Below, in pieces: positions 1 to 64,000 of a stretch of DNA of 64,000 nucleotides (position 1 is the stretch's first letter; the number at the start of each line of letters is the position of its first letter). A model generated the notes under the pieces. The model was not told where the DNA came from, did not search any database, and worked only from the letters and a program-made list of their open reading frames with translations. The stretch covers positions 558,001 through 622,000 of the forward strand of contig BOYI01000001.1 in assembly GCA_019651435.1 (NCBI GenBank), read 5' to 3'. The translations under genes were made by a program, and so were the position numbers. Source of the stretch: Pelagibacteraceae bacterium (GTDB taxonomy: Bacteria; Pseudomonadota; Alphaproteobacteria; HIMB59).

Positions 1-204
1 TCCAGAAGAGGACAAATTGAAAAAATGGAAGATAGAGGAAATGCTAAGGTAGTTTCTTCAGTCGTTCCTCTTGCTAATATGTTTGGTTATGTTAATAATC
101 TACGTTCAATGAGTCAAGGAAGAGCAAGTTATACAATGTTATTCTCACATTATGATGTAGTTCCGTCTAATGTTGAAGAAGAAATAAAGTCAAAGTTAGC
201 ATAA
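1..204 (+). CDS. fusA: Elongation factor G, C-terminal end (partial)
   Basis: The open frame entering the window ends at 204. It encodes the C-terminal end of EF-G, the GTPase that drives ribosomal translocation: an [28 protein letters not shown] stretch (domain V), read in pieces, followed by the [15 protein letters not shown] motif. Only about 67 residues are visible. The stop lies 3 nt before rpsJ, so fusA and the S10 cluster are probably co-transcribed. The usual tuf gene is not between them. Confidence 0.93.
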
Positions 205-207
205 ACC

Positions 208-522
208 ATGATTAATCAAAATATTAGAATTAGACTTAAATCATTTGATCACAGTATATTAGATAGAAGTTCTATAGATATTTTACAAACTGCAAAAAGA
301 ACGGGTGCTAAAGTTATCGGACCTATTCCAATGCCTTCGAGAATTGAAAGAGTCACTGTTAATAAATCACCACATGTTGATAAAAAAAGTAGAGAGCAGT
401 TTGAACTAAGAACTCACATTAGAATGTTGGACATAATTGAGCCTACTCCTCAAACAGTCGATGCTCTAATGAAATTAGACCTCGCATCAGGTGTGAACGT
501 AGACATAAAAATAAAAAAATAA
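208..522 (+). CDS. rpsJ: 30S ribosomal protein S10
   Basis: This 104-residue protein has family-typical length and motifs: [10 protein letters not shown] at the N-terminus, then GPIPMPSR, and a C-terminal half with [10 protein letters not shown] and SGVNVDIK. S10 is part of the 30S head and, as NusE, of antitermination complexes. It opens the S10 cluster immediately after fusA, with rplC 6 nt downstream. The frame is intact. Confidence 0.97.
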
Positions 523-528
523 AAAATC

Positions 529-1124
529 ATGATTATTAGTACAAAAATAGGCCAAACATCATTTATTAGTGAAGAAGGCAAAAGAGTTTGTGCTACTGTT
601 TTAGATTACAACACATGTACAGTTGTTGGTAACAGAACCGAAGATAAAGATGGTTACTCTGCTAATATTTTAGGTTTTCAAAAACCAAAAAAACTGAACA
701 AACCCCAATTAAAAGATTTTAACAAAAAAATATTGAACCTAAAAATTATAAAGAAGAAAGACTTAAGTTCTTCTGAAGATCTTTTGGAAGTAGGAAGTGA
801 AGTATCTCCAAAATTTAATGTAGGGATAAAGTTTGTGTTCAATCAAAAGTCAACTGGTAAAGGTTTTGCTGGAGCTATGAAACGTCATAATTTAGCGGTA
901 TGAGAGCTCCACGGTGTATCTATTTCACATAGAGCCCATGGATCTACTGGTCAAAATCAAAACCTGGTAAAGTTTTTAAAGGAAGAAAATGGCTGGTCAC
1001 CTTGGTGATGAAGTTACAACAACAAAAAACCTGAAGTTTTGTAGTAGATACTGAAAAGAAATTAATTCTCCTCAAAGGCTCTGTGCCAGGGAAAAATAAA
1101 TCAGTTGTAAGGGTATATAAATAA
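529..1124 (+). CDS. rplC: 50S ribosomal protein L3 (frameshifted in this sequence)
   Basis: The first frame (529-903) gives L3 through KGFAGAMKRH. A single-base shift near 897-905 then continues as HGVSISHRAHGSTGQ, with further small shifts up to KGSVPGKNKSVVRVYK and a stop at 1122-1124. All conserved L3 blocks are present in order, so the breaks look like sequence errors. The stop overlaps the rplD start as TAATG. Confidence 0.9.
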
Positions 1125-1686
1125 TGATCGAACAAATCACTCTTAAAAATCCAATATTTCTGATAAATCTTTGCATCTTTCAGTACAAAAACTTATTCTC
1201 ATAAAGCAAGGCAACAATCATAGCCTTGATAGATCAGAAGTTACTGGTTCAGGTAAGAAGCTATTTAAGCAAAAAGGACTGGTAATGCTAGAGCTGGTAA
1301 CAAAAAACAACACAAAGAAGAGGTGGTGGTAAAGCCTTTGGTCCTAAATTTCATTTAGTTTCATTTAAAGTTAATAAGAAAGTAAAAAATCTTGCTTTAA
1401 TGTCTTCAATCTCAATCAAAAGTAACAACAAGTCACTTTACTCTATTGATGAAACTAAGTTAGACTGAGAAAGCAGTAAAGATATTTTAAATAAAAATAC
1501 AATAAAAAATCATGATTGTTCTTAAAAATACCAATGAAAATAAGTTGTATCTAAGTTTCAAAATTATAAAAATATTTCTTTTCACTCGATAAAAACTATT
1601 CAATACATTCATCTTTAAAATCTGACATGCTTATTTTTTCAAACAAATCATCTCTTTATGAGACATATATTGGGAAAAATATCTAA
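1124..1686 (+). CDS. rplD: 50S ribosomal protein L4 (multiply frameshifted)
   Basis: No long open frame survives, but the L4 signature can be read across frames: QKGTGNARAGNKK, then RGGGKAFGPK, then KVNKKVKNLAL, and a C-terminal part around 1560-1680 reading SIKT, DMLIFS, ETYIGK. ATG at 1124 overlaps the rplC stop, and the stop at 1684-1686 overlaps the rplW ATG. The position between rplC and rplW agrees with L4, which also autoregulates the S10 operon in enterobacteria. Boundaries are fairly secure; the internal reading is not. Confidence 0.8.
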
Positions 1687-1968
1687 TGGATTTAAATCTT
1701 AATTAAAAAACCTGTATTACAGAAAAATCAACTGCTAATGCACAATTCAATAAATATATATTCGAAGTTACAAATCAGCAAATAAATCTGAAATTAAAGC
1801 TACTATAGAAGATGTTTATAAAGTTAAGGTTGAAAAGTTGAATAGTGTTATGTTAAAAGCAAGCCTAAAGTTTTCAAGGGTCAAAGAGGTACACGATCAG
1901 AACAAAAAAGAATTATGTTACTCTTAAAGGAAGGTAATACAATTGATATGAGTGGAAAGGTAAAATAA
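1686..1968 (+). CDS. rplW: 50S ribosomal protein L23 (frameshifted)
   Basis: From ATG 1686 the reading shifts near 1700-1715 and continues with EKSTANAQFNKYIFEV, KSEIKATIEDVYKVKVEKLNS and a basic loop with KVFKGQRGTRSEQK. This is the L23 pattern (ribosomal exit-tunnel rim and SRP docking site). The stop at 1966-1968 precedes rplB by 2 nt. At about 94 residues the length is normal. Confidence 0.85.
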
Positions 1969-1970
1969 AT

Positions 1971-2786
1971 ATGGGTCTAATTACATATAAACCACCACTC
2001 CTCTTTTAGAAAAGACAGTTAAAATTGATAAATCTGTTTTATTTAAAGGTAGACCAGAAAAAAATCTTATAGAAGAATTACAGCCTAATTCTGGAAGAAA
2101 TAAACTGGAAAAATTACAATTAGACATAGATCAGGTGGCATAAAAAGAAATATAGAATTATTAACTTTTAAAAGAAATACATTTGATAAAATTGGAACAG
2201 TTGAAAGGATTGAATATGATCCTAACCGAAGTGCTTTATAGCACTTGTTGATTATCAAGATTTAAAAGAATACATCATAGCTCCTCTGATATTAAATCAG
2301 GTGATAAAGTTATTTCATCTTCAAAGACTGAGATCAGCTCTGGAAATGCTATGAAAATCAAAAATATTCCCAACGGTACATCAATTCATAATATTGAATT
2401 AAAGCCTGGGCTGGAGGTAAATTATGCAGATCTGCAGGTTCTTTCGCTCAGGTCTTGGGTTCAAGATAAATACATCATGATTAAGTTGTCTTCAGGGAAA
2501 CTCGCCTTGTTCATGGAGAGTGTATGGCCACTGTTGGGTAGTATCTAATCAAGATAATAAAAATAAAAAGATTGGTAAGGCTGGTATTAAAAGACACTTG
2601 GGAATTAGACCAACTGTAAGAGGTGTTGTAATGAACCCTGTGGATCACCCACATGGTGGTGGTGAAGGTAGAACATCAGGTGGAAGACATCCATCTACTC
2701 CTTGGGGTATGAAAACCAAAGGTAAAAAAACAAGAAAAATCAAATTCACATCTAAAATGATAATTTCAAGAAGGGCTAAGAAATAA
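1971..2786 (+). CDS. rplB: 50S ribosomal protein L2 (frameshifted)
   Basis: ATG 1971 starts MGLITYKP. The remainder is readable across several shifts: [19 protein letters not shown], then [13 protein letters not shown], and from 2520 an intact C-terminal part with [17 protein letters not shown] and [10 protein letters not shown], the hallmark L2 peptidyl-transferase-proximal segment. The stop TAA 2784-2786 overlaps the rpsS ATG. About 271 residues are expected after correction, typical of the family. Confidence 0.92.
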
Positions 2787-3070
2787 TGGCAAGATCTGTC
2801 TGGAAGGGACCTTACTTTGATATAACTCTTTATAAAAAAGTAAAAAAATCAAAAGAAGAAAATTCAAAATCTCCAATTAAAACATGGTCAAGAAGATCTA
2901 CTATCATTCCAGATTTTGTTGGTGTTACGCTTTCTGTTTATAATGGTAAATCCTTTATTCCAGTATTTGTTACTGAAGATATGGTTGGTCACAAACTAGG
3001 AGAATTTTCACCTACTCGAGTATTTAAAGGTCACTCTGGTGATAAGAAAGCAGTTCAAGGTAAGAAATAA
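2786..3070 (+). CDS. rpsS: 30S ribosomal protein S19
   Basis: An intact 94-residue frame beginning [10 protein letters not shown]. It carries the S19 core: [15 protein letters not shown], then [10 protein letters not shown], and [19 protein letters not shown]. It binds 16S rRNA in the 30S head with S13. It overlaps rplB upstream and rplV downstream by one base (TAATG). Confidence 0.97.
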
Positions 3071-3406
3071 TGTCTAAAGAGGTTAAAGCTATAATAAGAT
3101 GATTAGAACTAGCTTCCAGAAGTTAAATCTAATTATTAAAGATATTAGAAAAAAGACATTAATGCTGCTGTAAATATTTTAAAATTTTCAACAAAGAGGT
3201 TAGTAAAGAAGTTTTAAAGACACTTAATTCTGCTGTAGCAAACGCAGAAAACAATAATAATTTAGATATTGATAAACTAGTTGTTAAAGAGGCTTATGTG
3301 GAAAAAGCCTAAGAATGAAAAGATTTAGACCGATGAGCAAAGGAAGAGCATTCCAAATCATCAAACCTTTTTCAAGACTAACTCTGGTTTTAGAGGAAGA
3401 GGATAA
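3070..3406 (+). CDS. rplV: 50S ribosomal protein L22 (frameshifted)
   Basis: ATG 3070 overlaps the rpsS stop. The reading jumps frame several times but shows the L22 pattern: [10 protein letters not shown], then [21 protein letters not shown], and [17 protein letters not shown] followed by [10 protein letters not shown]. The C-terminal end is uncertain: a TAA at 3404-3406 overlaps the rpsC start, whereas the LEEED frame would run a few codons further. L22 lines the peptide exit tunnel. Confidence 0.83.
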
Positions 3407-4065
3407 TGGGACAGAAAGTTAACCCTAATTCATTAAGAGTAGGTATAAACAAATATTGGCAATCAACTTGGTTTGAAAAAAAGATTATTCTAATTTCTTA
3501 AAGAAGATCATAATATTCGTAGTTATATTGAAAAGAATTATGCAAATTGCAGGATAAGCTCAGTTATAATTGAAAGAGCTGCAGCCAACTTAAAATTATT
3601 ATTCATACATCTAAGCCTGGTGTTCTAATTGGTAAAAAGGTGCAGATATTGAAAAATTAAGAAATAGTTTATCAAAACTATCTGATAAAAACATATCTCT
3701 AGATATAAAAGAGATTAAAAAACCTGAAACTGATGCATCATTGGTTGCTGACTCTATCGCAAGACAGCTTGAAAAGAGAATTGCTTTTAGAAAAGCAATG
3801 AAAAAAGTCTGGCATGTCTGCAATAAAGTTAGGTGCAAAAGGCATTAAAATTGTTTGTGGTGGAAGATTAGGTGGAGCGGAAATAGCTAGATCTGAAAAA
3901 TTTAGTGAAGGTAGTGTTCCACTTCATACCTTAAGAGCAGACATTGATTATGCAACTGCTCGCGCTTTGACTACTTATGGAATTATTGGTATCAAAGTTT
4001 GGTTATTTAAAGGCGAAAGTAAAAATACAAAAAATAACATCTCTAATGAAAAGGTGAGTTCATAA
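3406..4065 (+). CDS. rpsC: 30S ribosomal protein S3 (frameshifted)
   Basis: Starts [13 protein letters not shown] at 3406. After shifts near 3480-3660 the KH domain follows ([24 protein letters not shown]), then [25 protein letters not shown]. From 3814 the intact C-terminal domain reads [19 protein letters not shown] and [12 protein letters not shown]. The length (about 219 residues) and order match S3, part of the mRNA entry site. The stop overlaps rplP as TAATG. Confidence 0.92.
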
Positions 4066-4478
4066 TGCTTTTACCAAAAAATACTAAATATAGAAAACAG
4101 CATAAAGGAAGAATTCATGGAAATGCGAAAGGTAATTATGAATTAACTTTTGGTTATTATGGATTAAAATCCTTAAATGCTGAAAGAGTCACAGCTAGAC
4201 AAATAGAAGCTTCAAGAAGAGCTATTACAAGATTTTTAAAAAGAGCAGGCCGTCTATGGATAAGAGTATTTCCTGATGTTCCAGTCACAGCTAAGCCAGC
4301 TGAAGTTAGAATGGGTAAAGGAAAAGGTTCAATAGATAGATGGGTATGTAGAGTAAAGCCTGGAACTATAATGTTTGAAGTTGACGGTGTTGATAAGCAC
4401 CTTGCAAAAAAAGCATTTGAACTTGCATCTGCAAAATTACCTGTTAAAACCTCATTCGTTTCATTGGATCAATTTTAA
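4065..4478 (+). CDS. rplP: 50S ribosomal protein L16
   Basis: An intact 137-residue protein. Signature pieces are KYRKQHKGR near the start, [18 protein letters not shown], and [21 protein letters not shown]16 organises the aminoacyl-tRNA site of the 50S subunit. It shares TAATG junctions with rpsC and rpmC. Confidence 0.97.
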
Positions 4479-4633
4479 TGGCAGACAAAGATATAAACAG
4501 TTTAAAAAAAGAGTTATTTAACCTAAAAATAATGAAGAAAAGTGGTCAACTTACTGATACATCTCAGTTTAAGAAGATAAAAAAACAAATTGCATCATTA
4601 TTAACCAAAGAAAGATTAGAAAAAAATGCCTAA
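4478..4633 (+). CDS. rpmC: 50S ribosomal protein L29 (51 aa)
   Basis: A short frame starting [17 protein letters not shown] at 4478, overlapping the rplP stop, and ending at TAA 4631-4633. It is Lys-rich and helical, with the L29 pattern of an N-terminal helix with ELFNLK and a C-terminal KKIKKQIASLLTKER helix. Its stop lies 8 bp inside rpsQ. The gene is slightly shorter than the usual 60-70 residues, as is common in reduced genomes. Confidence 0.9.
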   Translation: MADKDINSLKKELFNLKIMKKSGQLTDTSQFKKIKKQIASLLTKERLEKNA

Positions 4634-4853
4634 AAGAATTTTAAGCGGTAAAGTTGTTAAAAAATCAGGTGATAAAACAGTATCTGTTCTAGTTACTAGA
4701 CAGACAACACATCCTATTTATAAAAAAATTCATAAGAGTTTCAAAAAATATTTAGCTCATGACACAGATAATACTATTGCAGTAGGTGAGAATGTAAAAA
4801 TTCAAGAAACAAAACCATTATCAAAAAATAAATCATGGGAAATTATTAAATAA
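4626..4853 (+). CDS. rpsQ: 30S ribosomal protein S17
   Basis: An intact 75-residue protein: [21 protein letters not shown], then a [15 protein letters not shown] segment and an acidic-basic C-terminal part ([22 protein letters not shown]). This is the OB-fold S17 of the 30S body. It overlaps rpmC by 8 bp and rplN by 1 bp. Confidence 0.96.
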
Positions 4854-5215
4854 TGATACAGGCAGAATCCAATTTACAAGTTGCAGATAATTCAGGCGCA
4901 AGATTAATCAGCTGTATTAAAGTTATTGGTGGATCAAAAAGAAGATATGCTAGAATTGGAGATATTATTATTGTTTCTGTCAAGGATGCTATTCCCAAGA
5001 TCAAAGTTAAAAAAGGTGAAGTTCAAAGAGCTATTATCGTTAGAACAAAGAAACCTTTAATTAGAGAAGACGGAACATCAATTAAATTTGATACAAATGC
5101 GCAGTTTGTTAGATAAACAAAATGAACCTATTGGAACAGAATTTTGGACCAGTTACAAGAGAGTTAAGAAAAAGAATATGATGAAGATTGTTAGCTTAGC
5201 TCCGAGGTACTTTAA
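4853..5215 (+). CDS. rplN: 50S ribosomal protein L14 (one frameshift near the C-terminus)
   Basis: The first 87 residues ([16 protein letters not shown], then a [13 protein letters not shown] block and [14 protein letters not shown]) are in frame. A shift near 5105-5117 then continues as [35 protein letters not shown] in corrected reading. Stop TAA 5213-5215 overlaps the rplX ATG. With the shift repaired the length is about 121 residues, the family norm. Confidence 0.92.
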
Positions 5216-5521
5216 TGATTAAAAAATAAAAAAGGTGATGAAGTTATTGTGAAAGGGTGGTAAGGATAAAGGAAAAATTGGAAAAATTGCAAAGTCTTTA
5301 ATTCCATTGATAAAGTAATTATTTCTGGTGTTAATGTTAGTAAAAAGCATCAAAAACCATCACAAGACTCAAAGGGTGGAATTGTAGATAAAGATATGCC
5401 TATACATATTTCTAATATCTTGGCTTATGATTCAAAAGCTAAAAAATCATCAAAAGTTGGGTTCAAAGTTGAAGATGGTAAAAAAGTTAGAATTTTAAAA
5501 TCTTCTGGAGAAAAATATTAA
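5215..5521 (+). CDS. rplX: 50S ribosomal protein L24 (frameshifted)
   Basis: From ATG 5215 the reading, after small shifts within the first 100 bp, gives KGDEVIVK, GGKDKGKIGKIAK, then INKVIISGVNVSKKHQKPS-type text and SKGGIVDKDMPIHISN (KOW-motif L24, assembly initiator). The end SSGEKY runs to TAA 5519-5521, overlapping rplE. About 102 residues. Confidence 0.88.
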
Positions 5522-6057
5522 TGAGCGCTACTGTACAAGAATTATTTAATATTTCTGATCAATTAGCTAAAAATTTAGAAATACCTCATAAATTAGCAGT
5601 TCCTAAAATGACAAAAATTGTAGTGAATGCAGGTATTGGTAGTATCAAAGAAGATAATAAAGCTATTGAAAAAATGAAGAAAGATTTATCTCTAATTACA
5701 GGACAGGCTCCTGTAGTTCGTTTATCTAAAAAAGCTATAGCTTCATTTAAAATTAGAAAAGGAATGCCTGTTGGTTTATCTGTAACTCTTAGAAAAAATA
5801 TTATGATGGAGTTCTATGACAGATTGGTGAATATAGCTATGCCACGAATTAAAGACTTTAGAGGTTACTCGAAGAAATCATTTGATGGTCAGGGTAACAT
5901 AACTATTGGTATCAAAGATCATATTATTTTTCCTGAGATAAGTGTCGAAAATGTAGAAAATATTTTTGGTTTTGATATCACAATCGCAACTTCAGCAACT
6001 AATGATAAGGAAGGGTATGAATTGTTAAAGTTAATGAACTTTCCATTCTTGAATTAA
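5521..6057 (+). CDS. rplE: 50S ribosomal protein L5
   Basis: An intact 178-residue frame. Motifs are [54 protein letters not shown] and [11 protein letters not shown]5 binds 5S rRNA and contacts the P-site tRNA. rpsN follows after 2 nt. Confidence 0.97.
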
Positions 6058-6059
6058 AC

Positions 6060-6365
6060 ATGGCAAAACAAAGCGCAATCCAAAAAAATATTAATAGAAA
6101 AACACTCATTGATAGATTGAGTGAAAAAAGAGCAAAATTAAAAAAAGTTTTAATGAATAAAGAACTTCCTTTTGAAGAAAGAGTAAAAATTCAAATGAAA
6201 CTAGAGTCTATGCCTAGAAATTCATCACGAATTAGATATAGAAATAGATGTTTTTTATCTGGTAGACCGAGAGGTGTTTACTCAAAATTTAATTTATCAA
6301 GAATAGCAATCAGAGATATGGCTGGAAAAGGTCAAATCCCTGGCCTAACGAAAGCGAGCTGGTAA
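6060..6365 (+). CDS. rpsN: 30S ribosomal protein S14
   Basis: A 101-residue protein of the long, zinc-independent S14 type: [10 protein letters not shown], a central [18 protein letters not shown], and a C-terminal [30 protein letters not shown] Cys4 zinc ribbon is absent, as usual for the long form. It sits between rplE and rpsH with 1-2 nt gaps. Confidence 0.97.
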
Positions 6366-6366
6366 A

Positions 6367-6753
6367 ATGAGTGATACTCTAGCAGATATGATTACAAGAA
6401 TTAGAAATGGCCAAAAAGCTAACAAAGTTTCTATAAAAGCAATATACTCAAAATTAAATGTTAATGTTTGTAATGTTTTAAAAAATGAAGGCTATATTGA
6501 AAGCTTTGAAGTAATTGGAGATAACAAAAAAGACTTATCTATTACTCTCAAGTATTACAAAGGTAGCCCATTAATTAATAAAATTGAAAAAATTACTAAA
6601 CAAGGTTGCAGAGTTTACAGTTCAGTTGAAGATATACCAAAAACTATTGGTGGTTTAGGTACAACAATTCTCTCAACATCAAAAGGTGTAATGTCTGACT
6701 CTGATGCAAGAAATCAAAAAGTAGGTGGAGAGGTGCTTATTAGCGTATTTTAA
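6367..6753 (+). CDS. rpsH: 30S ribosomal protein S8
   Basis: An intact 128-residue protein starting MSDTLADMITRIRNGQKAN, with the C-terminal TTILSTSKGVMSDSDARNQKVGGEVL signature in pieces. S8 is a primary 16S rRNA-binding protein and, in E. coli, the translational repressor of the spc operon. rplF begins 2 nt after the stop. Confidence 0.97.
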   Translation: MSDTLADMITRIRNGQKANKVSIKAIYSKLNVNVCNVLKNEGYIESFEVIGDNKKDLSITLKYYKGSPLINKIEKITKQGCRVYSSVEDIPKTIGGLGTTILSTSKGVMSDSDARNQKVGGEVLISVF

Positions 6754-6755
6754 TC

Positions 6756-7270
6756 ATGTCACGTTTAGCTAGAAATCCCATTACCATTCCTTCAGATGTA
6801 AAAATATCTGTTAACGACAATGTAATTAATTTTGAAGGAAAGTTAGGCAAGTCAAGCTCTACTTTACCAAACGGAATTGTCGTTGATATGAAAGATAATT
6901 TACTTCATTTCTCAGGAGAAAATAAGGCACTATTAGGTACTGTTTACGCTAATGTAAAAAATGAGATAGTTGGCAACTCCCAAGGTTTTGAAAAAGACTA
7001 GAATTGGTTGGAACAGGCTATAAGGCAAATGTTAGTGGTAAAACATTAGTTTTGTCTCTTGGATATAGCCACGATATTAATTTTAAAATCCCAGAGGGAA
7101 TTACAGCCAAGGTTGAAAAAAATATTGTTTCTATATCTGGCACTAGTAAACAGTTAGTTGGCCAAGTTGCTGCAGAAATTAAATCATTTAGAAAACCTGA
7201 GCCCTATAAAGGCAAAGGTGTAAGATATGAAGGTGAAAGAATTTATAGAAAAGAAGGTAAGAAAAAATAA
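6756..7270 (+). CDS. rplF: 50S ribosomal protein L6 (one frameshift)
   Basis: The N-terminal part runs to a stop at 6999-7001 (GFEKD*). One missing A in the AAAAA run just before it restores [19 protein letters not shown], the canonical L6 linker. The second half then runs intact to [20 protein letters not shown] and stop 7270. The repaired length is about 172 residues. It overlaps rplR by 1 nt (TAATG). Confidence 0.93.
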
Positions 7271-7616
7271 TGAATAACGATAAAATTCGATCCCTTAGAA
7301 GAAAAACTAGAATTAGAAAAAACTTAGTGCAGTTAAAAAACATAAGCTTTTAGTTTTTAGATCTTCCAAGCATATTTACGCATCTGTATTGACTGAACAA
7401 CAGGACAAGACACTATGCTCTTATTCATCCGTAAAAATTAATAAAACAGAAGGGCAAAAAAAACTTGATATTGCAAAATTAGTTGGAGAAAAAATTGCTG
7501 AAATGGCAATCGAAAAGGGTGTCAAGGAAGTAAAGTTTGATAAGGGCCCATATAAATATCATGGTAGGTTAAAAATTCTTGCTGATGCTGCAAGAGAGAA
7601 GGGTTTGTTATTTTAA
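7270..7616 (+). CDS. rplR: 50S ribosomal protein L18 (one frameshift)
   Basis: ATG 7270 gives [19 protein letters not shown] missing base near 7318-7326 restores [21 protein letters not shown]. The rest is intact with [30 protein letters not shown]. This 5S rRNA-binding protein has its normal length (about 115 residues) after repair. The stop overlaps rpsE. Confidence 0.93.
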
Positions 7617-8126
7617 TGCTTGAAAATAATACAAATAAAGAACTAATCGAAAAATTAATATCAGTTAGACGTGTTTCTAAAGTTGTTAAAGGTGGTAGAA
7701 GATTTGGTTTTGCTGCTTTAGTAGTTAGTGGAGATGGTCAGGGAAGAGTTGGATTTGGTTCAGGTAAAGCAAAAGAAGTCCCAGAAGCAATTCGTAAGGC
7801 ATCTGAAGAGGCAAAAAAACAATGGTTAGAATTCCTTTAAGAGAAGGTAGAACTATTCATCATGATATTAAAGCTAAGTTTTCATCCAGCACAGTGATTT
7901 TGAGATCTGCGCCTAAGGGTACGGGTATCATTTCAGGTGGCCCTTCAAGAGCAATTTTTGAAGCTTTGGGTATTTCTGATGTTGTATCAAAGGCTATCGG
8001 TACAAAAATCCTCATAATATTGTTCGATCTACTATTAAGGCTCTTAGAATGATCAATACACCCAAATCAGTATCTGCTAGAAGAAGCATAGAAATTAATT
8101 CCGTAATTAGTAAAAGAGAAAATTAA
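7616..8126 (+). CDS. rpsE: 30S ribosomal protein S5 (frameshifted)
   Basis: The N-terminal half shows [29 protein letters not shown] and [19 protein letters not shown] shift at about 7820 leads into [31 protein letters not shown] and [20 protein letters not shown], and another at about 8010 into [15 protein letters not shown]. The stop at 8124-8126 overlaps rplO directly; no rpmD lies between them. Confidence 0.93.
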
Positions 8127-8561
8127 TGATTAATAAATTACCAAAACAAAGAACTACAAATAAAAAACGAAAAGGTAAAGGTGTAGGGTCAGGCCTGGGC
8201 AAAACAGCAGGTAGAGGGCACAAAGGTCAAAAAGTCTAGATCTGGTGTTGCAGTTAGAAACTTTGAGGGTGGTCAAATGCCTATCTATAGAAAAACTCCC
8301 AAACGAGGTTTTAATTCTATTAAAAAACTAAGATCTAATATTCTTTCTATTTCACTTGTTAGCTTTAATAAATTTCAAAACGACTCAACTATCGATATGA
8401 AAATACTTGTAGAGTCAGGATTTCTTAAGAAAAAAGATCAGAAAAAAAATATAAAAGTAATTGACTCAATTCAATTTAAGAAAAAATTACAATTCAAAGA
8501 TTTTAAATTTACACCTGGTGCTAAGAAAAGAATAGAAGACTTAGGCGGTTCGGCTTCTTAA
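8126..8561 (+). CDS. rplO: 50S ribosomal protein L15 (frameshifted)
   Basis: Begins at ATG 8126 overlapping the rpsE stop. It carries KGKGVGSGLGKTAGRGHKGQ, the L15 N-terminal signature. One extra base near 8236 is followed by SRSGVAVRNFEGGQMPIYRKTPKRGF, and the C-terminal part with KFTPGAKKRIEDLGGS is intact. Length is about 145 residues. It directly follows rpsE and precedes secY. Confidence 0.93.
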
Positions 8562-8571
8562 TAACTAAGCT

Positions 8572-9901
8572 ATGAACACTAAAGTTCCTAATATTGATTA
8601 TAACGAAGCAATCAAGAACTCTGGTTTATTTCGAAAACTCGGTTTTGTACTTTTTGCAGTAATTGTTTATAGACTAGGTACATATGTACCAGTTCCTGGT
8701 ATCAATTCAGCTGTTTTAGAGCAAATATTTGCGCAACATCAAAATGGTATTCTTGGTATCTTTGATATGTTTTCAGGTGGCGCTCTGATGAGAATGTCTG
8801 TCTTCACGCTTGGCGTTATGCCTTATATCTCTGCTTCTATTATTATGACTTTGATGCAATCTTCTTTTGATAGTTTGAAAGCCCTTAAGGAGCAAGGAAC
8901 CAATGGAAGAAAAAAAATTCAACAATATACAAGATATCTGACAATACTTTTGGCTCTATTTCAAAGCTATGGTATTTCAAACGGTATTTTAAATCTCTCC
9001 GATACAGTTGACCCTACTCTTGGAAGCGTAGGCTTCTTTCAGTTATCAGCTATTATTACTATGACTTCCGGAACTATTTTCCTTATGTGGTTAGGAGAGC
9101 AAATTACTGAGCATGGATTTGGTAGTGGTATTTCAATTATCATTTTTGCTGGAATTGTTGCCAATTTACCTTTTGCCATCTTTAACACATTTGAGTTGGG
9201 TAGAACTGGTGCCCTTTCTGCTATTGCAATTATATCTATTATTTTCTTACTTTTAGCTTTAATAGTTGTAATTGTTTTTATTGAAAGAGGACAAAGAAGG
9301 TTATTAGTTCAGTACCCTAAGAGGCAAGTTGGAAATAAAGTCTTTGGTGGACAGTCTTCTTATTTACCAATAAAGGTAAATATAGCTGGAGTTATTCCTG
9401 CAATTTTTGCATCCTCGCTACTTTTATTTCCAAATACTATCTCTAATTTCTCACCTGAGAGCACAGGATTTTTATCTAGTTTGGGGTTTTTATTTATCTC
9501 ACGGTAAGCCTTTATACATGGCTTTCTTTTTTGGACTTATTGTATTTTTTGCCTTTTTTTATACAGGTATTGTTTTCAACCCAAAAGAACAAGCAGATAA
9601 TTTAAGAAATAATGGGGGTTTTGTTCTTGGATATCGACCTGGAGAGCAGACTGCTCAACATTTAGAGCATGTAATTTACCGACTAACATTTGTTGGCGCT
9701 GTATATTTAGGCTTGATTGCATTAATCCCTGAATTTTTAATTGCAAGACTATCAGTTCCTTTTTATTTGGGAGGAACAAGTTTATTGATAGTTGTTGTAG
9801 TAGCTATGGATTTCTTCTCTCAAATTCAAACACATTTGTTTACCTCTCAATATGAAAAAATATTGAGTAAAAATAAAATATACAAGAGTAAATGGTTATA
9901 G
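8572..9901 (+). CDS. secY: Sec translocon channel subunit SecY (one frameshift)
   Basis: This is the central subunit of the inner-membrane protein-conducting channel. The first 311 residues include the RLGTYVPVPGI motif, plug-region FSGGALMRMSVFTLGVMPYISASIIM, several membrane helices and the cytosolic loop with ERGQRRLLVQYPKRQ. A one-base shift near 9485-9500 joins to VFNPKEQADNLRNNGGFVLGYRPG and the last helices, ending at 9901. The total of about 443 residues is typical. The 3' end overlaps adk by 10 bp. Confidence 0.95.
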
Positions 9902-10448
9902 TTTTTATTGGCCCTCCAGGATCTGGAAAGGGAACACAAGCTCAAGTTTTAAAAGACTCAGTATTACCAAATCTACATATTTTAACAGTAAGTTCTTTAT
10001 TAAAAGAAAAATCTTCTGATGGAAGTGTTTTAGGAAATGAAATAAAACAAAAAATGGATAATGGTGATTTAATTGAAGACTCAATAGTTATTTCCGTATT
10101 AAAAGAAAAATCAGATAGTCTTGGAGATGAACAGATATTAGTTGATGGTTTTCCAAGAAGTTCTATACAGGCTGAGTCTCTTAAAGGAAATTTTTCTTAA
10201 TAAAAATCTTAATATAATTAATTTTACTGTAACTGATGAAGAACTTTTAGCTCGTATTACAAAAAGATCTCAAGAAGAGTCTAGGGCTGATGATAGCGTA
10301 TTTGATAAACGTTTGGCTATTTACAAGAAAACTCATAACGAGATTATTGAGTCTTTGTCTAAAGATAATGAAGTTATCAACATAGACGCTAATGATCAAA
10401 TTGACTCTATTTCTCAAAAAAATCATTGAAAAACTTGGCTTAAATTGA
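9892..10448 (+). CDS. adk: Adenylate kinase (frameshifted)
   Basis: Interconverts ATP+AMP and 2 ADP. The P-loop GPPGSGKGTQ is at residues 7-16, the AMP-binding DGFPRS at about 85-90, and the C-terminal SRADDSVFDKRL block follows a shift near 10195. A second shift in the A-run near 10420 restores IIEKLGLN and a stop at 10446-10448. At about 185 residues it is the short form without an expanded lid. Its place after secY is standard. Confidence 0.93.
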
Positions 10449-10459
10449 TGTATTTTATA

Positions 10460-10502
10460 TTGACTTTTAATTACTTTTTTACTAATTTCACCCCTTCAGG
10501 AG
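10460..10502 (+). promoter_or_regulatory. Candidate promoter and RBS for the rpsM-rpsK-rpoA-rplQ cluster
   Basis: TTGACT at 10460-10465 is separated by 17 nt from TAATTT at 10483-10488, a good sigma70-type spacing in the 61-bp gap after adk. A Shine-Dalgarno AGGAG at 10498-10502 lies 7 nt before the TTG start of rpsM. The promoter is inferred from sequence only. Confidence 0.45.
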
Positions 10503-10509
10503 ATCTCAA

Positions 10510-10887
10510 TTGGCAAGAATAGCAGGCGTAAATTTACCAGTTAATAAACGTGCTTTAGTTTCACTAACATATATTCACGGTATAGGACCCAAATTTGCTC
10601 TAGACATTCTTAAAGCAAATGACTTAGACCACACTAAAAGAATTAAGGACTTTACTGAAGATGAAATTTCTAAAATAAGAAAATCAATTGAAGAAAGCTA
10701 TACAGTTGAGGGTGATTTAAGACGTGTTGTATCTCAAAATATTAAGCGTTTAAAGGATTTAGGATGTTATAGAGGTTTGAGACATCGCCGCCAGTTACCT
10801 ACAAGAGGTCAAAGAACACATACAAATGCTAGAACAAGAAAAGGTAAGGCTGTAGCAATAGCAGGAAAGAAAAAAGTTACTAAATAA
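10510..10887 (+). CDS. rpsM: 30S ribosomal protein S13 (TTG start)
   Basis: A 125-residue protein starting TTG at 10510, chosen because [10 protein letters not shown] is the conserved S13 N-terminus and AGGAG sits 7 nt upstream. Further motifs are [37 protein letters not shown] and NARTRKGK. S13 bridges the 30S and 50S heads. It starts the alpha cluster. Confidence 0.96.
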
Positions 10888-10889
10888 AA

Positions 10890-11288
10890 ATGGCAAAAAC
10901 TGAAAAAAAATCTTCAGATAAGAAAAAATCAAAAAAGAATTTTGGACAAAATGGTGTTGTTCATATTAAAAGTTCATTTAACAATACTATTGTAACCATC
11001 TCTGATGTAAGCGGAAACGCTGTATCATGGTCATCTAGTGGTTCTATGGGTTTTAGAGGTTCAAAAAAATCTACACCTTATGCTGCTCAAATGGCGACTG
11101 ATGCTGCTGGAAAAAAAGCATATGATGTTGGTTTAAGAAAACTTGATGTTCTAATGAAGGGTCCTGGTTCAGGAAGAGAGTCAGCATTAAGAGCATTACA
11201 AAATATTGGTTTCATAATTAATAACATCAAAGATGTTACACCGCTTCCACATAATGGATGCAGACCGAAGAAAAAAAGAAGAGTATAA
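10890..11288 (+). CDS. rpsK: 30S ribosomal protein S11
   Basis: An intact 132-residue protein. After a Lys/Ser-rich N-terminal tail come [51 protein letters not shown] and the C-terminal [18 protein letters not shown]. It sits 2 nt after rpsM and 20 nt before rpoA. Confidence 0.97.
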
Positions 11289-11308
11289 AACTTTAATAGG
11301 AGCATAAA

Positions 11309-12338
11309 TTGATCGAAAATAATTGGATAACCCTAGTTAAGCCAAATAAGGTTGACTATAAAATTAGTGAGAATAAAAAATTTGGTACAGTTGTAATTGA
11401 ACCTCTAGAAAAGGGCTTCGGAACTACCCTAGGTAATGCTTTAAGAAGAGTTTTGCTTTCTTCTTTGCAGGGCACTGCAATTACTTCTATTAAGATTAAT
11501 GGAGTATTGCACGAGTTCTCTACTATTGAGGGAGTTAGAGAAGATGTAACAGATATCATTATGAACTTAAAAAATGTTACATTTAACTCTAAAAGTAACC
11601 ATACTCAAAAACTAACATTAAACGTAAAAGGTCCAAAAGAAGTATTATCTTCAGATTTTGATGAAAATCCTGAGGTTGAGATAGTTGATAAAGATGCTGT
11701 TATAATGAATGTTGACTCAAATAGAGAGGTTAATCTTGAGATCTTTTTGGATGTAAATAAAGGTTATATTTCAGCTGAAAAAAATAAAGATAACGAGAAT
11801 AAAAGTGTTGGGCAAATCATGCTTGATGCAACATTTAGCCCTGTAAAAAGAGTGGCTTTTAGTGTTGATAACTCACGTATTGGTCAAGATACAGAATTTG
11901 ATAAACTAATTCTAGATATCGAAACTAATGGTACTGTATCTCCAGACGATGCTGCTGCATTGGCTGCACGAATTCTACAAGATCAATTAAAGCCATTTAT
12001 CAATTTTGAAGAACCTACTGAAGATGAAAGAAAAAAATTACAATCTTCAAAAGAAGCCTCAATTTAATAAAAATTTACTTAAGAAAGTGGATGAACTTGA
12101 GTTGTCAGTTAGATCAGCTAATTGTCTAAAAAATGATAATATTTTCTATATTGGAGATTTGGTTCAAAAAACTGAAGGTGAAATGTTAAGAACACCAAAC
12201 TTTGGAAGAAAATCATTAGATGAAATTAAAGAAGTTCTTTTATCAATGGGTTTAAATATGGGAATGGATTTACCAGGTTGGCCTCCAGAGAACATAGAAG
12301 AACTCTCAAAAAAATATGAGGATCCATTTAAAGTATAA
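11309..12338 (+). CDS. rpoA: RNA polymerase alpha subunit (TTG start; one frameshift)
   Basis: The N-terminal assembly domain begins at TTG 11309 behind TAGGAG (11297-11302) and shows [34 protein letters not shown] and a C-terminal [19 protein letters not shown] shift at about 12045-12067 leads to the alpha-[42 protein letters not shown]. After repair it has about 343 residues, normal for proteobacteria. It overlaps rplQ as TAATG. Confidence 0.95.
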
Positions 12339-12695
12339 TGAAACACGGATTAAAACAAAGAAAGTTAAATAGGACTTCCTCTCATAGATTGGCTTTACTT
12401 AAAAATCTTTCTATTAGTCTTATAAAACATGAAACTATTACTACCACTACTGAAAAAGCAAAAGAATTAAGACCTTTTATTGAAAAGTTAGTTACTAAAG
12501 CAAAGAGTGATAACCTGAGTAATAGAAAATATATCTTATCTAAGCTTTTTAATAATAAAGAAGCATGCCAAAAACTCTTTTTCTGAAATTTCTGTCCAAC
12601 AAAAAGATAGAAATGGCGGTTACACAAGAATTATTAAAAAGGGTAATCGCTTTGGTGATTTTGCTCACACTAGCATCATCCAGTTCGTAAAATAA
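12338..12695 (+). CDS. rplQ: 50S ribosomal protein L17 (one frameshift)
   Basis: Starts [17 protein letters not shown] at 12338, then LALLKNLSISLIKHETI and AKELRPFIEKLVTKAK. A shift near 12580 continues EISVQQKDRNGGYTRIIKKGNRFGDFA and ends HTSIIQFVK with stop 12693-12695. About 119 residues, the family norm, and last gene of the ribosomal block. Confidence 0.93.
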
Positions 12696-12701
12696 TCCTT
12701 A

Positions 12702-13058
12702 ATGCAATCCTATCTAGCTCTAATTTTAGGGGCTATTATAGGTTCTAGCATTCGGTATCTTTTCTATTTAATTAATCTGTCAGCTTTTGGCATACCACTA
12801 TCTACCATAATAGTAAATGTTATTGGATCTTCTTTAGCTGGTTTCTTTTATGGAAAATTTCAAAATTCAGCATATGTATTTATGTATGTAGGTTTATTTG
12901 GAAGCTTAACCACATTATCAGCTTTTAATTTAGAATTATTTCAACTATTAGGTAATAAAGATTTTTTAAGAGCAATAATATATTTTCTTTTTAATATAAT
13001 TATCACTTTGGCTTTTTTTTATATATTTCATGTTATTAGTTTAAAAATTGCAAGTTAA
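12702..13058 (+). CDS. crcB: Fluoride ion channel CrcB/Fluc
   Basis: A 118-residue membrane protein with four predicted helices. It has the family blocks GAIIGSSIRYLFY near the N-terminus, VNVIGSSLAGFFYGKF in helix 2 and GLFGSLTTLSAFNLE in helix 3. Fluc channels export fluoride as dimers. It begins 6 nt after rplQ; no fluoride riboswitch is recognisable in that gap. Confidence 0.88.
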   Translation: MQSYLALILGAIIGSSIRYLFYLINLSAFGIPLSTIIVNVIGSSLAGFFYGKFQNSAYVFMYVGLFGSLTTLSAFNLELFQLLGNKDFLRAIIYFLFNIIITLAFFYIFHVISLKIAS

Positions 13059-13852
13059 AGTAAATCAATCATTTAATCGTTTAGATAAATTTTTATTTCA
13101 ATATTTTGAGTCCATACCTTTATCTTTAATACAAAGATTAATTCGACAATATAAAATTAAAATTAATAATAAAAAATCTAAAGCCAATTCTGAATTAAAA
13201 AAGGAGATATAATTTTTATTTATTATAATTTTGAATTTAATAATCAAAAAAACTTTACATAAAAATTTCCGAAAAGTTTCGAAAGACATTAAAAAAAAAA
13301 ATTATTTTTGAAAATAGTGATTTTATTATCATTAATAAACTAAGAGGGTATTCTGTTCAAAGAGGATCTAAAGTTAGAACATCTTTAAAAGATTATTATG
13401 AAAGTTTATTGAGATACTCACTCTATATAGTTCATAGATTAGACAAAGATACATCTGGTTTAATGATTTTTGCTAAAAGTAGGTTGGCGGCTAGTGGTAT
13501 TTCAAACTTTTTTATCTAATAAATTCATAAATATTATTTAGCTAAAACTCATAAAAGTTTCAACAAACAATCAGGAATGCTTGAAAATGTTAACAACGAA
13601 AATAAGCTATTAAAACTATTTTATAGAAAAATTAATTCAACTAAAGATGAACACCTCTATTTAATAAAACTTTTAACAGGTAGAAAACACCAGATCAGAC
13701 TTCAATTCTTTATCAATGATAATCCCATAATAGGTGATAAAAAATTTAGCCAAGATAAAAATAAAAATTTATCTCTTTGTGCTGTATCAATACATTTTTA
13801 TTATTTAACTAAATTCTATAAATTTAATTTGAATTTAAATGAAATTGACTAA
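13048..13852 (+). CDS. rluC: RluC-type 23S rRNA pseudouridine synthase (frameshifted)
   Basis: A TTG at 13048 overlaps the end of crcB and opens an S4-like RNA-binding domain (FNRLDKFLFQYFESIPLSLIQRLIRQYKI, then ELKKGD). After shifts near 13200-13320 the catalytic domain appears: IIINKLRGYSVQRGSK, then IVHRLDKDTSGLMIFAKS with the catalytic Asp of the HRLDKDTSG motif. The C-terminal part LLTGRKHQIRLQF is intact. The family is secure; RluC rather than RluD rests on the N-terminal domain and size only. Confidence 0.83.
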
Positions 13853-14465
13853 TAAATTCAATTTTTAAGTCATTTACTAATTCTTTTTTATTGTATGTAA
13901 TATTTAATTCCTTTAAGCTACTTATTTGATCGACTTCAAGTCCACATGGATTAATTTTTCTAAAATCAATCCAGTGATAAATCTAAGTTGATTGATATTC
14001 CATGATAAATTACTCCTTTGAATATCTTAATCCTATAAAAATTATTTTTTATCCTTTTTATTTTTTTCATCTCTTACCCATAGACCTCTATTGTTTCTTT
14101 TTGGCAAATAATGTAATTTTATTATTTTTGAATACTTTAATAATAATCTCTTCAATTTTATTTATATATTCAATGATATTTAATTTCCTTTTTTTAATAT
14201 TTAAAATTGGATAAATGATTAACTGACCTGGTCCATGGAATGTAATTTTTCCACCCCTATTTATAAATACTACAGGAATATTATTTATTTTTTTTTCATT
14301 AAAATTTTTGGGTGTAGAACTTCCTGCTGTAAATACACTTTGATGTTCTAAAAACCAGATTTCTTCATTTTTGATGTCTTCTGAAACTTCTAAAACCTTT
14401 GAATTCATTTTATTTAAAGCTTCAACATAATTTATTCTTCCTTTTAGTTGTTTTATTCTCAACAT
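13824..14465 (-). CDS. lipB: Octanoyl-[ACP]:protein N-octanoyltransferase LipB (frameshifted C-terminal half)
   Basis: Transfers octanoate from ACP to lipoyl domains of dehydrogenase complexes. The N-terminal half (14465 down to about 14088) shows EEIWFLEHQSVFTAGSS and the active-site region INRGGKITFHGPGQLIIYP. Downstream the frame is broken several times, but KIIFIGLRYSKE, then WIDFRKINPCGLEVDQISSL (the conserved Cys is in NPCGL) and KKELVNDL can be followed. The end at 13824 slightly overlaps the convergent rluC and is uncertain. Confidence 0.85.
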
Positions 14466-14490
14466 TGTTTATTAATTACATTTTATAATT

Positions 14491-14578
14491 GCGGACGTGG
14501 CGGAACTGGTAGACGCGCAGCGTTGAGGTCGCTGTGGGATATTATCCTGTGGAAGTTCGAGTCTTCTCGTCCGCACCA
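14491..14578 (+). tRNA. tRNA-Leu (anticodon GAG)
   Basis: An 88-nt cloverleaf with acceptor stem GCGGACG / CGTCCGC, a D-arm with GGCGGAACTGGTAGACGC, and anticodon stem CAGCG / CGCTG with loop TTGAGGT, giving GAG. A long class II variable arm and the T-arm GAAGTTCGAGTCTTC follow, with an encoded CCA. It lies only 14 nt upstream of the mgtE start codon. Confidence 0.95.
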
Positions 14579-14592
14579 TATATATATTATAA

Positions 14593-15891
14593 ATGGTTAA
14601 TTTTAATAAAAAAGAATACATTCAATCAATAAAATCTCTGCATCCAGCAGATCAGGCCGATAGTATAGAAAATCTAAATCTTAAAGATCAAACATCAGTT
14701 TTAAAAACATCTACTAAATATCTTCATCCTGATTTTATTGCCTATCTTAGAGAAGAGACCAGAGAAGATATTTTAAACCTAATCCCCAAAAAACAGTTAA
14801 TAAATTTAATTAAATACTTAGATTTAGATGATGCCGTAGAAATTTTAAGTGAATTTGAAACAAAGGACCTTGTTAATACTTTATCAAATTTAGGTCAACT
14901 TCAACGCTCTAGAATTGAAGAAAACTTAAAATATCCTGAGGACTCAGCGGGTCGAATAATGAATAGAGATTTTCTTGCTGTTAAATCAACTTTAACTGTT
15001 GGCAATTTAATTGATCAATTAAGAACTTCTCGAAGAGGTCCAAAAGATTTTTACAATGTATTTATTGTTGATGAAAATAATATCCCTATAGGGTACATAC
15101 CATCTGGTAGGATTCTAAGATCAAAAAGAAGTAAAAGACTAAAAGATATGACTCTTAAAAATGTCCATTTAATTAAATCTAATGAGTCTGTAGAGGATAT
15201 AACTTACACTTTTAGACAATATGGATTAGTGTCGGCCCCAGTTGTTTCAGATGAGAATAAGATTTTAGGAATTATAACTGTTGATGATGTCGTTGAAATA
15301 GATCATGAAGAGTTAGAGGATGATATTCAAAAATTAGGAGGATTATTCGTTAACGACTTTTACAAGGGTGCTCTTAATTCTGCCTCCTCAAGATTTATTT
15401 GGCTTGGATTAAATTTATTAACTGCAATTTTAGCATCTTTAGTTATAGATATTTATTCAGATCAACTTCAACAGATGATCGCTATAGCTGTTTTAATGCC
15501 AATAGTTGCTTCTATGGGTGGAAATGCAGGAACTCAGGCTATGACTATATATGTTCGTGCTATAGCTACTAAAGATATTGATAATTCAAATTATTTTAAA
15601 TTAATTATTAAAGAATTTTTGATTGGAAGTATAAACGGATTAGCTCTATCGATGATAATGGGCCTCATTGCTTATTATTGGTTTGATAGCTTGGTATTAG
15701 CATTTGCTATTTCTTTTGCAATATTAATTAATTTAGGTTTTGCTTGCTTAGTTGGAATAATTATCCCTTTATCGATTAATAAGTTAAATATAGATCCAGC
15801 TTTAGCCTCTGGAATTGTATTAACTACTTTTACAGATGTTTTTGGTTTTCTATCATTCTTATCTATCGCAACGTATATTTTGAATTTATAA
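14593..15891 (+). CDS. mgtE: Magnesium transporter MgtE
   Basis: A 432-residue inner-membrane Mg2+ channel/transporter. Residues 1-120 are the helical N domain (LHPADQADSIENL; DAVEILSEFE), about 125-245 two CBS domains (EDSAGRIMNRDF, then SAPVVSDENKILGIITVDDV), and from 255 five membrane helices with VLMPIVASMGGNAGTQAMTI, the conserved pore segment. The CBS/N domains gate the pore in response to cytosolic Mg2+ in studied members. It starts just after tRNA-Leu and is followed after 3 nt by the phosphohexomutase. Confidence 0.95.
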   Translation: MVNFNKKEYIQSIKSLHPADQADSIENLNLKDQTSVLKTSTKYLHPDFIAYLREETREDILNLIPKKQLINLIKYLDLDDAVEILSEFETKDLVNTLSNLGQLQRSRIEENLKYPEDSAGRIMNRDFLAVKSTLTVGNLIDQLRTSRRGPKDFYNVFIVDENNIPIGYIPSGRILRSKRSKRLKDMTLKNVHLIKSNESVEDITYTFRQYGLVSAPVVSDENKILGIITVDDVVEIDHEELEDDIQKLGGLFVNDFYKGALNSASSRFIWLGLNLLTAILASLVIDIYSDQLQQMIAIAVLMPIVASMGGNAGTQAMTIYVRAIATKDIDNSNYFKLIIKEFLIGSINGLALSMIMGLIAYYWFDSLVLAFAISFAILINLGFACLVGIIIPLSINKLNIDPALASGIVLTTFTDVFGFLSFLSIATYILNL

Positions 15892-15894
15892 ACA

Positions 15895-17289
15895 ATGATA
15901 AATCAAGAAATATTAAGAGAATATGATATCAGAGGAATATTTCAAAAATCATTAACATTAGAAGATGTCAAAAACATATCATACAAGTTAGCTACAATTA
16001 TTAGAGAAACTAACGATCATAAAATTATTATTGGCCATGATGGTAGAGCGTCTTCTTTAGAAATAAAAAACACATTAATTGAGAATTTTCTTAATTTCGG
16101 AATTGATGTTTATGATATTTCACTAATCCCAACACCTATTAGTTATTTTGCGAATAAACATTTTCAAATTTCAAATTTAATTATGATTACAGGTTCCCAT
16201 AATCCAAAAGAATATAATGGTCTCAAAATGATTATTGAAGGAAAACCTTTCTTTGGAGATAAAATCAAATCATTAAATCAAATAGTAAATTGTAAAAAAA
16301 ATGACGTTAAAGGAAATCTTTATTTTAAAAGTCCAATTGAACCCTACACAAAAGAAATATTACATAGATTTAAAGATATTAATAAACTTAAAATAGTCTG
16401 GGATCCAGGAAATGGGGCTATTTCACCAATAATACATAGAATTGTTAAAATAATTGGTGGAAATAATATTATTCTGAATAGATCCATAGATAGTACTTTT
16501 CCAAATCATCACCCAGATCCCACAATTAAAAAAAATATTATTCAAATTTCTGATTATATAAAAAATCACTCCTTTGATTTAGGTATTTCCTTTGATGGTG
16601 ACGGCGATAGGGTAGGTATTATCGATAATAATGGAGAATTGGTTTACTCAGATATTATTTTACTTTTATTGGTTTTAGATTTGTATGAAGAAAAAAAAGA
16701 TATTACTGCTGTTGCTGATGTAAAATGTAGCAAAGTTTTATTTGATACTCTGAAAAATAATGGAATAAACATCTTAATGTCAAAAACCGGACATTCTTTA
16801 ATCAAAGAAATGATTATTAGTGAAAACGCTGACATAGCAGGGGAAATGAGTGGGCATATATTTTATAAATATCAATATTATGGTTATGATGATGCAATCT
16901 ACGCATCATTAAAAATAATTAATCTTCTGAGTAAAAGTGATCAAAAATTAAGTGAGATGATAGAACCTTATATAAAATCAAGCTCAACACCTGAAATTAA
17001 ACTTCACTGTGATGAGAAGGATAAATTTCAAATATTAAGTAATATTATTGATGAAATCAGAACTACTTATACTAATGAAGTTGATATCATTGATATTGAT
17101 GGAGTAAGAGTTGAAAGTAAAGATTTTTGGTTTTTAATAAGGGCCTCTAATACTCAAAATTGCCTTGTTTTTAGATTAGAGCATTTTAATAAAGAAAATT
17201 TTAAAAAAGAAATAAATAAACTAATAAAATTTTTTGAAAATTATAATCTAGACATATCTGAATTAACTAGCTTTAACAATACAATCTAG
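15895..17289 (+). CDS. Phosphomannomutase/phosphoglucomutase family enzyme
   Basis: A 464-residue alpha-D-phosphohexomutase. All four active-site loops are visible: REYDIRGIF at the start, the phosphoserine loop MITGSHNPKEYNGLK (about residue 98-112), the Mg-binding loop DGDGDRVG (about 234-241), the sugar loop GEMSGHIF, and the phosphate-binding RASNTQN near the C-terminus. It interconverts hexose 1- and 6-phosphates for sugar-nucleotide synthesis. GEMSGH favours the dual PMM/PGM (AlgC/ManB) group over GlmM. Its end overlaps the convergent carboxypeptidase gene by about 27 bp. Confidence 0.92.
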   Translation: MINQEILREYDIRGIFQKSLTLEDVKNISYKLATIIRETNDHKIIIGHDGRASSLEIKNTLIENFLNFGIDVYDISLIPTPISYFANKHFQISNLIMITGSHNPKEYNGLKMIIEGKPFFGDKIKSLNQIVNCKKNDVKGNLYFKSPIEPYTKEILHRFKDINKLKIVWDPGNGAISPIIHRIVKIIGGNNIILNRSIDSTFPNHHPDPTIKKNIIQISDYIKNHSFDLGISFDGDGDRVGIIDNNGELVYSDIILLLLVLDLYEEKKDITAVADVKCSKVLFDTLKNNGINILMSKTGHSLIKEMIISENADIAGEMSGHIFYKYQYYGYDDAIYASLKIINLLSKSDQKLSEMIEPYIKSSSTPEIKLHCDEKDKFQILSNIIDEIRTTYTNEVDIIDIDGVRVESKDFWFLIRASNTQNCLVFRLEHFNKENFKKEINKLIKFFENYNLDISELTSFNNTI

Positions 17290-18312
17290 TTTCTCCTTTT
17301 TCATTTCATTGCATAAAAATTTAGCTGTAGAAAGAGAGTCTAATTCAAAAAAACTAACGAAAAACTTTCCTCTTTTTTTAATATGATGATAGTGATCTCT
17401 TAAAAAAAACATCTTTTTTTGTATGAAAGATATATGTTTTTTTGAGTCACTTATTTTTCTAAAAGAGGAAGTTTCAACAATATAATCATTTGAGGCGTTA
17501 CTGGAATTGTTTGTTTTTTTATTTATAGATTTTTTATTTTGATATTTATTCATTAAAAAATGGATCTTATTATTTCTTTCTTTGGCTGAATTTCCTCCAA
17601 AATATACACCAAGTAAATAGTTTTCATCTATTTTTGAGAGTAATGATATTTGAAAACCAGATTTTCGAATATATCCAGTTTTCAAACCTATATAATAATC
17701 ATATTTATTTAATAGGGTATTATGGGTTTTATAAGTTTTACCATTGATAGTAACTTTTGTTCTTTTAAATCTATTTAGATATTCCGGATATTGTTTAATC
17801 AATTCAGAACTTAAAATAAAAATATCATTAGCAGATGAAAGATTTGATTTATTAGGCAAGCCATGAGGATTAGCAAAATTAGTATTTTTTAAACCTATTT
17901 CTTTTGCTATCAAATTCATTTTTTTTACAAAAGCTTTTTCAGATCCTGATATTTTTTCAGCAACTGCTATTGCTACATCATTAGCTGATTTGATTATTAA
18001 GGCATCTATAGCCTGATCAACTGTTATAGATTTTCCTTGAGGTATATTTAATTTTGAAGGTTGTTGTTGAGTAGCTTTTTTTGAAAATACTATTTTGTCA
18101 TTTAATTTAAGATTATTTTTGTTTAGCTCATCAAAAACTATATAGAGTGTCATTATTTTAGTTAATGATGCCGGGTAATTTCTTGTATTTTTGTTTACTT
18201 CAAAATATATCTCATTGGTGATAGGATTTCCTACTACACTGGCTATTTTAGCTAAACTTAACTGTGATAAATTGACTATTACAAATGTAAAAATTAGTAT
18301 TATTTTGATCAC
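17263..18312 (-). CDS. D-alanyl-D-alanine carboxypeptidase (PBP5/6 family, S11) with SPOR-like tail
   Basis: A 349-residue periplasmic enzyme that trims peptidoglycan pentapeptides. An N-terminal hydrophobic signal segment precedes the three penicillin-binding motifs: SLTK (in YPASLTKIM), SAN (in IKSANDVAIAV) and KTGY (in YIGLKTGYIRKSG). The last 70 residues (FVSFFELDSLSTAKFLCNEM, before a final Cys-containing strand) resemble a SPOR peptidoglycan-binding domain, as in alphaproteobacterial DacF-type proteins. It is divergent from the NDUFA12-like gene, with 21 bp between starts. Confidence 0.9.
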   Translation of the reverse strand: MIKIILIFTFVIVNLSQLSLAKIASVVGNPITNEIYFEVNKNTRNYPASLTKIMTLYIVFDELNKNNLKLNDKIVFSKKATQQQPSKLNIPQGKSITVDQAIDALIIKSANDVAIAVAEKISGSEKAFVKKMNLIAKEIGLKNTNFANPHGLPNKSNLSSANDIFILSSELIKQYPEYLNRFKRTKVTINGKTYKTHNTLLNKYDYYIGLKTGYIRKSGFQISLLSKIDENYLLGVYFGGNSAKERNNKIHFLMNKYQNKKSINKKTNNSSNASNDYIVETSSFRKISDSKKHISFIQKKMFFLRDHYHHIKKRGKFFVSFFELDSLSTAKFLCNEMKKEKLDCIVKAS

Positions 18313-18320
18313 TGATTTTT

Positions 18321-18326
18321 TATAAT
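18321..18326 (+). promoter_or_regulatory. -10 box directly before the NDUFA12-like start codon
   Basis: A perfect TATAAT ends 7 nt before ATG 18334. At standard -10 to +1 spacing, transcription would begin at or next to the A of the start codon, implying a leaderless mRNA. No Shine-Dalgarno sequence fits in the gap. Inferred from sequence only. Confidence 0.45.
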
Positions 18327-18333
18327 TAGAAAA

Positions 18334-18642
18334 ATGTCATTAGGTTTTAAAATTTATTCTTATTTTAATGGTAATCTTGTTCATCAAGATTCGCTAGGTA
18401 ATAAATTTTATCAAGATAAAAAAAACCCAAATAAAAGATGGATCATTTATGCTGATGGTTTAGGTCCTGAATCTATTCCTACTAATTATCATAATTGGCT
18501 CCATAATACATCCGATGTATTAGATAAGAATATTCATGAGCTTGATGAGCTTGTTAACAACATCAAGGGGCGTACTCAAAAACATATCACCACTCATAAA
18601 CCAAATGACACTAAAGGTTATAATAGTTGGCAGCCCAAATAA
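18334..18642 (+). CDS. NDUFA12-like (B17.2) complex I accessory protein
   Basis: A 102-residue protein of the NADH:ubiquinone oxidoreductase 17.2 kDa family. It has the core pattern of a short-repeat N-terminal part (YFNGNLVHQDSLGNKFYQDK), then RRW-like NKRWIIYADGLGPESIPTNYHNWLHN. In alphaproteobacteria this accessory subunit is encoded outside the nuo operon next to mlaD and DUF2155 genes, exactly as here. The next gene begins inside its last codons. Confidence 0.88.
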   Translation: MSLGFKIYSYFNGNLVHQDSLGNKFYQDKKNPNKRWIIYADGLGPESIPTNYHNWLHNTSDVLDKNIHELDELVNNIKGRTQKHITTHKPNDTKGYNSWQPK

Positions 18643-19085
18643 AAATTGAGTTAGATAGTTTTTCTTCATCATTTCATTTAAAAATAGGATTTGTATTTCT
18701 ATGTATTTTTTTAATCTTTTATTTTTTATTTAATTCTTTCAATCCTCAAACAAATCATTTTAAAGCTCACTTTAGTTATGTTGAAGGTCTTGATATTGGA
18801 TCTGATGTCAAACTAGCAGGTATTCCTATCGGGAAAGTAACAAATCTTGAAATAGATAATGATTTAATTGCTGTTACGGGATTTATAGATAAAGACTTTG
18901 ATATACCCAAAGACTCTATCGCATCTATAAGGTCAGAAGGTTTATTTGGAAAAAAATCTCTACTTATTAATCCTGGTTTTGATATGCCTTTTGACTCTTC
19001 AAACAAAAATATTACATTTATAGAAACCACAGACTCTTATTCAATAGATATGTTTTTAAGGTATTTGAGGAATATAAATGAATAA
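18627..19085 (+). CDS. MCE-domain lipid transport protein (MlaD-like), copy 1
   Basis: A 152-residue protein from TTG 18627, inside the 3' end of the preceding gene. One N-terminal membrane helix (about residues 17-37) is followed by a single MCE domain: SYVEGLDIGSDVKLAGIPIGKV, then IPKDSIASIRSEGLFGKKSLLI. MlaD hexamers carry phospholipids across the periplasm with an MlaF ATPase and MlaE permease, neither of which is in this window. A second MCE gene overlaps its stop by 8 bp. The start codon is inferred. Confidence 0.85.
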   Translation: MAAQIKIELDSFSSSFHLKIGFVFLCIFLIFYFLFNSFNPQTNHFKAHFSYVEGLDIGSDVKLAGIPIGKVTNLEIDNDLIAVTGFIDKDFDIPKDSIASIRSEGLFGKKSLLINPGFDMPFDSSNKNITFIETTDSYSIDMFLRYLRNINE

Positions 19086-19518
19086 TAAAATAAGCTTTGA
19101 ATTTATCATTGGGTTATTAATACTAATTATTACTTTAATATCTTTTTTTTATTTCTCTTTAAAAATTGATTATTTTGATAATTCTAAAAAAATAAATTTA
19201 AATTCAAATTTTTTTGATATTGGCGATCTTACCGTGGGCGCTGATGTTAAAACTAAGGGTGTAAAAATTGGTGAGGTCATAGAAATTTCTTTAGATGGAA
19301 ACTCTTATATGGCAATAGTAAAAAGCTCTCTCAACTATGATTTAAAAATTCCATTAGATTCTGAATTTAAAATAGCAAATAATGGCTTTATTGGTTCTCC
19401 TTACATAGAAGTAACAATGGGCATTAATGAACAATATTATCAAAATAATGATTTGACGGAAAATAATGTCGATGCTGTATCTCTTGAAGAGATTATTAAT
19501 AGTTTTATTTTTAATTAA
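19078..19518 (+). CDS. MCE-domain lipid transport protein (MlaD-like), copy 2
   Basis: A 146-residue protein with an N-terminal membrane helix (about residues 8-28) and one MCE domain: FDIGDLTVGADVKTKGVKIGEV, then LKIPLDSEFKIANNGFIGSPYIEV. It is clearly related in architecture to the preceding gene but strongly diverged in sequence, so this is an old duplication or a heteromeric pair rather than a recent copy. It overlaps both neighbours and is surely translated in the same operon. Confidence 0.82.
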   Translation: MNNKISFEFIIGLLILIITLISFFYFSLKIDYFDNSKKINLNSNFFDIGDLTVGADVKTKGVKIGEVIEISLDGNSYMAIVKSSLNYDLKIPLDSEFKIANNGFIGSPYIEVTMGINEQYYQNNDLTENNVDAVSLEEIINSFIFN

Positions 19519-19825
19519 TACCTTTTCTTCTCAAGCTTTTTCTGAAAATAGCAGAAATGCATCAATTTTAATTTTAGATAAATCAGCCTCTACAAAATAT
19601 GAACTTAATTTTTCAAAAGAAATTCAATTTCGTAATCTCTCTTTTGAATTGATAACATGTGAAAATATCAAATTTGATAAATATGTTGATGAAATAGCAT
19701 TGATTAAAATTTCTCAAGAAGAAGATATTTTTATTGGCTGGTTTTTTTCAATTACTGATGAATTAAATCTTTATTCAAATAAAATATATGAAGTTACTCT
19801 GAAATCTTGCTCTAATGAAAATTAG
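19466..19825 (+). CDS. DUF2155-family secreted protein
   Basis: A 119-residue protein with an N-terminal signal peptide (LLKRLLIVLFLINTFSSQAF) and the DUF2155 pattern: ASILILDKSAS, a middle strand ending LITCENI, then DIFIGWFFSITDELNLYSNKIYEVTL read in pieces and a final Cys. The two conserved Cys may form a disulfide. Function is unknown; it travels with NDUFA12 and mlaD genes in alphaproteobacteria. It overlaps the upstream MCE gene by about 50 bp and the convergent accC by 14 bp. Confidence 0.8.
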   Translation: MSMLYLLKRLLIVLFLINTFSSQAFSENSRNASILILDKSASTKYELNFSKEIQFRNLSFELITCENIKFDKYVDEIALIKISQEEDIFIGWFFSITDELNLYSNKIYEVTLKSCSNEN

Positions 19826-21155
19826 AAATATTTTTTTCTAGCCAATTTGTATTATATTGACCACTAGTAAATATATCTTGTTTTAAAATCCATTTATGAA
19901 GATCGATGTTAGTATTGATACCTTCTATGATAATTTCATTTAAGGCTCTTTGCATAATTGAAATAGCCTCATCCCTATTTTCACCTCTTGAAATTAATTT
20001 TAAAATAAGACTATCATAATGCGGATTAACTCGATAATTAGTGTATATAGCTGTATCTACTCTGACTCCTCGACCACCAGGTAGGTTTATAAACTTAATT
20101 GTACCTGGGCTAGGAGAAAAATCTTTTGCATTTTCAGCGTTTATTCGGCATTCAATAGTATGAAATTTTTTATTTAAATCATTAATCTCTATTTTATAAC
20201 CTGCAGCCACCATAATTTGATTTTTTACTAAATCTAAATCATAAGCTTCTTCAGTTACCGGATGTTCAACTTGCAGTCTTGTATTCATCTCAATAAAATA
20301 AATTTGATTATCTTGGTATAAAAATTCAAGTGTACCAACACCCTCATATTGACTTGATAGCAGTAAATTTTGGACATTATTTTCTAAATTTTCTAAATTA
20401 TTAATATCAACAAAATCTGAGGGTATTTCTTCAATAATTTTTTGATTTTTTCTTTGTATTGAGCAGTCTCTTTGCCCAATTATTTTTGCTGTTTGGTGTT
20501 TGGGGTCAGAAATCACCTGAAATTCTATATGTTTCGCATTAGTTAAAAACTTTTCTGCATACATAGTATCGTCACCAAAATAGTTTTTAGCTTCTGTTTT
20601 TAATTGCTGGAAATATTGTTTGATTTCATTTTCATTATTGAAGACTCTCATTCCTTTACCACCGCCACCATAAGCAGCTTTAATTACAACTGGAAAACCA
20701 ATAGATTTAGCAATTTTTAGAGCATCAGAAGTATCTTTGATATTTTTAGCTTCAGGATTACCAAGTATTGGCAATTTGTATTCGTTAGCTAATTTTAAAG
20801 CATTGCTCTTATTTCCTAGATCTAAGATTGATTTTGAAGATGGGCCAATAAATTTAACATCATGTTTTTGCAAAATATTTGCAAATTTATCATTTTCACT
20901 AAGAAAGCCATATCCGGGGTGAACAGCTTCAGCTCCAGTAATATTAATTGCACTCATGATATTTGGAATATTTAAATAACTGCTAGACGGAAGAGCTCCG
21001 CCAACACAAATACTTTCATCAGCTAGTTTTACATGCATGGCATCACTATCCACGTCTGAGTGTATAGCTACAGATTGAATATCTAGTTCTTTACATGCAC
21101 GGATTATTCTAACAGCTATTTCACCTCTGTTAGCAATTAGTATCTTTTTAAACAA
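19812..21155 (-). CDS. accC: Acetyl-CoA carboxylase, biotin carboxylase subunit
   Basis: A 447-residue enzyme that carboxylates biotin on AccB using ATP and bicarbonate. It carries the N-terminal MFKKILIANRGEIAVRIIRAC, HPGYGFLSEN, the ATP-grasp glycine-rich loop AAYGGGGKGMRV, IEMNTRLQVEHPVTE with the catalytic region, and a biotin-carboxylase C domain (ECRINAENAKDFSPSPG). Its start is 1 nt from the accB stop, giving an accB-accC operon on the minus strand. Confidence 0.97.
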   Translation of the reverse strand: MFKKILIANRGEIAVRIIRACKELDIQSVAIHSDVDSDAMHVKLADESICVGGALPSSSYLNIPNIMSAINITGAEAVHPGYGFLSENDKFANILQKHDVKFIGPSSKSILDLGNKSNALKLANEYKLPILGNPEAKNIKDTSDALKIAKSIGFPVVIKAAYGGGGKGMRVFNNENEIKQYFQQLKTEAKNYFGDDTMYAEKFLTNAKHIEFQVISDPKHQTAKIIGQRDCSIQRKNQKIIEEIPSDFVDINNLENLENNVQNLLLSSQYEGVGTLEFLYQDNQIYFIEMNTRLQVEHPVTEEAYDLDLVKNQIMVAAGYKIEINDLNKKFHTIECRINAENAKDFSPSPGTIKFINLPGGRGVRVDTAIYTNYRVNPHYDSLILKLISRGENRDEAISIMQRALNEIIIEGINTNIDLHKWILKQDIFTSGQYNTNWLEKNISNFH

Positions 21156-21590
21156 TTAAGAAATTTCGAATAGTGGTTGGCCAAATTCAACAGCCTCACC
21201 ATTTTTTACTAGGATAGATTTAACTACACCATCTTTATCTGATTTAATTTCATTAAAGGTTTTCATTGCTTCAATTAAACAAATAGTATCTCCTTTTTTA
21301 ATTTTTTGACCACTTTTTACAAAAGGTGGGGAACTTGGTTTAGGAGTAAGATAAATTATACCTACCATTGGGCTATCAATACTTTGCATACTTGAAGACT
21401 CATTGGTTTGGGTATTAGAAATGTTTTGAGGCTGGCTAGATACAGGGCTTTGAGCTATCTGAACAGAACCTGAGCTGTTAGATATTTCGATGGAAATAGT
21501 TTTATTTGAAAATTTTAAAGATCCTAAATTTTCATCTTTAAGTTTTTTAATCAGAAGATTAATCGAATTTTCAGTTTTCTTATCAATCAT
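21156..21590 (-). CDS. accB: Acetyl-CoA carboxylase, biotin carboxyl carrier protein
   Basis: A 144-residue carrier: an N-terminal helical part, a Ser/Gln/Asn-rich linker (about residues 40-70) and a biotinyl domain with the modification site EAMKTFNEI (Lys of EAMK) plus IKKGDTICLIEA. The linker is rich in Ser and Gln rather than the usual Pro/Ala. It leads the accBC pair. A weak RBS (TTTAGGAAA) precedes the ATG. Confidence 0.96.
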   Translation of the reverse strand: MIDKKTENSINLLIKKLKDENLGSLKFSNKTISIEISNSSGSVQIAQSPVSSQPQNISNTQTNESSSMQSIDSPMVGIIYLTPKPSSPPFVKSGQKIKKGDTICLIEAMKTFNEIKSDKDGVVKSILVKNGEAVEFGQPLFEIS

Positions 21591-21640
21591 TTCCTAAATA
21601 TACCTCATCAATTAAAAAATAAAACTGTTAACATTGATAT

Positions 21641-22627
21641 TTATTTAAATTGTTTAGCTAATTTAAGTCTTTGATTATAGTAATTAGATTTGATTTTCTT
21701 CCCATAAATATTTTTTGAATTTTTCTCAATTTGATAATAGTTAAGCTGCCCAACTAATTGACCATCTTTGATCATAAAAGGAGTATCATAAGCTCTTAAT
21801 TCTAATACGGCAGGAACGCCTTTTAGAAGACCAAAACCAGGGTCAAAAAAACCTGCATAATGTACTCTAAAATTACCAAAGCTATCTTTGAAAGGTTCTA
21901 ATTCTGCTGCATTATTTTCGGGAACCACAATAGACTCTTTAGATCTCAGGATATAAAACTCATCTTTTTCTATAATAAAAGAGTCACTTTTAGGAACTAT
22001 CTCTTCCCAATATTTTTCTTTTAGGTAATGATTAATTTTATTTAAATTTATAGAGGATGTTATTTTTTTGGCTCGATATGCAGATACTTTACCTTTTTGA
22101 ATTGAAACAGAAATTTTTAGTTTCTTTTGAATGTTTTCGTCTGATCCCTCAAAAAATCTTATTTGATTAAGGCAAATATTTTTCTTTAATTCGATACTAA
22201 AAGATTGTGGTATGATTTCTAGATATAACTTACCAGAGTAGCCATAGTCTATTTCATCATATTCAGTTCCATATTCAGTGATTAAACGTGTAAAAATATC
22301 TAGCCTACCAGTTGTGCTTTTAGGATTAGCTTTACCTTTTATCTTTTTTGGTAAATTCAAACTTTCATTTAATTCGCATAAATAAATACAATTTTTTTCA
22401 AATAGAAATTCTTTGTTAAGGTTAATTTGAACTAGGGATAATTCATTAATGATTTTTGAAATTGGCTGTTTATTAGGAATAAAAGATGCTTTTATTCTGT
22501 AACATTTAGATGAGAGACTTAAATCTAAAGATGCTGGTTGAATTTGATTTTTATTAAAAGATGATGATGTTCTAATAGAATTAGCTTTAATTAAATTTTT
22601 AATATCTTTATTAATTAGATAAGGCAT
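21641..22627 (-). CDS. dcd: dCTP deaminase, alphaproteobacterial two-domain form
   Basis: A 328-residue protein, about twice the length of classical Dcd. Two trimeric dUTPase/Dcd-like halves are visible: residues 1-165 with QPASLDLSLSSK and KGKANPKSTTGRLDIFTRLI, and 215-325 with KDSFGNFRVHYAGFFDPGFG. Dcd makes dUTP for dTMP synthesis. The double-domain form is common in Alphaproteobacteria. Its ATG lies inside the end of the M48 peptidase gene. Confidence 0.87.
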   Translation of the reverse strand: MPYLINKDIKNLIKANSIRTSSSFNKNQIQPASLDLSLSSKCYRIKASFIPNKQPISKIINELSLVQINLNKEFLFEKNCIYLCELNESLNLPKKIKGKANPKSTTGRLDIFTRLITEYGTEYDEIDYGYSGKLYLEIIPQSFSIELKKNICLNQIRFFEGSDENIQKKLKISVSIQKGKVSAYRAKKITSSINLNKINHYLKEKYWEEIVPKSDSFIIEKDEFYILRSKESIVVPENNAAELEPFKDSFGNFRVHYAGFFDPGFGLLKGVPAVLELRAYDTPFMIKDGQLVGQLNYYQIEKNSKNIYGKKIKSNYYNQRLKLAKQFK

Positions 22628-23750
22628 AAGAGTTGTCTAAATTTGAAATTTTATTTTTATCATAATTATTGCAATAATAATCAATTTTTTGAGATTGGTT
22701 TGTTGTTTTAAAAAATTGGCAAAAATAGAAATTTGATAAATTTAAATCATTTGTTTTGCGTAATATTTTCCATAAATATAATGAAAGTAGTATTCTTTTT
22801 GTATTGCTTTATTTTCTTTGTTTTTCTCAATTAATTCATAAAGATCAGATAATTGATTATCTATTATATAATTAAAGTATTCTATTTTAAAAACTATTAT
22901 CATTTATTGAATACAATTCTTGAAATATTTCTTCATTTTTAATTGGCTAATACCTTTCTTATAATTTCATAATTAAAATAAGAATTAGGTAGGATTTTCT
23001 TCAATTTGTGAGATAATCCTTTTTCAAGATTAATAAAGAATTTATTAAAATCATCAATTTTAGAATTTTTACCATATTTAGCTTTTATCCAATTAAATTC
23101 TGGAGAGTTAATTACTGACTCTTTCTGCTAAATTTTTAAGGATATTTATCTATCTTCATTTCTTGGATGTGTAGCAAAGTAGACATTTTGGTTTTCAGGT
23201 AATTCTTCAATAAAATTATTAAACCTTTTGTATTTAAATTTCTCTCTTTGATCTTACTAATCATAAAATCATCTGCTTGAATTTCAAATTTTATAGAATT
23301 ATAGGAAAGGTCACTTAATAATTTTTGATTTATTGTTAGGCTAGATGCTATTCCTATGCCAGGGTCACCCGATATAACTGCTAAGCCTATAGATAATAAA
23401 TTATTTAGAGAATTTGATTTTTTTGCATCTAATACTTTAATCTTTTTAGATGCATAGTGATTGTGTTCTATATGTCCTAATTCATGAAAATATATAGACT
23501 TTAAAGTATCCTCATCTTCGATTAATTTAATAAGCTCAGTTGTAAAATATATATTATTTTCTATTACAAAAGCATTGGGTTTGCTGTCAAAACAATATAA
23601 CTATGAAAATCCCATCATTATTACTTAAATTGTAAAAATAATCTTCAGCAATTGGATCTCTAATAATCTCCAATGAATTAGCATTGAAACTTATTATAAA
23701 AGAAAAAAACTAATAATGTCTTCAGTTGATTTTTTCTTAATTTTTCTTCT
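22611..23750 (-). CDS. M48-family metallopeptidase with TPR-like tail (heavily frameshifted)
   Basis: No long frame survives, yet translation across frames gives an N-terminal hydrophobic signal segment, then ANSLEIIRDPIAEDYF and SKPNAFVIENNIYFTTELI, the zinc motif HELGHIEHNH near 23480, KKSNSLNNLLSIGLAVISGDPGIG, and a second-ligand region FEIQADDFMI. The last 120 residues (NQLSDLYELIEKNKENKA, EYYFHYIYGKYYA) are helical and TPR-like. This is the BepA/YfgC-type envelope protease layout. The C-terminal stop inside dcd (22611) and the start near the rne stop are approximate. Confidence 0.75.
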
Positions 23751-25355
23751 TATGATTTTTCAGATTTTTCTTCAATAGTATTTTTTTCAGATATTTTCTT
23801 TAGATTTGATATTAATTTTTTTAAGAATTTTTGATCTATTTCAAAAGTGTTGAATTCTAATTCTTTTCAACTTTTATAAATTTAATTTTAAAAGTTAATT
23901 TTAATGATTTAATTCTTTATTAATTTCATTTTCATTATCTTTGAAAAACTGATCATCTATTCTAATCTCATAAGTCTCATTCTCATCTAATGAAGTTAGG
24001 TTTTTAATAAGAGATATTAAATTATGTATACAATGGACTTAGTTTTTTCAATCCATTTCCATTACAACATTCACATTTTTGATAAAAAGTTTCATATATA
24101 CTTTGTCCAATTCTTTGTCTTGAAATTTCCATGAGTCCAAATTGTGAAATTTTAGTCATTTGAACTCTTGCTCTATCTTTGTAAAAGAGTTCTTTAATTT
24201 TTCTTTCAACCTTATTGTTGTTTCCAGAAATACTCATATCGATAAAATCAATTACTATTAAACCAGCTATATTTCTAAGTTGTACCTGTTTGAAAATTTC
24301 ATCACAGGCCTCAAATTAGTATTAAGAGCAGTAATTTCTATATTCTTTTCTGAAGGGTTGATCTTCCGAGTTTATATCAATACTGGTTAGTGCTTCTGTA
24401 GGATTTATGACTAGATAGCCGCCAGATTTTAAGTAAATATTTTCTTCACTAAGAGAGTTAATTTGGGATTTTTATTCCATAACTTTCAAAAAGAGGAAAT
24501 TTTTCTTGTAAAGGTAATCTTTTTATTTTTATTAACACTAAATTCATCCTCTAATTTTTATATTCTTTTAAAGTTTTTGAGTCTGAGAAAATAATTTCAT
24601 CAACAGATCTTTGGTTTAAGTCTCTGGCTATTTTTATTAGAGGTGTATCTAATTCAGATATTAATTTTGGTGCCTTAGATTTAAGAGTATCTTCTCTAAT
24701 TTTGTCCATAATTTTCTAGATATGTAAATCAGCTATTATATCCTCATCTTCAGCAGAAATAGCATTTGTTCTTATAATGATTGACATTCCTTCAGGCAAA
24801 TTAAATCCATCATGAAGTTTTTTAAGTCTTTTTCTGTCATTGGGGTTTGATATTTTTTGAAACTCCTCCATTTGAAGAGTTATTCGGTAATAAGACACTA
24901 TATCGACCTGGTAAAGATATGAACGTAGTTATTGCGCTCCTTTATTTCCTCTTTCTCTTTTACAATTTGTATCAATAAAACTTGGTCTTTTTTTATTACA
25001 TCTTGATTTTGTATTTTCTGTAAAAGGATAAAAATTGTTTTTTGTCTGTTTCTCATCTTCCGACATCTTCATTTGGTTTTTGGAGCTATCAATTACTTTT
25101 TCATTATGGGGTATCTTAAAATAACCCCGGATGAATTTCATCAAATGGTAAGAATGCTTTTTTTTCAGATCCAAAATCAATAAATGCAGCTTGTAAAGAG
25201 GGCTCTACTCTTGATACTATGCCAGGATATATATTATTTTTTTTACTTGATATTAATTCGTCAGAATAGTCGAAATAATTGATATCTTGTCCATCTGTGG
25301 CGATGATGCATAATTCTGAGCTGATGTTTCCATCAATAAAAATTCGTTTTGACAT
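23750..25355 (-). CDS. rne: Ribonuclease E/G (frameshifted)
   Basis: Starts MSKRIFIDGNISSE at 25355 behind an AAAGGAT RBS. The S1 domain reads NIYPGIVSRVEPSLQAAFIDFG with a short Lys/Asn-rich insertion, then ERGNKGA, SLPGRY, SNPNDRKRLKKL. The DNase I-like catalytic part follows: ALTSIDINSG and IAGLIVIDFIDM hold the two metal-binding Asp. The Zn-link region is KCECCNGNG. A helical tail of roughly 100 residues ends EEKSEKS at 23750-23752. At about 535 residues it lacks the long degradosome scaffold of classical RNase E. At least six indels break the frame. Confidence 0.86.
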
Positions 25356-25408
25356 GTTTTTAAATCCTTTTGGTATGATAAATTACAAGTAAAATTTGAT
25401 TACTTGAT

Positions 25409-27638
25409 ATGAAACTTTTAAATTAATTAAATACATTTTTTATTATTTGTATTAGGCATCTCAATCATGATTATTTTTTTATGGAATATCCAAGAAGATT
25501 TGCCAAATGCAAATATATCTGAATATTTTCCAAATGAAATAACTAAAATTTATGACAATAATTATGATTTATTATATCACGTAGGACCAGAGATAGGTTT
25601 TATATCGAATATAACGATATACCTGTTGAAATGATTCAAGCTATCTTAGCTGCAGAGGATAAGACCTTTTTCAACATCAAGGTTACGATATCAAAGGAAT
25701 AATAAATGCCTTTTTAGTTAATTTAAAAAATATTTATTCCAAAACTAATAGTAACTATGTTGGTGCTTCTACAATTACCCAACAATTAGTCAAAAATATT
25801 TTGCTAAATAATGATCAAACAATCACAGAAAAGTTAAAGAATTAATCCTTTCTATTAGAATTGAGAATGAATATTCAAAAGAATTTATTTTAGAATTATA
25901 TTTAAATGAAATTTATTTTGGTAGAAGGTCATATGGAGTGCTTCAGCTGCAAATAATTATTTTAATAAATCTATTTTTGACTTAGATATCCATGAATATG
26001 CTATTTAGCGCCTTACCAAAGGGCCAATAATTATGATCCTAAAAAAAATTATCAAAAAACTTTTGACAGAAGAAATTATGTTTTAAATCAGATGTTTTTG
26101 AATGACTTTATTGATAAAGAAAAATATGAAATATATTCAAAGAAAGAGATTGTTTTATCCGATAGAGATAATAAGAAATATAAACTTGATTACAAGACTG
26201 ACTATATTCTTCAACAACTTCTCAAAATTCTATTAGTGCAAATGCATACTTATATTCAATCAACCATTGACCAAAATTTACAATTCTTAGCTGAAAAATC
26301 TTTATTAGATAATTTATTATTTTTGAAAAAAATATAAAAACTGGTCTGGTAGTTATAAGGATTTAAGTTCAATTCAGGAGCTTAATTATTCCCTCACTGG
26401 ACATAGCTAAAGTTCAAAAATTCTAAAAATCGTGTTGAATTAAATTATTAAATAATGAGAAACCATTGTAATCACTGATGATTTAAATTTATTTGGTTCT
26501 AAAAACAAAACCATCTTCTTTTTTATCTTAGGTGATTATTTGTATTTAACTTATTAATGACAAATACTTTTTAGCACAAGAATTGATATAAATGGATCCT
26601 TTTGGTTATGGATCCTTATAATGGAAACATACTGGTATGGTGGGGGATAACTATAAAAAAGAACTTTAATAGAGCCATCAGGCATTTAGACAACCGATCA
26701 TCAATAAAACCTTTTATTTATGCAAGGCTTTGGAAAATAAATTATTTTTGCCTAATACTTTAATTTAGACTCTAGCGTTTTATTGGAACAAGGCCTAATT
26801 TGCCAATAGGGGATTCCAAAAATTATTGAAAAATCCTATGGTGAAATGACATTTAGAAGGCTTTAGAAAATTCAAATAATCTAATTACTTTAAAGATAGG
26901 TTAGATTTAGGATTAATAAAGTTTCAAAATTTTTTGAAGAAATAAATTTATATGAAAATAATTGCAAAAAGATGTGTATTCCCCTTACTTGGGCTATTGA
27001 AAATAATTTATTGAATATTACTAAATCATACTCAGTTTTTGTTAAGGGGATATCAAGTTGAACCAAATAAAATTAAAAAGTTGTTTCGATAAAGGAAATT
27101 TAGTTTTAATCAAGATTACTTTTCATGTAATTATTGTGATTTTCAAATTACTGATCGTTCTTATAGAAAACCTCAATTCAAAGCAAGCAAGATAATATAA
27201 TCTCACCCAAACTTCATATCAAATATTAAGATTCTTAAAGGGCCATTGAAAGGGAACGGGAAAAATCTTTAAATAGTATTCAATATCCAATGCTGGAAAA
27301 CTGGAACAACTAATGATAGTAAGGATTTATGGTTTTTTGGATTAACCCAATTTGTGGTTGGCGTTTATGTTGGCTATGATAATCCAAAAAAAATTGGCTA
27401 TAGAAAAACCCGGTCATCTGTGGCATTCCAATTTTTAAAAGTTTTATGGAGGCTATCCTTCAGAAGATACAGATAAAACATAGATTTTTTTATTCCTGAT
27501 AATATTATTTTAAAAAAATAGATGCAAATACGGTGTTTTTGAAACTAAAAATTCTTCAATAATGAATATTTTACTAAAGATCAACTTGAAACTATCAATA
27601 ATCTAAATAAAGTGAATACTATTGGCGGTATAAATTAA
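25409..27638 (+). CDS. mrcA: Penicillin-binding protein 1A (heavily frameshifted)
   Basis: A bifunctional peptidoglycan synthase, divergent from rne. After a membrane anchor (IMIIFLWNIQEDLP) the GT51 domain shows IQAILAAEDKTFF with the catalytic Glu, GASTITQQLVKNILL and ILELYLNEIYFGRRSYGV. The transpeptidase domain shows SSIKPFIYA (SxxK) and KTGTTNDSKDLWFFG (KTG), then GVYVGYDNPK. The end reads NNLNKVNTIGGIN with stop 27636-27638, overlapping the prfB ATG. About 740 residues. More than ten indels interrupt it, so no in-frame translation is reliable. Confidence 0.83.
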
Positions 27639-28695
27639 TGGAAAATTTGAATTTATTAATTTGATAAAAGATTTTGAAAATCTCCTTATGTAACAAGGAG
27701 GGGTCTTTGACTATGATAAATCTGTTAAAAGGATATTAGAAATCAATGAAATATTATCAGTCCTGATAATTGGAAAAATTGCTTTAATTAATAAACCACA
27801 AAATGAATAAAATCTTTAAAAATAATATAAATAACTTTGATGAGTTAAAAAATTTTTAAGATTATAAGGATTTTGCTGAGATTTATGAAAGTCTCAATTC
27901 AAGATAAAAATGAAATTAATCTTCAGCAACTAAATAAAAATTTAGAAAAAATCAAAATTCAATCCTTACTAATGGAGAAACTGATGATTGTAATTGTTTT
28001 GTTGAAATCATGCTGGAGCAGGGGGACAGAAAGTCAAGATTGGGCTGAAATGTTAATGAGAATGTATGAAAGATTTGCGAGAAAAATGACTATAAATTTA
28101 GTAAATTTATATCAAAAAGGAGAGAAGGGAGGAAATTAAAAAATACAACTTTTAATTTCGGGTTTCAAATCTTTATGGATATCTTAAAAAGAGTCAGGAA
28201 ATTCATCGATTAGTAAGAATATCTCCCTTTGACTCAAAAAACGTCGCATACAAGTTTTCAAGTGTTTGGGTTATCCTGAAATTGATGAAAATATTGAAGT
28301 AGAAATTAACCCAAAAAATCTTAGGAATGATACTTTTAAAAGCTCGGGAGCAGGTGGCCAACATGTTAATAAAAAAAGATAGTGCTGTAAAAATTACCAT
28401 TTAAAAAAAAGTTTGTTCAAAGCAAAATGAAGTCCAACATAGAAATAGAGAACTGCTATGAAAATGTTGAAATCTAGGAAAATTTTTGAAATTGAACTTG
28501 AAAACAAAATGAAGAAAAAGAAAGAAGAAAGTAATAAAAAAAAAATTGGTTGGGGAAAACAAATTAAAATCATATGTATTACATCCATATAAAATGGTAA
28601 AAAATCTTCGAACAAATCATCAAACCTCTAATACTGAGACTGTTCTTGATGGGGATATTTTTGAGTTTTTGGAGGCGAGTCTTTTGAATGATTAA
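27638..28695 (+). CDS. prfB: Peptide chain release factor 2, with programmed +1 frameshift (plus sequence errors)
   Basis: RF2 recognises UAA and UGA. ATG 27638 overlaps the mrcA stop. A short N-terminal part resembling [14 protein letters not shown] leads to an in-frame TGA at 27708-27710 in the classical RF2 context, after which the +1 frame reads [17 protein letters not shown], matching the start of RF2 domain 1 in E. coli. Later blocks are [26 protein letters not shown] in pieces, [10 protein letters not shown]-like text, [19 protein letters not shown] (GGQ loop) and [20 protein letters not shown]. Other frame breaks look like sequence errors. Confidence 0.88.
27696..27711 (+). promoter_or_regulatory. 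RF2 programmed +1 frameshift site
   Basis: AGGAGG (27696-27701), a 3-nt spacer GGT, the slippery CTT (27705-27707), TGA (27708-27710) and C (27711). The E. coli site has AGGGGG, a 3-nt spacer, CTT, TGA, C: the same elements at the same spacing. When RF2 is scarce the ribosome slips forward one base at CTT and reads GAC TAT GAT, so RF2 controls its own synthesis. One base appears missing shortly upstream, so the zero frame cannot be followed unbroken from the ATG. Confidence 0.8.
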
Positions 28696-29712
28696 AAATA
28701 ATATTATTATTTTTTTCATTTTTATTTTATTCCTTCAATGTATGCTTATGATTTAAATATAAATCAGATAATATATCAATAAGCTTAAAATTTGATGATA
28801 GGAAAATTAGTGAAATAAAATTTGAATTTGTAAAAGATAACCAAAAACATTTTGGATTAATCGACTATAGTAATAATGAAATAAATATTAATTTGAATAC
28901 TAATATTATTACCTTTGATGAATTCAAAAAATTTTTTCCAAAACCTCAAAAAAATAGCAGGTTAAATAAAAAAATTAACTTTAATTGGGAAATAGCTGAA
29001 TTATCTGTTTCTGATGAATATTCACTTTATTCAAATAAATTAAATTTTACATATGATAAAGGTTTTGAATTACTTACTTTTTATGACTCCAAAAAAGATT
29101 TTGAATTTTCAATTCTTCCCAATTTGAATGGAGATAAACAACTTTATCTTTCTGCAAGAAATGCTGGTCAATTTTTTTATGCCCAAAAAATTACAAAAAA
29201 TATGATTGGAGGAGCTCTTATTGGGAAAGGTGACTTTAGAAGATTTGATGATTATGATTTAACTATCAAAGTAAAGATTTTAGCATCAATAAAGAAGCTA
29301 AGTTTATAACTTAATTTTCACGTCCGTTTATTAGATATTTTCTCTATTTTACAAAATAACCAAGATGAATTTAATTATCTTGAAGTACCTCTAAACAAAA
29401 AAGGAGATTTATTTACATTTGATCATGCAATAATGTTAGGAGGAACTGTTGCTTTTTCTTTTAAAGGGGAGGCTAATCCAAGTCAAAAAACTGCTAGCAT
29501 TAATGGCACTTATGGACCTCTTTATCTTTTTGAAAAAAATTTTCAGAGACGTTCCATTTTTAAAGGAATTATTTGGTAAAAATGTAGAAGAAAGTCTTAT
29601 AGCCGCTGACTTTAAAGTATTAAAAAATGGTAATAAAACAGATTTTATATTCAATCCACTTTCTGTCTTGACTCCAGGAAAAACAAGAAACTTCTTTGAT
29701 ATTTGGGAATAA
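28688..29712 (+). CDS. AsmA/YhdP-like C-terminal domain protein (frameshifted)
   Basis: Starts at ATG 28688 in the prfB 3' end with a signal-like segment ([14 protein letters not shown]). A beta-rich region follows with [18 protein letters not shown] and [25 protein letters not shown]. The last part reads [34 protein letters not shown] and VPFLKELFG, then [12 protein letters not shown], the pattern of DUF3971/AsmA-like C-terminal domains (periplasm-spanning lipid-transport proteins). At about 340 residues it is far shorter than YhdP (>1200). Two or three indels are present. The exact family is uncertain. Confidence 0.62.
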
Positions 29713-30159
29713 TTATTTCATTATTTTTATGACATCACCTACAGAAAGACTGCCTGAAGATAATATTTCTGCCCTAACACCACTTTTATTAATTAACATT
29801 TTAACTAAACCTGGTATTTTAAGTTTATCTTGTAAATACTTACAAGGTTGACAAATTTCATGAATTTTTAAAGTCACATCATTAATCTTAATTTTTTTAT
29901 TGATTAATTCATTTAGATTTATACTGGAGACAATAATATTTCTCCTAAAATCTTTAGCATCTATATTCTGTTTAATTTGGTTATTAAAATTATTAATATA
30001 CTCTAAGTTTATTAACGTTACCTGTTCTTTTTTTTCTTTAAAATTTTCATAATATCTATCATTCACTATCCCTTTGCCTTTTTCTAAAATGGCATGATTG
30101 ACATAAAAAGTATTTTCTTCACTTATATTTGTAATATTGATTGCTTCAATTTTTCCCAT
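29713..30159 (-). CDS. MOSC-domain protein
   Basis: A 148-residue single MOSC domain: GKGIVNDRYYE near residue 30, VTLINLEYI, then DFRRNIIVSSINLNEL and the conserved Cys region HEICQPCKYLQDKL with GVRAEILSSGSLSVGDVIKI at the end. MOSC domains bind sulfur or molybdenum cofactor via a conserved Cys (here in CQPC). The specific substrate is unknown. It is convergent with the AsmA-like gene and divergent from a small membrane protein. Confidence 0.83.
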   Translation of the reverse strand: MGKIEAINITNISEENTFYVNHAILEKGKGIVNDRYYENFKEKKEQVTLINLEYINNFNNQIKQNIDAKDFRRNIIVSSINLNELINKKIKINDVTLKIHEICQPCKYLQDKLKIPGLVKMLINKSGVRAEILSSGSLSVGDVIKIMK

Positions 30160-30164
30160 TTTTC

Positions 30165-30170
30165 AATATA
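30165..30170 (-). promoter_or_regulatory. -10 box immediately before the MOSC gene start
   Basis: On the minus strand TATATT is followed by only 5 nt and then the ATG at 30159. There is no room for a leader or RBS, so a leaderless transcript is implied. Sequence inference only. Confidence 0.35.
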
Positions 30171-30188
30171 TTTGCAAATTTATTTCAT

Positions 30189-30194
30189 TATAAT
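30189..30194 (+). promoter_or_regulatory. -10 box immediately before a small membrane protein gene
   Basis: TATAAT is followed by 6 nt (TTCATT) and ATG 30201. As at 18321 and 34721, this places the expected transcription start at the initiation codon. Sequence inference only. Confidence 0.45.
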
Positions 30195-30200
30195 TTCATT

Positions 30201-30473
30201 ATGGAAGATAACACTAATTTATACAATCAAAGAAATATTTTAATACGTAACTTCCTGATATTTTCACGTTTAGCTCCTTTGGTTACGAGTTTAATTGGCT
30301 CTATATTAATTAATAAGATTTTTCTTAAATCTGCAAATTTGATTAATCTTGATTTTATCTTAATTTTTTTATCTCTTTATTTGGTTCTATATGTTTTTAT
30401 CTCTCACACCAAAACACTTTGTGAGCAATTAGCTATAGTTAATCAAAAAATCGATACTCATAACGACTCATAA
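30201..30473 (+). CDS. Small two-helix membrane protein, unknown function
   Basis: About 90 residues from ATG 30201, chosen over an upstream in-frame codon because TATAAT lies 6 nt before it. It has a hydrophilic N-terminus with many Asn, then two hydrophobic helices (PLVTSLIGSILINKIFL and LDFILIFLSLYLVLYVFI) and a short polar tail. I recognise no family. It stands alone, divergent from the MOSC gene and 67 bp upstream of umuD. Confidence 0.6.
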   Translation: MEDNTNLYNQRNILIRNFLIFSRLAPLVTSLIGSILINKIFLKSANLINLDFILIFLSLYLVLYVFISHTKTLCEQLAIVNQKIDTHNDS

Positions 30474-30530
30474 ACCTAATATATTTAATTCAAATTTTTC
30501 TTCTTTTATAGAGCGTTATAGTTTATAAAA

Positions 30531-30545
30531 GAACAAAACATGAAC
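30531..30545 (+). promoter_or_regulatory. LexA-type SOS box overlapping the umuD start codon
   Basis: GAAC-N7-GAAC is the direct-repeat LexA operator described for Alphaproteobacteria (GTTC-N7-GTTC on the other strand). The second half-site begins within the ATG at 30540. Candidate -10 boxes TATAGT (30517-30522) and TATAAA (30524-30529) lie just upstream, so LexA bound here would cover the likely transcription start. The placement directly before an SOS-type operon makes chance unlikely. Confidence 0.7.
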
Positions 30546-30968
30546 AAAAATGATGGGGATATTGAGGGTAGTTTAACTCCTGTTCCCTATCTATTGTCGA
30601 GAATTTCAGCTGGTTTTCCTTCTCCAGCAGATGACTATATAGAAAATAATTTAAGCCTGTCAGAATTGTTGATTAGAAACCATTTATCAACTTTTTTGAT
30701 GAAAACCAGTGGCGACTCTATGACGGATGTTGGCATTAATGACGGAGATATTTTAGTAGTTGACCGCAGTATTGAGGCTAAAAACAGAGATATTGTTATC
30801 GCTATACTTGAAGGTAATTTAACAGTAAAGCGACTAATTTTTAAAACGAATGGTTTAGTAGTGCTAAAATCAGAAAATACAGCATATAAAGATATTAAAA
30901 TACCAGAGTCAGCAGATTTAGAGATATGGGGAGTGGTAACCAGTGTTATCCATCAATTTATTAAGTAA
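30540..30968 (+). CDS. umuD: UmuD-like translesion polymerase subunit/autoprotease
   Basis: A 142-residue S24-family protein. The self-cleavage dipeptide A24-G25 in SAGFPSPADDY, catalytic Ser60 in SGDSM and Lys97 in TVKRL fall at the same residue numbers as in E. coli UmuD. After RecA-stimulated cleavage, UmuD'2 joins UmuC as Pol V. The stop is directly adjacent to umuC. An SOS box covers the start codon. Confidence 0.95.
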   Translation: MNKNDGDIEGSLTPVPYLLSRISAGFPSPADDYIENNLSLSELLIRNHLSTFLMKTSGDSMTDVGINDGDILVVDRSIEAKNRDIVIAILEGNLTVKRLIFKTNGLVVLKSENTAYKDIKIPESADLEIWGVVTSVIHQFIK

Positions 30969-32243
30969 ATGAATGTTGTTGCATTAGTAGATTGTAACTC
31001 CTTTTATGCTTCTTGTGAGACTATTTTTAAACCTTACCTAAAAAACCAACCTGTAGTGGTTCTTTCAAATAACGATGGCTGCGTCATTGCAAGGAGTTCT
31101 TTGGCAAAAAAAGTTGGAATTAAGATGGGAGTTCCTTTTTTTGAAGTTAAAAAAATAGTAAAACAAAACAACGTAAAAGTTTTCTCTTCAAATTATACTT
31201 TATATGCAAATATTTCTTCTAGAGTAATGGGGGTATTAAAAAATTATTGTGATCAATTAGAAATTTATTCAGTAGATGAGGCTTTTTTGATTTTAAATAA
31301 ATACTCTGAGAGGAGTTTTTTTCAAAGAGCTATACAGATTAAAAAAACTGTTAAAAAATGGATTGGGGTCCCGGTTAGTATAGGTATAGCTAATAATAAA
31401 ACTTTATCCAAAATAGCTAACCACTTAGCTAAAAAAGACGAACTAGGAGAGCAAGTAGTAGAATTATTAGATCGGCGACAAATAGAAATAGCATTAAAAG
31501 TATTAGAGGTAGGAGATATCTGGGGAATTGGAAGTAGAATTTCAAAATTTCTTCAATCTAATTCAATACAAACTGCTTATGACTTATATTCTTCAGATCC
31601 ACGATGGGTGCGACAACATTTAGGAGTGGTAGGGGAGAGAACCTATCGGGAACTGCATGGAGAGATGTGTTTTCCTATCATAGAGAGCCCTGAGGCAAAA
31701 AAACAATGCCGTGTATCTAGATCATTTGAAAGTTATGTCGAAAATTTTAAAGAACTAGAGCAAAGAATTATTTCTTATGCTACACGCGCATCTGAAAAAA
31801 TAAGATCAGATCAATTACAGGCAAAAAGAATAACAGTTTTTATTCGTTCAAATAAATTTAATAAAAAAAATCAACCTTATTATGGAGATAAAACTTATAG
31901 CTTTATTTCACCAACTAATGATTTATTTGAAATAGTTCGCCTAGCAGTTAAAGCATTGAACTCCATTTATAAGCCAGGAATAAAATACAAGAAAGCAGGA
32001 GTATTGCTATCTGATTTAAGCAGTGAGGGTATTTATAACCGAGACTTATTCTTTCAAAGATCAGAAAAGGATCTTTTAAAGAAAATGAAGGTGAATAGGG
32101 TTTTTGATCGATTAAATAGCAGATACGGTAGCGGGACTATTTGCATAGCAAAAGAGAACTATGAGAAATTCTATCTTACAAGAAGAAAGAATTTAAGTCC
32201 CGCTTACACTTCAAGTTTTTACGAACTGCCTGTAGTTAATTAA
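30969..32243 (+). CDS. umuC: Y-family DNA polymerase UmuC (Pol V catalytic subunit)
   Basis: A 424-residue protein beginning MNVVALVDCNSFYASCE, with NNDGCVIARS, the catalytic YSVDEAF motif (about residue 100), PVSIGIANNKTLSKIANHLAKK, a HhH segment VGDIWGIGSRISKFL, and a little-finger/C-terminal region VSRSFES to KKAGVLLSDL. It performs error-prone bypass synthesis. Its frame is intact in contrast to the block upstream. The stop overlaps the convergent TrpB-like gene by 8 bp. Confidence 0.96.
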   Translation: MNVVALVDCNSFYASCETIFKPYLKNQPVVVLSNNDGCVIARSSLAKKVGIKMGVPFFEVKKIVKQNNVKVFSSNYTLYANISSRVMGVLKNYCDQLEIYSVDEAFLILNKYSERSFFQRAIQIKKTVKKWIGVPVSIGIANNKTLSKIANHLAKKDELGEQVVELLDRRQIEIALKVLEVGDIWGIGSRISKFLQSNSIQTAYDLYSSDPRWVRQHLGVVGERTYRELHGEMCFPIIESPEAKKQCRVSRSFESYVENFKELEQRIISYATRASEKIRSDQLQAKRITVFIRSNKFNKKNQPYYGDKTYSFISPTNDLFEIVRLAVKALNSIYKPGIKYKKAGVLLSDLSSEGIYNRDLFFQRSEKDLLKKMKVNRVFDRLNSRYGSGTICIAKENYEKFYLTRRKNLSPAYTSSFYELPVVN

Positions 32244-33597
32244 CTGCAGGGATAGCCGATAGGGACTCTTCAAAGGCTTTAGCATCAAAAGAGTCTTCAG
32301 CTAACTCGCCGGAGAAATAATCCATATACGCTTGCATATCAAAGTGACCATGACCACAAAGATTAAACAGAATTGATTTTGATTTTCCCTCAGCTTTACA
32401 TTTTAGAGCTTCATCAACCGCGCCTTTAATAGCGTGTGTTGCCTCAGGTGCAGGCATAATACCTTCTGTTCTTGCAAACTGAATACCAGCTTCTAAACAT
32501 TCCTTCTGACCATAAGCACGAGGTTCAACATGACCATGATGAACTAGGTGACTTAACATTGGTGCCATACCGTGATATCTCAAACCACCGACATGAGTTG
32601 GTGAAGGCATGAAATCAGATCCTAAAGTATGCATCTTCATTAATGGAGTAGATTTCAAAGTATCTCCAAAATCATAAGAATAAGTTCCTTTAGTAAGTGA
32701 AGGACAGGATGAAGGTTCTACTGCAATAGCATGAACATCTTGTTCTCCTCTAAACTTCTTACCAAGAAATGGATTACAAAGACCAGAGAAATTACTTCCA
32801 CCACCAGTACAACCTACAACAATATCTGGATAATCATCTGCCATTTCCATTTGAAGTAGGGCTTCTTGACCAATAATAGATTGATGCATCAATACATGGT
32901 TTAAAACACTACCAAGAGCGTATTTTGTATCATCATTAGTAGCAGCAACTTCAACAGCTTCAGATATAGCAATACCTAATGAACCAGAATTATTAGGATC
33001 TTTTTCTAGTATAGCTTTTCCAGAGTTAGTTAAATCAGATGGACTAGCAACTACACTACCACCATAACCCTCTATTATTGCTTTTCTGTATGGTTTTTGG
33101 TTAAAACTTACTTTTACCATAAAGACTTGAATTTCTATTCCAAATACTGCACCAGCATATGATAAAGCAGTACCCCATTGACCAGCACCAGTTTCAGTAG
33201 CAATTTTTTTTACGCCAGCTTCTTTATTAAAGAAAGCTTGCGCTAAAGCTGTATTTGGTTTGTGGCTACCTGAAGGACTAGCTCCTTCATATTTATAATA
33301 AATTCTAGCAGGAGTATCTAAGGCTTTTTCTAAAGCTCTAGCTCTTACTAATGGTGTACATCTCCAACGGCTATAAGCCTCCTGAACAGGTTTAGGAATA
33401 TCTATATGCCTTTCTTGAGAGACTTCTTGCATAATCAGTTCCATAGGAAATAGGGGGGCTAAATCATCGGGGCCAATTGGTTGTTTAGTTCCAGGATGTA
33501 AAGGCGGGCTCATGGGCTCCTTTAAATCCGCTACCAGGTTGTACCATTGTTTCGGCACATCACTGTCTTTTAAAAAAAATTTACTATCCTCACTCAT
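32236..33597 (-). CDS. TrpB2-type tryptophan synthase beta-like protein
   Basis: A 453-residue PLP enzyme of the TrpB2 subgroup. It has the long N-terminal extension (PPLHPGTKQPIGPDDLAPLFP), RCTPLVRARALEK, the PLP-lysine motif YEGASPSGSHKPNTA, ETGAGQWGTALSYA and the phosphate-binding loop VGCTGGGSNFSGL. TrpB2 enzymes can convert serine plus indole to tryptophan but act without the standard TrpA partner; no trpA is nearby. It stands as a single minus-strand gene. Confidence 0.93.
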   Translation of the reverse strand: MSEDSKFFLKDSDVPKQWYNLVADLKEPMSPPLHPGTKQPIGPDDLAPLFPMELIMQEVSQERHIDIPKPVQEAYSRWRCTPLVRARALEKALDTPARIYYKYEGASPSGSHKPNTALAQAFFNKEAGVKKIATETGAGQWGTALSYAGAVFGIEIQVFMVKVSFNQKPYRKAIIEGYGGSVVASPSDLTNSGKAILEKDPNNSGSLGIAISEAVEVAATNDDTKYALGSVLNHVLMHQSIIGQEALLQMEMADDYPDIVVGCTGGGSNFSGLCNPFLGKKFRGEQDVHAIAVEPSSCPSLTKGTYSYDFGDTLKSTPLMKMHTLGSDFMPSPTHVGGLRYHGMAPMLSHLVHHGHVEPRAYGQKECLEAGIQFARTEGIMPAPEATHAIKGAVDEALKCKAEGKSKSILFNLCGHGHFDMQAYMDYFSGELAEDSFDAKAFEESLSAIPAVN

Positions 33598-33642
33598 AAT
33601 GAGCGAATCTTAATATATTTTAATTTATTTATGTAGTTTTTT

Positions 33643-34554
33643 TTAATCAGTATAATAACGACTGGAGGCAGCTTCTTTGTTAAATAGCGGTATTAATTGA
33701 GCAGCCAACACACCAATTAAAATTAAAATACAACCAAAGATTTGAGTTATTGTTAAATATTGAGAAAGAATTATCCAAGCAGCTAGGGCTCCAAATACAC
33801 CCTCTAAGGAAAAAGTTATAGCTGCTGTTGAGGGTCTTACATATCTCTGACCTATTACTTGTAAAGTGTACGCGATACCTACAGACATAATTCCTACATA
33901 CAATAATTCAAAGGACTCTTTATAAATTCCACTTAAAGTAGGATTTTCAAAAATGAACATAAACGGAAAACTGTAGATAAAACAAAGTAAAAATTGTGCA
34001 GAAGCTAAACTAAATGGTGCATCAACAATTTCAAAATATTCATCGATTAAAATACAGTGAAGAGCAAAAAATAAAGCACAAACTACAACTAGAAAATCTG
34101 CAAATTGGGCTTCGAAGGAATTTTCAATAGTTAAATAATATGAACCAACCAAGCATATACTTACTGATAACCAAATACTCCAATGAATTCTTTTTTTAAG
34201 AATAAATCGAGAGATAATTGGTACAAAAGGAACATAGAGAATAGTTAAAAAAGCAGCATTGCCTATTTTTGTATACTGAAGGGCATACTGTTGTAAGTAA
34301 GAACCTAGTAATAAACATAATCCTGTTGCTAAAATTATTATTAAAAGTTTCTTTTTTTCTTTGACTTTTTGTAATCTTGAAATTTCTTTGAATGCAAAAG
34401 GAAGAACTAAAAGACCTCCTATAATAAATCGAATATTAGTAAAAGTTAATGGACCCACATATTCCATTCCAGTGGTTTGTGCAACAAAAGCAGTACCCCA
34501 AATTAAAGCTGCACCAACTAAACATAAAGTAGATAAGAACTGTTTGGAAAACAT
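33643..34554 (-). CDS. EamA/DMT-superfamily transporter
   Basis: A 303-residue integral membrane protein with ten predicted helices in two EamA repeats. The first repeat begins GAALIWGTAFVAQTTG with the family-typical W-G-T, and the second has LQVIGQRYVRPSTAAITFSLEGVFGALAA. The substrate cannot be predicted. Its ATG is only 9 nt from the 3' CCA of tRNA-Asn on the same strand, with no RBS in between, so its mRNA probably arises by tRNA processing. Confidence 0.88.
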   Translation of the reverse strand: MFSKQFLSTLCLVGAALIWGTAFVAQTTGMEYVGPLTFTNIRFIIGGLLVLPFAFKEISRLQKVKEKKKLLIIILATGLCLLLGSYLQQYALQYTKIGNAAFLTILYVPFVPIISRFILKKRIHWSIWLSVSICLVGSYYLTIENSFEAQFADFLVVVCALFFALHCILIDEYFEIVDAPFSLASAQFLLCFIYSFPFMFIFENPTLSGIYKESFELLYVGIMSVGIAYTLQVIGQRYVRPSTAAITFSLEGVFGALAAWIILSQYLTITQIFGCILILIGVLAAQLIPLFNKEAASSRYYTD

Positions 34555-34563
34555 GAAGAAAAA

Positions 34564-34638
34564 TGGCTCCGCAGGTAGGATTCGAACCTACGACCTGTCG
34601 GTTAACAGCCGAATGCTCTACCGCTGAGCTACTGCGGA
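34564..34638 (-). tRNA. tRNA-Asn (anticodon GTT)
   Basis: A 75-nt cloverleaf on the minus strand with acceptor stem TCCGCAG / CTGCGGA, D-arm GTAGCTCAGCGGTAGAGC, anticodon loop CTGTTAA with GTT, T-arm GTAGGTTCGAATCCTAC, and an encoded CCA. The EamA gene starts 9 nt downstream. Confidence 0.95.
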
Positions 34639-34720
34639 ACGTTGGAACAAACTACAATAATTTTTTGATTTTTCAATTAGCATTTTACTATTTATTACTC
34701 TTCAAAAGCTTAATTTTCAT

Positions 34721-34726
34721 TATAAT
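34721..34726 (+). promoter_or_regulatory. -10 box immediately before the DUF1289 gene
   Basis: TATAAT is followed by 5 nt and the tandem ATGATG at 34732/34735. With normal -10 to +1 spacing the transcript would start at or between these codons. No RBS is present. Sequence inference only. Confidence 0.45.
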
Positions 34727-34731
34727 TTCTT

Positions 34732-34992
34732 ATGATGAGCAATCCGATATCGCCATGTATTTCCGTATGCAGAACAGATCCTGAGACTGGCTATTGTTAT
34801 GGTTGTGGTAGAACCAATGAAGAGAAATTTATTTGGAAAAATGAAAATACTTCAATTGAATGGAAATATGAAAATCTAGAAATAATTAAAGCTCGCCTTT
34901 CAGGCTGGCAACTTGAGTCTTTTAATAAATCTTATGAATTTAAAATAAAAAATGGAATTTCTTTGATTAAACACAAATTAATAAACAAATGA
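34732..34992 (+). CDS. DUF1289-family small Fe-S/Zn-type protein
   Basis: An 86-residue protein with the DUF1289 motif PCISVCRTDPETGYCYGCGRTNEE (four Cys: C-x3-C, then C-x2-C), read in parts. The Cys pattern suggests metal binding; the family's function is not established. The C-terminal half is helical. The gene overlaps the next by 4 bp, suggesting an operon with the GFA protein. Confidence 0.82.
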   Translation: MMSNPISPCISVCRTDPETGYCYGCGRTNEEKFIWKNENTSIEWKYENLEIIKARLSGWQLESFNKSYEFKIKNGISLIKHKLINK

Positions 34993-35387
34993 AAAAAATT
35001 AAAGGTTCTTGCCTCTGTAAAAATATAGTTTTTGAAATTTTTAATGAATGCCGATACTCAGTTCTTTGTCATTGCACAATGTGCCAAAAGTCTAATGCTG
35101 AATTTAGTAATTACACCAAAGTAAAAAAAGAAAATTTTAAATTTTCAAAGAAAAAAAATTTAAAATGGTTTAATTCTAGCAAAAATTTTAAGAGAGGATT
35201 TTGCTCTAATTGTGGTAGCTCCTTATTCTTTCAATCAAGATTATCAAATGGTGAAATTGCTATCTCTTCCGGTTCTTTAGATAGTAAAGTCCCAGTCAAA
35301 GGACATATATTCTATAAAGATAAAAAATCAAATTTGACCTTTTCCAAGTTACATAAGAAATATTCTCAATCAGCTCAAGGTTTTTGA
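34989..35387 (+). CDS. GFA/CENP-V-like zinc domain protein
   Basis: A 132-residue protein with the zinc ligands of the GFA fold: GSCLCKNIVFEI near the start, CHCTMCQKSNAEFSNY at about 29-44, and GFCSNCGSSLFFQS at about 75-88. The family includes enzymes that handle glutathione adducts, but specific activity cannot be read from sequence. It follows DUF1289 and precedes an alpha/beta hydrolase by 21 bp. Confidence 0.87.
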   Translation: MKKIKGSCLCKNIVFEIFNECRYSVLCHCTMCQKSNAEFSNYTKVKKENFKFSKKKNLKWFNSSKNFKRGFCSNCGSSLFFQSRLSNGEIAISSGSLDSKVPVKGHIFYKDKKSNLTFSKLHKKYSQSAQGF

Positions 35388-35408
35388 TAAATTTATTTAT
35401 AAAATTAA

Positions 35409-36227
35409 ATGAACATATCTTTATTTTTAAAAATAATTGGAATTATTATTGTCATATATCTGATTATAGTTTTTTACGTTTATTCCAAACAAAGATCTCT
35501 TTTATACGTTCCGAATATTGATAATTATGACGATGAGACTCTGATCATTGATGTAAATGAAGTTTTCATTGAGAATAGTGATGGAAATAAACTCCGTTCA
35601 GTCTTTTATGAAAGCCCTAAGACTACAAAAAATACATTATTAATGTTTCACGGCAATGCTGGGCCTATTGAAAATAGATTTTATAAGTTAAACAAATTAT
35701 CAAAATATAATCAAAATATTCTTCTCATATCTTGGCGTTCTTATAGTGGTAATGAAGGTAGTCCTACAGAGGCGGGTCTCTATGATGATGCGAAAAGTGC
35801 CTTAAAATGGCTTGAAGATAAAGGGTATGAAAGTAAGGATATAATTGTTTATGGCGAGTCTCTTGGAACTGCTGTTTCAATTGAAATAACTCAAAACAAA
35901 GCTTTTAAAGGAATAATTTTGGAGGCTCCTTTTACTTCTATGGTGGATGCTGCAAAATTCCATTATCCATATTTACCTGTTTCATGGATGCTTAAAGATC
36001 GATATATGAGCAAAGATAAGATTAAGAATATAAATACTCCTTTATTCGTTATGCATGCAAAAGGAGACTCGATAGTTCCTTTTTGGATGGGTGAGAAAAT
36101 GTATGAATTAGCTAATGAACCTAAAATGAATTATTTTATTGATGAGAATGAGCATCTTGTAACTTATGATGATGAATTAATGAAAAAGATGGATAATTTC
36201 TATAAATTAATCGGTGGAAATGAGTAA
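35409..36227 (+). CDS. Membrane-anchored alpha/beta hydrolase (BEM46/ABHD13-like)
   Basis: A 272-residue protein with an N-terminal membrane helix (about residues 4-24), the oxyanion region LLMFHGNAGPIENR, nucleophile elbow VYGESLGTAVS, a family-typical EAPFTSM, and catalytic Asp/His candidates in MHAKGDSIVP and DENEHLV. Likely a serine hydrolase at the inner membrane; substrate unknown. It overlaps the acyl-CoA ligase by 8 bp. Confidence 0.87.
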   Translation: MNISLFLKIIGIIIVIYLIIVFYVYSKQRSLLYVPNIDNYDDETLIIDVNEVFIENSDGNKLRSVFYESPKTTKNTLLMFHGNAGPIENRFYKLNKLSKYNQNILLISWRSYSGNEGSPTEAGLYDDAKSALKWLEDKGYESKDIIVYGESLGTAVSIEITQNKAFKGIILEAPFTSMVDAAKFHYPYLPVSWMLKDRYMSKDKIKNINTPLFVMHAKGDSIVPFWMGEKMYELANEPKMNYFIDENEHLVTYDDELMKKMDNFYKLIGGNE

Positions 36228-37921
36228 TTATCAAAATCTTCCAGAATTATTTTTTTCAAAAGCAAAAGAGAATTTAAATAACCAGCATTTATTAAAAATT
36301 AAAAATAGCACCAATGAAATAGATAGTTGGACATGGTCAAATACATATAGCTCAGTAAACAAAATATATCAGTTTATAAACTCTCAAAATTTAAAAAAAG
36401 ACGAGAGAATTTTATTAGTATCTGAAAACAGACCTGAGTGGATGGCAGCAGATATTGCTATTATGTCCAATCAGTTAATTGCTGTTCCAAACTATATAAC
36501 TTATACCTCAAGAGATTTTGAGCATATTCTTAATGACTCTAAACCCAAGGGCTTAATTGTTTCTAATAAAGATCTTCTTGAAACTGTTTTAATTGCGTCT
36601 AAAAAAATAAACTTCGAATTACAATTTATTATTTGTTTTGACCAATTTGAAAATACAAGTATCCCTAATTTAACTTTTATGATGATTTAATAGAAGATCC
36701 TTCTGTAAAACCAGATAAATACCATTCAATTCAAAGAAAAGACCCAGCTAGTATTATTTATACTTCGGGCACTCAAGGTCTTCCCAAAGGTGTAATTTTA
36801 AGTCATGGCGGAATTCTAAGCAATTGTGAGGGCGCTTATGAATTATTACAAACTCTAAAAAGTCCAGATCTAACTTTTTAACTTGGTTACCCTTGTCCCA
36901 TTCATATGAACATGTAGTTCAATTTGTTACATTAATGATGGAAGCAAAAGTATTTTACAATAAAAGCATTGAGACTCTTCTCCCTACAATTAAAGTTGCT
37001 AAACCTCATATTATGACTGCTGTTCCTCGTTTTTATAACAATCTTTTTGCCAAAATGCAGATTAATTTAAAAAATCAATCCCAGTTTAAACAAAATTTAT
37101 TTAATAGTGCTATTTCATTAGGAACCAAAAAACTTCACCAACAAAAGCTATCTTTAAAAGAAAAGATTTTAGACTTCTTGTTAGATAAATTGGTTAGAAA
37201 AAAAGTTAAAAATAACTTTGGTGGAAGGCTAGAAGCTTTTGTATCGGGAGGAGGGCCTCTAGATAGCAGAGTGGGTGAGGCGCTTAATGCTCTTGGATTA
37301 AAGACGTTGCAAGGTTACGGTTTAACGGAAACATCTCCTGTCGTAAGTTGTAATCCTTTACACAAAGTAAAAGTTGAAACGGTTGGACCTATCTTTCCTG
37401 GAGTTGAGGTCAAGTTAGCCGAAGATGGTGAAATACTTGTAAAAGGGGAAAACTTAATGCTTGGGTATTGGAATAATCAAGAAGCTACAAATAAAACTAT
37501 AATTAATGGATGGTTACATACAGGTGATATTGGGGAGTTTGATAAAGAAGGGTATTTAAAAATAACTGACCGAAAAAAAGATATTATTGTTTCTTTAGGT
37601 GGCGATAATATTGCGCCTTCAAAACTTGAAAATTTACTAACATTATCTTCTGATATCGAACAAGCCTGCGTTTTTGGAGAACAAAAAAATTATATTGCAG
37701 CTTTGATTATCTTGAGTTCAGACAGTAAAGCCACAAAAGAACAAATAGATCTCTATATAGAAAAGATGAATGCTGATCTAACACAACCTGAGAAAATTAA
37801 ACGATATCATATTATCGATGAACCTTTTACGATTGAGAATAATTTGATGACACCCACAATGAAAGTTAGAAGACATGAAGTTGAGAAAAAATATTCTGAG
37901 GTCATTAACGGAATGTTTTAA
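36220..37921 (+). CDS. Long-chain fatty acid-CoA ligase (two frameshifts)
   Basis: An AMP-forming synthetase activating fatty acids. The N-terminal part (from ATG 36220) has ENRPEWMAADIAIMSNQLIAVPNY. After a shift near 36675 the AMP-binding signature IIYTSGTQGLPKGVILSHGG appears, and after a second near 36880 WLPLSHSYEHVVQF. The C-terminal part shows LQGYGLTETSPVVSCNP, WLHTGDIGEFDKEGYLKITDRKKDIIVSLGG in pieces. About 567 residues when repaired. Both shifts lie in T-runs, suggesting errors. Confidence 0.9.
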
Positions 37922-38421
37922 TGCAGTTATTTGCTGCAATAGATTTTGAAACAGCCTCCAGTGAAAGAAACTCCGCTTGTGCTATTGGATATGTAATCTT
38001 TAATCATTCAAAAATTATTAAAAAAAAATCTTATCTTATAAAACCCCCTAAACCTGAAGTACATTTTACTGAAATTCATGGTTTAACATGGGATATTCTA
38101 AAAAAAGAAAAAACATTTGACAAGGTTTGGCGCTTGATTAAGGATGAATTACTTAGAGTTGATTATTTCTTTGCTCATAACGCACCTTTTGATAGGTCCG
38201 TTCTTCATTCTTGCTGCTATCATTATAATATCGATATTCCCTCACAAGAGTTTAAAGACACTGTTATTCTCGCACGAAAGTATTGGGATTTCGAAAATAA
38301 TAAACTCAATACAGTCTGTAAAAATTTACGAATACCTCTAAATCATCATGATGCCCTCTCGGATGCTAAAGGGTGCGCATTGATTGCTATCGAGGCGTTT
38401 AAAAAAGGTTTTTCTATTTAA
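37921..38421 (+). CDS. DnaQ-like 3'-5' exonuclease (DEDDh)
   Basis: A 166-residue stand-alone exonuclease domain: Exo I FAAIDFETASS, Exo II HNAPFDRSVLHSC, and Exo III HHDALSDAKGCA with the His of DEDDh. It resembles the DNA polymerase III epsilon catalytic domain without a C-terminal polymerase-binding tail. It may be a repair or RNA-trimming nuclease rather than the replicative proofreader. The start overlaps the ligase stop as TAATG. Confidence 0.87.
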   Translation: MQLFAAIDFETASSERNSACAIGYVIFNHSKIIKKKSYLIKPPKPEVHFTEIHGLTWDILKKEKTFDKVWRLIKDELLRVDYFFAHNAPFDRSVLHSCCYHYNIDIPSQEFKDTVILARKYWDFENNKLNTVCKNLRIPLNHHDALSDAKGCALIAIEAFKKGFSI

Positions 38422-39607
38422 ATTTATTAGCAAATAAAGCCAGAGAGGAAAATAAAGCTATTAAAATTAAGCTCAAATAAATCAACATATCAATAGAGTT
38501 TGTTTGATCTATGATTATTCCATAAAGAAAAGGTGAGGAAGCAGAAGCTAAAACACCAAAGAATGTCAAAAGAGCCTTAATCGAGCCAAGATTATTTACT
38601 CCATATATTTCAGCCCACAGGGAATTAGAGATATTTTCTGTAAACCCGTTAGATAAACCTAATCCGGCCATATAGAGATATAAAATATAAACATGATCAG
38701 AAAACAACATCACCACTAAAATACTTGCCATAGGAATGAGGTGAAAAGGGACTAGCTTTCTCCCAGTAAATTTATCAACTAATAGTCCAGATATGACTGA
38801 TCCCCCAATACCACAAGAAGCATAAAAAATAAAACTTTGAGCCAAATTCATCATGGACCATGATTTCATCTCAGCGATAAAAACTTGATGAAAAAGAAAA
38901 CCAGTAACAGTAAATGACATTAGTAAAGTCAAAGGAAGGTAAAGATAAAATTTAAAATCTCTCAAAACATCTCTTCTTCTCCAAGAAATATCTTGATAAC
39001 TAACATGATGTTCAAAACCATCTTCTTTTTGGAAATTGTTTCTTCTCAAAAGGAAATAAAAACTACCACCTAGGATGATGAATATAAATACAAAAGAACT
39101 AAACCAAGTCAGTCTCCAACCAATAGTGATTAACAAAACAACAACTATAGTTGGATAAATCATTTCACCAATTGAAAAACCAAATCCAGAGATAGCCAAT
39201 GCCTTGCCGCGATTGATACTAAAGTACCTTGCCATTGTTGTTCTAGATGTATGGCCCATTAAACCTTGACCAAATAATCTCAAGAAATAAATTGTCAAAA
39301 AAAGAAAAAAAATATTAAACACAATACTTGCCATTAGACAGGTCATCCCTAAGCCTAAAACAATTACAAGCGTGTATTTTTTTAAAGATACCGTATCAAT
39401 GAGTTTACCAGCCCAAATAATGGTAATGGCACTTAAAACTGTAGCGATTGAATATAAACTCCCAAATTCTGTATTTGTTAAATTAAAAGTTTGTCTGAAA
39501 TCATTACTAAAAAGAGAAATAAAAAATGTCTGTCCAAAACCTGATGAAAAGGCAATCAAAAACCCAAAAAAAAGTAGGTGAATATTTCTATAAATAAAAT
39601 TGATCAA
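38414..39607 (-). CDS. Major facilitator superfamily transporter
   Basis: A 397-residue protein with 12 predicted helices. A central loop rich in charged residues (RRNNFQKEDGFEHH) separates the halves, and FGSLYSIATVLSAITIIWAGKLIDT contains the MFS loop 2-3 G-x3-D motif. The substrate cannot be assigned. It is convergent with the exonuclease (8 bp overlap) and divergent from the AhpD-like gene. Confidence 0.87.
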   Translation of the reverse strand: MINFIYRNIHLLFFGFLIAFSSGFGQTFFISLFSNDFRQTFNLTNTEFGSLYSIATVLSAITIIWAGKLIDTVSLKKYTLVIVLGLGMTCLMASIVFNIFFLFLTIYFLRLFGQGLMGHTSRTTMARYFSINRGKALAISGFGFSIGEMIYPTIVVVLLITIGWRLTWFSSFVFIFIILGGSFYFLLRRNNFQKEDGFEHHVSYQDISWRRRDVLRDFKFYLYLPLTLLMSFTVTGFLFHQVFIAEMKSWSMMNLAQSFIFYASCGIGGSVISGLLVDKFTGRKLVPFHLIPMASILVVMLFSDHVYILYLYMAGLGLSNGFTENISNSLWAEIYGVNNLGSIKALLTFFGVLASASSPFLYGIIIDQTNSIDMLIYLSLILIALFSSLALFANKFK

Positions 39608-39653
39608 AATTAGAGGGATATTATGATTTAATTCGATTTAAGCAATGAGTTTA

Positions 39654-39659
39654 AAGGAG
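39654..39659 (+). promoter_or_regulatory. Strong ribosome binding site of the AhpD-like gene
   Basis: AAGGAG lies 11 nt before ATG 39671. It is one of the few near-consensus Shine-Dalgarno sites in the window and fixes the start of the downstream gene. Confidence 0.6.
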
Positions 39660-39670
39660 AGTTTGAATTT

Positions 39671-40072
39671 ATGAGTACTATCAAAAAAACCACTAAAGAA
39701 GATGATCAAGTAGTTAAAGAAACATACCAAGATATTAGAGATACAAGAAATACTGATTACATAGGTAATTTTTGGAAGTATTTAGCTTTTGATCCATCTC
39801 TCCTAAAAGAAGTTTGGTCAGATGTAAAGAATCTCATGACCAAAGAGACATTAATTGACAAAAAAACCAAAGAGATGATTTATATTGCTGTATCCATTAC
39901 TAACAATTGTAGTTATTGCATACATTCTCATACTGCGTCCGCTAAAAAATTAGGCATGACTGATGAAGAACATGCTGAATTTTTAAAAATTGTTGCTTTG
40001 GCAGCCAAAACTAATCAATTAGTTAATGGTTTACAAGTGCCTGTTGATGAAATTTTCGATGCAGATAAATAA
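39671..40072 (+). CDS. Carboxymuconolactone decarboxylase/AhpD-like protein
   Basis: A 133-residue all-helical protein with the CMD redox motif in TNNCSYCIHSHTASAKKLG (C-x2-C followed by His, as in AhpD). Such proteins act in peroxide or radical detoxification or as small decarboxylases; the CxxC argues for the redox type. It begins a plus-strand run of very small ORFs. Confidence 0.86.
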   Translation: MSTIKKTTKEDDQVVKETYQDIRDTRNTDYIGNFWKYLAFDPSLLKEVWSDVKNLMTKETLIDKKTKEMIYIAVSITNNCSYCIHSHTASAKKLGMTDEEHAEFLKIVALAAKTNQLVNGLQVPVDEIFDADK

Positions 40073-40177
40073 ATGATCGATTTTTTAATTTGGTTTTGGA
40101 ATGCGGGTGAATTATTGATGATTATTGGTATATCGATCATTATTATTGGTTTAATATTTTATAGAAAGAAAAAATAG
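40073..40177 (+). CDS. Tiny single-helix membrane protein (34 aa)
   Basis: ATG 40073 starts 1 nt after the preceding stop. The product has an N-terminal aromatic patch (LIWFWN), one hydrophobic helix (LMIIGISIIIIGLIF) and a basic YRKKK end, giving a clear positive-inside anchor. No family is recognised. Tight spacing and the anchor suggest it is real, but there is no homology evidence. Confidence 0.45.
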   Translation: MIDFLIWFWNAGELLMIIGISIIIIGLIFYRKKK

Positions 40178-40192
40178 AGAGACATCAAGAAA

Positions 40193-40273
40193 ATGTTGGC
40201 ATTTGTACTTTTTCTGTCTCTAATAGGCACTTTATTTATTTATGTTAAAAGAAATTCTCGCAATATTGAATAA
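40193..40273 (+). CDS. Tiny single-helix membrane peptide (26 aa)
   Basis: ATG 40193, 15 nt after the previous ORF. One hydrophobic segment (LAFVLFLSLIGTLFIYV) is followed by the basic tail KRNSRNIE. It has the same layout as its upstream neighbour but different sequence. It could be a real micro-protein or chance; confidence is low. Confidence 0.3.
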   Translation: MLAFVLFLSLIGTLFIYVKRNSRNIE

Positions 40274-40282
40274 ATTTAAAAT

Positions 40283-40543
40283 ATGAGACTTTTATTAATA
40301 TTTTCTTTTTTAATTTTTATTTCACTAAAAACATATGCTATTCAAATCGTAGGCAGTGAAAAACTCTGCCAAGATCTTATCATTCTTATGGGGAATAATG
40401 ACGATGATTTAGAGGTGTTGTATAATGATCTTATAAGTGGCCAATTAGTTGAAGAAGATCGTTTCAAAAAAATGAAAGAAATTGAAAACTATGTTTTAAA
40501 GATTTCTACTCTTTATCATAACTTATGCACTGCTCATCAATAA
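40283..40543 (+). CDS. Small secreted protein, unknown
   Basis: An 86-residue protein with a textbook signal peptide (LLLIFSFLIFISLKTYA) and a mature, acidic, helical domain with DDDLEVLYNDLISGQLVEED and two Cys that could form one disulfide. I recognise no family. Probably periplasmic. It lies 9 nt after the previous small ORF. Confidence 0.55.
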   Translation: MRLLLIFSFLIFISLKTYAIQIVGSEKLCQDLIILMGNNDDDLEVLYNDLISGQLVEEDRFKKMKEIENYVLKISTLYHNLCTAHQ

Positions 40544-40580
40544 TATTTGATAAAAAATTTTGTTAATTTAATATTTAAAA

Positions 40581-40766
40581 ATGGATGTCGAATTAGTAAT
40601 AAATTCTTTTTGGTTTTTAACAATAATAACAGCTGCCCTATATATTGCTAAAAAAAGATATATTGGAAAAAAAGAATATAATTTATTGGATCGTTCTTTT
40701 AAAATTTGTTTTATATTCTCAATAGTAATGATTATTATTGGGTTTATTAGCTTAATAATTGAATAA
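40581..40766 (+). CDS. Small two-helix membrane protein, unknown
   Basis: A 61-residue protein with two hydrophobic segments (FWFLTIITAALYIA and ICFIFSIVMIIIGFISLII) separated by a basic loop (KKRYIGKKEYN). No family is recognised. It is the last of four small ORFs between the AhpD-like gene and tRNA-Cys. Confidence 0.5.
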   Translation: MDVELVINSFWFLTIITAALYIAKKRYIGKKEYNLLDRSFKICFIFSIVMIIIGFISLIIE

Positions 40767-40776
40767 ATAGTTTTGT

Positions 40777-40850
40777 TGGAGGCCCACCCCGGAATCGAAC
40801 CGAGCTACAAGGATTTGCAGTCCTCTGCATAACCAATCTGCCAGCGGGCC
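40777..40850 (-). tRNA. tRNA-Cys (anticodon GCA)
   Basis: A 74-nt cloverleaf on the minus strand with acceptor GGCCCGC / GTGGGCC (one G-T type pair), D-arm TGGCAGATTGGTTATGCA, anticodon loop CTGCAAA with GCA, T-arm CTCGGTTCGATTCCGGG, and an encoded CCA. It stands alone between oppositely oriented genes. Confidence 0.93.
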
Positions 40851-40916
40851 AGAGTTAGAATTATTACTATATAAGCTCTAAAATATCTATAATAATCATA
40901 CTCGAAATTTTAATAG

Positions 40917-42312
40917 ATGAGTAATTTAAAGAAAAAAGTTAAACCACTTGAAGAACCAAAAAGGTTCTTAAAAAAACATCCTGAAATTAAGTCTTTTGAT
41001 ATTGTTATGCATGACTGTAATGCAATTGGAAGAGGGAAGATAATCAGAAGACATGAACTTTTAAAACTTTATGAGTCTGGTAGGCAATTTCCTCTGTCTT
41101 TACTTGGAATGGATATCACTGGAGAAGATGTTCCAGATACAGGTTTAATTTTAGAACAAGGAGATGGTGATATCAAAGCTTGGCCTATATCTTCATCTCT
41201 TAAGCTTATTCACAATAGCAAACCTCCTAGAGGGGAACTTTTTATGACTATGTCAGATATTGAGGGGAATAAGCTTAATATAGATCCAAGAAATGCTCTT
41301 GAGACCAAAGTCAAATCATTTGAAAAAGATGGAATTAAATTATGTGGTGCTTTTGAATTAGAGTTTTTCTAGTATCCAATAATTTAGATCAATATGGAAA
41401 ACTTCAGCCCGCAAAATCTATCATAGGAAAAAAAGATCTCATAGAAAAACAGATGTTTACTCTGTTGATAACCTTCATGGAATGCTTCCGCTATTAAATG
41501 ATATTTACGAGGCAACTAGCCTAGCAGGCATAGATGCTGAAACAATTATTTCTGAATATGCCCCTGGTCAATATGAATTAACTCTCCAGCATCAAAATGA
41601 TTTATTGAAAGCAGCAGATGATATAATTCGACTAAAAAGAATAATTCGATCTCAAGCACGAAACCATGGATTGACCGCATGCTTCATGGCAAAACCTATG
41701 GAGAATGTATCTGGTTCTGGAATGCATTTTCATATATCAATGTATGATAAAAAAGGAGCAAATTTATTTGCTGAAAAATCAAAAAATACAATCAATCCAA
41801 ATCTTTTTTACGCTCTTGGTGGATTGACCAAAACTATGGGGGAGAGCATGCTAGTATTTGCTCCTCATGCAAATAGTTGGAGAAGACTCGTTTTGGGATC
41901 TTATGCTCCTGTAACTCCAAATTGGGGATTAGATAATAGATCGGTAGCTTTTCGTATTCCTTCAAGTAATTCTAAAAATAGAAGAATAGAACACCGAGTA
42001 TCGGGCGTTGATGCAAATCCATACCTAGTAGCTCTTACCGTTATCTCAGCAATGAGATATGGAATGAAAAATAAAGTAAAAGCGCCTCCACAAACTAAAG
42101 GTAATGCTTATGAGCAAAAATTTAATTCGAAAATTAAAATGCCTCACGATTGGAGTTCAGCTATTCTTTCAGCAAAAAAATCCAAATTTTTAAAAGAAAC
42201 CTTAGGACCAGATCTTCATAAGGCTTTTATAGCGATTAAAGATATGGAATATCAAAAAGTAGCAAGTACAGTTTCAGAATTAGATATCGATTTATATTTA
42301 AATGCTATTTAA
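40917..42312 (+). CDS. Glutamine synthetase-like enzyme (gamma-glutamyl-amine ligase type; frameshifted)
   Basis: The N-terminal beta-grasp part (FDIVMHDCNAIGRGKIIRR) ends in a T-run shift at about 41368; further shifts near 41440 lead to the catalytic domain: SEYAPGQYELTLQH, AKPMENVSGSGMHFHISMYD, FAPHANSWRRLVLGSYAPV, NRRIEHRVSGVDANPYL. About 465 residues after repair. The motifs fit GS-family ligases of the PuuA/GmaS/GlnA3 group rather than classical GlnA (no adenylylation-site tail). It probably makes a gamma-glutamyl amide from an amine; which one is unknown. Confidence 0.83.
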
Positions 42313-43090
42313 TCTTCTCTTGAAATTTTTCAAATTCAATTGAGTCCATTTTAATTTCGTGTTTGCTCTCAGGGTAACCGCCATTATTCATATCTTCTAC
42401 AAACATTCGAAAACCTTTTTCGCGAAGAGCTTGTAACTTTTCTTCTTCTGTTTTTAAATCAATATATTTTTTTGCGTGTCTGGGATAGTGGCCAATATTG
42501 GTTCCTAAAATATCATTACAAAATAAATATTGAGTATCACATACATTACCACAACCCATTCCCATAGTGATCATTTTCGTATTCTTAGTGATAAAATCTG
42601 CTAATTCTACAGGTACCACCTCAACTTCAACACAAGCCGCCCCAGCATTTTCTAAATCTTTAACATTTTGATAAACTTTTAATGCTTCATCAGCTGTTTT
42701 ACCTACTGCACGGTAATTGGTCCAAGTAGCTCTATTAGGGACTAGTCCTACATGAGCTGTTATAGGAATACCTTCTTTGGCCATTGCCTCAATCCAGTCA
42801 ATAGAATGAGAGCAATAAACAGCATCGCCGCCCATTTCCAAAATTTCAAACCCTTTTTTAATCGCCTCTTGTTTGGAACTAACCGTTCCGTGTTTTAATC
42901 CAACGGATAAAAAAGCACCAGATGCTACTTCTCTTACTATTGGAAAATAATGATCAGGTTCACAAGAGATAATTTCAATTCCTGCTTTGAATGCCGCCTC
43001 AGCTTCTTTATCAGTATCGATATGAGTTTGAGCCCACTTTCTTTTTCCTTTTTGACTCCATAAATCATAAACAGTTATTTTTTTAGACAA
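42305..43090 (-). CDS. Divergent PanB-like (ketopantoate hydroxymethyltransferase family) protein
   Basis: A 261-residue TIM-barrel protein. The second half matches PanB: GIPITAHVGLVPNRATW, ADEALKVYQNVKDLENAGA, then VEVEVVPVELADFI with the catalytic-Glu position, and MGMGCGNVCDTQYLFCNDILG. The first half lacks the canonical VGDSLGM metal motif and the K-E-G-G segment; instead it has IISCEPDHYFPIVREV. True panB function is therefore doubtful; a related aldol/lyase chemistry is possible. It lies 5 nt after the desaturase gene, likely in one operon. Confidence 0.65.
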   Translation of the reverse strand: MSKKITVYDLWSQKGKRKWAQTHIDTDKEAEAAFKAGIEIISCEPDHYFPIVREVASGAFLSVGLKHGTVSSKQEAIKKGFEILEMGGDAVYCSHSIDWIEAMAKEGIPITAHVGLVPNRATWTNYRAVGKTADEALKVYQNVKDLENAGAACVEVEVVPVELADFITKNTKMITMGMGCGNVCDTQYLFCNDILGTNIGHYPRHAKKYIDLKTEEEKLQALREKGFRMFVEDMNNGGYPESKHEIKMDSIEFEKFQEKIK

Positions 43091-43095
43091 AATCT

Positions 43096-44076
43096 CTATT
43101 GAGGCACAGCCACTTTAAGCTCGTAACTCGGATCCTTGGCCTGTTTGAGAATTGTAGGTATAATTTCAGAATAAGCTCCCCATAAACCTTTTTTTGCAGG
43201 AGGCATTTGATCTTTAATCAATTCATGTAACTTGGGTAAATTATGAGAAGGGACAGTTGGGAACATGTGATGTTCAATATGATATTCCATTTGCCAATAT
43301 AAAAAGCTGAAAATCGGATTTAAATGCATAGTTCGAGTACTGTAACGATGATCCTTGATGTTATCTTTTAAACCTGTGTGTTGGGTTAGACCAAAAAGTC
43401 TTTTTAGAGTAATTCCGTAATAATTAGGTAAAACAAAATAAAGAACAGGCAACCATGATTGAAATACTATGGAAACAAGTATGACAAATAACCAAATTCC
43501 AACATGCAGTCTTGAAGAGTTAATACATTTTTGGTGTTCTTTTTCTGGAATAACTTGCTTCATAACTTCGGTTTTAACACCTAAGGCATGAAGTATAGTT
43601 TCATACTGAGTCGTTTTTTTGAAATTTATAAAATCATAAAATGGAATAAATAAACTAAAGAAATAAAAAACATCAGCAGGTTTTCTAATAGCTATTTCAA
43701 AATCAAGAGGATCATCAAAGAAAGTGTAACCATGGTGGCGAAAATGAGACCATCTCCATCGCACAGGTTCAAAGCCATTCATATAGCTTCCTATCTGATA
43801 AAAAAAGTTATTCCAAAAATTTGATTTAAAAGCTGTTTTATGTCCTGTTTCATGCCATATCGGATCTGCACAATTCCATATATTTCCATAAATAAATAAG
43901 AATAAAACAGTCCACCAAGTCCCCCAAGTAGCATAAGCTAAATATCCAAAAAAAACCAAAGAGCCAAAAAAAATAAACATATGTTTAAATCCTTGGTAGT
44001 CAGACTTTTGAAGTAATTTCACAAATTCTTGCTTGTCAACATTGCAATGATGCCATTTATCAAGATTTACCTGCAT
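43096..44076 (-). CDS. Membrane fatty-acid desaturase
   Basis: A 326-residue di-iron membrane enzyme. The three His boxes are visible: HETGHK (about residue 70), HFRHHGYTFFDDPLDFE (about 110-126), and YHIEHHMFPTVPSHNLPKLHELI near 265-287 (read in parts). Four to five hydrophobic helices lie between them. It introduces double bonds into acyl chains, useful for membrane fluidity; substrate and regiospecificity are not predictable. It is in an apparent operon between a four-helix protein and the PanB-like gene. Confidence 0.9.
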   Translation of the reverse strand: MQVNLDKWHHCNVDKQEFVKLLQKSDYQGFKHMFIFFGSLVFFGYLAYATWGTWWTVLFLFIYGNIWNCADPIWHETGHKTAFKSNFWNNFFYQIGSYMNGFEPVRWRWSHFRHHGYTFFDDPLDFEIAIRKPADVFYFFSLFIPFYDFINFKKTTQYETILHALGVKTEVMKQVIPEKEHQKCINSSRLHVGIWLFVILVSIVFQSWLPVLYFVLPNYYGITLKRLFGLTQHTGLKDNIKDHRYSTRTMHLNPIFSFLYWQMEYHIEHHMFPTVPSHNLPKLHELIKDQMPPAKKGLWGAYSEIIPTILKQAKDPSYELKVAVPQ

Positions 44077-44112
44077 AAATTTAAGTTAGCATAATTTGAA
44101 AAAAATTAAATA

Positions 44113-44535
44113 TTACGCGAATGTCCAAATTGCACCACCTAGAGCTAACAAAAATCCAAGTCTACCGGCTGAAGCACAGTATTTCATTGTATTTTGATTT
44201 GGTGGTATTTGGTTTTGAGCAGATTTTTTTAAATGAATATTGATTATTAAACTCGCAATCAGGATAAATGTTGCTCCCAAAAGCTTAACATGAAAAGACC
44301 AACCTAAATTAAAACCTCCATAAATAACTAAAGTTTGAATTACTCCAGTTACCCACATGATGAGTATGGCTAAAAGTGAGAGAAAAGCCAAAACCCTAAA
44401 TCCTTTAGCTAAATGAGGTTCGGGAGTCTTTCCTTCTTTTTTGTAAATGGATTGAATAACAGCAACGCCAATAACTCCTCCACCAGCCAAAAGCAAAGAA
44501 AATAAATGTAAAAATTTACTGATAAAAATTAACAT
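44113..44535 (-). CDS. Four-helix integral membrane protein, unknown
   Basis: About 140 residues from ATG 44535 (MLIFISKFLHLFSLLLAGGG), preferred over codons further upstream that would run into the Rieske gene. Four helices are visible, one starting FRVLAFLSLLAILIMWVTGVIQTL and one KLLGATFILIASLIINIHL. The layout resembles DUF2269/CopD-like membrane proteins with a conserved His near the first helix, but I cannot assign it. It probably leads the desaturase/PanB-like operon. Confidence 0.6.
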   Translation of the reverse strand: MLIFISKFLHLFSLLLAGGGVIGVAVIQSIYKKEGKTPEPHLAKGFRVLAFLSLLAILIMWVTGVIQTLVIYGGFNLGWSFHVKLLGATFILIASLIINIHLKKSAQNQIPPNQNTMKYCASAGRLGFLLALGGAIWTFA

Positions 44536-44588
44536 AATTAAGATTAACACAAATTCGATAAAATAGGATAAATTTATAAAAATTCTAA

Positions 44589-45731
44589 ATGACATCAAAT
44601 TCACTAAAGAAACCAGAAAAATCTCTTCCTTTTCATTGGTATTATGACTCCAAGGTTTTTCAAAAAGAAATTGACAAAATTTTTAATGATGAGTGGATTT
44701 ATGTTTGCCATATTAATTCAATTGAAAAAAATCATTATAGAACCCTTAATATTAATAATAAAAATATTGTTTTAGTTAAAAGTAAGTCTGAAAATATTTC
44801 TGTATTTTATAACACTTGCCTACATCGTGGATCTCAAATTTTTGAGGATCAAGAAGGGAAAATGAAATCTCCTGTTATTGTCTGTCCTTATCATCAGTGG
44901 TCCTACGATGCTATGAGTGGATCCTTAATAAATACAACATCTATTAAATTAAATAACTTTGATAAAAAAAATTATAACCTTCAAAAAGTTAATTTTCATA
45001 TCTGGAAGGGTTTAGTTTTCATTAATCTTAAATCGAACAAGAAATTTAAAATTCAATCTATATTCCAATATTACGATAAAACAGTTGAAAAAATTGATTT
45101 AGAAAATTATGCAGTTGGTCATATTTGGAAAAAGAAAGTTCAATGTAATTGGAAAATTTATTGGGAGAATTATAGTGAGTGTTTACATTGTCCAAACATT
45201 CACCCAGAATTATCTGAATTAGTTCCTCTCTATCAAAGAAGACTTGTAGATATACAAGATCATCCTGAATGGGAAATTCTAAAAAAAACTAAATCACATA
45301 CAAAATATCATGGTGGATTAAAAAATGGTGCACAAACTTGGTCTTCAGATGGTACTTCACAAGGCCATACAATTGAGGAGGTCCAATCTGAGTTGGAGTC
45401 AAGAGGGCAGGTGTATATTTCAACATGGCCTACAATGTTTCTAGGGATATATGGGGACCATATTCGAATAGTAAGGCTTATTCCCATTAATTCTGAAGAG
45501 GTAGAGTTAACCGCAGAGTGGTTATTTCCAGAGTCAACTCTAGCTGATCGTGATTATAAAATGAGTAACGTGGTGGATTTTGGAATATTAGTTATGAACC
45601 AAGATGCGCGGATATCTGAGGTTAATCAACGAGGTGTTTACAATTTAGGAGAGTCTTCCGGGGTTCTAATGCCTGAAGAGTACATCATTAAAAATTTTCA
45701 CAAATATATAAAAAATAAAATTAGAAAATAA
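44589..45731 (+). CDS. Rieske-type aromatic-ring/N-methyl oxygenase alpha subunit
   Basis: A 380-residue oxygenase. The Rieske cluster ligands are CLHRGSQIF (C-x-H) and CPYHQWSYD (C-x2-H) at about residues 77-105. The mononuclear iron site is in WENYSECLHCPNIHPELSEL (about 191-210; two His), with the third ligand in the C-terminal domain (NQDARISEVNQRG). These enzymes hydroxylate aromatics or N-demethylate betaines and choline derivatives. No ferredoxin or reductase gene is in the window. The stop codon abuts a hairpin at 45731. Confidence 0.9.
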   Translation: MTSNSLKKPEKSLPFHWYYDSKVFQKEIDKIFNDEWIYVCHINSIEKNHYRTLNINNKNIVLVKSKSENISVFYNTCLHRGSQIFEDQEGKMKSPVIVCPYHQWSYDAMSGSLINTTSIKLNNFDKKNYNLQKVNFHIWKGLVFINLKSNKKFKIQSIFQYYDKTVEKIDLENYAVGHIWKKKVQCNWKIYWENYSECLHCPNIHPELSELVPLYQRRLVDIQDHPEWEILKKTKSHTKYHGGLKNGAQTWSSDGTSQGHTIEEVQSELESRGQVYISTWPTMFLGIYGDHIRIVRLIPINSEEVELTAEWLFPESTLADRDYKMSNVVDFGILVMNQDARISEVNQRGVYNLGESSGVLMPEEYIIKNFHKYIKNKIRK

Positions 45732-45776
45732 AAGAATGGCTTACCAAAGTTATGGACAATGGTAAGTCCATTCTTT
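45731..45776 (-). terminator. Strong hairpin, intrinsic terminator on the minus strand
   Basis: AAAGAATGGCTTACCA (45731-45746) pairs with TGGTAAG plus CCATTCTTT (45760-45776): 16 bp with one bulged T (45767) and a 13-nt loop. On the minus strand the stem is followed by a T-rich tract (TATTTTCTAATTTTATTTTT). On the plus strand no T-run follows, so it is mainly a minus-strand terminator. Confidence 0.65.
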
Positions 45777-45925
45777 GTATACACATCTTGGCTGGTGCCA
45801 AGATATCCTCTTATAGAAAGAGGAAATTTTTGTAAAGTTACGCTATGTTAACTTAACAACTTTGGTGGCGTCATCTTTGTAACCTCCGACCTTATACCTA
45901 TCCTTATAGGTATTTTAAGGTTACC
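45731..45925 (-). ncRNA. Candidate structured RNA (five stem-loops) in a convergent intergenic gap
   Basis: The 240-bp gap between two convergent genes contains, in plus-strand order: the 16-bp hairpin (45731-45776); ATCTTGGC-TGGT-GCCAAGAT, a perfect 8-bp stem with tetraloop (45785-45804); CCTCTT/AAGAGG (45807-45823); AAGTTA/TAACTT (45835-45854); and GTAACCT/AGGTTAC enclosing TACCTA/TAGGTA (45879-45924). ACCAAAGTT (45743-45751) is also complementary to AACTTTGGT (45858-45866). No coding frame of note is present and the stems are GC-richer than the surroundings. The minus strand is favoured because the last hairpin would then be followed by a T-tract. It matches no RNA family I recognise. Confidence 0.45.
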
Positions 45926-45971
45926 AAAAAAAAGTAAAAAGAAAACTATTAAAAAAAAATATTGTGGAAAA

Positions 45972-46574
45972 TTAACTTGGACAATTTTCTATTTCCCAAA
46001 ACTTATTTACTTTAGGCATTATTAAGGGAAGTTTTGCAATGACCAAGGGTCCAAATTTTTCAATATCTCCTGTAGCTAAAACATACTTACCTTGATTATC
46101 GTTATTGAAAACTCTAATTAAATACTCTCCTGCTTTATAAACATTAGTGCTTTTAAATTCAGCCCCATACTCTGGACCTATCCAATAAAACTTTTTACCA
46201 TATGGTTCATACCACTCCCACCATTCATGATTATTGCCATCTAATTCAAGTAAAGTTTCTTGCATTCCATTAGAGACATTTATTACATCAACAGAAAATT
46301 TATCAAAAGAATCACAGCCATCAATTTTTGGTGTGGTGATACCAACATAAAAGTTAAAGTCTATTTCTGACTTAATTGTATAGTAATGTGCATCACCCTC
46401 TAAAGTTCCATAGATAGCTTTTGATATTTCTGGTTTTTCAATCAAATAAGCGTTATCAGGAGAGTTGGTGTTATCCTCATTCAAAGCAGGTTGGTGAGCA
46501 GATACATTGAATATTGGGAGAGCAATTAATAATAATAGAGATAAATATTTCATACTATTTTTACTTTTATTCAA
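45972..46574 (-). CDS. Secreted beta-rich protein, unknown
   Basis: A 200-residue protein, or 193 from the better start MKYLSLLLL. A signal peptide (LSLLLLIALPIFNVSA) is followed by a mature domain starting HQPALNEDN, with Cys in GCDSF and ENCPS that could pair, and an aromatic-rich stretch NNHEWWEWYEPYGKKFYWIGP. The strand pattern AGEYLIRVFNNDNQGKYVLATGD resembles bacterial pre-peptidase C-terminal (PPC) beta-sandwich domains. Function unknown. The structured intergenic region lies directly downstream. Confidence 0.6.
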   Translation of the reverse strand: MNKSKNSMKYLSLLLLIALPIFNVSAHQPALNEDNTNSPDNAYLIEKPEISKAIYGTLEGDAHYYTIKSEIDFNFYVGITTPKIDGCDSFDKFSVDVINVSNGMQETLLELDGNNHEWWEWYEPYGKKFYWIGPEYGAEFKSTNVYKAGEYLIRVFNNDNQGKYVLATGDIEKFGPLVIAKLPLIMPKVNKFWEIENCPS

Positions 46575-46651
46575 CTTTGATGGATTGATATATCTGAGGC
46601 GATAATGGTCTTTGAAAAGTCAATATTTTTGCTATAAATCAAAATCTAATC

Positions 46652-47314
46652 ATGAATTTTGAACAAGCTAGATCTAATATGGTTTTAAATCAATTAAGAG
46701 CAAATCGTATTAGAGATATTGATTTAATTGAAAAAATTGAAGATTTTCCTCGAGAAGATTTATTCCCAAAAGAACTAAAGCACTTATCTTACTCTGATCA
46801 AATCATTACATTAGATCAAGGAAGATTTATCTTACCTCCACTAACATCAAGTCATTTAGTTCAATGTCTTGACTTAAAAAGCGATGATAAAGTATTGGAA
46901 GTTGGGTCTGGAATAGGAACTATCACTTCAATTATTAATCAGTATACAACCTCTATTGATTGTATCGAAAGCTCACCAACAATGATTGATATCTTTAAAA
47001 GAAGTTTAAGTGAAAACTTATTTCAAGCCAATCTTTTAAAAACCTCAATTGAAAGTTTTTTTTCAAACAAGAATCCGAATATCAATAAATATAATAAAAT
47101 TGTTATTAATGGCTCTCTTGATGTTGAGCCCTCTCAAATTATTAAAAAAGCATCAGAAAATGCAATTATAGTTTGTGTTATAGATAATTTAGAAATTAAG
47201 CATAAAATTGTAAAATATGTAAAAGTTAATAATAATTGCAATCGTTTTATTGTCGAAGAAGCTTTATCCCATTACCTCTATAAGTTTATTACTAAAGAAC
47301 CTTTTGTTTTTTAA
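46652..47314 (+). CDS. pcm: Protein-L-isoaspartate O-methyltransferase family protein
   Basis: A 220-residue SAM-dependent methyltransferase of the Pcm family: ARSNMVLNQLRANRIRD, the PREDLFPKEL block, ITLDQGRFILPPLTSSHLVQ, and SAM motif I VLEVGSGIGTITSII (about residue 80-94). It repairs isoaspartyl residues in studied members; this divergent alphaproteobacterial type may do otherwise. It lies 5 nt before valS. Confidence 0.83.
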   Translation: MNFEQARSNMVLNQLRANRIRDIDLIEKIEDFPREDLFPKELKHLSYSDQIITLDQGRFILPPLTSSHLVQCLDLKSDDKVLEVGSGIGTITSIINQYTTSIDCIESSPTMIDIFKRSLSENLFQANLLKTSIESFFSNKNPNINKYNKIVINGSLDVEPSQIIKKASENAIIVCVIDNLEIKHKIVKYVKVNNNCNRFIVEEALSHYLYKFITKEPFVF

Positions 47315-47319
47315 TTTTC

Positions 47320-49920
47320 ATGGATGACCTCCAAGATAAAAAAAAATATGAAAGTGAAATTTATCAAAATTGGATAGATCAAGGTTGTTTTAAACCTTCA
47401 TATAACTTTGATAAAAATTTTTCTATCTGTATCCCCCCTCCAAATGTTACAGGCTCTTTACATATGGGCCACGCTCTTAATAATACCATCCAAGATATTT
47501 TAGTTCGTTACCATCGCATGAATGGTTTTAATACTTTATGGCAACCGGGCACTGATCACGCTGGTATTGCTACACAAATGGTTGTTGAAAGAAATTTAGA
47601 AAAAGAAAATATTTTTCGAAAAGACCTATCTCGTGAAGAATTCATTGAAAAGATTTGGGAATGGAAAGAATACTCAGGTTCTACCATCATCAATCAGCTA
47701 AAAAGACTTGGTAGTTCTTGTGATTGGTCAAGAGAACGTTTTACAATGGATGAAGGTCTTTCAGCAGCCGTTAGAAAAGTTTTTGTTTCTCTTTATAAAG
47801 AAGGTTTAATTTATAAAGGACAATCTTTAGTAAACTGGGATACCAAATTTAAAACTGCTATTTCAGATTTAGAGGTTGTGCCCACTGACGTAAGCACACA
47901 AATTTATTATATCAAATATCCTGCATCTAATGGCAGTTCTATTACTGTAGCTACTGTGAGACCCGAAACGATATTTGGTGACACCGCTATAGCAGTTAAC
48001 CCAAGTGATGAACGTTATCAATCAATGAAAGATGTTACTTTCACAATTCCTTTAACAAATAGATCTGTACCATTAATTTTTGATGAGTATTCCGATCCCG
48101 AGATGGGCAGTGGTGCTGTTAAGATTACTCCCGCTCATGATTTTAATGATTTTGAAGTAGGCAAAAGACATAATTTAGAACTTTTAAATATTTTAAATGA
48201 TGATGGTTCATTGAATGAAAATTGTCCTGCTGAGTATCAAGGAATGGATCGTTTTGATGCAAGAAAACAGGTTGTTAAATCTCTAAAGGAGAATGGTTTC
48301 ATTGAAAAAATTGAAGATTACAAAACAACAATCCCTTATGGGGATCGATCAAATACAATCGTTGAGCCATACTTAACTCACCAATGGTTTTGTAATGCGG
48401 AAGAACTAGCCAAACAGGCTATGAAAGTAGTTAATGATGGAGAGACTAAATTTTTTCCTCAGAATTGGGAAAAAACATATTTTCAGTGGATGGAAAATAT
48501 CAGACCTTGGTGTATTTCTCGTCAAATTTGGTGGGGACATCAAATTCCTGTTTGGTATGGCCCAGATGGAAAAGAATTTTGTGCTGAAACAGAAGCAGAA
48601 GCAAGAGATCAAGCTATTGATTATTACAAAGCTGATAAAATTATATTAAAGCGCGATCAAGATGTATTAGATACGTGGTTCTCATCTGCTTTATGGCCTT
48701 TTTCAACATTGGGATGGCCAGAAAAAGAAAAAACGCTTGAAAACTTCTACCCAAATTCAGTTCTTGTAACAGGCTTTGATATCATCTTCTTTTGGGTTGC
48801 TCGAATGATGATGATGGGCAACAAGTTTATGTCACAAACTCCATTTCATACTGTCTATGTTCATGCTCTTGTAAGAGATGAAAAAGGACAAAAATGTCAA
48901 AATCAAAAGGAATGTCATCGATCCTCTTGAAATAATTGATAAATACGGTGCTGATACTCTTCGTTTTACCTTAACTTCACTCAATACTCCTGGCCGAGAT
49001 GTTCGATTAAGTGAGCAGAGAATTGCTGGTTATCGTAATTTTGTCACTAAAATTACTAATGCATATAAATTTGCTGAATTTAAGAAAATATATCCTTCAA
49101 AAGATGATCCTAAGCAATTGGTTCCAAAACATATTTTTAATCAATGGATTTTCAATGAATTTCAAAATCTTTATAAAAACGTTCAACTTAATTATCAAAA
49201 CTACTATTTTCATGAAGTTGCCAATCAACTTTATCATTTCACATGGCATAGTTTTTGTGATTGGTACATCGAACTTTCCAAAAATTTATTAGACTCAGAT
49301 GAATATCGAGAGGAAACAACTTATACGTTTCATTTAATTTTTAATTCCCTTCTTCAGTTATTGCATCCAATTATACCATTTATTACTGAGAAATTATGGT
49401 CATATAACAACCAAAACATTTTGATGACAAATCAATGGAACTATCAAGATATTAAAATTGATAATCAATCCATTGAGTCAGCCAACAACTTTATTGAGTT
49501 CATTGAAGAATATAGATCTATTGAGAAGCTCTTTGATATTAAAAAAGAACATGAGGTATTGATTTATTCTTCTAGTGAAAACTTACAAAAATTATTTTTG
49601 GGAAACCAAGAAGTTTTTGAATTTTTAACCCGAAAAAAATTATCCTTAAAGTCATTAACAAATGGTGTTTCTTTACCTTTTAAAAACTTTGATTATGAAA
49701 TTGAAACTGATCAAATTAATAAAGATAAGATTATAAAAAAATTAAGTGAAAATTCTGAAAATTTGAAAAAGAAAAAATAGGTATTGATAAAAATTTGAAT
49801 AATCAAAATTTCGTTGACCGTGCTCCTAAGGATTTAATTGAACAAAATAAAAATAGGCAAAATGCTATTAGTCTGGAATTATCAAAAATTGATAGTATAT
49901 TAAGTAATCTAAATGGTTGA
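47320..49920 (+). CDS. valS: Valyl-tRNA synthetase (frameshifted)
   Basis: A class I synthetase. The HIGH region CIPPPNVTGSLHMGHALNNT is at about residue 42, and the editing domain shows TVRPETIFGDTAIAVNP and GSGAVKITPAHDFNDFEVG. WFSSALWPFSTLGWP precedes the KMSKS region, which is split by two indels near 48895-48915 (KMSKSKGNVIDPLE when repaired), then GADTLRFTL. The anticodon-binding domain follows. A shift near 49780 is needed to reach the last coiled-coil part and the stop at 49920. About 867 residues. It overlaps ilvD by 8 bp. Confidence 0.93.
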
Positions 49921-51625
49921 TAAAAAGAATTTACCTAGTCGTCATGTCTCTGTAGGTCCTAATAGTGCTCCTCATCGTGCATTTTATTATGCGATGGGCA
50001 TGACAGAAAAAGATATCAGTCAGCCTTTTGTTGGTGTTGCTACTACTTGGAATGAGGCGGCACCATGTAATATTTCACTATCAAGACAGGCACAGGCTGC
50101 CAAAAAAGGTGTCAAGGATGCTAATGGAACACCCAGAGAATTTACTACTATCACTGTTACTGATGGTATTGCCATGGGTCATGAAGGAATGAAATCATCT
50201 CTGACTAGTCGAGAAATAATTGCAGACTCTGTGGAATTAGCTGTTCGAGGTCATTGTTATGATGCTTTAGTAGGACTCGCAGGTTGTGATAAATCTCTGC
50301 CTGGAATGATGATGGCAATGGTTCGTCTCAATGTTCCGTCCGTCTTTATGTACGGTGGATCAATATTACCAGGTGTCCATAAAGGTAAAGATGTAACCAT
50401 CGTTGATGTTTTTGAAGCAGTTGGAAAACATTCTAGTGGTAATATGACAGATGAAGAACTTCACGAATTAGAATGTGTTGCTTGTCCTTCTGCTGGTTCC
50501 TGTGGTGGCCAATTTACTGCTAATACCATGGCTTGTGTCTCAGAGACGATTGGACTAGCACTTCCAGGTTCAGCGATGACGCCTGCTCCATTTGAAAGTA
50601 GAGATCAATACGCTTATGAAAGTGGCAAAGTTGTAATGGATTTAATTGAAAAAAATCTAAGACCTAGAGATATAGTTACTAAACAATCTTTAATAAATGC
50701 CGCTATTGTGGTTTCTGCATCAGGTGGCTCAACGAATGCTGGTCTTCATTTACCTGCAATTGCTCATGAAGCAGGAATAGATTTTAATTTAGAAGATGTT
50801 ACAAAAATTTTCCAATCCACACCATATATAGGTAACCTTGCTCCTGGTGGTAAGTATGTTGCTAAAGATCTGTATGAAGTAGGGGGAGTTCCTGTTTTGA
50901 TTAAAACTTTGATTGATGGAGGACTCATAGATGGCTCATGTATAACTGTGACAGGTAAAACACTTGCAGAAAATGTAAAAGACGTTGAGCTTCCAAAAAA
51001 TCAAGATGTTATCTATCCTATCTCTAATCCCATTAGCAAGACAGGTGGTGTTGTTGGCTTAAAAGGTTCACTAGCTCCAGAAGGTGCTATTGTTAAAATA
51101 GCTGGTCTTAAAAAATTACAATTTAAAGGTAATGCAATTTGTTTTGACCGAGAAGAAGAAGCTTTATCAGCCGTGCTTGAAGGAAAAATTAAACCAGGAA
51201 ATGTTTTAGTTATTCGTTACGAAGGTCCAAAAGGCGGTCCTGGGATGAGAGAAATGCTTTCCACAACAAGTGCTATCTATGGACAAGGTATGGGTGAAGA
51301 GGTTGCCTTAATTACAGATGGTCGATTTTCAGGAGGTACTCGGGGATTTTGTATCGGTCATGTTGGCCCTGAAGCTTATGATTGTGGTCCTATAGCTTTA
51401 ATTGAGGATGGTGATGAAATTCAGATTGATGCAGAAAAAAATACTCTTGATTTGAATGTTTCACCAGAAACTCTTGAACAGCGAAAAGCAAAATGGAAAC
51501 CTAGGGAGCCTCATTTTCAATCGGGAACACTTTGGAAATATGCTCAAACAGTTGGTCCAGCATATTTAGGTGCCGTTACACACCCTGGTGGAAAAAAAGA
51601 GAAAAGAACTTATTCAGATATTTAA
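49913..51625 (+). CDS. ilvD: Dihydroxy-acid dehydratase
   Basis: A 570-residue Fe-S enzyme of branched-chain amino acid synthesis. It has the conserved Cys segments GCDKSLPGMMMAM and CPSAGSCGGQFTANTMACVSE, then SGGSTNAGLHLPAIAHEAG, and the C-terminal GQGMGEEVALITDGRFSGGTRGFCIGHVGPEA in pieces. The frame is intact. It is convergent with xthA (12 bp overlap). Confidence 0.97.
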   Translation: MVDKKNLPSRHVSVGPNSAPHRAFYYAMGMTEKDISQPFVGVATTWNEAAPCNISLSRQAQAAKKGVKDANGTPREFTTITVTDGIAMGHEGMKSSLTSREIIADSVELAVRGHCYDALVGLAGCDKSLPGMMMAMVRLNVPSVFMYGGSILPGVHKGKDVTIVDVFEAVGKHSSGNMTDEELHELECVACPSAGSCGGQFTANTMACVSETIGLALPGSAMTPAPFESRDQYAYESGKVVMDLIEKNLRPRDIVTKQSLINAAIVVSASGGSTNAGLHLPAIAHEAGIDFNLEDVTKIFQSTPYIGNLAPGGKYVAKDLYEVGGVPVLIKTLIDGGLIDGSCITVTGKTLAENVKDVELPKNQDVIYPISNPISKTGGVVGLKGSLAPEGAIVKIAGLKKLQFKGNAICFDREEEALSAVLEGKIKPGNVLVIRYEGPKGGPGMREMLSTTSAIYGQGMGEEVALITDGRFSGGTRGFCIGHVGPEAYDCGPIALIEDGDEIQIDAEKNTLDLNVSPETLEQRKAKWKPREPHFQSGTLWKYAQTVGPAYLGAVTHPGGKKEKRTYSDI

Positions 51626-52381
51626 CTGCATCATTATAGGACAATGATCAGAGGGTCTTTCCATTTCACGATACTCTTTTAATACCTTTGCTTTCATAAC
51701 CTTGCTTTTTAAAAAGGGGGAGGTTAAAAAGAAATCAATTCTAATACCATCCTCTTTTCCAAATTTATAAGTTTTATAATCAAAAAATGTATAACTTTGA
51801 TTTTTTGGTTGATTTTCAAATACATCTAATAAATCTAGATTTAAATATTTATAAAATTCTTTACGGGACTCTGGTTGAGCCAATGCATCTTTTTTATACT
51901 TCTTGATATCATGAGCATCATCGTCTTCAGGGATAACATTAAAGTCTCCAGTAATAATAATTTCATATTTCTTTTTTAAATTTTTGACCTCATTGTACAG
52001 TTCATCCATCCATTGCTTTTTAAAATCAAATTTTTCTGAGTCGATGGGATTTCCATTAGGAAAATAATTATTCAGTAGGACGATATTCTTATCCTCAAAA
52101 ATAACTGTATTATTTCGAGCTTGGTGGTCATTCAATTTTGAAAGTTTTAATTCTTTAAAACTAATTTGATTTTTAATAGAAATACTTACCCCATTATAAC
52201 TTTTTTGTGTTTGAGAAATTGTTTGATAATCATAGCTGGTAAAAAAATTATCAACGTATTCCCCATCATCTATTTTTAGCTCTTGCACACAAAGAATATC
52301 AGGATTTTCTTGTTCAATCAGTTTTTGAACCAAAGGTTCTCTTGCTCTTAAAGAGTTTACATTCCAAGAAATAAACTTCAA
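51614..52381 (-). CDS. xthA: Exodeoxyribonuclease III / AP endonuclease
   Basis: From TTG 52381 (LKFISWNVNSLRAR), chosen because the upstream extension only translates the end of the IscA-like gene in another frame. About 255 residues with the EEP-fold motifs: ILCVQELKI (metal Glu), ITGDFNVIPEDDDAHD, and SDHCPIMMQL with the catalytic His. It cleaves abasic sites in base excision repair. It starts right at the stop of the Fe-S carrier gene. Confidence 0.92.
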   Translation of the reverse strand: MKFISWNVNSLRAREPLVQKLIEQENPDILCVQELKIDDGEYVDNFFTSYDYQTISQTQKSYNGVSISIKNQISFKELKLSKLNDHQARNNTVIFEDKNIVLLNNYFPNGNPIDSEKFDFKKQWMDELYNEVKNLKKKYEIIITGDFNVIPEDDDAHDIKKYKKDALAQPESRKEFYKYLNLDLLDVFENQPKNQSYTFFDYKTYKFGKEDGIRIDFFLTSPFLKSKVMKAKVLKEYREMERPSDHCPIMMQLNI

Positions 52382-52382
52382 T

Positions 52383-52709
52383 TTAGATACTAAAGGAACT
52401 CCCGCATCCACAAGAATTTTTGGCATTGGGGTTGGAAATACTAAAACTAGAACCTATTAATTCATCTTTATAGTCTAGCTCAGCTTGATCAATGTATTCG
52501 ATTGAATTTTTATCTACAAGTATTTGAAGGTCCTTAAAGTTAAAAATTATATCTTTTTCTGAATTAAGCTGATTATCACTTTTAAAGATATATTGAAAAC
52601 CAGAACATCCTCCTCCTTTAACTTTAATTCTAAAGTATTTCATTCCTTGACTAGCAAGTACTTCTTGAATTTTACTTATAGCTTTATCTGTTATATTAAT
52701 ATTTCCCAT
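52383..52709 (-). CDS. IscA/ErpA-type iron-sulfur carrier
   Basis: About 108 residues with the three A-type carrier Cys: GGGCSGFQYIF near residue 33 and CGCGSSF at the C-terminus. It delivers Fe-S clusters to apo-proteins. The start is MGNINITDKAI at 52709, or possibly three codons upstream at 52718; the former abuts the dgt ATG in the palindrome CATATG. Which A-type protein it is (IscA, SufA, ErpA) is not decided. Confidence 0.92.
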   Translation of the reverse strand: MGNINITDKAISKIQEVLASQGMKYFRIKVKGGGCSGFQYIFKSDNQLNSEKDIIFNFKDLQILVDKNSIEYIDQAELDYKDELIGSSFSISNPNAKNSCGCGSSFSI

Positions 52710-53813
52710 ATGTTTCATAATTTATCAGCTTTAAATGAAAATTCAAAAGGAAGACTTTTTCCAATAGATGAAGATCATCGTCTTCCTTATGAGAGAGATA
52801 GGGACCGAATTTATCATTCTACTGCCTTTCGAAAATTAAAGGATAAAACTCAAGTCTTTATGTTTGAAAAAGGTGATTATTATAGAAATCGTCTAACACA
52901 CACACTAGAAGTTTCTCAAATAGCTCGTTCTGTAAGTCGGCGATTTTCTTTAAACGAAGACTTAGCTGAATGTATAGCTCTATGCCATGATTTAGGTCAT
53001 AGTCCTTTTGGACATGTGGGTGAGGATATAATTAGTCAAGAAATCGATCAAAATTTTAATCATAATTTCCAATCTTATCGCCAAGTCACACTTTTAGAAA
53101 AAAAATATATAAGCTATGAAGGTTTAAATCTGACTTGGGAGACTTTAGACGGTTTAATTAAACATAATGGAAAAATAGTTGAAACCTCATTTAATTATGA
53201 TTTATCAAATAACTTTTCATTCAATTTAAATAAAAATCCTTCACTTGAAGCACAAATTGCCTCTCTATCAGATGATATAGCCTACATAGCTCATGATTTT
53301 GATGACGGTATTAGAGCAGAAATATTAGATATAAAAAAGATAGCTAATTTAAGTGACTTATTTGATTTTATTGATTTTGAATATATGCAAACTCTGGATA
53401 AAAAAGTTGCCCGTAACTATTTTACAAGAAGTACCATTAATTATTTTGTGAAAGATTTAATTTCCCAGACAGAGTTAAACCTAAAAAACAAAGATCTTAA
53501 ATCTTATCAAGATGTAATTAATCAGAAGAATTTTTTAGTTTCCTTTAGTCCGTTAACACAAAGTAAAATTAATTTAATAAAGAAATATCTATATGAAAAT
53601 TTTTATACATCTGACTTTGTATATCAAAGTAGAACTAAAGCAGAACAAATCCTGCTTTTTATCATAAAATTTCTTGAAAAAGATCAAACTCCACTTCCTA
53701 ACACTTGGAGGTCTAAAATTCAGGATGAAGATAGTAAAAAACAAATTATAGTTGATTATATTTGTGGTATGACTGACCAATACGCCATAAACTTTTATAA
53801 TAATTATGCTTGA
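52710..53813 (+). CDS. dgt: dGTPase-like HD-domain triphosphohydrolase
   Basis: About 367 residues from ATG 52710 (MFHNLSALNENSKGRLF). HD-domain motifs are RDRIYHSTAFRKLKDKTQVF, RLTHTLEVSQIARS, CHDLGHSPFGHVGED (H...HD) and SDDIAYIAHDFDDGIRA. It belongs to the type 2 dGTPase-like group usual before argS in Alphaproteobacteria. It removes triphosphate from dNTPs. Its stop overlaps argS by 8 bp. Confidence 0.92.
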   Translation: MFHNLSALNENSKGRLFPIDEDHRLPYERDRDRIYHSTAFRKLKDKTQVFMFEKGDYYRNRLTHTLEVSQIARSVSRRFSLNEDLAECIALCHDLGHSPFGHVGEDIISQEIDQNFNHNFQSYRQVTLLEKKYISYEGLNLTWETLDGLIKHNGKIVETSFNYDLSNNFSFNLNKNPSLEAQIASLSDDIAYIAHDFDDGIRAEILDIKKIANLSDLFDFIDFEYMQTLDKKVARNYFTRSTINYFVKDLISQTELNLKNKDLKSYQDVINQKNFLVSFSPLTQSKINLIKKYLYENFYTSDFVYQSRTKAEQILLFIIKFLEKDQTPLPNTWRSKIQDEDSKKQIIVDYICGMTDQYAINFYNNYA

Positions 53814-55459
53814 TCAAATTAAACTCTCATTAAAAGATTGCCTTAGTAAGATTGACGCTAGTATCGATATATCTATAGATGAGATAGAAGTTTCACTACT
53901 TTTTGATGAAAAAGGAGACTTTACAACTAATATCGCTTTAAAATTTTCTAAATTATATAAACAAAAACCATCAGATTTAGCAAAATTAATTATTGATAAT
54001 TTTTCTTCTCAAGATTTTTCCAAAATAGAAATGGCAGGGACCTGGATTTATTAATTTCTTTTTAAAAGATCAGTTCTTTTTCAGACTTCTAAATTCTCAA
54101 AATAATCGTTTCCAGGATCAATCATCTGTCAACATAGAATTTGTTTCTGCTAATCCAACTGGTCCTCTTCATTTAGCTCATGGTAGGGGCGCAATCGTAG
54201 GTGACGTTCTTTCAAACCTTTACCAATTTTATGGTCATAATGTGACAAGAGAGTATTATGTCAATAATACAGGAAATCAAATTAATGAATTTTTATCTTC
54301 AATTCTTTTTCATATCTCTTCAAAGCATAATTTAAATTTACCTTATCAACAGTTTTATAAAGGTGAATATATCCAAGAATTAGCAGAAAAATGTTTTGAG
54401 AATTTTAAAAATATATTCGACTCACCCAAGCTATCTAAAGATGAAGAATTGCAAATTGTTAACTTTGCTATTGAAAATTTAGTTAACCAATCTTTAAAAA
54501 CATTAAAAGACTCTGGAATCAATTTTGATCAAATTACTTATGAAACCTCAATAGTTGAAAAAAAACTTCTTCCAGAGATCATTAAAGAACTAGAAAAAAA
54601 AGGTCTTGTTTACCATGGACAACTCCATGACCCTAAAGATTTCCAAGGTACAAAAAAAGATAATGAGATAACTATTTTTAAATCAACTAACTTTGGTGAT
54701 GACGAAGACCGAGCTATTACTAAAAATGATGGCACACCCACTTATTTTGCTAATGATATTGCTTATCATGTAGATAAATATCAAAGACAATATTCAAAAT
54801 TAATAAATATTTGGGGCGCAGACCATTTAGGTTATTTAAAAAGACTATCTTCTGCTTTAGTTTCTCTATACCCAGAAGTAAATTTTTCTGTTGTTTTTTG
54901 CCAAATTGTTAACTTAAAGAGAAATAATGAAATTCAAAAGATGTCCAAAAGAGAAGGCACTATCTTTGAGTTAGATGAATTGGTCAAAGAAATTGGTATA
55001 GAAAACTATCGCTATTTTATGTGCTATCGAAAAAATGATACTCACATGGATTTAGACATTGATTTGATTAAAAAAGAAAACAAAGAAAATCCTATTTATT
55101 ATATTCAATATTCATTTGCACGATCACAATCTGTGCTAGAAAAAACAAATAATGTGATTTCGAGTAATATTGAACTTTCATTTGAATTAAAAAATTTAAT
55201 AAAAAAGATACATGAGTGGGATTTAGTTGTGTTTAATTCTTATAAAAGGAATGAAGTGCATTTAATTGCTCATTACTTAGAGTCTGTAGCTTCAATGTTT
55301 CATTCATTATGGTCATCAGCTAAATCAAATCCTAATTCAAAATTTTTAGATGATAACGATAATTTATCTGAAGATGCTCAATCATTGTTAAAAAAATATC
55401 AATTAGTAATTTCTGAAGGTTTAGGTATTTTAGGGATCAAACCTAAATTAAAAATGTGA
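53806..55459 (+). CDS. argS: Arginyl-tRNA synthetase (one frameshift)
   Basis: The N-terminal Add-1 domain runs to a false stop at 54052; one extra base near 54035 restores MAGPGFINFFLKDQ. Class I motifs are FVSANPTGPLHLAHGRG (HIGH-like) and QKMSKREGTIFEL (KMSKS-like). WGADHLGYLKRL and a helical anticodon-binding C-terminal domain follow. About 551 residues after repair. The stop overlaps the GTG of a tiny gene. Confidence 0.95.
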
Positions 55460-55599
55460 GTAAAAAATTAATTTTTATTCTATTAATATTTTTTTTGATT
55501 TTTATTTTATCATACGCTTTGTTTGATAATTATTTGAAGTATATATTTTTTGATCATTTTATAACTATAGAACCAGATAGTTTTGATTTTATAAAATGA
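55456..55599 (+). CDS. 47-residue membrane-anchored peptide in the SPOR-gene slot
   Basis: GTG 55456 overlaps the argS stop (GTGA) and the TGA stop at 55597-55599 overlaps the nagZ ATG, so coupling to both neighbours is strong evidence that it is translated. The product has a short basic start, one membrane helix (LIFILLIFFLIFILSYALF) and an aromatic/acidic C-terminal tail ending EPDSFDFIK. In other Alphaproteobacteria this slot holds an SPOR-domain protein with one N-terminal helix. Here only the anchor part is present. Function unknown. Confidence 0.6.
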   Translation: MSKKLIFILLIFFLIFILSYALFDNYLKYIFFDHFITIEPDSFDFIK

Positions 55600-56601
55600 G
55601 CTTTCCTCTTATTATTTCAATTAAGTCATCTAAAATTTCAAAATTTGAGAGAGAAAATATAAAAAAATATAAGCCTTTTGGAATTATTCTTTTTAAAAGA
55701 AATATTTTAAATTTTAATCAAACCAAAAAACTTATTAAAACTATAAAAAATCTTCATCCAAAAATTTATATTTTAATTGATCAAGAAGGTGGAATAGTAA
55801 ATCGTTTTTCTAAAATAAAAGAGTTTAATTTTTTAGATAATTTTGACTATTATAAAATATATTTAAGATATCCGTCATTAGCCAAACAACTAGTTTATTT
55901 AAAGTCTTTTATTACTAGTTATCACCTTAATGAATTGGGATTTGATATTAATACTATTCCTGTTTTGGACATTCCAAATTCAAAAACTATTCAAATGATT
56001 AAAAAGAGAACATTTGGGAGTGACTTAGATACTAGTATCAAATTGAACGAAATTTTTGTTAAAACTTCAATATCTTTGGGCATTACTCCAGTTATGAAAC
56101 ATATACCAGGCCATGGATTAACTTCAAAAGACTCACATTTATCACTTCCCACAGTGAGCTCTTCACTTAAAACATTGAAAAATCAATTAAAGTTATTTCA
56201 TCATTTCAGGCATCTCCCATATGCGATGACAGCACATATAAGATATGACAAATGGGATATAGAAAATATGGCGACTTATTCAAAGAAAATTATTCATAAT
56301 ATTATTCGTCAACAAATTAAGTTTAAGGGACTAATTATGAGTGACGACATGACCATGAAGGCAAATCAATACGATATAAATGAAGCATAATCAAATGCAA
56401 TCATGCTGGTATAGATATATTCCTTGATTGTAGCTCTGATTGGAAAAGATATTTTGAGGTGATTAAGTCTTTCCAAGTCACTAGTCGATATAAAAATTTG
56501 TTGAAAATAAAAAAACTAAAAGAAAAGCTGATCTTAAATCTATTAATATTATTCAATATCATGATTTGTATAATGAATTGATCAAACTCTATGGAATCTA
56601 A
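55596..56601 (+). CDS. nagZ: Beta-N-acetylhexosaminidase NagZ (frameshifted C-terminus)
   Basis: A glycoside hydrolase family 3 enzyme for peptidoglycan recycling. Visible are FGIILFKRNI, LIDQEGGIVNRFS, the catalytic-loop motif MKHIPGHGLTSKDSHLSLP, AMTAHIRYDKWD and the nucleophile region LIMSDDMTMKAN. After about 56388 indels break the frame; the tail continues to KADLKSINIIQYHDLYNEL and a stop at 56599-56601. About 335 residues. It overlaps scpA by 11 bp. Confidence 0.9.
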
Positions 56602-57324
56602 TCTCAATATTGAAATTAAGGATTATAATGGTCCTCTTGACGTACTTTTAGAGCTAGTTCATAAAAATAAATACGATTTAAAAAATCTTCCTATTCTTGA
56701 ATTATGTAATCAATACATAGCTTTCATTGAAGATCTAAAAAAGTAAGCATAGAAATAGCTTCTGAATATTTATTGATGGCCTCAATAATGGTTTTTTTAA
56801 AATCAAAATTTCTAGTTAATAAAGATAAAGAAGAAGATGTAAAAAAAGTAACTAAGTTTTTAACTAATAGATTAACAATTTTAGAATTAGTTCATAAAAA
56901 TAGTAAATTGCTTTTTGAATTACCTCAATATAAACAACAATTTTTTTCCAGCACCTATAAACATAAGCTCAAAGTAGAAAAAAATTTTATTATTAAAGAT
57001 AAACTGATTGACTTACTAAAAGCATATGCTGATATTCATAGAAGAAATCAACAATACACGTTAAAGTTTTCCTCTTCTAAATTATTTACAATCAAAGATG
57101 GTCAAAACGTAATTAATAAAAAAATAGCATCTAATTCTGATTGGTTCTCTTTGAAAAGTTTACTTCCTGATAATCTACAATCAGAAATTATGAATAAATC
57201 ATTTTATTCAAGCACTTTTAATGCAAGTTTGCATATGGCCAAAAAAGATAAAGATGAAGCTAAACAGATTGATATTAGGCAATCAAAGCCTTTTTCTGAT
57301 ATATATTTAAAAAAACATGAGTGA
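56591..57324 (+). CDS. scpA: Segregation and condensation protein ScpA (one frameshift)
   Basis: Starts MESNLNIEIKDYNGPLDVLLELVHKNKYDL at 56591 (read in parts). A missing A near 56742 restores LKKVSIEIASEYLLMASIMVFLKSKFL. The C-terminal part matches kleisin length but not the usual winged helix very clearly. ScpA bridges SMC heads with ScpB. About 245 residues. It overlaps scpB by 8 bp. Confidence 0.87.
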
Positions 57325-57969
57325 AACTTCCCAAAAAATAGAAGCTTTAATTTTTGCTTCTAGTAAACCCGTATCTGAAAATGAGATAAAAAAAAGATTA
57401 GATATTCATGAGGATATCTCTGAAGTGATGTCTAATTTAGAGGCTGCTTATCATCATCGAGGTATTAATTTAAAAAAAATTAATAGGGGATGGATTTTTT
57501 TAACAAACGCTGAAGTGAGTGAAATTTTTCATGAAAAAAGAGAAGTTCAAAAGAGACTTTCTAAACAAGCAATTGAGACACTAGCAATCATCGTATATCA
57601 CCAACCTATTACTAAAGCTGAAATAGAAAGCATTCGTGGAGTAGTAGTTGGTCAAGGTATATTTGATCAACTTATGGAGTTGGGATGGATAGCTCCTGGT
57701 GGAAGAAAAGAGGTACCTGGTCGACCCATATTTGGGAAACGACAGATGATTTTTTATTACATTTTGGTTTAGGCACGTTAGACAATCTTCCAGGGATAGA
57801 AGAAATGAAAAGTTCTGGTTTACTAAACGATAATTTTGCTTCAATGAATATTCAAGAAATCAATGATGATTTAAATAAAGATGAAGCTTTTGTAGATGAA
57901 GAGGAAACTAATGAAGAAAATTTAGATGAATTTTCTCAAAGCCAATTAAGTCAAAATAATGATACTTGA
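57317..57969 (+). CDS. scpB: Segregation and condensation protein ScpB (one frameshift)
   Basis: A winged-helix protein of the SMC complex: KIEALIFASSKPVSENEI, NRGWIFLTNAEVSEIF, LSKQAIETLAIIVYHQPITKAEIESIRGV in pieces, and GRKEVPGRPIFWETTDDFLLHFGL after a one-base repair in the GGGAAA run near 57733-57740. An acidic tail (EEETNEENLDEFSQ) closes it. About 217 residues. It overlaps the ABC ATPase by 11 bp. Confidence 0.93.
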
Positions 57970-59005
57970 TGTAAAACAACTCTCTCATTCTTTTGGAGAG
58001 AAAGAGGCACTTACCAACTTAAATTTTTCAATAGAAAATAATTCTATTGTTTCTGTATTGGGTCCTTCAGGTTGTGGGAAAACAACTTTGATACGTCTTA
58101 TTGCAGGTTTAGAACAAATACAAAAAGGTGAAATTTTTTTAGAAAAGTCTTTAGTAGCTAATAAAAATTTAAACGTTCCACCTGAAAAAAGACCAATCTC
58201 TTATGTGTTTCAAGATTTTGCTTTGTTTCCTCATATGACTGTTTTGGAAAATGTAAGTTTTGCTGCTGGTTCTAAATCAAATAAAAAACAATTAATAGAT
58301 CAAGTTATTCATCTAGCAAAAGTTGAAAATTTTTTAGAAAAATATCCACATTCTCTGAGTGGGGGAGAACAACAAAGAGTTGCTTTAGCTCGTTCTATTG
58401 CAGTTCAACCAAAACTTTTGTTATTAGATGAACCCTTTTCTGATTTAGATATAAATTTAAAGAGAGAAATAATCGATGATACTTTGCATTTGATTAATAG
58501 TTTGGAGTCATCAGCTATAGTGGTTACTCATAATGCTGAGGAGGCCATGTTCTTAAGTGATGCTATTTTAGTAATGGAAAAAGGTAAATTAATTCAAATA
58601 GGAACTCCACATGATATATATTTCAAACCATCCAATCTTTATGTTGCCTCTTTATTTGGTGAAACAAATATTTTTCAATCCAAAGTTGAAGATAATACTT
58701 GTCTCACTCCTCTTGGTAGAATCAAAACATCTAATTTATCTAATAATCAAGATGTAGATGTAGTAGTTAGACCTGAGGCAATAAAATTAAACTTAGAAAA
58801 ATCTCCCTTACTTAATCCTAATTCTGGAGTTGTTGTTGACTCAAAATTTTTAGGTAACAGTGCTATTATTCACATGACCGTAAATGATGAAAAAAATAAT
58901 AAACATCATATTCATAGCAGGGTAATGGGAAATTTTTTACCTCCGGCAGCTAGTTCTGTTTCTGTTACTTTAGATGAGGATCACGTATTTATTTTTCCTA
59001 GATAA
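57959..59005 (+). CDS. Orphan ABC transporter ATPase (FbpC/PotA-like)
   Basis: A 348-residue import-type ATPase: Walker A GPSGCGKTT (about residue 34-42), FQDFALFPHMTVLENV (Q-loop), signature LSGGEQQRVALARS, Walker B LLLLDEPFSDLD, and switch His in VVTHNAEEAMFLSD. The last 110 residues form a TOBE-like domain (VVVRPEAIKLN). The closest style is Fe(III)/polyamine importers. No permease or binding protein is nearby. It sits within the scp-tat run. Confidence 0.9.
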   Translation: MILDVKQLSHSFGEKEALTNLNFSIENNSIVSVLGPSGCGKTTLIRLIAGLEQIQKGEIFLEKSLVANKNLNVPPEKRPISYVFQDFALFPHMTVLENVSFAAGSKSNKKQLIDQVIHLAKVENFLEKYPHSLSGGEQQRVALARSIAVQPKLLLLDEPFSDLDINLKREIIDDTLHLINSLESSAIVVTHNAEEAMFLSDAILVMEKGKLIQIGTPHDIYFKPSNLYVASLFGETNIFQSKVEDNTCLTPLGRIKTSNLSNNQDVDVVVRPEAIKLNLEKSPLLNPNSGVVVDSKFLGNSAIIHMTVNDEKNNKHHIHSRVMGNFLPPAASSVSVTLDEDHVFIFPR

Positions 59006-59033
59006 TTAACAAATTATATTATATAAGGAATAT

Positions 59034-59225
59034 ATGGGTGCATTTAGTATTTGGCATTGGATAATTGTTTTAATTATTGTCCTTCTTTTGTTTGGAAAGG
59101 GCAAAATTCCAACTTTAATGGGCGATATGGCTAAAGGAATTAAATCATTCAAAAAGAACATGTCCGATGAAGACAATGCTTCTGCCTCCGACTCTGATAA
59201 AGACTCTTCAAATAAGGATCAGTAA
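59034..59225 (+). CDS. tatA: Sec-independent translocase TatA
   Basis: A 63-residue protein: short N-terminus, membrane helix ([16 protein letters not shown]), the [22 protein letters not shown] hinge and amphipathic helix in pieces, and an acidic Asp/Ser tail. It forms the Tat pore. An AAGGA RBS lies 5 nt before the ATG. It overlaps tatB by 1 bp (TAATG). Confidence 0.95.
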
Positions 59226-59518
59226 TGTTTTCTTTAGGTTGGATGGAGATATCCATCATCCTAATTATAACTATTGTTGTTGTAGGCCCTAAAGAAATTC
59301 CAACTGTTATTCGTTTCATTAAAGGTATGACTTCTGGTATTAGGAAAATGTCTAAAGAATTTACTTCAACAGTTGATGAATTAACTAACTTAGACGAAGT
59401 AAAAGATATCAAAAAAGAAATTCTTGATACTAAAGAGTCTATTATCAAAGACGGTAAAGAACTGGATGAATTTATAGATAAAAGTAATAAAGAAATTATG
59501 GATGAAAAAAATAAATGA
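59225..59518 (+). CDS. tatB: Sec-independent translocase TatB
   Basis: A 97-residue protein with the TatB pattern FSLGWMEISIILIITIVVVGPKEIPTVIRF read in parts: Glu8 within the helix, then the G-P-K-E hinge. A long charged helical tail (ELTNLDEVKDIKKEILDTK) follows. Part of the TatBC substrate receptor. It overlaps tatC by 4 bp. Confidence 0.94.
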   Translation: MFSLGWMEISIILIITIVVVGPKEIPTVIRFIKGMTSGIRKMSKEFTSTVDELTNLDEVKDIKKEILDTKESIIKDGKELDEFIDKSNKEIMDEKNK

Positions 59519-60288
59519 GTGAAGTAGAACATTCATCAATGAATTTCTTTGATCATATCAAAGAACTTCGTCAAAAATTAATGTATTCCATTATATTTTT
59601 CATTATTACATTCGTAATATCTTTTTATTTTTCTCAGTCTATTTTTGAATTTCTCGCTAAGCCTCTAACCTCTATTCTACCAGATGGAAATGGATTGATT
59701 TATACTGCGTTACAAGAGGCATTTTTGACTAATGTAAAAGTAGCATTTTTTACAGCAGCATTTATTTCTTTTCCTTTTCTTTCTATTCAAATTTGGTCCT
59801 TTGTTGCTCCAGGATTACTCAAAAAAGAAAAACAAATTTCATTACCAACTTTAATAGCTATTCCTTTTCTTTTTTTATTGGGGGCCGCTGTTGTTTATTA
59901 TGTAATTTCGCCCATAGCTTGGAAGTTTTTTTTGAGTTTTCAATCAGCCCAAGCTGAAGGCATTAATATAACTCTTCAGGCTAAAATGAATGAATATTTA
60001 TCTTTAATGATGACATTTATATTTGCTTTTGGTCTTGCTTTTCAATTACCAGTCATCTTACTTTTACTTGTACGATTTGGTGTTTTATCTATCCAGCAAT
60101 TAGTATCTTTTAGAAAATATGCAATTGTATTGTCATTTGTTTTTGCTGCTATCATTACACCTCCAGATCCCTTTTCTCAAATTTCTCTAGCTTTACCTGT
60201 TATTATTTTATATGAAGTATCTATTCTTATTTCTAGGTTTTTAGCTAAAAAAAAGAAGAATGAACAAACCGAAGAAGACGTTGATTAA
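59515..60288 (+). CDS. tatC: Sec-independent translocase TatC
   Basis: A 257-residue six-helix protein. It has the N-terminal motif [16 protein letters not shown], a periplasmic loop with [55 protein letters not shown] and the late [18 protein letters not shown] segment, all TatC hallmarks. It recognises twin-arginine signal peptides. It overlaps serS by 1 bp. Confidence 0.96.
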
Positions 60289-61550
60289 TGCATGATATTA
60301 ATTTTATAAGAGAAAACCCAACACAGTTTGATGAAGGCCTTAAAAAAAGGTTTTTAGAGCCTCAATCTCAACTCATCTTAGATTTAGATACAAAAAAGAG
60401 GGAATTACTAACGAAATCACAAGATCTTCGGTCTGAAAGAAAAAATCTTTCATCAGAATTTTCTAAGCTTAATAATGAAGAAAAGGAGTCTCTGCAAAAA
60501 AAAGTACAAATTATTAAAAATGAAATTGAACAGTACGAAAAAGAAATTTCAGAAATTGACTCTAAATTGAAAAGCTTATTATCGTCTCTACCAAATATAC
60601 CACACCCAGATGTTCCTGTAGGTGAGGATGAGCAAAGTAATAAAATTATAAAAAAAGTAGGCGATATCCGGAATTATAATTTTAAACCAAAACCCCATTT
60701 TGAACTTGGTGAAGAATTAGGTATGCTTGATTTTGATCAAGCTGGCAAGGTTTCTGGTACTCGTTTTGTTTATGTAAAAAATCATTTAGCTCGTCTTGAA
60801 AGAGCTATAGCTAATTTCATGTTAGATAAACATACAGGAGAGTTTGGATATACTGAAATAATTCCTCCAAATTTAGTGAGAGATGCAGCTGCATATGGAA
60901 CTGGCCAGTTGCCGAAATTTTCAGAAGATTTATTTAAAACTAATACCGACCATTGGTTAATTCCAACAGCCGAAGTTCCACTGACTAATTTAGTGTTAGA
61001 TACAATTGTTTCAGAAAAAACCTTACCTCAAAGACTTACGGCTTGGACACCCTGTTATCGATCAGAAGCTGGTGCAGCTGGTAGAGATACAAGAGGAATG
61101 ATCAGACAGCATCAATTTTCTAAGGTTGAATTAGTAAGTATCACTTCAGAAGAAAACTCCGAAGAGGAATTAGAAAGAATGTTGAATTGCGCAACCTCTA
61201 TTCTAGATGATTTAAAAATTTCATATCAAGTTATGCTACTCTCTTCTGGTGATATGGGTTTTTCTGCAGAAAAAACTTATGATATTGAAGTTTGGTTACC
61301 TGGTGAGGGCAAGTATAGAGAAATTTCATCATGTAGTAATTGCCGATCCTTTCAAGCTAGAAGAATGAATGCGAGATACAAATCAGATGAGCAAAATAAA
61401 TTTGTACATACACTTAATGGATCAGGTCTGGCTGTTGGTAGAACATTGATTGCCGTTTTGGAAAATTATCAAAATGAAGATGGTTCAATTACTGTCCCAG
61501 AAGTTTTATTACCCTACATGGGAAATATTAAAGTAATTAAGAAATCTTAA
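60288..61550 (+). CDS. serS: Seryl-tRNA synthetase
   Basis: A 420-residue class II synthetase. The N-terminal coiled-coil arm spans about residues 25-100 (Lys/Glu heptads). The core has [33 protein letters not shown], motif 2 [22 protein letters not shown] in pieces, and motif 3 [19 protein letters not shown]. The frame is intact. It is convergent with the DUF815 gene (14 bp overlap). Confidence 0.97.
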
Positions 61551-62298
61551 TTTTATTTTTGGCGCAATAATCTTTAAAAAATTGGTAGGCAGAACGTCCT
61601 GTACGATTACCTCTAGCAAATATCCATTTTATAGCCAGATCTTCAATATCATTGTTAAATTGTAATTTATAATGGTCGAAGTAGTTTTTGACTATCATGA
61701 TAAAATCATCTTTGCTTAAATTATGAAAACTTACCCATAAACCAAAGCGATCAGATAATGAAACTTTTTCTTCTACTCCCTCATCTTGAGATATAGCCGA
61801 TGATCTTTCATTATCAATCATATCTCTTTTCATTAAATGACGTCGATTACTTGTGACATAAACTAGAAAATTATATTTCGAATTAGAGAAAGAACCTTCT
61901 AAGAATGATTTAAATTGAATATATCTTCTGTCATTTTGTTCAAACGAAAGATCATCAATAAATAAAATTATATTTTTCTTAAATTCGAAATTAATAAAGA
62001 TATTTGATAAATCAGAAATATCATCAGAATTAACTTCTAGTGTAACAAAGTTATCATGTTCACTAGCAAATTTTTGAACAATTCCTCTTATTAAACTACT
62101 TTTTCCACTACCTCGCACTCCCCATAGTAGTGCATGATTATATGATAAACCATCGATGAAATTTTTAGTATTCTCCTGAATTAAATTTTTTTGCCGATCC
62201 AGGCCATAAAGTAAATTTAAGTCTAATACTTTATTAAAAGCTACCTCTTCTATGTTTTTTTTAAAACTATTCCAGTAAAGTAATGTCTTATTTTCCAA
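61537..62298 (-). CDS. DUF815-family AAA-type ATPase
   Basis: A 253-residue P-loop ATPase: [17 protein letters not shown], Walker [13 protein letters not shown] (about residue 58-69), Walker [15 protein letters not shown], a sensor-like [13 protein letters not shown], then [12 protein letters not shown] and [10 protein letters not shown]-like [15 protein letters not shown] near the C-terminus. This is the DUF815 pattern. Function unestablished; commonly found beside yajC in Alphaproteobacteria. Divergent from yajC. Confidence 0.85.
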
Positions 62299-62368
62299 TT
62301 TTTTATTGACTTAGTTATTGATTGTGAGATTTTATTCCCTAATTTTACATATTTAAAGGATTTATATT

Positions 62369-62632
62369 ATGGAACAACTTGCAGGAATTTTACCCTTACT
62401 TCTTATATTTGTAGTTTTTTATTTTTTACTTATCCGACCTCAACAAAAAAAATTAAAAGATCATAAAAACATGATAGCTAACCTTAAAAAGGGTGATCGT
62501 ATCGTAACCCAAGGTGGAATTATTGGAAATATTCATTATGTCAATGATGATGGAACATTATCTGTTGAAATTGCAGACAATGTTAATGTTAAAGTTGCAA
62601 AGGGTATGGTTGCTGATATAGCAGCGAAATAA
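62369..62632 (+). CDS. yajC: Sec translocon accessory subunit YajC
   Basis: An 87-residue protein with one membrane helix (LLLIFVVFYFLLIRPQQKK) followed by the YajC core HKNMIANLKKGDRIVTQGGIIGN and VEIADNVNVKVAKGMVADI. It associates with SecDF. An AAAGGA RBS precedes the ATG by about 10 nt. secD follows. Confidence 0.96.
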   Translation: MEQLAGILPLLLIFVVFYFLLIRPQQKKLKDHKNMIANLKKGDRIVTQGGIIGNIHYVNDDGTLSVEIADNVNVKVAKGMVADIAAK

Positions 62633-62660
62633 TCTATTATTTTATTAATATAATAATTAA

Positions 62661-64000
62661 ATGACTTTTTGAAGCAGTGGAGATTTTGGCTTTCTTTATT
62701 GCTTGTAGGTTTTTGTTTTTATTTTATCCAACCTAACTTTAACTCTAAAAATTCAGACTTTAAAATAAACTTTGGTCTAGACATCCAAGGGGCTATTCTT
62801 ATTTATTAGAACTTAATGAAAACGAATTTAAACAAAATTTATTAATTAAAACAATTCAGGTTTTAGAAAATTCTTATAATCTTCAATCTGAAATATCCCA
62901 AGATCGAATATTTGTCCCATCAGGTCAAAATATTGCGAATTTGAATAACATAGTTGTCCAATCTCTCGGTTTCGAAGTAGTCGATCGATCCGATGATGGA
63001 ATTTATTTGGAAATACTGGAACAAAATTTCAATCAATCTTTATCAGAAATGACACTCAATGCAGTTGAGATTGTCAGATCGAGAGTAGATTTCCTCGGAA
63101 ATAAAGAATTATCTATTCAAAAAGTAGGTCTTAATAAAATATTATTAGAAATTCCTGGAGATTTAGACAATAACGTAAAAGATGTGATTTCTAAAACTGC
63201 AAAACTTACTTTGCATATTGAAAAAACAACATTGGTTAATTCAAAAGTGTTTCTTAATGAGGAAACAGGAGAAGAAGTTCGAGTTCAAGAAATTCCAAAT
63301 TTAACAGGGATTATATTCAAGATGCCTCTCTTCAATACAATCAAAACGAACCTGTTGTTGCTTTTTCTTTCAATAAGGAAGGTTCAGATCTTTTTGCTAA
63401 AATGACTTCAGAAAATGTTGGATCTAGATTTGCTATTGTTTTGGACGGAGGCCTTATTACAGCACCTGTCATTAGAGAAGCTATTACAGGAGGGAGTGGA
63501 CAAATTTCTGGAAATTTCACAAATGAATCTGCAAATAATTTAGCAATAATCCTTAAATCTGGTTCTCTTCCTACTGAAATAAAAATTATTCAAGAAAAAC
63601 AAGTAGGTCCTACTTTGGGAAGGGAGGGTGTGCAAAAAGGAATATATGCATCCTTAATAGCATTGATAGCCATTACTTTATTTATGATCGCCTATTACAA
63701 AGTATCAGGATTATTTACAACTCTTACTATTGTTAGTTGTCTTGGCTTACTATTTGCTTTCATGACTTTATTGAATACTACTCTTACATTACCTGGTGTA
63801 ATAGGAATTGTTTTAACTATAGGTATGTGTGTTGATGCAAATGTTTTAGTTTTTGAGAGAATAAGAGAAAATTTTAAAAATAGTACTGAAAATCCAAAAC
63901 ATGAGGGCTTCAACTCTGCTTATGTAACAATACTTGACTCAAATTTAACAACATTATTTGCAGCAATATTTCTTTTTGCTTTTGGTTTTGGACCTATTAG
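62661..64000 (+). CDS. secD: Protein translocase subunit SecD (frameshifted; continues beyond window)
   Basis: The start is either ATG 62661 with one missing base, or TTG 62669 (LKQWRFWLSLLLVGF). The first membrane helix and periplasmic P1 base read FKINFGLDIQG, then shifts near 62800 and 63315. Conserved parts follow: VEIVRSRVDFLGNKEL, VAFSFNKEGSDLFAK, AIVLDGGLITAPVIREAI, the AIILKSGSLPTEI block, and the last helices with IGMCVDANVLVFERIRE. SecD uses the proton gradient to pull secreted proteins. The 3' end (and any secF) is outside the window. Confidence 0.92.

What the first reader, a model, noticed from the sequence alone, without database searches (positions are those of the whole stretch)
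45731..45925. Candidate undescribed structured RNA: five stem-loops in a convergent intergenic region
Seen: a 16-bp hairpin with one bulge, a perfect 8-bp stem with tetraloop, a 6-7-bp stem, a 6-bp stem and a nested two-stem element, packed into about 190 bp with no convincing coding frame and with GC-richer stems than the flanks. Known: in AT-rich genomes, locally GC-rich intergenic segments are often structured RNAs. Inference: a minus-strand RNA or long structured 3' UTR of the secreted-protein gene, ended by the first hairpin plus T-tract. It does not look like tmRNA, RNase P, SRP or 6S RNA.
Basis: partly seen in the sequence, partly recalled or inferred. Interest (0 to 1): 0.7.

Follow-up and report, generated by a model that had tools for sequence, protein, structure and literature searches.

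The report
Small RNA gene in marine bacteria
The gap holds a small RNA gene, not found in the libraries searched, that a group of tiny ocean bacteria keeps nearly unchanged while the DNA around it has changed; it looks like an ordinary kind of regulatory RNA with an unusual miniature protein start inside it, and its function is not known.

Summary
In detail: window 45731-45925 folds far better than shuffled sequence (z -6.3 plus, -7.0 minus). It matches no Rfam family at threshold. A covariance model finds one copy each in 33 of 162 genomes of its order, all among the 52 of its own genus, probably HIMB59/AEGEAN-169.

Comparison redraws it. The gene reads most likely on the minus strand: promoter-like TGnTAnnnT at 45926-45918, predicted 5' end near 45911, then a 53-nt core, 46/53 identical between clades whose four-fold sites agree at 44%. 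The core holds a 5' hairpin and a miniature reading frame (Shine-Dalgarno-like sequence plus ATG, M-x-P-P-K/M) in 33 of 33. The showy 3' hairpins occur only in the window's clade (5 of 33); representatives of the other clades fold no better than chance.

It is not a 3' UTR of the secreted-protein gene: 8 of 33 copies lack that gene beside them, and the convergent neighbour changes too. Hfq and CsrA were not found in 4 genomes, nor a convincing antisense target. Best reading: a new, lineage-restricted small RNA; mechanism unproven; no transcript seen.

The parts
45918..45926 (-). promoter-like extended -10 (TG-n-TAnnnT; here TGGTAACCT), ending 6 nt before the predicted first base of the RNA
   Evidence: TGnTAnnnT at this exact spacing in 30 of 33 members, with the middle bases varying. 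The three others: G026 has TG directly before TAAAAT, G030 has it one base further away, and in G032 my anchor is off by one. The motif is not enriched upstream of G030 genes, so this rests on conservation alone.
45731..45911 (-). predicted small RNA gene, about 181 nt in this clade
   Evidence: homologues, one per genome, in 33 of 162 genomes of the order, all in the own genus; fold z -6.82. Both ends are inferred.
45859..45911 (-). conserved 53-nt 5' core of the RNA
   Evidence: 46/53 identical to clades B (G018) and C (G004), where four-fold sites of the neighbouring PCMT gene agree at 44% (G017) and 50% (G004) of 36; alignments
45896..45911 (-). hp1, 5'-terminal hairpin ACCUAU-AAGG-AUAGGU
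   Evidence: present in 32 of 33 by pattern; 163 of 165 cells Watson-Crick and 2 G-U on the minus reading. G032 (L145) is altered.
45882..45887 (-). Shine-Dalgarno-like sequence GGAGGU, 7 nt before ATG
   Evidence: GGAGGT in 28 of 33, TGAGGT in 4, AGAGGT in 1
45848..45874 (-). miniature reading frame ATG ACG CCA CCA AAG TTG TTA AGT TAA (MTPPKLLS)
   Evidence: M-x-P-P-(K/M) in 33 of 33; exactly MKPPK in 25 of 33
45830..45859 (-). hp2, weak hairpin overlapping the end of the mini-ORF
   Evidence: fold; -6.0 to 0 kcal/mol across 33 members; 2 of 5 pairs with two-sided changes
45807..45823 (-). hp3, window clade only
   Evidence: 35 of 35 cells paired in 5 sequences, two-sided changes at 2 of 7 pairs, 1 G-U on the minus reading (arms registered by hand)
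45783..45806 (-). hp4, window clade only, 8-bp core with tetraloop
   Evidence: 37 of 40 cells paired, two-sided changes at 3 of 8 pairs (arms registered by hand)
45731..45776 (-). hp5, terminator-like hairpin followed on the minus strand by UAUUUUCUAAUUUU, window clade only
   Evidence: sequence and fold; almost invariant in 5 of 5 clade members, the tail less U-rich in G030. The pattern scan for terminators lists no minus-strand site here (it allows loops of 3-8 only).

Best explanation
A small, independently transcribed RNA gene on the minus strand, restricted so far to one genus of streamlined marine Alphaproteobacteria. Shown here: strong conservation of the first 53 nt, one copy per genome found, persistence when both neighbouring genes change, and absence from the same place in some relatives. 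Inferred: RNA polymerase starts near 45911 from an extended -10 promoter. The transcript begins with a protective 5' hairpin, carries a conserved purine-rich stretch with a Shine-Dalgarno-like sequence and a mini-ORF (M-x-P-P-K/M), and ends at or after hp2 or, in the window's clade, at hp5 after two extra stem-loops. The most likely use is as a regulatory small RNA acting in trans through the conserved stretch, by pairing with RNA or by binding ribosomes or a protein, without Hfq or CsrA. Which of these applies is not shown.
For: One match per genome in 33 of 52 genus genomes. Core 46/53 identical where PCMT four-fold sites agree at 44-50%. Three neighbourhoods checked in 33 of 33: Rieske convergent and secreted gene upstream (5), TauD-like convergent and secreted gene upstream (20), TauD-like convergent and no secreted gene (8) (TauD by Pfam). 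TGnTAnnnT at fixed spacing before the 5' hairpin in 30 of 33. On the minus reading, pairs that change to G-U stay paired in hp1 (2 cells), hp3 (1) and an alternative hp5 pairing (2). No Rfam match at threshold. Gaps of only 60-90 bp at the same place in 5 genomes without the RNA.
Against: No transcript was seen. Clade B and C RNAs fold no better than shuffles. By eye, hp2 in L011 carries two changes that pair on the plus strand and not on the minus; so do one change in L028 and one end pair of hp5 in G026. No convincing antisense target: the best G030 target is reached by 13 of 60 shuffles and its site is not kept in relatives; the best of 635 ortholog pairs is reached by 18 of 40 shuffles. 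The promoter motif is not enriched genome-wide. Clade B has no clear terminator. Covariation over the 23 cores is slight.
Confidence: 0.66

Rival explanations
1. The transcript is chiefly a miniature mRNA. The conserved unit is the ribosome-binding site and the short M-x-P-P-K frame, which captures ribosomes, makes a tiny peptide, or senses Pro-Pro decoding.
For: SD-like hexamer plus ATG plus x-P-P in 33 of 33. A 6-base or longer SD match is found at 90 of 1409 G030 gene calls, against 29 of 3000 random positions.
Against: The changes seen in the first five codons alter the residue (AAG to ACG, GAG or ATG); no silent change was seen at the two proline codons, so selection looks nucleotide-level. 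The predicted clade B and C fold pairs the SD with the proline codons in several members.
Confidence: 0.2
2. A structured 3' UTR of a neighbouring gene: the secreted-protein gene on the minus strand, or the Rieske or TauD-like gene on the plus strand.
For: Lies between convergent genes in clades A and B; hp5 begins at the last base of the Rieske stop codon.
Against: The secreted-protein gene is missing beside 8 of 33 copies, and the plus-strand neighbour is Rieske in 5 but TauD-like in 28, while the core stays. The plus reading of the core ends in no U-tract.
Confidence: 0.08
3. A conserved DNA element (a protein-binding or recombination site), not an RNA.
For: Conservation is mainly of sequence; hp1 is also a DNA inverted repeat; clade B and C folds are not significant.
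Against: Two-sided changes in hp3 and hp4, the order of promoter-like site, hairpin and SD, and G-U pairs kept on one strand. In G030 the copy at 0.98 Mb lies about 80 kb from the nearer GC-skew extreme (0.29 and 1.06 Mb), so it is not at the turning point itself.
Confidence: 0.06

Closest known systems
Trans-acting bacterial small RNAs (general class, recalled)
   Same: short stand-alone gene between convergent genes, 5' hairpin, conserved largely unpaired stretch, terminator-like end in part of the family
   Different: Hfq not found in the 4 genomes searched; no target found; carries an SD-like sequence and start codon inside the conserved stretch
Dual-function small RNAs that also encode a small protein (SgrS/SgrT type, recalled; peptide coding by sRNAs in PMC5521070, abstract opening seen in a search listing only)
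   Same: small RNA containing a reading frame with a good SD
   Different: the frame is only 5-12 codons and shows no silent changes in its first five
Translated minigenes (PMC8708949, abstract opening seen in a search listing only)
   Same: very short frame with its own SD
   Different: stand-alone gene, five or more codons, no downstream gene in the same direction
Candidate structured RNAs of 'Cand. Pelagibacter ubique' (PMC2704228; abstract opening in a listing and two passages seen, one of them in the reference list)
   Same: RNA candidates from AT-rich streamlined marine Alphaproteobacteria
   Different: the passage seen describes a hairpin motif near putative branched amino acid transporter genes; ours matches no Rfam family. 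I did not compare the paper's motifs one by one.

Membership tests
Stand-alone bacterial small RNA gene | conserved independently of its neighbouring genes | tested here: met
   three neighbourhoods across 33 of 33 copies: 5, 20 and 8
Stand-alone bacterial small RNA gene | own promoter | tested here: inconclusive
   TGnTAnnnT at fixed spacing in 30 of 33, but the motif is not enriched upstream of G030 genes
Stand-alone bacterial small RNA gene | own terminator | tested here: inconclusive
   hp5 in clade A and a CCCUUA/UAAGGG hairpin in part of clade C; no clear one in clade B; none listed by the pattern scan on the minus strand of the window gap
Stand-alone bacterial small RNA gene | transcript observed | not testable with these tools
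   no transcriptome data held
Hfq-dependent sRNA | Hfq encoded in the genome | tested here: not met
   PF17209 in 0 of 4 genomes (G000, G030, G017, G004); the control finds it in 5 of 14
CsrB/RsmZ-type CsrA sponge | CsrA encoded in the genome | tested here: not met
   PF02599 in 0 of 4 genomes; the control finds it in 3 of 14
Any Rfam 15 family (tmRNA, RNase P, SRP, 6S and riboswitches included) | score at or above the gathering threshold | tested here: not met
   only 3 tRNAs in the window, none of them in the gap; RefA1 at 24.4 bits against a threshold of 94; nothing at E up to 1 in L009, L026 and L145
Cis-regulatory leader or riboswitch | gene downstream in the same direction | tested here: not met
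   on the minus strand the next gene is convergent in 33 of 33 (in L008 and L030 the gene is cut by a contig end)
Dual-function or peptide-coding sRNA | peptide-level selection (silent changes exceed altering ones) | tested here: not met
   three kinds of altering codon change and no silent change seen in the first five codons; few changes in all, so weak
Dual-function or peptide-coding sRNA | translation | not testable with these tools
   needs ribosome profiling or toeprinting

The most novel reading that the evidence does not exclude
A ribosome-coupled small RNA in bacteria where neither Hfq nor CsrA was found: the conserved function is a short Pro-Pro minigene under a Shine-Dalgarno sequence that is strong for this genome. 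In the window's clade, ribosome occupancy of the proline codons would decide between the terminator hp5 and an alternative pairing: the mini-ORF segment ACCAAAGU(U) can pair with AACUUUGGU inside hp5. That partner is present in 5 of 5 clade members and in 0 of the 28 others within 150 nt. This would set whether transcription runs on antisense into the Rieske oxygenase gene. The antisense part is clade-specific and speculative.
Probability: 0.12. Interest if true: 0.6.

Novelty: new member of a known kind. Interest (0 to 1): 0.38.

Why it matters
Streamlined ocean bacteria keep very little non-coding DNA (coding densities of 93.6-96.8% are given for AEGEAN-169 in PMC10308909, passage seen). A small RNA held nearly unchanged across much of this genus, where no Hfq was found, is a clear starting point for RNA regulation in an abundant, poorly studied group. 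Its mini-ORF makes a simple ribosome-based mechanism testable.

Tried and rejected
3' UTR of the secreted-protein gene: rejected, because 8 of 33 copies have no such gene beside them.

Housekeeping RNA (tmRNA, RNase P, SRP, 6S): no Rfam match, and the model finds no copy in 19 of 52 genus genomes (strict filters, and many genomes are incomplete). At its usual place it is absent in 7 of the 7 such genomes inspected (G019, G002, G023, G029, G033, G024, G015); the other 12 were not inspected there. I did not look for the housekeeping RNAs themselves elsewhere in the genome.

CsrA sponge and Hfq sRNA: no CsrA or Hfq found in 4 genomes.

Antisense target: proA was the top G030 hit and tempting because of the Pro-Pro frame. 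Against shuffles the list is ordinary: rank 1 reached by 13 of 60, rank 5 by 38, rank 20 by 12. The proA site is particular to G030: 42 of 52 genus genomes have a proA match, 30 were held as loci, 28 of the other 29 differ at the site, and G019 was misread by my script. The joint search over 635 ortholog pairs (part of G018 only) gave rank 1 reached by 18 of 40 column shuffles, rank 5 by 1 of 40 and rank 10 by 6 of 40; I count this as no evidence. These are simple duplex energies without accessibility.

Promoter enrichment: no excess of TATAAT or of the extended -10 in 436 G030 upstream regions.

Wider spread: covariance model, 0 of the 110 other genomes of the order, and among 385 of the class only 3, all in the own genus. 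Exact pattern, 1 of 398 of a phylum draw (the own genome) and none in viral contigs. No metagenome scan was available, and the one genome-contig scan went to the secreted protein (2 loci).

Faults of mine: MAFFT misregistered hp3, so the hp3 and hp4 arms were registered by hand, which favours pairing. The hp5a line for L005 is misregistered and not used. The L146 slice was misplaced; one search repeats it nearer the start.

Full report
Setting. The window is G000:C1:558001-622000 of a 1.35 Mb genome. G030, one contig of 1,410,127 bp at 32.3% GC, is probably isolate HIMB59 (its genome length is recalled, not from a call), which would place the genus in HIMB59/AEGEAN-169. The gap lies between a Rieske ring-hydroxylating oxygenase gene (44589-45731 +) and a 200-aa gene without a Pfam match (45972-46574 -); a PCMT-like methyltransferase gene follows (46652-47314 +).

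Observation. Both strands fold far better than 200 shuffles. Rfam gives nothing at threshold except three tRNAs elsewhere. The best sub-threshold match, RefA1, has 24.4 bits against a threshold of 94.

Relatives. BLAST with the gap, over 150 genomes including the own, found the own copy and 30 genus-mates at E below 1e-6; hits in other genera of the order were short, with E of 0.002 or more. A covariance model built from 23 distinct cores found 33 of 162 genomes in the order, one copy each, all in the own genus of 52 (this search uses strict filters that lose weak matches). In a class-wide draw of 385 it found only 3, all in the own genus. A strict pattern found 1 of 398 in a phylum draw, the own genome, and none in viral contigs. 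No second copy of the core was seen in the whole of G030.

Three clades. Checked by tblastn in 33 of 33 loci. Clade A (5, the window's): Rieske convergent, secreted-protein gene upstream on the same strand. Clade B (20): TauD-like gene convergent (Pfam TauD, 4.7e-36, for one representative), secreted gene upstream. Clade C (8): TauD-like gene convergent, no secreted gene, so that the RNA and PCMT are divergent neighbours. The TauD-like gene is cut by a contig end in L008 and L030; PCMT is seen in 32 of 33 (L013 ends before it). The RNA therefore persists while both neighbours change. In five genomes without it (G019, G002, G023, G029, G033) the Rieske gene is followed by PCMT after only 60-90 bp; in G024 and G015 another gene lies there. 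A PCMT tree of 39 rows needs five changes for presence or absence, and starred branches force at least three. Several losses are the simplest reading, though many branches are weak.

Conserved unit. Read on the minus strand, a TGnTAnnnT motif with variable middle bases ends 6 nt before ACCUA...UAGGU in 30 of 33 members. This is where an extended -10 would place a transcript start, with hp1 as the very 5' end. The first 53 nt of the window's core are 46/53 identical to clades B (G018) and C (G004), while four-fold sites of PCMT agree at 44% of 36 (G017, clade B) and 50% of 36 (G004). All 33 members have an SD-like hexamer (GGAGGT 28, TGAGGT 4, AGAGGT 1) and an ATG opening a frame M-x-P-P-(K/M): MKPPK 25, MTPPKLLS 3, and one each of MKPPKSKS, MKPPKYIS, MEPPK, MEPPKNYLKNTT and MKPPM. 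The coding changes seen in the first five codons alter the residue, and the proline codons are CCA CCA in the members aligned or printed. Selection therefore looks nucleotide-level, and the frame is not proven to act as a peptide.

Structure. In clade A, hp3 and hp4 keep pairing through two-sided changes at 2 and 3 pairs (arms registered by hand). hp1 is almost invariant. hp2 has 2 pairs with two-sided changes, and its energy ranges from -6.0 to 0 kcal/mol. On the 23-row alignment the covariation term is small, and the number of pairs with two-sided changes is no more than shuffles give (267 of 500 reach it), though no shuffle of 500 reaches the covariation score (related sequences can do this without structure). 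Strand: changes to G-U on the minus reading, which would break on the plus, occur in hp1 (2 cells), hp3 (1) and an alternative hp5 pairing (2). Against this, by eye, L011 has two hp2 changes and L028 one change that would pair only on the plus strand, and G026 has one such cell at the end of hp5. The balance favours the minus strand but is not decisive. Clade B and C RNAs are not more stable than shuffles (z -0.86 to +0.24), so 'structured RNA' is true of clade A and not of the family.

Function. Hfq and CsrA are not found in four genus genomes. Target searches gave nothing convincing. An SD match of 6 or more bases occurs at 90 of 1409 G030 gene calls and 29 of 3000 random positions (a simple caller that favours SD-bearing starts), so the mini-ORF's SD is strong for this genome. 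I commit to a trans-acting small RNA as most likely, with ribosome capture by the mini-ORF as the main rival. No call shows a transcript.

Print. Searches for HIMB59 with 'small RNA' (1 paper listed), Pelagibacter with 'structured RNA' and 'intergenic' (15 of 19 listed), AEGEAN-169 with HIMB59 (10 of 14 listed) and ocean metatranscriptomic small RNAs (3 listed) showed no description of this RNA in titles or abstract openings; I saw passages of three of these papers. The Red Sea TSS paper (PMC5069720) does not contain 'HIMB59' in its main text. These searches cover only the held open-access library, and supplements were not available.

Noticed in passing
window 47320-48930 and 48878-49780 (+): The valyl-tRNA synthetase-like gene is split into two overlapping frames (class I synthetase core, then anticodon-binding domain), while G030 has one 868-aa frame there. 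A frameshift, perhaps an assembly or sequencing error.
   Followed up: partly
G000 contig C2 around 82875-84123: proA of the window's own genome is matched in two pieces with several stops in the first, again suggesting indel errors in this assembly, which is rated only 69% complete despite 1.35 Mb.
   Followed up: no
window 44589-46652 and the same place in relatives: The stretch upstream of the PCMT gene is a variable locus: Rieske or TauD-like gene, with or without the RNA and the secreted-protein gene, or another gene entirely.
   Followed up: partly
window 45972-46574 (-): The 200-aa, apparently secreted protein has no Pfam match but has relatives at 45-48% identity in 5 of the 23 genomes of other genera searched.
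   Followed up: no
window 45731-45776 (-): hp5 is almost invariant, loop included, in 5 of 5 clade A members, more than a plain terminator needs.
   Followed up: no
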